From a virus, in the IMG/VR virus record IMGVR_UViG_3300015264_000052, positions 1-25,376 of that record: a stretch of DNA of 25,376 bases. The stretch is one strand, 5' to 3'. The position numbers and the translations under genes are program-made. How positions within the stretch are numbered: position 1 is the stretch's first letter; each line of letters begins with the position of its first letter. Positions 1-25,376 of this stretch are shown here, in pieces. The notes beneath the pieces were generated by a model. It was not told the DNA's origin. It worked only from the letters and a program-made list of their open reading frames with translations, and made no database searches.

Positions 1-393
1 GGCATCGACGTCAGGCAGGTCAACACCGACGGCAGCCAGTCGTTCTTTCAGGCGCTCACGCTGCAGGCCGGCGCGACGTTTCAGGCCAACGCGACGCTTC
101 AGGCCAAGGTGGTGGCGAGCGGAGGCGTGGCGCCGACGGTGACGTCATGTGGCACGGCGCCGTCGGTCGACGCGACGTCGACGAACTTCGCCGGGTTCTT
201 CACGACCGGGACCGCCGGGGTCACCTGCACGATCACGTTCTCCGCGACCGGCGGGACCTTCGCGAACCCGCCGACGTGCCTGGTCGACGCGCCGGGAGCC
301 GCCGTGCCGACCTACACGGAGAGCACCACGGCGATCACATTCACCGTCGTCGTCGCCACCACGAAGTATCGCTACATCTGCGTGGGGCACTGA
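1..393 (+). CDS. Phage virion protein, C-terminal part (5' end outside window)
   Basis: The frame is open from the first base and ends in TGA at 391-393, so only the last 130 residues are seen. The start of the visible part has short alternating repeats (TLQAGATFQANATLQAK), followed by a Gly/Thr/Ala-rich, probably beta-stranded domain with several Cys residues and no charged clusters. This composition is typical of tail-fibre or other virion proteins, and the next genes are also virion-like. I do not recognise the family, so the role is inferred from composition and context. The next gene starts 3 nt after the stop, which suggests one transcription unit. Confidence 0.7.
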   Translation, partial: GIDVRQVNTDGSQSFFQALTLQAGATFQANATLQAKVVASGGVAPTVTSCGTAPSVDATSTNFAGFFTTGTAGVTCTITFSATGGTFANPPTCLVDAPGAAVPTYTESTTAITFTVVVATTKYRYICVGH

Positions 394-396
394 CCG

Positions 397-606
397 ATGA
401 GCAACCTGTCAAGCACGCTCGCGCTCGACCTCGGTGGAACCACCAGCGACAACTACAAGGCGAAGCTCATGCGGCGTATGATGCCACCTCCATATAACAG
501 TGACTTCACGTCTGTCGTAGGTCGCATACTCACCGTGATCGGTCAGAGCGACAACCTGATCGGCGGCCTGTTCGGCGCCGCCGACTTCCTGCCGGACGGT
601 GTGTAG
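397..606 (+). CDS. Small tail/baseplate-associated protein (69 aa)
   Basis: ATG start 3 nt after the preceding stop. The 69-residue product has a central segment with MMPPPYN followed by a predicted helix. This is loosely like the Pro-rich start of YmfQ/gpI-type tail proteins that precede or follow baseplate J genes, but the resemblance is short and I would not assign a family. The following gene starts only 2 nt after the TAG with no clear Shine-Dalgarno, so the two are probably translationally coupled. Codons over the Pro-rich motif (about 472-545: cca, cct, tat, agt, gta, ata) are more AT-rich than the rest. Confidence 0.6.
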   Translation: MSNLSSTLALDLGGTTSDNYKAKLMRRMMPPPYNSDFTSVVGRILTVIGQSDNLIGGLFGAADFLPDGV

Positions 607-608
607 CG

Positions 609-1637
609 GTGGGGTCCGGCGACGCCGTCGCGAGCATGATCCAGCAGGTCCGCCAGTCGCTGCTCGTCAGCAGCGCTGCGGGTCCGGCCCTGGACGTGGT
701 CGGCAACAACCGCGCCGTGCCACGACCTCCGAACACGAGCGACGACGAGCTCTACCGCGGCGTGATCAAGGCGATGGCGTGGTTGCCGAAGACCGTCCTG
801 CTCTCGTACTACGCGCTGTTCTCGGCCGTGTTCGGCTCCCAGGCGCAGGTCCGCGCGACCTTCGGCCGACCATGGCGGGTCTTCGAGGTCAACCTCAACG
901 AGGTGGTCGTGGAGCTCCCGGCGGCGCTCCTCGCGGGCAACCTCGAGACCGCCGCCTACCTGCACGGAGCGAGCGGGGTCGCCTTCGTCCCGTCGGGTCC
1001 GTCCAACACGTTCACGACCGACTTCGACCTCTCGACCGCCTCTGCGGTCTCGGTCGTCGGCCTCGCCATCCACGTCGAGACGGTGCCTGGTACGTGGACC
1101 GACTACACGGTGAGCAGCTACTCGTTCAACGCGCTCACGAGCACGGCCACCGTGCAGGTGAGCGCGTCGACGCTGCCTGCTGGCGGCGGGCGGTTCTACC
1201 TGGAGGTCCCCGGCAACGGGACCTCCAGCTACCGCGGCGACTACGTCGCCACCGGAGGAGTCAGCACGTCCTACTCGACCGCCGCCGGACCCCTCACGAA
1301 CACCTTGTCGGTGGTCGGCGACGTCACCGCCGGAGTGTTGCCGGGGTCTCCGGTCCAGGTCAGCATCAACAACGTGTTCCAGTCCCGCGTGGTCGCGTCT
1401 CTCGCGTACAGCTCGGCGACCAACGTGACCACGGTGGTGCTGACGACGACCGACGTGCTCGGCGGGCAGGTGCGGCAGGCGTTCGTCGTCGCCCAGGAGG
1501 TCGCCGACACCGCGACTACCCCGCCACACAACGACAGGATATACTTAACTGGGCAGGGTGCCTACCAGGTCGCGCAGTTCTACCTGGACCTGCTCGTCCG
1601 CGCGGCGAACGTCCGGGTCCGCCTCGAGATCGTGTAG
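609..1637 (+). CDS. Baseplate J-like tail protein (342 aa)
   Basis: GTG start 2 nt after the upstream stop. The N-terminal 60 residues show a pattern typical of baseplate-J/gp47-type wedge proteins: a helix, then AAGPALDVVGNN, then R-P, then SDDELYRGVIKA (compare the family's A-x-G-x-x-LD-x-x-G ... R ... D-E-x-x-R-x-R). The rest is beta-rich with many Thr, Ser and Val and no membrane segment. It is followed after 9 nt by a fibre-like gene with a strong ribosome site. From family knowledge such proteins form the baseplate periphery that holds fibres. The middle and C-terminal parts are not recognised, so the J-like call rests on the N-terminus alone. Confidence 0.5.
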   Translation: MGSGDAVASMIQQVRQSLLVSSAAGPALDVVGNNRAVPRPPNTSDDELYRGVIKAMAWLPKTVLLSYYALFSAVFGSQAQVRATFGRPWRVFEVNLNEVVVELPAALLAGNLETAAYLHGASGVAFVPSGPSNTFTTDFDLSTASAVSVVGLAIHVETVPGTWTDYTVSSYSFNALTSTATVQVSASTLPAGGGRFYLEVPGNGTSSYRGDYVATGGVSTSYSTAAGPLTNTLSVVGDVTAGVLPGSPVQVSINNVFQSRVVASLAYSSATNVTTVVLTTTDVLGGQVRQAFVVAQEVADTATTPPHNDRIYLTGQGAYQVAQFYLDLLVRAANVRVRLEIV

Positions 1638-1646
1638 GAGGGTCGA

Positions 1647-3698
1647 ATGTCTGCAGGCGATGTCCTCAACGCAAAACGAGTCCGCACGCAGTCCAACGAG
1701 CGGCTGGACACCGTAGACGCCGACGCGCTGTCTCGCGAGCCCCGGGAGCACCTGGACGCCTTCTCGCGGGCGATCGAGGCGGCCCCGCGCAACGTCGGGG
1801 CCTCGACCCCGACCGGGCTCATCTTCCAGGGGTTCGGCCTGACGCTGAACCCGACCGGGCCGACGGACGGCAAGGTGCGCGTGCAGTCCCCGCTCGGGGT
1901 CGCCTACGACTCGGACGGCCGGCTGCTGATCAAGGAGAACGGGGTCCAGTCGGATCTGGTGGTCCCGTCCGGCAACTCGCAGGTCTACGCGTACTTCTTC
2001 GAGAGCGCGTCCGACACCACCGTGCGGAGGTTCATCCCGGTCACGTCGCCGTTCACCCCTGAGGGCAGTAACACGATCCCGACGAAGCTCACCGGAGGGG
2101 TCGCCTACTACGTCCGCACCGGAGACCAGACCTCGATCGTGGCGAGCGACGTGGTCAACGGCGCGACGACTGCGCTCTGCTTCCTCGGCGTCGCCAACAA
2201 CGTCGCCGGCGCAGTCACGATGACCGGGTACAACTCGACCACCGCGCCGAACGGCGCGTTCGTCACCAACCGCCACGTCGCCGTGACGGTGCCGACCACG
2301 CTGCCGACGACGAACACGATGAACGGGTCCGTCGCGACGATGCACGGCCTGACCATCGCGGCGCTCTACATGATCGGTCAGGCGCTGTGGAAGGGGTCGC
2401 ACAACACCACTCCGACCGCGGCCAACAACTTCTTGGCCTTCACTCCTCCTGCGCGCGGCCTCGACGCGTTGTTTGACTCGACCGGAGAGTCGACCGTGAC
2501 GCCGACCACGGCGTGGCGCGACTGGGCGCAGAACCGGAGGTTCGAGGTCGACCACAACGGCTACCCGATGGGGCAGCTCTCTGTCATCGACGAGAACTGG
2601 GCGCGCGGCGGGACGCAGGCGATCGTCGTGACGCCTGCGTCGGCGGGGAAAGACGGGGTGGGCGGCGCCGTGAGCACGGTCTCCGGTCTGCGCGGGTTCG
2701 TCTTCACCGCCGGAGTCGCCGGATCCGCGTCGGTCATGCTCCCGGTACCACCTAACAGGTCGCTCCAGGTGAACGCCGCGGCGTTCACCTGGGTCAAGAC
2801 GACCGCTGCCAACGTCGTCGCCGGGACGTTGTTCGTTAACGGCTCTAGCAGGAGCACGATCACACCGCCGGGCACCGGGACCGGTACCGTGACCGTGTCG
2901 TTTCCGTCGGCCGACTTCCCGATCGAGGCCAGGACAGTGTCCCCATTTGGTGGCGGTCTGGACGGTGTCACGACGGCCACGCTGTCGATGCTGGTCTCCG
3001 GTACAGTGGCGACCACGAACGAGGAGCTCACGTCGTGCTCCTTGCAGTGCGTTGTGGACCCAGAGGGTTGGATGTGGCAGACCACCAACGGCTCCACCTC
3101 TGGTGGGTGCACGCACCAGTACAGGGACCCGGACACCAACCTCAACCACCGCGCGCTGCAGATGGTTGGTGTCGGCACTGGGTCCCAGACCGGGCAGATG
3201 ACGACTGAGGCATACGAGTGCTTCATGGACGCCAACGTCGCCTATGCGCAAGAGTGGATGTTGCGGACAGGTACGATCACGGACGGTAATAACAAGCGCT
3301 GGTTCTGGGTCGGGGTCCAGAACAACAGCGCAGGGTCGATGAACAAGTTCGTCACGATCTACAACGACTCGACGCTCGCAAACTGGCAGCTGCAGGTGAT
3401 CGGGACGACGACGGTGAACACAGACACAGGGGTCGCCATCGCTGCCAACACGGTATATAGGATGAGGCTAGAGATCCTCGGAGCGAACGTCTCGACCGCC
3501 GGAGCTGGTAGTTTTCGCATCCGCGCCTACATCAACGGTAATAAGGTCGCTGAGGTCGTCACCGCGACGCTGCCGACTGCTGACATGATCCGCCCTTTCA
3601 TCCTGTGTGGGACCACTGCTACAGGAGGGCCATATGACTTCTCGGTCGGGCGACTCCGGCGTGCGTGGAACCACGTCGTCAGCGGTGATAACCTGTAA
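1647..3698 (+). CDS. Large tail-fibre-like virion protein (683 aa)
   Basis: ATG start preceded by AGGAGGG at 1636-1642, an ideal ribosome site overlapping the end of the upstream gene. The first 60 residues are charged and partly helical, as in a virion-attachment region. The remainder is long and rich in Gly, Thr, Ser, Val and Asn, with no membrane or catalytic motif, and probably forms successive beta domains. The C-terminal 200 residues include a segment suggestive of a beta-sandwich binding module (WQLQVIGTTTVN, then FRIRAYINGNKVAEV), like the carbohydrate-binding or LamG-like ends of some fibres. Size, composition and position after the J-like gene suggest a fibre or baseplate appendage; receptor binding is inferred. 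Confidence 0.6.
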   Translation: MSAGDVLNAKRVRTQSNERLDTVDADALSREPREHLDAFSRAIEAAPRNVGASTPTGLIFQGFGLTLNPTGPTDGKVRVQSPLGVAYDSDGRLLIKENGVQSDLVVPSGNSQVYAYFFESASDTTVRRFIPVTSPFTPEGSNTIPTKLTGGVAYYVRTGDQTSIVASDVVNGATTALCFLGVANNVAGAVTMTGYNSTTAPNGAFVTNRHVAVTVPTTLPTTNTMNGSVATMHGLTIAALYMIGQALWKGSHNTTPTAANNFLAFTPPARGLDALFDSTGESTVTPTTAWRDWAQNRRFEVDHNGYPMGQLSVIDENWARGGTQAIVVTPASAGKDGVGGAVSTVSGLRGFVFTAGVAGSASVMLPVPPNRSLQVNAAAFTWVKTTAANVVAGTLFVNGSSRSTITPPGTGTGTVTVSFPSADFPIEARTVSPFGGGLDGVTTATLSMLVSGTVATTNEELTSCSLQCVVDPEGWMWQTTNGSTSGGCTHQYRDPDTNLNHRALQMVGVGTGSQTGQMTTEAYECFMDANVAYAQEWMLRTGTITDGNNKRWFWVGVQNNSAGSMNKFVTIYNDSTLANWQLQVIGTTTVNTDTGVAIAANTVYRMRLEILGANVSTAGAGSFRIRAYINGNKVAEVVTATLPTADMIRPFILCGTTATGGPYDFSVGRLRRAWNHVVSGDNL

Positions 3699-3710
3699 TA
3701 TGAGGTCCAC

Positions 3711-4061
3711 ATGAACGCAGTGCGAGGTACACCAGTCAGCATCAACGGTCGGACCGGAACCGCTCCGGGTCCAGCCACCACCACGGCCGTGCGGGTGTCG
3801 ATGCCGGTCCCAGCAGGTCGGCAGAAGTTGTCCAACCTGACGGGGAACCAGGTGATCGCGCCGTCCACGACGTTCGCCCGCTACCTGCGGGTCCGCAACC
3901 TCGACGCCACCAACAACCTCCTCGTGAGCTTTCTGGACGGGGGCCAGGTTACGGTCCTGAAGGCGAGCGAGGAGGAGTTCAGCGGAAACATCCCGTGGAT
4001 CGTGGTGCAGGCGTCGGCTTCCACGGTGCAGTGGGAGGGGTTCGCGATCGTCGCGTCGTAG
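3711..4061 (+). CDS. Small virion-associated hypothetical protein (116 aa)
   Basis: ATG start 12 nt after the fibre gene, with a GAGGT ribosome site just upstream. The 116-residue protein is beta-rich: FARYLRVRNLDATNNLLVSF and the closing QWEGFAIVAS read as alternating hydrophobic strands. It has no Cys and no membrane segment. It looks like a compact beta-sandwich cap or decoration protein. I do not recognise the family; a virion role is inferred only from its place between structural genes. It is followed by about 108 nt with no gene. Confidence 0.6.
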   Translation: MNAVRGTPVSINGRTGTAPGPATTTAVRVSMPVPAGRQKLSNLTGNQVIAPSTTFARYLRVRNLDATNNLLVSFLDGGQVTVLKASEEEFSGNIPWIVVQASASTVQWEGFAIVAS

Positions 4062-4169
4062 AGGTGCCGCGATCACGGTACTGGTCAAATCGTCGGCTCG
4101 GTGGTACCGATGTGCATGAGGGGTGGGGTTACTCCTTCACACAGCGGGTGACGCTGCGAGGTGGGTCAA

Positions 4170-4676
4170 ATGGCGACGAAGCCGACGATGACTGTGCCCG
4201 AGCTCGTCGACGAGAAGGCAGAGAAGAGCGGGAGGACCGGGCGGTCGTGCCTGCCGGGTCGCGTCGCGCTCGCCAAGGTCGACCAGCTCGTCAGCCGCTT
4301 CGAGGAGCACCTCCGGGCGGACAACGAGCAGCTGACCCAGATCCGCGACGACATCGGCGACATCAGGAGCGAGGACGTCAGCGGGCTCAGGGGTGAGATC
4401 CGCCGGATCGACGACCGGGTCTCCGACCTGCGCGTCGACATGGCCAAGGCGCTCTCCGGCCTGAACAGCATCAGGACCGCGCTCGACGGGCAGGAAGCCA
4501 TCAAGCACGTCACGATGGTCGCTCAGGTTGAGACCGGGACCGCGCGGACGCTCGCCGCGATCAGCGACGAGAGCGACAAGAAGAAGTCCCGCCGACAGGT
4601 CTCCACGACCGCCTTCAAGGTCGTCATCGGCCTGCTCGGCGGCGCGCTCGGCATGATCATCGAGCACTACCGCTGA
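4170..4676 (+). CDS. Coiled-coil protein with C-terminal membrane segment (168 aa)
   Basis: I chose ATG 4170 over the in-frame GTG at 4161 because the GAGGTG at 4158-4163 is then a well-spaced ribosome site. After a basic N-terminus, residues about 35-105 form a long heptad-patterned helix (repeats of L-x-x-x-I/V with Arg/Asp/Glu, such as IRRIDDRVSDLRVDMAKAL). The last 20 residues form one hydrophobic helix (VVIGLLGGALGMII) ending in EHYR. This layout, coiled coil plus a C-terminal membrane anchor, resembles XhlA-type holin-accessory proteins, though those are shorter (about 90 aa). A lysis role is possible, but there is no endolysin next to it; a membrane-tethered virion or superinfection protein is an alternative. 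Confidence 0.65.
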   Translation: MATKPTMTVPELVDEKAEKSGRTGRSCLPGRVALAKVDQLVSRFEEHLRADNEQLTQIRDDIGDIRSEDVSGLRGEIRRIDDRVSDLRVDMAKALSGLNSIRTALDGQEAIKHVTMVAQVETGTARTLAAISDESDKKKSRRQVSTTAFKVVIGLLGGALGMIIEHYR

Positions 4677-4707
4677 CCCGACTTGGTGTACCATCCCGGG
4701 TAGTCAA

Positions 4708-5595
4708 GTGAGCTACCCAGGCGTCCGACGCCTTCCTCCGAACGACTGGCAGTTCCAGATCTCGTCGATCGCGGACGGGACCCGGCCGGCGGTCGGGATG
4801 GGCGCGGCCGTGACGCCGGGGAACCTCACGTACGGCACGCCGGTGCAGCTGGTCGGCTCGGCCTCGGCGACCGGGGTGCTCCTCACGACCGACTGCCTCG
4901 AGCTGACGGTCGTGGTCAACAACGTGGCGATCAACGCCACGGCTCATGACGCGTTGACCGGGCTCCTCGTCGACGACAACGGAGGCACCAGCTACCGGAG
5001 CCTGGCCGACCTCCTCTGCGGGTCGGCGTCAGGGTACGTCACCGCCAACGTCGGCATGGTCGGCGTGGTCTACACGTTCCAGATCTGGATCCGGTCCGGC
5101 GCCAGCATCGCGGTCGCCGGGATGGTCAACAGCGCCAACGTCACCGCGTTCAACGCGTTCTGCCGGGTGAAGGGGGCCCCGGTCCGGCCGTGGCGCGTCC
5201 CGTTCGTCGGGACGTTCATCGACCAGTACGGGGTCAACTTGGCGACCGCCGCGGGGACGACGGTCGTCCCCGGAGCCGCCGCGGACGGGACCCCGGTCTT
5301 GCTCGGCACGATCGCGCGCACCTGCTACGCGTGGGAGGTCGGCTACGGGATCAACAACGCGAACATGACCGGGGCGACTATCGACGTCGACGTGATGTTC
5401 GGCAACGGCACAACCTTCAGGCAGGGTCTCGTGAACGTGCCGTTCGCGACCTCTGCGAACGAGGCGGTCAGCAAGCCCGCCGCCGCGAACACGCTCGTGA
5501 CGGGCGTGGCCGGCGACAGCGTCTACGCGCGGTCGCAGAGCAGTGCCGCGGCCATCGCCGGGAACTCGGTTGCTGCCTACGGAGTCGGATCATGA
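4708..5595 (+). CDS. Beta-rich virion protein (295 aa)
   Basis: GTG start; no other start codon exists in frame upstream after the preceding stop, and the ribosome site is weak. The 295-residue product is Ala/Val/Gly/Thr-rich with predicted strands throughout, for example LELTVVVNNVAI and ATIDVDVMFGNG. It has four Cys residues and no membrane segment or catalytic motif. It overlaps the next gene by ATGA at 5592-5595, so the two are probably co-translated. I do not recognise the family. Composition and context suggest an abundant structural or decoration protein. Confidence 0.6.
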   Translation: MSYPGVRRLPPNDWQFQISSIADGTRPAVGMGAAVTPGNLTYGTPVQLVGSASATGVLLTTDCLELTVVVNNVAINATAHDALTGLLVDDNGGTSYRSLADLLCGSASGYVTANVGMVGVVYTFQIWIRSGASIAVAGMVNSANVTAFNAFCRVKGAPVRPWRVPFVGTFIDQYGVNLATAAGTTVVPGAAADGTPVLLGTIARTCYAWEVGYGINNANMTGATIDVDVMFGNGTTFRQGLVNVPFATSANEAVSKPAAANTLVTGVAGDSVYARSQSSAAAIAGNSVAAYGVGS

Positions 5596-6458
5596 GCGTC
5601 CCGTTCACACCCATCGCCAACACCGCGACGATCAGCGGCACCGAGATCTCGCTCATCAGCGGCACCACGTCGCTCCAGACGTCGAACGTCGCGGGCAAGT
5701 TCGTGCTGGTCATCGACCTCATCACAGGTGGCATCGCGATCGGGACGAGCTACCAGGTGCGGACCGTCAGCAAGGTCAACGGCGGCGCACAGGCCGACGT
5801 CCTCAAGGCATACCCAGGAGGACTGCAGAGCGGTTACTGGATCAGCGAGCCGATCTGGCTGTACGACGGCTGGGACATGCGCATGAAGCTGTTCGCCGGA
5901 TCAGCCATCCCAGTTAGCTGGGCGATCATCGAGGACATCGGGGATGGCAACGCGCTCACCGCCGGCGCCGCCGCGATCAGCTCGATCCAGGCGGGCCTGG
6001 CTCAGTCCGCGACGGCGCTCAGCAGCGCGGTGTGGACGAACACGCTCGCCGCGATCATCAGCACGGCGCTGGACGCCACGGTCAGCTCGCGCGCGGACAA
6101 GGCCACCGACGTCGCCACCATCGAGGCGTCCCTCACGAACATCCAGTCCCGGATCCCGACGGCTCTCGACGGTTCCGGCAACATCAAGGCGGGCGTGCAG
6201 TCGCTGGTGACCGATGCGATCACGTCGATCGCCGACGCGGTGATGAACTACGCCACCGAGTCCGGCTGGGTCAACGCGGCGACGTTCATCACGATGTTTC
6301 GCTCCGCGTTCAGCATCATCGCCGGCAAGGCGAGCGGCCTGGCCATCACGACGGCCACCACCGAGCACTTCAGAAACGCGGCCGACACCAAGGACCGCGC
6401 CGTGTTCACGGTCGCCACCGACGGCACGAGGACCCCGACCACGATGGATGGTACCTGA
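5592..6458 (+). CDS. Tail-fibre-type protein with helical middle (288 aa)
   Basis: The ATG overlaps the upstream TGA (ATGA). The first 110 residues are beta-rich (IANTATISGTEISLISG). Residues about 115-225 are Ala/Ser/Ile-rich and helical, with SSAVW and SRIPTALDGSGNIKAGVQS; this W-then-IPxALDGxGNIK pattern is common in phage tail-fibre or connector proteins. The C-terminus (AADTKDRAVFTVATDGTRTP) matches a terminal element often seen on such proteins. The role is inferred from these repeated phage motifs, with no family name I can assert. It shares its last base with the next gene's start (TGATG). Confidence 0.55.
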   Translation: MSVPFTPIANTATISGTEISLISGTTSLQTSNVAGKFVLVIDLITGGIAIGTSYQVRTVSKVNGGAQADVLKAYPGGLQSGYWISEPIWLYDGWDMRMKLFAGSAIPVSWAIIEDIGDGNALTAGAAAISSIQAGLAQSATALSSAVWTNTLAAIISTALDATVSSRADKATDVATIEASLTNIQSRIPTALDGSGNIKAGVQSLVTDAITSIADAVMNYATESGWVNAATFITMFRSAFSIIAGKASGLAITTATTEHFRNAADTKDRAVFTVATDGTRTPTTMDGT

Positions 6459-6664
6459 TGCACCTCGGTCAGCATCACGGCCAGCACCTCGGCCAGCACC
6501 TCGGAGGGCTCGGCAGCACCGTCGTCGTCTCTAGCCTCTTGGTCGAGCTGTCCGCCGCGGTGGTCGAGGCCGACGTCCTCCTCGCGGACGTGGAGGTCGC
6601 CGACGAGCTGTCCGCCGCGGTGGTCGAGGCCGACGTCCTCCTCGCGGACGTGGAGGTCGCGTGA
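6458..6664 (+). CDS. Short repeat protein with His-Gln N-terminus (68 aa)
   Basis: The ATG lies in TGATG at 6456-6460, and the stop overlaps the next start (GTGA, 6661-6664), so this frame is embedded in a tightly coupled series. The N-terminus is a four-residue repeat (HLGQ, HHGQ, HLGQ, HLGG). The remainder is two copies of a 20-residue unit with the core ELSAAVVEADVLLADVEVA. The unit alternates hydrophobic and acidic residues and probably forms strands. Similar Val/Asp/Glu repeat strings occur in phage tail regions, which supports a real gene, but no function is known to me. The overlap at both ends argues against a chance frame. Confidence 0.55.
   Translation: MHLGQHHGQHLGQHLGGLGSTVVVSSLLVELSAAVVEADVLLADVEVADELSAAVVEADVLLADVEVA
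6544..6660 (+). repeat. Two-copy 60-bp tandem repeat in a coding region
   Basis: Bases 6544-6600 and 6604-6660 are identical over 57 positions, giving a 60-bp period. The 3-nt joint between the copies (6601-6603) differs from the equivalent bases before copy one (6541-6543). The unit is a multiple of three, so the repeat duplicates 20 residues without a frameshift. Identity at every third-codon position means the duplication is recent or is being homogenised. Confidence 0.95.
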
Positions 6665-7080
6665 GCTGCGCCAGCCCGAGCATCGCGCTGCCGCCGCTTC
6701 GCGTGACCCGCGGGGCGAGCAGGGCGTGGTTGTTCACGGTCAACCTGGTCGCTACCGGCGCCCCGCAGGACCTCACCGGGGCCCTCGTGTGGTTCACGGT
6801 GAAGGGTCGGCTCGAGGACGTCGCCGCCGCGATCACCAAGGCGAACTCGGCCGCGGGCGGGGTCGACAACCAGGTCCTCATCATCACCCCGCAGACCGGG
6901 ATCTCAGTCGGGGCGTTCAAGGTGTTCCTCACCCCGGCCGACACCTCCCCGCTCAGCCCGAGGACGTACTGGTGCGACGCGTTCGTGCAGCTGCCCGGCA
7001 GCGCGCCGATCAACCGCCAGCAGGTGATGGCGAACAGGCAGCTGGTCGTCGACCCGGCGGTCACCACCGTGTTCACGTAG
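6661..7080 (+). CDS. BppU-N-like virion domain protein (139 aa)
   Basis: The GTG start overlaps the upstream TGA (GTGA). The layout fits small phage neck or fibre-base domains of the BppU N-terminal type: LRVTRGASRAWLFTVNL, then DLTGALVWFTVKGRLED, then a run of strands, then the YWCDAFVQLPG segment. The RG-x(n)-F-x-V ... DLTGA-x-V-x-FTVK ... Y-x-x-D signature recurs in many phage proteins at the base of receptor-binding structures. No membrane segment is present. The next gene follows after 10 nt with a perfect AGGAGG at 7079-7084. Family assignment is by motif memory and needs a profile search. Confidence 0.55.
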   Translation: MSCASPSIALPPLRVTRGASRAWLFTVNLVATGAPQDLTGALVWFTVKGRLEDVAAAITKANSAAGGVDNQVLIITPQTGISVGAFKVFLTPADTSPLSPRTYWCDAFVQLPGSAPINRQQVMANRQLVVDPAVTTVFT

Positions 7081-7090
7081 GAGGACCTCG

Positions 7091-7540
7091 ATGACGACCT
7101 CAGGCACCGCCCAGCTCTCCGGCCGGTTCAAGTACTCCCCTCCGGCCAGCAGCGTCGACAGCTCGTCGAACCCGACGTGGCTGTCGGACGTGATCGAGAG
7201 CATGGCGTGCTCGGGTCGCAAGGAGGAGGAGTACACGCTGATCGCGGACGGAGACGTCGCGGTCAGCTTCGGCTCGCTGTCGTCGGCGAGCCTGGTCATC
7301 ATCAAGGTGGTCCCGAACCTCGGGATCCCTCCGTCTCCCGGGTTCCCGAACGGGGTGCTCGCCGCGCCGAACCCGGTCACCGTCAAGCTGACCTCCGCCG
7401 CCGGCGCAGCTGCGCCGGTCCCGGCGGACGGGTTCATGTTCCTGATCAGCGAGGACGTGCCGTTCACGGCGCTGTCGCTCTCGCGCGCGGCGGGTGTGCA
7501 GACGGTCGTGCGGGTTCAGCTGTTCTCGCTCGGGTCCTGA
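7091..7540 (+). CDS. Small beta-rich virion protein (149 aa)
   Basis: ATG start 7 nt after AGGAGG (7079-7084), the strongest ribosome site in this block, suggesting high expression. The protein is rich in Ser, Pro, Val and Ala, with strands such as GDVAVSFGSLSSASLVIIKVV and a Pro-rich loop (IPPSPGFPNG). It closely precedes a promoter, so it is the last gene of the structural block. No family is recognised. It could be a decoration or fibre-tip protein. Confidence 0.6.
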   Translation: MTTSGTAQLSGRFKYSPPASSVDSSSNPTWLSDVIESMACSGRKEEEYTLIADGDVAVSFGSLSSASLVIIKVVPNLGIPPSPGFPNGVLAAPNPVTVKLTSAAGAAAPVPADGFMFLISEDVPFTALSLSRAAGVQTVVRVQLFSLGS

Positions 7541-7548
7541 CAGTTTCC

Positions 7549-7579
7549 GTTGACGATGTCAACTGGAAATTGCTAGGGT
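7549..7579 (+). promoter_or_regulatory. Promoter P1 with palindrome over the -35 box
   Basis: -35 TTGACG (7550-7555), 18-bp spacer, -10 TAGGGT (7574-7579). The -35 lies inside the perfect inverted repeat GTTGAC-GAT-GTCAAC (7549-7563). Imperfect symmetry extends outward (TTTCC on the left, GGAAA on the right). The predicted transcript start is only about 5 nt before the helicase ATG. The same arrangement recurs at 14437 and 23161. Confidence 0.65.
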
Positions 7580-7590
7580 GTCCTGAGCGC

Positions 7591-9192
7591 ATGAATGAGG
7601 ACCGCCGGGCTACGATCACGCTGCTGAGCAACACGCGGTGCTCGGTCTCGTTCCGGCACCCCGGGCTCTCCGGCAAGGCTCGGGAGAAGGCGCGCAAGCG
7701 CGTCGTCGGCCTCCTGGACGACGCCCTCGCCATCGAGCAGAAGGGATCGCACTTCATGGCGACCGTCCAGGCAGGGCGGTGGGACGGTCGCCGGCACATG
7801 TTCCTGAAGGAGGGCTGCACCTTCCCGAAGGGGCTGGTGCCGCGCGTAAAGGACCTGCTGCGCGAGGCGGGCTACCGGGTGATGAAGACCAGAGACCGGC
7901 GGGCCACCGATCGCCGCGGCGCCGGCGAGGTGGAGGTGTCGGACGACATGCTCGCCGGGATCACGCTGCGCCCCGACCAGCTCGACGTAGTCGTGGCTGC
8001 GCTGGAGAGCGGGTGCGGCCTCCTGCACGTCGCCACCGGAGGAGGCAAGACAGCCATCGCCGCCGCCCTCATCAAGGCGCTGCGGGGCATGCGGTGCCTG
8101 TTCATCGTCCACACCAAGCAGCTGCTGAGGCAGGGGCGCGAGCAGCTGGCGAGGTTCTTGGGGACGATCGAGGAGCACGTCGGCGTCATCGGTGACGGCC
8201 GGTTCGACCCGAAACACGTTACGGTCGCGACCATGCAGAGCCTCACTCGGGCACGAGGTGACGCTCAGAAGCGCGTCATCGCGAAGTACCTCAAGACGGT
8301 CGTCTTGCTGTTCTTGGACGAGACCCACCACGCGTCCGCGAAGTCGTTCTACCGGCTCGTGCAGCGCGTCGACGCGCCGTTCCGGTTCGGCCTGTCCGGC
8401 ACGCCGTTCGGCCTCGCGGACGGCAAGGGCCTCATGGTCGAGGCCGCCTTCGGCCCGGTGGTCGCGCGCGTGACCAACGCCGAGCTGATCGACCTCGGCG
8501 TCAACGCCCGACCGACCATCCGCATGCTCGAGGTCACCGAGCCGAAGCTCGAGGACGGGCTGTCTTGGCAGGACGTGTACAAGAGCGGGGTCGTGCTGAA
8601 CGACGCCAGGAACGCGATGGTCGCCCGCGAGGTCACGGCGTTCGCGCGCAAGAAGTGGCCGACGCTCGTCCTCGTCCGCGAGCTCTGGCACGGCGACCGC
8701 ATCGCCGAGCTCCTGCACGAGGAGATGGTCCCGCACGCGTTCGTCCACGGGCAGATGCCGACCGACGAGGTCGAGCGCCAGAAGGACCGGCTGGTCGAGG
8801 GCAAGATCCTGGTGCTGATCGCGTCGCCGATCTTCGGCGAGGGTGTGGACATCCCGTCTGCACCTGGCTTCCCCGGCATCAAGGCGCTCGTCATCGCGGA
8901 CGGCGGGCAGTCGGTCGCGAACGTCTTGCAGAAGCTAGGTCGGAGCTTGCGAAAGAAGCAGGGAGACAACCGGGTCGAGGTGGTCGACTTCGCCGACCTG
9001 ACCCACAAGTGGCTTGCAGTTCATAGTCAAAATAGGCTACAGCTGTACGAAGATGAAGGTTTCAAGGTCATCACTGCCGATTCCGGGAAAGAAGACGCCG
9101 GTATTCGCTCCAAGAACGTGCGTGACTTGTCTCCAAAGGTTCGCTCCAAACTCGGGACCGCAGAAATTTTGCGTAGATTGTCGCAAGATTGA
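7591..9192 (+). CDS. uvsW: UvsW-type SF2 DNA/RNA helicase, 3' end altered by HNH insertion
   Basis: ATG directly downstream of P1 and without a Shine-Dalgarno, so translation may be leaderless. The N-terminal region (WDGRRHMF, about residue 64) resembles the small N-terminal domain of T4 UvsW. Helicase motifs are complete: Walker A ATGGGKT (148-154), DETHH (243-247), SGTP (269-272), and motif VI QKLGRSLRK (447-455). UvsW is known to unwind and remodel branched recombination and replication intermediates. The C-terminus is unusual: from residue 479 the sequence SQNRLQLYEDEGFKV has foreign, AT-richer codons, and a second GC-rich copy of this ending occurs at 9728-9784 in another frame. The last ~36 residues overlap the HNH gene and are probably not ancestral. 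Confidence 0.9.
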   Translation: MNEDRRATITLLSNTRCSVSFRHPGLSGKAREKARKRVVGLLDDALAIEQKGSHFMATVQAGRWDGRRHMFLKEGCTFPKGLVPRVKDLLREAGYRVMKTRDRRATDRRGAGEVEVSDDMLAGITLRPDQLDVVVAALESGCGLLHVATGGGKTAIAAALIKALRGMRCLFIVHTKQLLRQGREQLARFLGTIEEHVGVIGDGRFDPKHVTVATMQSLTRARGDAQKRVIAKYLKTVVLLFLDETHHASAKSFYRLVQRVDAPFRFGLSGTPFGLADGKGLMVEAAFGPVVARVTNAELIDLGVNARPTIRMLEVTEPKLEDGLSWQDVYKSGVVLNDARNAMVAREVTAFARKKWPTLVLVRELWHGDRIAELLHEEMVPHAFVHGQMPTDEVERQKDRLVEGKILVLIASPIFGEGVDIPSAPGFPGIKALVIADGGQSVANVLQKLGRSLRKKQGDNRVEVVDFADLTHKWLAVHSQNRLQLYEDEGFKVITADSGKEDAGIRSKNVRDLSPKVRSKLGTAEILRRLSQD

Positions 9193-9733
9193 ATATGGGT
9201 TGAAGGGACCAACGGAGTGTTTGGGGTGTGGTTTGATGATCATCGATCGCACTCATCGAGCAAGATACTGTCTTAAATGTAGAAAAGAGCGTACACGTCA
9301 GTTGAGGAATGAATCATTCGCTCGTGCATATGCTGATCCAAAACGAAAAAAGAAGCTCAAGTATCAGAGCCGTGAATCTCAGCGTCGTTGGATCAAGGCG
9401 CCTGGTAACCGAGAAGATTTACGGGCTCGTGAGCGTGCTCGGCACTTGAATTTGAAACTAGAAGCGATCAAGCGGTTCGGAGGAAGATGCGCATGTTGCG
9501 GTGAAACGCGTTATCAGTTCTTGTCGTTTGATCATGTTGATGGCGACGGTGCACAGCATCGTCGTGAGGCGGGTGGATTTTGGCCCGCGCGTAGCAGTTC
9601 ATTTCTTCGTTATCTGAAGAAAAATGACTGGAAGTCGAAGTACAGGATCCGCGTGTTGTGCATGAATTGCCACATCGCGGAAGATCTTTGGGGAGCCTGC
9701 CCACACCGGTTGGAACGCTGCGCGGCAAGTCAA
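9025..9733 (+). mobile_element. HNH homing element inserted at the 3' end of the helicase gene
   Basis: The segment is bounded by AGTCAA at 9025-9030 and 9728-9733, 703 bp apart. Both mark the same point in two versions of the helicase C-terminus. Upstream, helicase frame 1 runs into SQNRLQLYEDEGFKV. Downstream, another frame encodes SQERVALYESEGFEVVAE followed by TGA. Joining the two AGTCAA sites restores an uninterrupted helicase ending in GC-rich native codons. The inside is visibly poorer in G+C and encodes an HNH enzyme. The simplest reading is a homing element that brought a substitute 3' end for its host gene and displaced the original. Confidence 0.65.
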
Positions 9734-9784
9734 GAGCGGGTCGCGCTGTACGAGTCGGAGGGTTTTGAGGTCGTTGCCGAGTGA
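9053..9784 (+). CDS. HNH homing endonuclease fused at its end to the displaced helicase tail
   Basis: The frame is open from ATG 9014, but 9053 is a likelier start because the earlier part overlaps the helicase coding copy; no good ribosome site is seen for either. Two Cys-pair ribbons come first (CVTC...CVDC, then CLGC...CLKC), followed by an Arg/Lys-rich DNA-binding linker. The HNH core follows: CACCGETRYQFLSFDHVDGD, then HRRE, then VLCMNCHIAEDLWGACPH, with CxxC pairs and the catalytic DH. This is the classic phage HNH layout. The last ~19 residues (SQERVALYESEGFEVVAE) match the helicase C-terminus, not an endonuclease. Codon use is AT-richer than all neighbours until that tail, a sign of transfer. 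Confidence 0.85.
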   Translation: MKVSRSSLPIPGKKTPVFAPRTCVTCLQRFAPNSGPQKFCVDCRKIEYGLKGPTECLGCGLMIIDRTHRARYCLKCRKERTRQLRNESFARAYADPKRKKKLKYQSRESQRRWIKAPGNREDLRARERARHLNLKLEAIKRFGGRCACCGETRYQFLSFDHVDGDGAQHRREAGGFWPARSSSFLRYLKKNDWKSKYRIRVLCMNCHIAEDLWGACPHRLERCAASQERVALYESEGFEVVAE

Positions 9785-9804
9785 GTTCCGGCGCATCACT
9801 CGGT

Positions 9805-9834
9805 TGTGGATAATGCTGTGGATCTTGTGGACAA
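9805..9834 (-). promoter_or_regulatory. Three adjacent DnaA-box-like 9-mers
   Basis: Read on the minus strand they are TTGTCCACA, AGATCCACA and TTATCCACA, starting 9 and 12 nt apart. The first and third match the known DnaA-box consensus forms exactly; the middle one deviates in its first three bases. Confidence 0.55.
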
Positions 9835-9874
9835 ACCGACGAGCGGAACGCGACCTGCCTCCACTGTAAGTGTG

Positions 9875-9894
9875 GATGCTGGCATCCCAGCATC
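9875..9894 (+). other. Perfect 8-bp stem-loop
   Basis: GATGCTGG (9875-9882), loop CATC, CCAGCATC (9887-9894). The stem is perfect and partly overlaps the fourth DnaA-like 9-mer. No T-run follows (TTGACG instead), so it does not look like an intrinsic terminator. It may be an origin structure or a protein-binding site. Confidence 0.6.
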
Positions 9895-9924
9895 TTGACG
9901 TCAGCGCCCAGCGCGCGGTACTGA
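9895..9924 (+). promoter_or_regulatory. Possible promoter P1b before the 9931 gene
   Basis: -35 TTGACG (9895-9900), 18-bp spacer, -10-like TACTGA (9919-9924), with the GTG start 6 nt further on. The -35 overlaps the 8-bp palindrome TGACGTCA (9896-9903). The -10 is poor, and the GTG has no Shine-Dalgarno, so a leaderless message is possible. Confidence 0.35.
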
Positions 9925-9930
9925 CTCAGT

Positions 9931-10515
9931 GTGCATCGTGCGCCCAAGACACAGATCGGCGGACGGGGTCGCGGGAAGACGAGGAAGGTCGAGGTCGCCG
10001 AAGAGCTCTGCGTCCTCTACCACGAGGCGGTGCGGGCCGAGGTCGCGACCCTGACCAAGGGAGGTCACCGCATGCCGTCGCAGACGCTGGACGACGTCGA
10101 CGAGTCGGACCGCAGCTGGTTCTTGAAGGCCGCGGTCGCGTGCCTCGAGCTCGAGGCCGACGCGCGGGAGTTCATCGTGGCGCAGTTCGCGGTCTGGCGA
10201 GCGGCCAGCACCTACTACCAGAAGCTCCTCCTGCCGCAACCGCACCACCTCGGCAAGCTCGGCGCGCGCGTGCGCTACCTGCAGCACAAGGTGGTCGAGG
10301 AGACCCGGAAGTCGAGGGTCGTCACGCTCGACGCTCAGGAGGACCGCAAGCGGTTCTACGTTGAGGAGCGGCAGCTCAAGGGGCTCGCGCGGGAGCTGCG
10401 CCTGGACCAGGCCGACGTCCTGGCCGGCCTGCCGGAACGGTTCTCGCGCGCGTTCCTCGAGCACAAGGGAGCGTGGGCCGTCGTGAAGGACGTCTGGGAA
10501 GAGAGGGCCCGGTGA
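9931..10515 (+). CDS. Uncharacterised helical protein heading the replication operon (194 aa)
   Basis: GTG start; no better start lies upstream and no Shine-Dalgarno is visible. The first 20 residues are basic (IGGRGRGKTRK). The rest is largely helical and charged, with a possible coiled region at about 105-150 (ARVRYLQHKVVEETRKSRVV) and no Cys pairs or membrane segments. It is immediately followed by the glycosylase-like gene with a GTGA overlap, so it is translated with DNA-metabolism proteins. I do not recognise a family. Position next to the candidate origin makes a DNA-binding role conceivable, but nothing in the sequence proves it. Confidence 0.6.
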   Translation: MHRAPKTQIGGRGRGKTRKVEVAEELCVLYHEAVRAEVATLTKGGHRMPSQTLDDVDESDRSWFLKAAVACLELEADAREFIVAQFAVWRAASTYYQKLLLPQPHHLGKLGARVRYLQHKVVEETRKSRVVTLDAQEDRKRFYVEERQLKGLARELRLDQADVLAGLPERFSRAFLEHKGAWAVVKDVWEERAR

Positions 10516-11084
10516 CCGACCTGGTGCAGGAGGTCGTCGGGCGCGCCCTCACGCAGAGCCGCCTTGCGGCCTGGAACCTCGGCATGCGCCGCTTCGGGGT
10601 GATGGACGACCTGCCGCGTGCGCGCGGCCTGCTCGTCGGCGAGGCGCCTGGCTCGAACACCGACGTGACGATCCCGCTGTTCCCGGAGCCCGGGAACAGC
10701 GCCGACAGGCTGCTGCGGTACTCCGGCGTGAGCCATGCGGACTGGCTCGGCAAGCTCGTGAAAATCAACCTGTGCGAAGGGTCCTGGTCGGTGCGGCGCG
10801 CTGTGGTCGGTCGTGCCCGCGCGCTCGCCTACCTGCTCGACCGAGAGAACTACTACGGTGGCCAGCCGCTGCGCGTTCTGCTGCTCGGGGTCCGGGCGGC
10901 GCGCGCGTGGTCCTGCTACGGGCCGTTCGGCTACGAGGAGATGGTGTTCGACCGTGGGACGACGCTGCGCGCGGCGTGGATCCCTCACCCGTCCGGCAGG
11001 AACCGCCTCTACAACGAGCGCGCGAACCAGCTGCGCGCCCGCCGCGCGGTGCTCTGGGCGATCGGCGAGAGGGCGACTCCTTGA
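10512..11084 (+). CDS. Uracil-DNA glycosylase superfamily protein (190 aa)
   Basis: The GTG start overlaps the upstream TGA (GTGA). Two signature motifs of the UDG superfamily are present: GEAPG at residues 43-47 (motif 1, as in family 4/5 enzymes) and HPSGRNRLYN from His159 (motif 2, the HPS/HPA loop). Between them RVLLLGVRAARAW fits the core strand and helix. Only two Cys are present, so the four-Cys iron-sulfur site of classical family-4 enzymes is absent. Superfamily members excise uracil or other deaminated bases; the substrate here is unknown. The operon context with helicases suggests repair or control of base content during phage replication. Confidence 0.75.
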   Translation: MTDLVQEVVGRALTQSRLAAWNLGMRRFGVMDDLPRARGLLVGEAPGSNTDVTIPLFPEPGNSADRLLRYSGVSHADWLGKLVKINLCEGSWSVRRAVVGRARALAYLLDRENYYGGQPLRVLLLGVRAARAWSCYGPFGYEEMVFDRGTTLRAAWIPHPSGRNRLYNERANQLRARRAVLWAIGERATP

Positions 11085-11353
11085 GCGTCTACGTCGACGC
11101 CTCGATCTATGGCTACGGGCGCATGAAGATGTGCCACATGCTCGCTGACACACCCGAGGAGCTCCACGCGATGGCCGCCCGGATCGGCGTAGCGCGCCGC
11201 TGGTTTCAAACGCCACCCAAGGCATCGTTCTGGCACTACGACGTGTGTAAGAGTAAGCGTGCTCTGGCCGTGGCCGCAGGCGCCATCGAGTGTGGTCGCG
11301 AAGCATTCGTCACCGCGCTCAGGCGCATTCGTGAGTCTAAGGTGTTCATGTGA
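11081..11353 (+). CDS. DUF4031-family protein (90 aa)
   Basis: I chose TTG 11081 because it overlaps the upstream TGA (TTGA), and the family motif starts at once: SVYVD, then GRMKMCHMLADTPEELHAMA, then RRWFQ and HYD, then KRALAVAAGAIE. This order (YVD, CHLxAD, ELHxxA, WFQ, HYD, KR-A-GA) is the DUF4031 signature as I recall it, found in many phages and some bacteria. The function is unknown to me. A later ATG (11122) would remove the YVD motif, so it is less likely. The stop overlaps the next GTG (GTGA), which places the gene in the helicase operon. Confidence 0.75.
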   Translation: MSVYVDASIYGYGRMKMCHMLADTPEELHAMAARIGVARRWFQTPPKASFWHYDVCKSKRALAVAAGAIECGREAFVTALRRIRESKVFM

Positions 11354-12672
11354 GCGGCGACGAAGGGGTAGCCCCATCTTGGAAGATCGGTTACTCGAAA
11401 GATTTCGAGAAGCGGATGCTCCGCACGCTGTTCGTGGACCAGGAGTTCGCGACGACTTCCGGCGTGCACCTCGACCACCAGATGTTCTCGACGCCCGCGT
11501 TGCGGTGGCTGGCGCAGAAAGTCGTCGGCTACGCGCGGGACAACGGTTCTGGGATCAGCAAGGACGCGCTGCGGATCGAGCTCGAACGCGACCTCAAGGT
11601 CGGCCGGCTTGTCGCGAAGAACCGCGAGGCGGCCGAGGCGCTGGTCGACACCATCGATCAGACGGTCAAGGACCGAACCTACGTCAAGGGCGAGCTGTTC
11701 AAGTTCATCAAGAATCAGGTCACCGACCGCGCCGTCCGCGCCTGCCTCGACCACCTCGACGCCCAGGACTTCGACGCGATCGACGGCGAGCTCAAGAAGG
11801 TGCTCGACGTCCAGGCGTCGCTCAACGGTGGCCTCGGGCACTTCTTCGTGCGCGACCGCGGTCAGCGCCGCGAACGCCGCAGGAAGTACGAGTACAACGG
11901 GATCTCAACTGGACTGTTCTTAGATGAGTTCCTGAAACCGAAGGGCACACCGCCGAAGTCTCTTACGACGATAGTCGCCCCGTCAGGGGTCGGAAAGTCG
12001 GGCGTGCTACTATACATGTGTCGTAGTGCTGTTGTTAACAGCCGAGCGCGGTGCTTGTACATCACCACCGAGTTGTCCGAAGAGATAATTTGTGACCGTC
12101 TCGACGCATCGTTCACCGGCGTGTCGATCAACATGCTCGAGAAGGAACGCAAGAAGGTCAGCGGCAAGGTCCGCAACCTCGGTCTGAAGTACGGGGAGTT
12201 CCTCGTCGTCAAGGAGTTCCCGCCTGCGACGCTCACGCCGAGCGGGCTGCGCGCGTACATCCGGCAGCTGGAGCGCGTCGGGTTCTACCCGAGCTCGTTC
12301 TACGTCGACTCGGCCGACGACATGGTGCCGGACGCCGGGGACCGCGGGCGCGACCGGGACGGGTACGAGGACTACGGCGCGGTCTGGCGTGGCCTGCGCC
12401 GGCTGAGCTACGAGATCTTGGCTCCGGGTCACACCGCGAGCCAGACCCAGCGTGGCGCCCTGAACAAGGAGCACGTCGACTGGGATCAGATCGCCGACAG
12501 CGCCAAGAAGGTCATGGTCTCCGACGTCGTCGCGATCCTCCAGCAGACCCGGGAGGAGCACAAGCAGGGCGTCGGCAGGTTTTACGTCGGGAAGAACCGC
12601 TTCGGGACAGCGAAGCGGGAGTGGAAGGTTCGCCTCGACTGGGCGAAGATCGACATCCGCACGATCGGGTGA
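11350..12672 (+). CDS. dnaB: DnaB-type replicative helicase (440 aa)
   Basis: The GTG start overlaps the upstream TGA. The N-terminal ~190 residues are helical, like the DnaB/gp41 N-domain. The RecA-like C-domain has Walker A APSGVGKS (210-217), ITTELSEEIICDRL as the conserved segment after it, a Walker-B-like strand FYVDSADDM (Asp320), sensor ASQTQR (Gln365) and the arginine-finger element GKNRFG near residue 416. These fit T4 gp41/DnaB hexameric 5'-3' helicases that travel with primase, and a primase gene lies nearby. Walker B is divergent (DSADD rather than DYLQ). Codons from about 11905 to 12105, around Walker A, are much more AT-rich than the rest. Confidence 0.85.
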   Translation: MSGDEGVAPSWKIGYSKDFEKRMLRTLFVDQEFATTSGVHLDHQMFSTPALRWLAQKVVGYARDNGSGISKDALRIELERDLKVGRLVAKNREAAEALVDTIDQTVKDRTYVKGELFKFIKNQVTDRAVRACLDHLDAQDFDAIDGELKKVLDVQASLNGGLGHFFVRDRGQRRERRRKYEYNGISTGLFLDEFLKPKGTPPKSLTTIVAPSGVGKSGVLLYMCRSAVVNSRARCLYITTELSEEIICDRLDASFTGVSINMLEKERKKVSGKVRNLGLKYGEFLVVKEFPPATLTPSGLRAYIRQLERVGFYPSSFYVDSADDMVPDAGDRGRDRDGYEDYGAVWRGLRRLSYEILAPGHTASQTQRGALNKEHVDWDQIADSAKKVMVSDVVAILQQTREEHKQGVGRFYVGKNRFGTAKREWKVRLDWAKIDIRTIG

Positions 12673-12686
12673 GGAGCACAAAATAG

Positions 12687-13298
12687 ATGGCACCGAAGAA
12701 GAACAAGTCGACCTCAGGTGAGAGCAACCGTGTGTCGATTTCGCGGGAGGAGCACGAGACGCTCTTATCGCTCTACGACAGCATCGCCCTGGCGAAGGGA
12801 GACAGCGAGCGCGCCAAGCTCCGCTTCCAGGACCTCAGCATCACCTGCGAGGCGCAGGCGCGGCGCCTCCTGGAGCTGGACTCGAGCGCCCGTCACCTGG
12901 AGCGCATCGCCGGGCTCCAGAAGGTGCTCATCGACCTGCTGCGATCCGAGCACAAGATCGCGTCGATGGAGGACCTCTCCGAGTTCTGGCACAGGTGGGT
13001 CGTCTGCGCGGAGAACCTCGTCAAGGCCAACCCGGACCTGCGGGCCACCATCGCTCAGGCGCAGCCGGAGCTGTTCCGGTCGTGGAGCTTGTGGCTGAAG
13101 GAGGACGGCCGCGCCGTCCACCTGCCCGCCGCGGGTGACACGAGGACGGAGGCTGAGGCCCGAGTACCCGCGTCGCAGGACCAGGTGCAAGACCGCGCGG
13201 TCGACCAGCTCCGCAGCACGAACGCGTCCCAGGCGGCGCGCATCCGGGAGCTCGAGGGTGAGATCGAGGTCTACAAGAAGAGCAAGGGCCTCCGCTGA
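12687..13298 (+). CDS. Coiled-coil protein between helicase and primase genes (203 aa)
   Basis: ATG start with GAGGAG about 10 nt upstream. The N-terminus is Lys/Ser-rich. Residues about 25-100 are helical with heptad spacing. A Trp-rich segment (WHRWVV, then RSWSLWL) follows, and a last coiled coil (IRELEGEIEVYKKS) ends the protein. No catalytic motif, Cys pair or membrane segment is visible. Its place exactly between the DnaB-type helicase and the DnaG-type primase suggests a replisome accessory such as a helicase loader, but this is inference from neighbours only. Confidence 0.65.
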   Translation: MAPKKNKSTSGESNRVSISREEHETLLSLYDSIALAKGDSERAKLRFQDLSITCEAQARRLLELDSSARHLERIAGLQKVLIDLLRSEHKIASMEDLSEFWHRWVVCAENLVKANPDLRATIAQAQPELFRSWSLWLKEDGRAVHLPAAGDTRTEAEARVPASQDQVQDRAVDQLRSTNASQAARIRELEGEIEVYKKSKGLR

Positions 13299-13301
13299 GA
13301 G

Positions 13302-14420
13302 ATGTCGCTGAACTTCCGAGCCATCGACCGCGCGTTCGACGCTGAGCGCTACGTGCTCGACCTCTGCCCCGACGCTCAGCGCAGCGGCGGTAACCTGGTG
13401 GTCACGTGCCCGCGCTGCGACAAGCCGAAGCTCTCGGTCCTCGTGGTCGACCGCGACGACGTGCGCGCTCCGGCGTGGCGCTGCTTCGCCGCCGAGTGCA
13501 GCGACGCCGGCCGCACGGCGCTGTCGCTGGTCCGCCGGCTCGAGGACTGCGACATGTTCCGCGCCCTGGAGCAGATCGCCCGGTACGCGAAGGGCAACCA
13601 GCCGATCATCGACCTGCGTAAGCTGGTCGAGGACCGCCTCGCAGGACAGGCCGAGGTCTGGAGCGCCAGCCCGGAGCACATAGCTCTCCCCGACGAGTTC
13701 ATCGCCGCGCGCGCCGACCACAGGCGGTCCGACCTGCCGTCGTACTTCCGCGAGCGCGGCATCGGCCCGAAGACGGCGACGCGCTACGGGATCGGGTGGT
13801 GTGAGAGCGGGTACTTCAGGAACCGGATCGTGGTCCCTGTCATGCACGAAGACGAGGTCGCCTTCTTCGTCGCCCGCTACATGAGGGCGATCCCGCCCAT
13901 GTGCAGGGCCGACCGCCTGCCGTGCAAGCGGTGCGGAGGGACCGACGAGCACAAGCGCCTGAAGAAGACCCTCTACCCCAAGGGTGCGAAGCCGGGGCAC
14001 TTCCTGTACAACTACGAGCGCGCTCGCTACTGCCGGACCATCCGCGTCGTCGAGGGCGTGCTCGACGCGATCCACGTCGGCCGGTCGGCGGTGGCGACGT
14101 TCGGCACCAGCTTGTCGCAGTACCAGCTGGAGCTCCTGATGCGGACGGCAGCGGAGGAGATCGTGATCATCTGGGACCGCGACCCGGGAGCCGAGCCCGG
14201 CGCGAGCGGGTACGAGAAGGCGCTGGTGCTGGCTGACAGGCTGGCTGACCTCTGGCGCGTGCGCGTCGTCAAGCTGCCGGACGCCCGCGACCCGGATGAG
14301 CACACCCGGCGAGACCTCATGGAGATGGAGCGGCTGACCCCTGTGCTCGACGCGTCGGGAGCGCGTAGGTCATACGTGCTCGGCAGGCTGGAGACCAGGA
14401 TGCGGGTGCGGTCCTCGTAG
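13302..14420 (+). CDS. dnaG: DnaG-type primase (372 aa)
   Basis: ATG 3 nt after the preceding stop, with GAGAG just before. An N-terminal zinc-binding region is present (CPRC at 36-39, then RCFAAEC ending at Cys66). A primase core follows (SYFRERGIGPKTATRYGIGW, about 147-166). The Toprim domain has VVEGVLDAI with catalytic Glu251, ATFGTSLSQYQ, and IIWDRDPGA with Asp292 and Asp294. DnaG primases make RNA primers and bind DnaB. An extra Cys pair (PCKRCGG, about 207) lies between the core and Toprim. The C-terminal helicase-binding part is short. It ends the P1 block; a new promoter follows. Confidence 0.88.
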   Translation: MSLNFRAIDRAFDAERYVLDLCPDAQRSGGNLVVTCPRCDKPKLSVLVVDRDDVRAPAWRCFAAECSDAGRTALSLVRRLEDCDMFRALEQIARYAKGNQPIIDLRKLVEDRLAGQAEVWSASPEHIALPDEFIAARADHRRSDLPSYFRERGIGPKTATRYGIGWCESGYFRNRIVVPVMHEDEVAFFVARYMRAIPPMCRADRLPCKRCGGTDEHKRLKKTLYPKGAKPGHFLYNYERARYCRTIRVVEGVLDAIHVGRSAVATFGTSLSQYQLELLMRTAAEEIVIIWDRDPGAEPGASGYEKALVLADRLADLWRVRVVKLPDARDPDEHTRRDLMEMERLTPVLDASGARRSYVLGRLETRMRVRSS

Positions 14421-14436
14421 GTCACTCAGCATTTCT

Positions 14437-14465
14437 GTTGACATTGTCATCACACACGTTAGAGT
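14437..14465 (+). promoter_or_regulatory. Promoter P2 with GTTGAC-N3-GTCA motif
   Basis: -35 TTGACA (14438-14443), 16-bp spacer, -10 TAGAGT (14460-14465). The -35 sits in GTTGAC-ATT-GTCATC (14437-14451), a degenerate version of the P1 palindrome. Transcription would start near 14472, followed by a hairpin, a good AGGAG (14491-14495) and the GTG at 14501. Confidence 0.7.
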
Positions 14466-14468
14466 CCT

Positions 14469-14487
14469 GGTCCGCGCACCACGGACC
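14469..14487 (+). promoter_or_regulatory. Stem-loop at the 5' end of the P2 transcript
   Basis: GGTCCG (14469-14474), a 7-nt loop, CGGACC (14482-14487), placed right at the predicted start site and just before the AGGAG ribosome site. It could be a message-stabilising 5' hairpin or a protein-binding site. Confidence 0.4.
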
Positions 14488-14500
14488 GCTAGGAGCCATC

Positions 14501-15286
14501 GTGAACAAGACCGGAAAGTCCAAGACCAAGTCGAAGTCTAAAGGGAAGCTCTCACCGAAGGCAGAGATCACCACCGCAGAGGCATCCAAGGTGCAGAAGC
14601 CGACCAAGGGCAAGCCAGCGGAGACGATGGATCGTGCCGCGCTGCGATCCATCGTCAGCCAGCTGAAGAGCGCCGGAGGAGACATCAAGGTCTTCAAGAG
14701 CGACACGGACGACGTGTTGCAGCGCCGGGTGAACGACGCGATCCAGGCGCTCCCGTCGGATGAGGTCCTGGCCCGGCTCGAGGCGGTAGACCCGGTGAAG
14801 CTGGTAGCAGTCGCCAAGCGCGACTGCCTCGGGATCTTCGTCGACTTTCGGGACATCTCCTGCGTCAGGTGCCCGGACGCGGTGAAGTGCGCCAGCACGT
14901 TCATCGCGAACCTGCGCAGCGGTTTCCGAGACCTCCCCGACAGCGTGAGGTCACCGCTGGTAGCCACCAAGGAAGAGGCACCGGAGAAGAAGCCTGGGAT
15001 CCTCAAGTATGACCCGAAGGCGCTCGTCTTCGTGCGCGACGTCAAGAACCCGAATCCCAAGGGCGACGAGTACCACGACGCGTTTCAGCGCATCCTGGAC
15101 GAGCAGCCGGAGACCATGGTCGAGGTGAAGAAGATCCTGGAAGAGGACTTCGACTTCGACGACGACTCCGACTTCATGAAGTTCATCGCCGCGCTGCGGG
15201 ACCCGAAGCAGGGTCTCATCAAACTCGTCACCGACCTCACTGACAAGGATCGAGCTGTGTTGCGCGACGCAGGCTACAGCATCTGA
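14501..15286 (+). CDS. Lys-rich protein with Cys cluster (261 aa)
   Basis: I chose GTG 14501 because AGGAG lies 5 nt upstream and P2 precedes it; earlier in-frame codons fall in the promoter. The N-terminal ~45 residues are Lys/Ser/Thr-rich and probably disordered or nucleic-acid binding. A compact Cys cluster, DCLGIF followed by CVRCPDAVKC (about residues 107-128), has the spacing C-x(12-13)-C-x2-C-x5-C that suggests one metal site. The C-terminal third is acidic (EEDFDFDDDSDF). I do not recognise the family. First position in the P2 operon before the polymerase suggests a role in DNA replication or its control. Confidence 0.7.
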   Translation: MNKTGKSKTKSKSKGKLSPKAEITTAEASKVQKPTKGKPAETMDRAALRSIVSQLKSAGGDIKVFKSDTDDVLQRRVNDAIQALPSDEVLARLEAVDPVKLVAVAKRDCLGIFVDFRDISCVRCPDAVKCASTFIANLRSGFRDLPDSVRSPLVATKEEAPEKKPGILKYDPKALVFVRDVKNPNPKGDEYHDAFQRILDEQPETMVEVKKILEEDFDFDDDSDFMKFIAALRDPKQGLIKLVTDLTDKDRAVLRDAGYSI

Positions 15287-15324
15287 GTCTCTAACCAACC
15301 TAAACCAGAAGAGAGAGAAGACAC

Positions 15325-15708
15325 ATGGCAAAGAGTCTGTTCGTTGGAACCGTACCGGCGACCATCAGCGTGATCGTGGAGGCGAAGGACGAGGAGTCGG
15401 CGTCCGAGGCGATCAAGGTCGCCGTCCGGGCTGCGCTCGGGTCGACCCTCGGCGTCATCAGCATCATCGGTGAACCCAAGGTCGCGTCGATGCCAATCGC
15501 CGGCAAGAAGGCGAAGGTCGATGACAAGGAGGAAGAGGACGACGAGGAGGAGGAAGAGGACGACGAGGAGGAGGAAGAGGACGACGAGGAGGAGGAAGAG
15601 GACGACGAGGAGGAGGAAGAGGAGGAGAAACCTGCTCCGAAGAAGACCGACAAGAAGCCGGTCAAGGACGACGGCAAGAAGAAGATCAAGATCAAACTGA
15701 AAGGATAA
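15325..15708 (+). CDS. Acidic-repeat protein (127 aa)
   Basis: ATG start after a purine-rich leader (AGAAGAGAGAGAAG) that can act as the ribosome site. Residues 1-57 look like a small alpha/beta domain (SLFVGTVPATISVIVEAKDE). Residues 66-102 are almost only Asp and Glu, built from four exact DDEEEEE units. The last 25 residues are very Lys-rich (KKIKIKLKG). Such polyacidic stretches next to basic tails occur in histone chaperones and DNA mimics, but this does not establish a function. The gene lies 8 nt before the polymerase start. Confidence 0.7.
   Translation: MAKSLFVGTVPATISVIVEAKDEESASEAIKVAVRAALGSTLGVISIIGEPKVASMPIAGKKAKVDDKEEEDDEEEEEDDEEEEEDDEEEEEDDEEEEEEEKPAPKKTDKKPVKDDGKKKIKIKLKG
15538..15621 (+). 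repeat. Four perfect 21-bp tandem repeats encoding DDEEEEE
   Basis: Units begin at 15538, 15559, 15580 and 15601 and are identical at every base, including the single GAA among GAG codons. A partial degenerate unit flanks each side. The period is a multiple of three, so copy-number change would keep the frame. Confidence 0.95.
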
Positions 15709-15716
15709 CTAAGAAG

Positions 15717-18700
15717 ATGAGCGACCGCGCGCCCGTACAGTTCGCTGAGACGCCGAAGCAAGCTCGGCGTTTCATGGATGAGCTTTACCGAGAGGCATAC
15801 CTCCCGGGGAAGATCACCGCGGTCGACACCGAGTTCGTCCCGATCTCGAACGAGCCGGTCCTGCTGTCCTACTCGTGGGGCCGCGGGGTCCGGCGCGTCG
15901 TCCGCTCCGAGCTGGTCAAGGACCACTTCGGCGACTGGCTGGTCGACCCTCAGACCAAGCTCGCCTACCAGAACTACAAGGCGGATGTCGAGACGATGGA
16001 GAGGCTCGGCATCCCGCCGACCGAGCTCATCCACAGCTTCTACATCGACACGATGGTCACCGGGGTGCTCCGCGACGAGACCCTGATGCAGCATGGGCTC
16101 AAGGCGCAGATGTTCCACTTCTTGAAGTGGTTTCGCCGCGAGTACGGGCAGCTGTTCTGCTATGTACCACCCGGCAAGAAGAAGGCGATCGTCATGGACC
16201 CGAGGCAGGTCATGGATGGTCTGCCTGACGACGCGCTCACCGACGCGGTGACCAAGTGGGGTGGAGCGAAGGGAGGACACAAGGTCGGCCCGCGGAGCGC
16301 TGAGCAGTGGCGCCAGATGATGATCGACTATGCCGGCGACGACGCCGAGGGGACCCAGATCCTCGCGGTCGACCACCGCAGGTACCTCAGGAAGACCGAC
16401 TACTGGGACAAGTATGTCGACGTCGACCGAGTGTTCACGAGTACCCTGATGCAGTGTGGGGTAAGCGGGGCGTTCCTCGACCAGCCGGTCCTGCGCAAGA
16501 TCCTGCGCAAGCAGGACATCCGCATCATGCGCGCCGAGCATTGTTTCCGCGCCGCGGCGGGAGACCCAAAGCTCAAGCTGCGCTCTCGCCCTCAGATGAA
16601 GAAGCTGTTGTTCGACGAGTGGGGTTGGCCGGAGCACCCGACGATCGAGACCGACAGCGGCGGAGTCTCGATGGACGGGGAGGTCCTCACCTGGTGGTTG
16701 AACGAGCACAAGCTCGCGATGGCAGGAGTTAAGCTCGCGTTCAACAACGCGGCTACCATGAAGGGTACGTTCCTTGAAGGACTTCTTTCAGGAGTAAGTG
16801 ATGATGGACGTCTGCGAAGTGATCTGAATCAGATCGGTGCGAAGACATCTGGAAGAATTAGTTCACGTAAGTTTGAGAAGTTGATCGAGATCACTAAGAC
16901 ACTCAAGAATGGAGAAGTAAGGACGCAAGTCAAGAAGAAGAAGGTCGGCGCCAACCTTCAGAATATAATCGCTCGGAAGGAGAAGGACCCCGATGGGGTC
17001 CGCGGTGCGTTCCGGGCGCCACAACTTGGAGAGGTCACCGCATGGGGTGTACCGGCTACCGAGTCACACAAGCTGATCGTCGCGGATTACTCAGGGTTCC
17101 ACCTCGTGCTTGTCATCCACTTCACAGCGAAGCTGACCAAGAAGTCGGCAATGCTGGAGATCATGCGGAAGTACAAGACGCCGAGCGCGGTGCACGTGTA
17201 CACGACGATTCAGATGTTCAAGCACACGGCTCCACACAGATGTGACTCGGACTCGTACTCGTGCAAGGACAAGAAGACCGGCGAGTGGAAGAAGTTCCAC
17301 GGCGAGAACAAGGTGTACTCCTTGAGCGAGTTCACCATGGATGACTGGAAGCTAGTCAAGCCGCTCTTCCCGGACCAATATACCTATAGTAAAAACTGCG
17401 TCACCGGCGAGACGATGATCCTCACTGATCATGGATACAAGAGGATTGACGAGCTGTGCGTCGGCGCTCCTCTTGGTCGCTCGAAGCCGGCGACACCCAT
17501 CCGGATCGTAACGCGGGACGGGATTCGCGACGTCGCGGACGTCTACCGGGGTGGCAAGCAGCCGGTGAAGAAGCTGACGACTGAGCTCGGGTTCGCAGTG
17601 CGCGCGAACGACTCACATGACATGCCGGTGGTGCGCGGAGGTAAGATCGAGATGGTGAAGGTCGGCGACATGGTGGTCGGAGACATCTGCGTGATTAAGT
17701 TCGGCAGCAACACCCACGGGCGGGTAACTCAGATTCCAGCGATGGCGCAGGGAGGCATGACGAGCTACAAGCCGCTCGACCTTCCTCGTGAGCTTACGCC
17801 GGAGGTTGCCAGGTTGCTCGGGTACTATGTGTCGGAGGGTTTCTCGATGAAGTCAAACACGATGTACATCACATCGTTCGGCTTCGGTTATCAGGACGAT
17901 GACATGGTGCTCGACGTCGAGCGGTGCTTGCGATTGGTGGCTGGTTCCCGTCTCAAGCAGCACGATGGTGCGAAAGCGCGCAGGTACTACATCACCAGCA
18001 AGGACCTCTACGAGTGGTGGCGGTTCCTCGGATGTGGCACGTCATCGGCGGACAAGCAGATCCCGCCCTGCGTGCTCGGTGCACCATGGCCAGTCAAGCG
18101 GGAATTCTTGCGCGCATACTTTGCTGGAGACGGAAGCATCTGCGACGGTGTCATCAAGGCAACGAGCAAGTCAGAGCTTCTCATTAGGCAGATCCAAGGC
18201 GAGTTGATCAACATCGGCATCGCGTGCTCTGTGTTCTCTGGTGAAGTTGGTGAATACGGGATTTATTGGTCGATCCAGATATCGAGCAGCAGCTACGTCA
18301 AGAGGTTCTCCGAGTACATTGGATTTTCCTGTAAGCGCAAGCAGGATCTGGCGGAGCGGGTGGTGATCGCTAACCCGCGTTCCACACTGGTCATCGAAGG
18401 GTTCGACGTCGAGTACGAGCTGATCCAGAAGAAACTGTTTGGTGGTGTGAGGAGTCGGATGTCACAGGTGACCCGCGGTACGTGCAGGCTCGGTGAAGTC
18501 GTGGTTCAAAAAATCGACCCTGAAGCACTCGTTGGGACCGAGATCGAGAAGATGCTCAACGATGGGTTGTGGACGGTTCGCGTCACGTCGATCGAGCCTG
18601 ATGGTGATGCAGAGGTTTTTGACCTCTATGAGCCAGTTCATAAGATGATGGTTGCTAGCGGTCTTCTTGTAGGTGACACCAACTTTGCCCTTATCTTCAT

Positions 18701-19253
18701 GGGATCTCCTTGGACGCTGGCATACAACACAGGACGAGATGCTAACGACGAGGAACAGCTCGATGAGTGCAAACGACACTATGATGACTGGTACGAGCTG
18801 TACCCGGAGATCAAGCAGTACCAAAACTGGGCAGTCGATCACGGGTATGAGCATGGTTGGGTTCCGACCATCGGCGGCAGGCGTGGCCACGTCCGTAAGA
18901 TGCTCGAGGGGTGCGATCGAGACGGCAGGTATATCCAAGACGACGACAAGCGGAAGAAGATGATTAAGCACGGTGAGCGTGTGTGCACGAATACCGTCGC
19001 TCAAGGATCCGAGGCTGACATCGTGAAGATGGCGCTCAACCTCATCCGCCTATCGCCGAAGATGATCGAGTTCCGTTGTGCACCGCTGTTTCCTGTCCAC
19101 GACGAGATCGTGAGCGAGGGTCCCGAGCGGACCTCCGTCGCCAGCCTCGAAGAGCAGATCCGCCTGATGAAGGAGCCGTACAAGGACGAGATGGAGGTCG
19201 AGCTAGCAGTGGAGGGTGGAATCGGGGACAACTGGATTAGTGGCAAACCGTAG
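15717..19253 (+). CDS. polA: Family-A DNA polymerase with 3'-5' exonuclease, interrupted by an intein
   Basis: The 1178-residue frame gives a 751-residue polymerase after removal of a 427-residue intein. The exonuclease motifs are intact: VDTEF (Asp37, Glu39), N86-x3-D90 in YQNYKAD, and Y205-x3-D209 in YAGDD. No 5'-3' exonuclease domain is present. The polymerase part has DGRLRSDLNQIGAKTSGRISS, motif A ADYSGFHLVL (Asp457), the O helix split by the intein (YSKN / TNFALIF) and motif C VHDEIV (Asp1129). Compared with E. coli Pol I, Glu710 is His462, Arg754 is Tyr555, Lys758 and Phe762 are kept, and Tyr766 is Phe. Both catalytic Asp residues remain, so activity is plausible. It is very likely the phage replicase. 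Confidence 0.92.
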   Translation: MSDRAPVQFAETPKQARRFMDELYREAYLPGKITAVDTEFVPISNEPVLLSYSWGRGVRRVVRSELVKDHFGDWLVDPQTKLAYQNYKADVETMERLGIPPTELIHSFYIDTMVTGVLRDETLMQHGLKAQMFHFLKWFRREYGQLFCYVPPGKKKAIVMDPRQVMDGLPDDALTDAVTKWGGAKGGHKVGPRSAEQWRQMMIDYAGDDAEGTQILAVDHRRYLRKTDYWDKYVDVDRVFTSTLMQCGVSGAFLDQPVLRKILRKQDIRIMRAEHCFRAAAGDPKLKLRSRPQMKKLLFDEWGWPEHPTIETDSGGVSMDGEVLTWWLNEHKLAMAGVKLAFNNAATMKGTFLEGLLSGVSDDGRLRSDLNQIGAKTSGRISSRKFEKLIEITKTLKNGEVRTQVKKKKVGANLQNIIARKEKDPDGVRGAFRAPQLGEVTAWGVPATESHKLIVADYSGFHLVLVIHFTAKLTKKSAMLEIMRKYKTPSAVHVYTTIQMFKHTAPHRCDSDSYSCKDKKTGEWKKFHGENKVYSLSEFTMDDWKLVKPLFPDQYTYSKNCVTGETMILTDHGYKRIDELCVGAPLGRSKPATPIRIVTRDGIRDVADVYRGGKQPVKKLTTELGFAVRANDSHDMPVVRGGKIEMVKVGDMVVGDICVIKFGSNTHGRVTQIPAMAQGGMTSYKPLDLPRELTPEVARLLGYYVSEGFSMKSNTMYITSFGFGYQDDDMVLDVERCLRLVAGSRLKQHDGAKARRYYITSKDLYEWWRFLGCGTSSADKQIPPCVLGAPWPVKREFLRAYFAGDGSICDGVIKATSKSELLIRQIQGELINIGIACSVFSGEVGEYGIYWSIQISSSSYVKRFSEYIGFSCKRKQDLAERVVIANPRSTLVIEGFDVEYELIQKKLFGGVRSRMSQVTRGTCRLGEVVVQKIDPEALVGTEIEKMLNDGLWTVRVTSIEPDGDAEVFDLYEPVHKMMVASGLLVGDTNFALIFMGSPWTLAYNTGRDANDEEQLDECKRHYDDWYELYPEIKQYQNWAVDHGYEHGWVPTIGGRRGHVRKMLEGCDRDGRYIQDDDKRKKMIKHGERVCTNTVAQGSEADIVKMALNLIRLSPKMIEFRCAPLFPVHDEIVSEGPERTSVASLEEQIRLMKEPYKDEMEVELAVEGGIGDNWISGKP
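17397..18677 (+). mobile_element. LAGLIDADG-bearing intein in the polymerase O helix (427 aa)
   Basis: It starts at Cys561 (CVTGETMILTDHGYKRIDEL, the N-terminal splicing block A). Block B appears as ANDSHDMPV, with Asn where Thr is usual in TxxH. Two LAGLIDADG helices are present: LLGYYVSEGFS near residue 700 and FLRAYFAGDGSI near 797. The C-terminal blocks are VFDLYEPVHKMMVASGLLV and then GD, followed by Thr as the +1 residue. Most inteins end in His-Asn, so both terminal residues here are unusual. The insertion lies between Lys758- and Phe762-equivalent positions in the most conserved polymerase helix, a typical intein site. Confidence 0.9.
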
Positions 19254-19274
19254 AACTGTGAGGATAAAGTTGGT

Positions 19275-19871
19275 ATGAGGAAGAAAGATGAGCTCTCGCT
19301 GGAGAACACCTGCATGTCTCACGGTCATCCAGAGGAGATGGTGTTCGTGCTGCTCGGCCGAGACCCGGCGGCTCCACTGGCGCTGCGCGCGTGGGCTGAC
19401 GAACGAGTCCGCCTCGGCAAGAACACCCACACCGACGTGCAGATCACGGAAGCTCGCGAGATCGCGGACACCATGGAGCTCGAGGGGCGCCGTTGGGTCG
19501 ACGTCCCTCGGGATGCCGCGGGGCCTACGCGCGCCGAGCTGACCAAGGCGCTCGATGAGTCGGTGAAGCTCCAGAGCCACTACGCCACGCTCCTTAACCA
19601 GTACGATGGCGGTGAGCGCGTGATGTTCGCAGATTCAGACGACTGGATCCGTCGCCTGAGCGACATCAAGTGCAGCCATGTACACGTCGTCCGCGGCGAG
19701 GACGCGCCGCGGGTCTACGGATCCTGGCGGACGCAGGTCTGCCTCGACTGCGGGGCGTTCCGCGAGCACGGACACAACGACCGCCCGGTCCCATCGAGGC
19801 CGTGGCCGGGCCACGACTGGCGGCCGGCGAGCGAGTACGAGGATGCGGTCGCCAAGCGCGAGGACGACTGA
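19275..19871 (+). CDS. Uncharacterised phage protein with C-terminal Cys pair (198 aa)
   Basis: ATG with GAGGA about 11 nt upstream. The N-terminal part (EEMVFVLLGRDPAAPLALRAWADE, then TDVQITEAREIADTMELE) matches a pattern I have seen in small phage proteins: a strand, RDPxAP, then a W-A helix and an EAxxxAxxME helix. The C-terminus has a possible metal site (KCSHVHV, then VCLDCGAFREHGH). No enzyme motif is visible. It lies between the polymerase and recombination genes and shares its last base with the next start (TGATG). Function unknown. Confidence 0.65.
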   Translation: MRKKDELSLENTCMSHGHPEEMVFVLLGRDPAAPLALRAWADERVRLGKNTHTDVQITEAREIADTMELEGRRWVDVPRDAAGPTRAELTKALDESVKLQSHYATLLNQYDGGERVMFADSDDWIRRLSDIKCSHVHVVRGEDAPRVYGSWRTQVCLDCGAFREHGHNDRPVPSRPWPGHDWRPASEYEDAVAKREDD

Positions 19872-20326
19872 TGAAGTTCTGGGAGCGGCGCGACCCCGGT
19901 CCAGTCAAGGCGATCCACCCCTTCACCAAGAAGGTCATCACGGTGCACCCGCTGAAGGACGCGCGCATCTCGAATGACCTCGACGCGGAGTTGCGCCGAC
20001 TTCCCGGAGTGCTGAGCTGGTGGATATCGCTCCGCGACGAGGCCGAGAAGCATGCTAAGGAAGCGCGCCACGACGAGCACAACGCCGGCGAGGACCTCTA
20101 CGAGGAGTATCGCGGAAAAGCTGCCAAGGCCGCCACCGAGACCTCGATCAAGATGGCTGTCAAGCGCGACCCGCGGATGCGCGAGGCGTTCCGCGCCCGG
20201 ATGGACGCGGAGAACATGCACCGCCGACTAAAGGGCGCGGTGGAGGCGATCAGCGAGAAGCGGTGGAGCCTGCAAGGGCTCTGCAAGACCGCCGCGATGG
20301 AACGCGGAGCAAAGGATCACGCCTGA
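19871..20326 (+). CDS. Candidate UvsY-like recombination mediator (151 aa)
   Basis: The ATG overlaps the upstream TGA (TGATG). The protein is almost wholly helical and highly charged. The order of elements resembles T4 UvsY: an N-terminal W-containing helix (VLSWWISLRDEAEKHAKEA), a central Tyr followed by TETSIKMAVKRDPRMREA, and a C-terminal amphipathic helix (KGAVEAISEKRWSLQGL) ending in basic residues. UvsY loads the UvsX recombinase onto gp32-covered single-stranded DNA. Genes for a gp32-like protein and a RecA follow within 1.3 kb, which supports the idea. Length (151 against 137 in T4) fits. There is no catalytic motif to confirm it. Confidence 0.5.
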   Translation: MKFWERRDPGPVKAIHPFTKKVITVHPLKDARISNDLDAELRRLPGVLSWWISLRDEAEKHAKEARHDEHNAGEDLYEEYRGKAAKAATETSIKMAVKRDPRMREAFRARMDAENMHRRLKGAVEAISEKRWSLQGLCKTAAMERGAKDHA

Positions 20327-20598
20327 TGCGCGAGAACTCGATGAACACTGATAACAACCTCCACTGGCACGACGGCACCACGTGTCACGGACACCCGACC
20401 TTGGACGACTGCACTGCGCAGGCGATCGCCTGCCAGTGGGTCGGCAGGGTGCTGGAGCATGTCGACACCTACCCAGACGGGTCCGAGGTGAGGTGCTACA
20501 GCTTGGTCGCCAGCAGCTTCGACACCCACGGCAAGCGAGGCAGGTACGTGGCCGAGGTGAAGGTGGTCGCGGTCATCATCCCGATCAAGGAGAACTGA
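20326..20598 (+). CDS. Small hypothetical protein (90 aa)
   Basis: The ATG overlaps the upstream TGA (TGATG). The His/Cys-rich N-terminus (HWHDGTTCHGH, then DDCTAQAIACQW) could bind a metal. The C-terminal half is strand-rich (GRYVAEVKVVAVIIPI). It lies 1 nt before the single-strand-binding protein gene. No family is recognised. Confidence 0.6.
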   Translation: MRENSMNTDNNLHWHDGTTCHGHPTLDDCTAQAIACQWVGRVLEHVDTYPDGSEVRCYSLVASSFDTHGKRGRYVAEVKVVAVIIPIKEN

Positions 20599-20599
20599 C

Positions 20600-21553
20600 G
20601 TGAAGAGCAGCAAGGAGAGCAAGAAGCACAAGCACGACGACTCCGACGACCTCGACGAGATGCGCGAGGCGTTCAAGAACCACCAGAACCGAGCCAAGGG
20701 TGGAGGAGGTTCTGGTAACACCTTCGCCAAGCTCGAGAAGGGGAAGAACCTCTGCTACTTCCTCCCGATACCCGGTCAGCGCAAGTTCTACGCGGAGGGC
20801 TGGACCCACTTCCAGGTCGGCCCGAACGAGCGCGCCGTCCGGTGCGTCGACGAGGCGCACGTCGACGCAGAGCGGGGCCTGCCGCAGTCGGGCACGAAGT
20901 GCCCTCGCTGCAAGCGGTTCCTGCGCGAGCAGGCCCGGATCAACAGCGAGTATGAGAAGGGAGACGAGGATGGTCGTGCGGAGTGGAAGGCCGCGAAGGA
21001 CAAGTACGTCCCGCGTCACCAGTACTACAGCAACGTCCTCCGCGAGGACGACGACGGCGACTTCGAGGTGAAGATCCTCCCATATGGTCCTCAGGTCTGG
21101 GGGCAACTGATGAACTTCTACATCGGCTCCGACACCGACGTCGGTGACTTCACGGACCCGAAGTCTGGGAAGTGGCTGAACATCAAGAAGGTGGACAAGG
21201 GTGGGCGGAACCGCCGCAACGTCGAGTACCAGGTGTTCCCGGTCGACGGTCCTAGCATCTCGAGTACGTGGGCAACGATCAAGGACGCCCTCCACGACCT
21301 GGACGCGGCGCGCGGCAAGGTCCTGTCTCTGGAGGAGTTCGTCGCCGTCGAGAAGGGTGTCGACGTCGACAAGGACTCTGACGACGATGACGACGGTAAG
21401 CATCGCCGCAAGCGCTCTCGCGCGGAAGACGATGAGGACGAAGACGCCGAGAGCGACGATGGTGATGATGAAGAAGAGGAGGAGGAAGACGCGGTCCGCA
21501 CCGAGCGGTCCAAGCTCGCCGTCAAGATGAAGAAGCGCCGGCGGGACGACTGA
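20600..21553 (+). CDS. gp32-like single-stranded DNA-binding protein (317 aa)
   Basis: GTG start with AAGGAG 7 nt upstream. The first ~35 residues are charged and Gly-rich and may serve in cooperative binding. The core has FAKLEKGKNLCYFLPIPG, then a probable zinc site (RCVDEAH ... TKCPRC), then VPRHQYYSNVLRED and a set of strands with YEV-type pattern (NVEYQVFPVDG). From about residue 254 the tail is strongly acidic (DDDDD, EDDEDEDAE, EEEEEE) and ends unusually in basic residues (KMKKRRRDD). This layout fits T4 gp32: OB-fold core with zinc, acidic C-tail that contacts replication proteins. The adjacent RecA and UvsY-like genes support a recombination and replication role. Confidence 0.75.
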   Translation: MKSSKESKKHKHDDSDDLDEMREAFKNHQNRAKGGGGSGNTFAKLEKGKNLCYFLPIPGQRKFYAEGWTHFQVGPNERAVRCVDEAHVDAERGLPQSGTKCPRCKRFLREQARINSEYEKGDEDGRAEWKAAKDKYVPRHQYYSNVLREDDDGDFEVKILPYGPQVWGQLMNFYIGSDTDVGDFTDPKSGKWLNIKKVDKGGRNRRNVEYQVFPVDGPSISSTWATIKDALHDLDAARGKVLSLEEFVAVEKGVDVDKDSDDDDDGKHRRKRSRAEDDEDEDAESDDGDDEEEEEEDAVRTERSKLAVKMKKRRRDD

Positions 21554-21556
21554 GCC

Positions 21557-22525
21557 GTGCTCGACGCTAAGCGAGAGCAGGCCGTCCGAACCCTCCGCGC
21601 CACCCACAGCGCGGAGGCTCGGTCGCGCCTGGCGGCGAGTGGTAAGAAGCTCGCGATCCTGCGCACCCACCTCGCCAAGAAGTACAAGGGCGAGGTGTTC
21701 ACGCCGATCGCGAGCGGTGCGCGAGCAGCGAACATCAGCGCGGTCAGGAGCGGCTGGCAGGAGCTCGACGACCTCATCACCGGGGAGAACGACGCCGACT
21801 GCAGGACGGTCGCCGGGACCGGGCTCGGTTGGCCGCGCGGACGCATCATCGAGATCTACGGTGCTGAAGGTATGGGTAAGACGACGTGTACCTTACAGTT
21901 AATCGCCGCGTTCCAGCGCGCCGGTGAGCTGTGCGCGTTCGTTGACGCGGAGCACTCCCTCGACGTGTCCTACGCGGCCAAGCTCGGCATCGACCTGACC
22001 ACGATGGTGTTCCACCAACCGGACGCCGGCGGCGAGCGCGCGCTCGACATCGTCACGAGCATGTGCGAGAGCGGGGCGTTCGGGTGCGTGGTGGTCGACT
22101 CGGTCGCCGCGCTCACCCCGCTCGCCGAGCTCGAGCTCGACTTCGAGGACTCAGCCCAGCCCGGCGGTCACGCCCGCCTGATGTCCCGAGCGCTCCGCAA
22201 GCTCGCCGCGATCTGCGCGCGCACCAACACGCTGCTCGTGTTCGTAAATCAGACGAGAGTTAAAATTGGTGTGCGGTTCGGTAACCCGACCACAACTACC
22301 GGAGGGAACGCGCTCAAGTTCTACGCGTCCGTTCGCCTGGAGATGGTGAACGTGAAGACGAAGAAGAAGGGCGACCGGGTCATCTTCCGCCGGACCAGGA
22401 TCCGGACGGTCAAGAACAAGGTCGCCCCGCCGTTCCGGGACGTGTACGCGGACATCGTCCCGGGGAAGGGGATCACCGTCGTGCACGGCGACCCAGACCT
22501 CGGCGGCGGTTCCGATGACGAGTGA
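21557..22525 (+). CDS. recA: RecA/UvsX-type recombinase (322 aa)
   Basis: GTG start 3 nt after the SSB stop. The RecA fold is clear: WPRGRIIEIYGAEGMGKTT with Walker A at 102-109 (GAEGMGKT, where bacterial RecA has GPESSGKT), CAFVDAEHSLD, VVVDSVAALTP (Walker B), and the DNA-binding L2 region VNQTRVKIGVRFGNP followed by TTTTGGNALKF. An N-terminal helical extension of about 70 residues precedes the core, and the end is short and acidic (GGGSDDE). It is smaller than E. coli RecA (352 aa). It pairs with the SSB and UvsY-like proteins for strand exchange. Walker A and L2 codons are unusually AT-rich. Confidence 0.93.
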   Translation: MLDAKREQAVRTLRATHSAEARSRLAASGKKLAILRTHLAKKYKGEVFTPIASGARAANISAVRSGWQELDDLITGENDADCRTVAGTGLGWPRGRIIEIYGAEGMGKTTCTLQLIAAFQRAGELCAFVDAEHSLDVSYAAKLGIDLTTMVFHQPDAGGERALDIVTSMCESGAFGCVVVDSVAALTPLAELELDFEDSAQPGGHARLMSRALRKLAAICARTNTLLVFVNQTRVKIGVRFGNPTTTTGGNALKFYASVRLEMVNVKTKKKGDRVIFRRTRIRTVKNKVAPPFRDVYADIVPGKGITVVHGDPDLGGGSDDE

Positions 22526-22551
22526 CAACTCGAAACGTAGAGAGGATCCCC

Positions 22552-22884
22552 ATGACGACACCGCTATCTGATAGTGACCTAGGCAGCTTCTACAGCATGC
22601 TTCGGCACTATCTCGACGGGTTTAAAGATTCTGATCTCAAGCGCCTTGATGAAGAGCGTGACTTGAGATGGGAGAGGCGGATCGCATATGTCACGATCGA
22701 TGGTTTGAAGTCGGATTCGGAAGTTGTTACCGAGCGTATATTGCGGGTGACGCTGGCCATGGAGTCCGACCACACGGTGTGCAAGCGGTGTTATCAAGAT
22801 CTCGGAACAGCTCACGCAGATCAGTGCGCGAATGGTCCAGGGTTAATTACAGGAACGCAGGGACCTCTAACGAAGGATGAGTAA
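22552..22884 (+). CDS. Small protein with C-terminal Cys motif (110 aa)
   Basis: I chose ATG 22552 because GAGAGG lies 6 nt upstream; the in-frame GTG at 22522, overlapping the recA stop, is the alternative. The N-terminal 60 residues are helical and charged (MLRHYLDGFKDSDLKRLDEE). The C-terminus has CKRC followed 11 residues later by another Cys (HADQC), a possible partial metal site. Codon use is more AT-rich than the flanking genes, which hints at separate origin. Function unknown. Confidence 0.6.
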   Translation: MTTPLSDSDLGSFYSMLRHYLDGFKDSDLKRLDEERDLRWERRIAYVTIDGLKSDSEVVTERILRVTLAMESDHTVCKRCYQDLGTAHADQCANGPGLITGTQGPLTKDE

Positions 22885-22885
22885 G

Positions 22886-23161
22886 ATGAGACTACTCACG
22901 GTAACAGACAGCGACATCATCGAGGCCATCGGGTTCGGTACGCTGATGGAGAATCCGGGAGGTGTACCTGGAACGTTCGGCACCCTTGGAGTCGTGTTCA
23001 AGTCATCGCAGGACACTATCTATGAGTACAAGGACGTGGCCATCGACACGTTCGCCAAGCTCATCGCTGGGGACAGCATCGGCAAGGTGTTCCATGAGCT
23101 GTTCAGGAGGACCAAGTACCCGTTCACGAAGAGTGCGAGGACGCCGACGCTCAAGAAGTAG
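22886..23161 (+). CDS. KTSC-domain protein (91 aa)
   Basis: ATG 22886 is favoured since AAGGA at 22871-22875 is well spaced; ATG 22877 would add MSK but is too close to that site. The sequence LGVVFKSSQDTIYEYKDVAIDTFAKLIAGDSIGKVFHEL fits the KTSC domain: a strand, Y-x-Y-x-x-V, a helix, then A-x-S-x-G and a helix to KYPFTK. KTSC proteins occur in phages and bacteria near nucleases or replication genes; their molecular role is not known to me. It ends exactly at promoter P3, which overlaps its stop codon. Confidence 0.7.
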   Translation: MRLLTVTDSDIIEAIGFGTLMENPGGVPGTFGTLGVVFKSSQDTIYEYKDVAIDTFAKLIAGDSIGKVFHELFRRTKYPFTKSARTPTLKK

Positions 23162-23191
23162 TTGACAACGTCACCACGATTTTCATAGGAT
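23161..23191 (+). promoter_or_regulatory. Promoter P3 with GTTGAC-N3-GTCA motif
   Basis: -35 TTGACA (23162-23167), 18-bp spacer, -10 TAGGAT (23186-23191), with the -35 in GTTGAC-AAC-GTCACC (23161-23175). The predicted start is about 13 nt before the ATG at 23211, with GGAGG at 23198-23202 nearly at the 5' end of the message. Confidence 0.7.
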
Positions 23192-23210
23192 GCGCTTGGA
23201 GGACTCGCAG

Positions 23211-23624
23211 ATGACGGATAACAAAAACGACGGTGACCATCAACGACGTTTCGTCGACGCATACCATCATCTACGCGACGTGGCGCGAGCTGCGGTTCAC
23301 CCACTTCACCGCCAAGTCCTCGCGGCTCGGCTACACTCGCCGTGGCGGCAGTTACTGGTGTGGGCGACGCGCTCGGCGCGCCTCGCCGCGATCGCGGGCG
23401 GTATCTACTTCGTGGTCCTCGGGTGTCGGTCATGCGATCGACGACGCGAGCAGCGCATCAGCAGCGCCGTCGTCCAGGAGCTTCGGTACGAGGCTGCGCT
23501 CAGGCACTTCCACTTGCCGGACGGCGACTATCCACTCATCGCCGGGTGCGCTGCGCTCGACGCAGGCTTTTGGTTTCCGTGCACCACTGCGGTCGTCTCG
23601 TTCACGAGGAACCCGAAGCGATGA
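23211..23624 (+). CDS. Small putative membrane protein (137 aa)
   Basis: ATG with GGAGG 8 nt upstream; an earlier in-frame ATG at 23190 falls in the -10 box and is rejected. The N-terminal 57 residues are basic and His-rich. Residues about 58-72 (LAAIAGGIYFVVLGC) form one probable membrane helix, followed by CRSCDRRREQR. The rest has strands and two Cys (IAGC, FPCTT). It may be anchored in the inner membrane with its basic part inside. It heads the P3 unit and overlaps the nuclease start (ATGA). No family is recognised. Confidence 0.6.
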   Translation: MTDNKNDGDHQRRFVDAYHHLRDVARAAVHPLHRQVLAARLHSPWRQLLVWATRSARLAAIAGGIYFVVLGCRSCDRRREQRISSAVVQELRYEAALRHFHLPDGDYPLIAGCAALDAGFWFPCTTAVVSFTRNPKR

Positions 23625-24766
23625 GGATCGTGATCTTCAGTGACTTGCATGTCCACACGTGGCAGGAGTTCTCTCGTGATGATGACGGTGTGCCATCGCG
23701 GCTCCGTCACTGTCTGCTCGTGCTGCGGAAGGTTCGCGAGTACTGCCTCGCCAACGACATAACGAACGTTCTCTTCGGCGGCGACCTATTTCACAAGCGA
23801 GGGGTCCTCTACACGCAGCCGTACAACCTCGTGGTGGCCGAGCTGGCGGCGTGGAGGTCGTTCGGTCTAAAGCTCTACGCGAACGTCGGCAACCACGACG
23901 CCGCGGACCGCCTCGGCAAGGTCCACGCTCTCCAGGCGCTCGCGAGCGCCGACCTGCTCAAGACGGTCGGTGATGATGGGTGGGCGAACTGGATCCTGGT
24001 GGATGACGCGTCCAGCATTACCAAGCAGAACATCATCGTCACGGCTGTGGCGTATTGCCCGGGTGCCGACGAGCTGCGTCGGCGCGTAGACGCGGCGCTC
24101 GAGGAGCGCCTGTTTATCGGCGACGGTCTGGGGATCCACCACACCCACGACTGGTTCACGGTCGGCCTGTTCCACCATGGGTTCAAGGGCGCTCGGGTCG
24201 GGACGTCGCTCGAGTACACCATCAAGGAGGAGGTGGACCCCGACGAGTACGCAAAGAGCTTCGACGCAAAATTTTCCGGTCACTACCATGCTCATCAAGA
24301 GATCGGCTCCCAGGGGAACGCATGGTACGTCGGGTCTCCGATGGAGTTCGTACGCGGGGAGACCTCTCCCAAGGGCTTCCTCATGCTGGACACCGACCGC
24401 GCCGAGATCGAGCGCGTCGACCTGGACCTGCCGCGGTTCGTGAAGCTCACCGGCGGGCAGATCGGTGACCGGGACTTCGACGTCGCGGCGCACGTGCGCG
24501 GGAACTACGTCGACGTCGTGTTCGACGAGCTGCCGATGCCATGGGACAAGCTCGACAGCACGCTGCGCAAGCTCGGCGCCGAGGGTGTCCGCGCCTGCCC
24601 GACGCGTGCGGACAAGCTGCCGAAGTCGTCTCGGCTGGAGGTCGACCCGACCGCTGGCGACCGGCAGCTGCTGGAAGCGTACATGGAGCACGTCGGGGTG
24701 AGCATCTCCGAGAGGGAGGACCTGCTCCAAACAGGGCTACAATTCCTGGAGGAGGGTGCCAAATGA
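23621..24766 (+). CDS. sbcD: SbcD/Mre11/gp47-type nuclease subunit (381 aa)
   Basis: The ATG overlaps the upstream TGA (ATGA). Calcineurin-like phosphoesterase motifs are in order: FSDLHVH (Asp8, His10), GGDLFHKR (Asp55), VGNHD (Asn91, His92), FHHG near residue 186, and GHYHAHQ (His221, His223). The C-terminal ~140 residues fit the capping and ATPase-contact part. T4 gp47 and SbcD process double-strand ends with the ATPase partner gp46/SbcC to feed recombination. No SbcC gene is seen here; it may follow outside the window. Codons over the GHYHAH motif are AT-rich. Confidence 0.9.
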   Translation: MRIVIFSDLHVHTWQEFSRDDDGVPSRLRHCLLVLRKVREYCLANDITNVLFGGDLFHKRGVLYTQPYNLVVAELAAWRSFGLKLYANVGNHDAADRLGKVHALQALASADLLKTVGDDGWANWILVDDASSITKQNIIVTAVAYCPGADELRRRVDAALEERLFIGDGLGIHHTHDWFTVGLFHHGFKGARVGTSLEYTIKEEVDPDEYAKSFDAKFSGHYHAHQEIGSQGNAWYVGSPMEFVRGETSPKGFLMLDTDRAEIERVDLDLPRFVKLTGGQIGDRDFDVAAHVRGNYVDVVFDELPMPWDKLDSTLRKLGAEGVRACPTRADKLPKSSRLEVDPTAGDRQLLEAYMEHVGVSISEREDLLQTGLQFLEEGAK

Positions 24767-24840
24767 AACCACTCGATGACCAGAGCAAGCAGCCATGTTC
24801 TCAGTACCTCGACATGACCACAGTAACCGGAGGTCGATAG
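24763..24840 (+). CDS. Very small ORF (25 aa)
   Basis: The ATG overlaps the nuclease stop (ATGA) and is preceded by GGAGGAGGG, a very strong ribosome site 5-7 nt away. The stop overlaps the next GTG start. The product is 25 residues, hydrophilic with one Cys. It may be a real microprotein or a short leader that couples translation of the nuclease and the next gene. Confidence 0.4.
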   Translation: MKPLDDQSKQPCSQYLDMTTVTGGR

Positions 24841-25376
24841 TGAGCCAAGTGAACTACAAGAGCACGAGGCTGCTGGTCGAGGCAGTCAACCGAGAGATGG
24901 AGATCGTCAGGAAGGCAGCGATGGGGAACATGGCGCTCGGCTCGCTGAACGAGCTCCGCGACCTGGTCGCCGAGCTCGCTGAGAAGGCGACGAGGACGGC
25001 GGTAGAGGACGTCCCGGAGCTGGTGCCAGCCGAGTACGTCGCGACCATGAAGCCGCTCGTCGCCACCTACCACCGACTACTCATGAACGCCGACCAGCTC
25101 GCGCCGTGCCTGTGCATGGACCTGAAGGTGGCCGCCTGCGTGGTGATCCTCGTGGGCGACGAGAAGTCCTCCGTCAAGACCGCGCACGACCCGAGCCGGC
25201 CGGAAGCCGCGCTCGTGGTCGAGACGCTCCTCGCGTCGCTCGACGGCGGTACGAAGCGGGTCGCGGTCGAGGCCGAGACGGTGAACCTGATGGGGGGTGC
25301 CTGGGAGGTCTACCGCTGCGACCAGGCCGATCCAGACCAGGCATGCGGGATCCGCCGCGTTGGTCCGCCGGACCCG
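24840..25376 (+). CDS. Uncharacterised protein, 3' end outside window
   Basis: The GTG overlaps the preceding TAG and has GGAGGT (24829-24834) about 5 nt upstream. The frame stays open for 179 codons to the window end. The N-terminal 75 residues are helical (LLVEAVNREMEIVRKAAMG, then LNELRDLVAELAEKATRTA). The next part mixes helices and strands, with four Cys in the middle and later region (PCLCMDLKVAAC, YRCDQ). No Walker motif is seen, so it does not look like the start of an SbcC ATPase. GC-rich codons match the phage. Function unknown. Confidence 0.65.
   Translation, partial: MSQVNYKSTRLLVEAVNREMEIVRKAAMGNMALGSLNELRDLVAELAEKATRTAVEDVPELVPAEYVATMKPLVATYHRLLMNADQLAPCLCMDLKVAACVVILVGDEKSSVKTAHDPSRPEAALVVETLLASLDGGTKRVAVEAETVNLMGGAWEVYRCDQADPDQACGIRRVGPPDP

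Follow-up and report, generated by a model that had tools for sequence, protein, structure and literature searches.

A gene for a putative HNH endonuclease located close to where a phage helicase gene ends is, probably, a free-standing homing element that travelled together with a replacement 3' end for the gene that it targets, here the helicase. The sequence analyzed (referred to below as the window) is a stretch of viral DNA of 25,376 nucleotides (IMG/VR record IMGVR_UViG_3300015264_000052, positions 1 to 25,376), and the features of the locus are collected in Table 1.

The helicase locus and its HNH gene

The helicase ORF matched the Pfam families ResIII (2.2e-22) and Helicase_C (2.2e-8) and the DNA helicase family PHROG 16 (2.4e-79), with a match to UvsW_N (5.7e-4) below the cut-off. 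Its native body extends up to about position 9012 and is followed by a foreign ending and a stop at 9190-9192. Both junctions of the inserted block were also found in a second assembly (L001), with one mismatch in 11.6 kb, at 6038 and outside the locus. A third assembly (L007) was identical over 5.5 kb and, as it starts at 9268, covers the right junction only. Upstream of the junction, at 8935-8964, there is a short divergent stretch (KLGRSLRKKQG, where the relatives have GRGLR) that is possibly a second gene conversion patch.

The nuclease ORF matched the HNH endonuclease family PHROG 2255 (8.5e-8), while its protein reached none of the Pfam HNH models, and no fold reached significance in a structure search with the HNH model (the best in the PDB was an HNH nicking enzyme, with an E value of 0.38). 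In an alignment of 20 sequences, the motifs GG-C-CCGE, DH, C-N-C, and CPH were conserved between this protein and its 19 relatives. The position of its start is unsure because no convincing ribosome-binding site precedes the ATG at 9053. Most of the HNH relatives end within about 20 residues past the CPH motif, whereas the window protein goes on into a helicase ending, and this tail is therefore considered an addition. AlphaFold2 predicted a helix and a strand for the 18 helicase-derived residues (pLDDT of about 77 to 87), so that the tail may be structured. Given the catalytic motif and the absence of the gene from the same site in related genomes, we classify the ORF as a free-standing HNH homing endonuclease, with cutting and homing as putative activities.

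Table 1 Features of the helicase-HNH locus (window coordinates)
Feature	Position	Strand	Basis
UvsW/ResIII-like SF2 helicase ORF (host gene, protein P0001)	7591..9192	+	Pfam, PHROG
Putatively donor-derived helicase ending: CTT GCA GTT CAT, then SQNRLQLYEDEGFKV (9025-9069)	9013..9069	+	Drop in third-position GC, similarity to native ending
Inserted block, 703 bp, relative to uninserted relatives	9025..9727	+	Joined-flank alignment to L015
40-codon continuation of the helicase ORF, out of frame, across the HNH 5' region	9070..9189	+	No counterpart in relatives
ORF of the putative HNH homing endonuclease; frame open from TTG 9014, first ATG 9053	9053..9784	+	PHROG 2255, motifs
Two CxxC...CxxC zinc-ribbon motifs, HNH N terminus	9119..9280	+	Sequence; similar Cys pairs in several relatives
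HNH catalytic region (GGRCACCGE ... FDH ... VLCMNC ... CPH)	9479..9706	+	Alignment
Displaced native helicase 3' end as in-frame HNH tail, SQERVALYESEGFEVVAE and stop	9728..9784	+	Identity to L002 and L015

Two endings for one helicase gene

As an earlier note on this sequence had claimed, the ending of the helicase is present twice. The left copy starts with AGTCAA at 9025 and is read in the helicase frame (SQNRLQLYEDEGFKV); the right copy, starting with AGTCAA at 9728, is read in the HNH frame and closes the nuclease (SQERVALYESEGFEVVAE and stop), the spacing between both being exactly 703 nt. The two 15-residue segments share 10 of 15 residues and 31 of 45 nt (BLOSUM62 score of 52), while the next-best 15-mer in the six frames of the insert scored 14, and 200 codon-shuffled inserts gave a maximum of 30 (mean of 13.3, standard deviation of 3.8). 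The similarity of the two endings is thus far beyond chance. The hexamer AGTCAA does, as stated in the same note, correspond to the same codons in both copies, but it is not diagnostic of insertion; it represents conserved Ser-Gln codons that are also found in L004 and in the uninserted relatives L002, L020, and L021, and we have rejected its interpretation as a target-site duplication or insertion scar.

The composition of the left copy is foreign to the gene that contains it. In the helicase body, 94% of third codon positions are G or C. This share falls abruptly at the codon CTT at 9013 and is down to 4 of 10 codons both in 9001-9030 and in 9031-9060. The insert as a whole has a GC content of 50%, versus 68% in the helicase body.

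Comparison with uninserted relatives

The nuclease gene was absent from each of five related contigs (L002, L015, L020, L021, and L022) that cover the helicase 3' end. The earlier note had suggested asking whether such relatives end like the downstream copy, and they do: the helicases of L002/L003, L015, L020, L021, and L022, 68 to 76% identical to P0001, end directly in HSQERLALYESEGFQV-type sequence. When the window flanks 8797-9024 and 9728-10130 were joined and compared to L015, the closest relative, the alignment comprised 661 columns with 487 identities and without any gap at or within 60 nt of the junction, while the actual window, insert included, could be aligned to L015 only piecewise. 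Alignments of the joined flanks to L002, L020, and L021 also span the junction, but with small gaps at or within 60 nt of it. Window DNA is collinear with L015 and L002 from 9717-9720 onward, and the right junction was placed directly in front of AGTCAA, since the base to its left does not agree with the CAC of L002, L015, and L004.

The right copy, over 45 nt, is identical at 37 positions to L002, at 37 to L015, and at 34 to L020, and residues 238-255 of the HNH protein match the helicase ending of L015 at 78%. The left copy has 30 to 31 identities out of 45 to every relative. These alignments indicate that the right copy is the native one, fused in frame to the nuclease, and that the left copy is foreign and AT-rich like the insert, both of which had been anticipated in the earlier note. 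Since the left copy is equally distant from all relatives, its source would lie in a lineage outside the sampled clade, although with a length of 45 nt it is too short to be placed in a tree. A few codons hinted at a phage similar to L020 or L021 as the donor, but we rejected this candidate, given that equal distance. No donor phage was found in a search of viral and genome contigs. The locus has, in summary, a foreign C terminus in phase with the host gene and upstream of the nuclease, and a native C terminus, closest to the relatives of the host, displaced downstream.

The presence of two homologous endings flanking an HNH gene could also be explained if the helicase 3' end was duplicated in tandem inside the phage, the HNH gene landed between the copies, and the left one drifted afterwards. 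If the left copy were such a duplicate, its closest match should be the right copy, with which it shares only 31 of 45 nt; it is also AT-rich like the whole insert and no closer to any one relative (30 to 31 of 45 nt), while the right copy is near L002 and L015. We consider this origin improbable.

Probable functionality of the replacement ending

Conservation of the helicase ending extends to all relatives and as far as a helicase of only 25% identity (L023, ending in KQNNDRLGLYMKKGWEIV), and the residues that are invariant down to this distant protein (R, L, Y, and G) are kept in the left copy. The best helicase matches among annotated phages align up to query residue 493, which is the last residue of the left copy. 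In the helicase model, the final helix and strand are made up by the left copy, with disorder in the 37 residues that follow (the mean pLDDT of 67.5, obtained with eight sequences, makes the model indicative only). Sequence conservation and the model both point to the left copy as a likely functional ending of the helicase. The 40 codons that follow it before the stop, with pLDDT values of about 27 to 33, are probably meaningless coding.

It could be argued that the insertion broke the helicase gene, that its C terminus is dispensable, and that the similarity on the left is neutral debris, as about 40 out-of-frame codons with predicted disorder come after the left copy. However, all relatives and the distant helicase share the conserved ending motif, and the left copy has kept both the frame and the invariant residues, making a broken gene an improbable outcome.

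A self-splicing intron with the HNH gene inside, in which the mature helicase would use the downstream native ending, was the other reading that we weighed. Cutting out exactly 703 nt does restore the helicase frame with the native ending, and HNH genes are common in phage introns. Against this, no group I or group II intron family was matched in an Rfam search of the insert, which folds no better than its shuffled versions (z of -0.28), and the group I rule of a U before the 5' splice site and a G at the intron end is not obeyed at any offset allowed by the AGTCAA ambiguity. Besides, an intron has no reason to begin with a diverged in-frame copy of its downstream exon. As judged from these sequence features, an intron is very unlikely. 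An intein was excluded, as the insert is of 703 nt, the frame changes, and there is a stop at 9190-9192.

A proposed model of one-sided homing

The interpretation of the earlier note, in which an insertion carried in a paralogous 3' end, kept the host gene alive, and captured the displaced end as the tail of the nuclease, appears largely right, supported by the relatives and by the polarity of the two copies. We refine it with regard to the origin of the sequence, which would come from a donor, and to the repair, homologous on the left and non-homologous on the right. The nuclease would have been carried by a related, more AT-rich phage, beside the helicase gene of that phage. During a co-infection, the helicase gene of the recipient would have been cut at or near CAC^AGTCAA, and donor DNA would have been copied in by repair from the side with helicase homology, leaving a seamless left junction and a co-conversion tract that reaches back to about 9013. 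Past the nuclease gene there would be no homology, and the new strand would have been joined to the broken right end of the recipient by a non-homologous event (one-sided homing). The outcome would be a helicase that is complete without splicing, a destroyed target (the left copy diverged and the right copy interrupted), and the old helicase ending left as an 18-residue tail on the nuclease. The origin may also have been recombinational, without a cut by the nuclease itself.

In the sister phage L004/L005, an unrelated HNH_3 gene is found directly after the equivalent helicase gene, and in T4, SegE targets uvsW (PMC2988022); together they make the end of this helicase gene a plausible homing target. 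The start of the HNH_3 gene (L004:6461-6988, also in L005) overlaps the helicase stop (TGATGAG), and there is no duplicated ending there.

Comparison with known mobile elements

Mobile DNA that provides the gene it enters with an alternative 3' end is known from the element e14 and phage 21 at Escherichia coli icd, where integration takes place by integrase-mediated site-specific recombination, unlike homing. The closest system is that of the fungal mitochondrial mobile ORFs with duplicated C termini, described in atp6 of Allomyces macrogynus and in atp6, atp9, cox2, and nad3 of Glomus sp. (PMC3630166), a precedent that the earlier note had pointed to. As in the window, an endonuclease gene is located shortly before a conserved gene ends, a foreign C terminus is in phase, and the native C terminus, displaced downstream, clusters with the relatives of the host. 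The identity of the copies is low in both (63.5% at the nucleotide level in fungal atp6, 69% over 45 nt in the window) (PMC3630166). However, the fungal nucleases are of the LAGLIDADG or GIY-YIG type and act in mitochondria, while that of the window is an HNH protein in a phage; for the fungal hybrids, mRNA has been shown, and, according to that paper, mobility for the earlier cases (PMC3630166). The fusion of the displaced native end in frame to the nuclease is also a feature of the window that differs from the fungal mobile ORFs. The window element would thus work like this family without being a member of it, as the family is defined by mitochondrial LAGLIDADG or GIY-YIG nucleases.

Among phages, co-conversion of flanks and targeting of neighboring genes by homing endonucleases are established (PMC2988022). 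The T4 seg and mob genes, including segE near uvsW, resemble the window in that the nuclease lies beside its target, the ORF overlaps the upstream gene, and, in T4, flanking markers are co-converted, but no second copy of the end of the target gene has been described for them (PMC2988022). The HNH gene mobE is within the conserved coding sequence of nrdA in phage Aeh1, as the HNH gene is here, but nrdA was split into two working polypeptides (PMC2988022), whereas the window helicase would be kept whole by the replacement end. In mycobacteriophage Omega, insertion of the HNH gene 51 also changed the 3' end of its neighbor, giving lysin A a new one, for which the authors propose faulty repair or a distant donor; unlike in the window, 35 bp of the target were lost, and neither a retained duplicate nor a paralogous ending was described (PMC3706429). 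We found no description of a phage case with a retained duplicate and a replacement end in the open-access PubMed Central literature, in agreement with the statement of the earlier note that no phage case is well described, and lysin A of Omega is the nearest (PMC3706429).

Survey of other phage HNH loci

We searched 207 distinct HNH loci of two families for similarity between the flanks of each nuclease ORF. Similarity of at least 30 bits within the same locus was found in 6 loci, versus 0.14 expected from comparisons across loci. Control positions shifted by 1 to 1.5 kb in the same loci gave 1 to 8 raw matches, which upon inspection came chiefly from proteins with repeats, from HNH or related genes in tandem, and from low-complexity sequence. 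Because these raw counts are similar to those at the nuclease, the five loci besides the window are regarded as candidates only, and the survey not as statistical proof.

The five (L130, L134, L152, L066, and L222) have a short duplicated end of a neighboring gene tight against the nuclease ORF. At L130:2360-3048, a candidate for a 3' end, a small gene ends in ARWEGEKQTLGMAMHLPIGEEP and a stop before the HNH gene and in ARWENDTQTLARVLHLEIGSDL and a stop after it. At L134:2462-3000, a 5' end candidate, the HNH protein starts with MSQRVYIQLGKAG and the next gene with MSNQRIYIQLGKAG; over the 11-codon stretch that runs from QR to AG, 8 codons have synonymous differences only and one has a Val/Ile change. 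In this locus, the start of the host gene seems to have been copied and put to use by the nuclease. At L152:2168-3000, an HNH_3 protein starts with VKLRPYQKECVTKALGIMRDGEGF, the SNF2/ResIII helicase downstream starts with MKLRPYQEEAVAKALSVMRDGGGF, and there is a third copy upstream. With three successive copies of an SF2 helicase gene start around the HNH_3 gene, this 5' end candidate looks as if insertion had taken place several times; a small membrane peptide is also repeated upstream. At L066:2067-2830, the first residues of a PTH2-like (peptidyl-tRNA hydrolase) gene are duplicated across an antisense HNH gene, and at L222:2375-3020, the overlap between a terminase-like gene (33% to a terminase large subunit) and the preceding gene is duplicated around an HNH_3 gene, with about 82% DNA identity over 49 bp. 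The L222 repeat contains an inverted CACACTGT...ACAGTGTG. No uninserted relatives were found for L134 and L130, and for L152, L222, and L066, only distant ones were found among annotated phages.

Other survey matches were rejected: L189 for a repeated zinc domain, L065 for tandem HNH genes, L089, L092, L181, and L128 for their composition, and L088 for repeated promoter-like TTGACA...TATACT sequences. In L088, the 67-nt repeat with both boxes lies on either side of the HNH gene (1954-2020 and 3185-3250) and is probably a repeated phage promoter.

We would give even chances to a generalization in which replacement gene ends, 3' or 5', are a recurrent cargo of phage HNH elements and let them occupy conserved coding sequence without splicing, in many cases with the displaced or duplicated end joined to the nuclease.

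Implications

How a homing endonuclease can reside inside an essential gene is explained in textbooks by introns and inteins. The window contains a second homing element, an intein in the DNA polymerase A ORF (15717-19253), which is interrupted by an in-frame segment starting with NCVTGETMILTDHGYKRIDELCVG and carrying a LAGLIDADG_3 domain (E value of 1.6e-10). Just before the polymerase gene, a small ORF (15325-15708) has a long acidic, low-complexity stretch rich in D/E.

The helicase locus would represent another answer in phages, which is to bring along a working replacement for the end of the gene. It illustrates how a nuclease can gain new parts from displaced fragments of genes, and it would be an experimentally tractable counterpart of the fungal mitochondrial elements. 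Replacement of gene ends driven by endonucleases is thus a testable source of the mosaicism found within genes in phage genomes.
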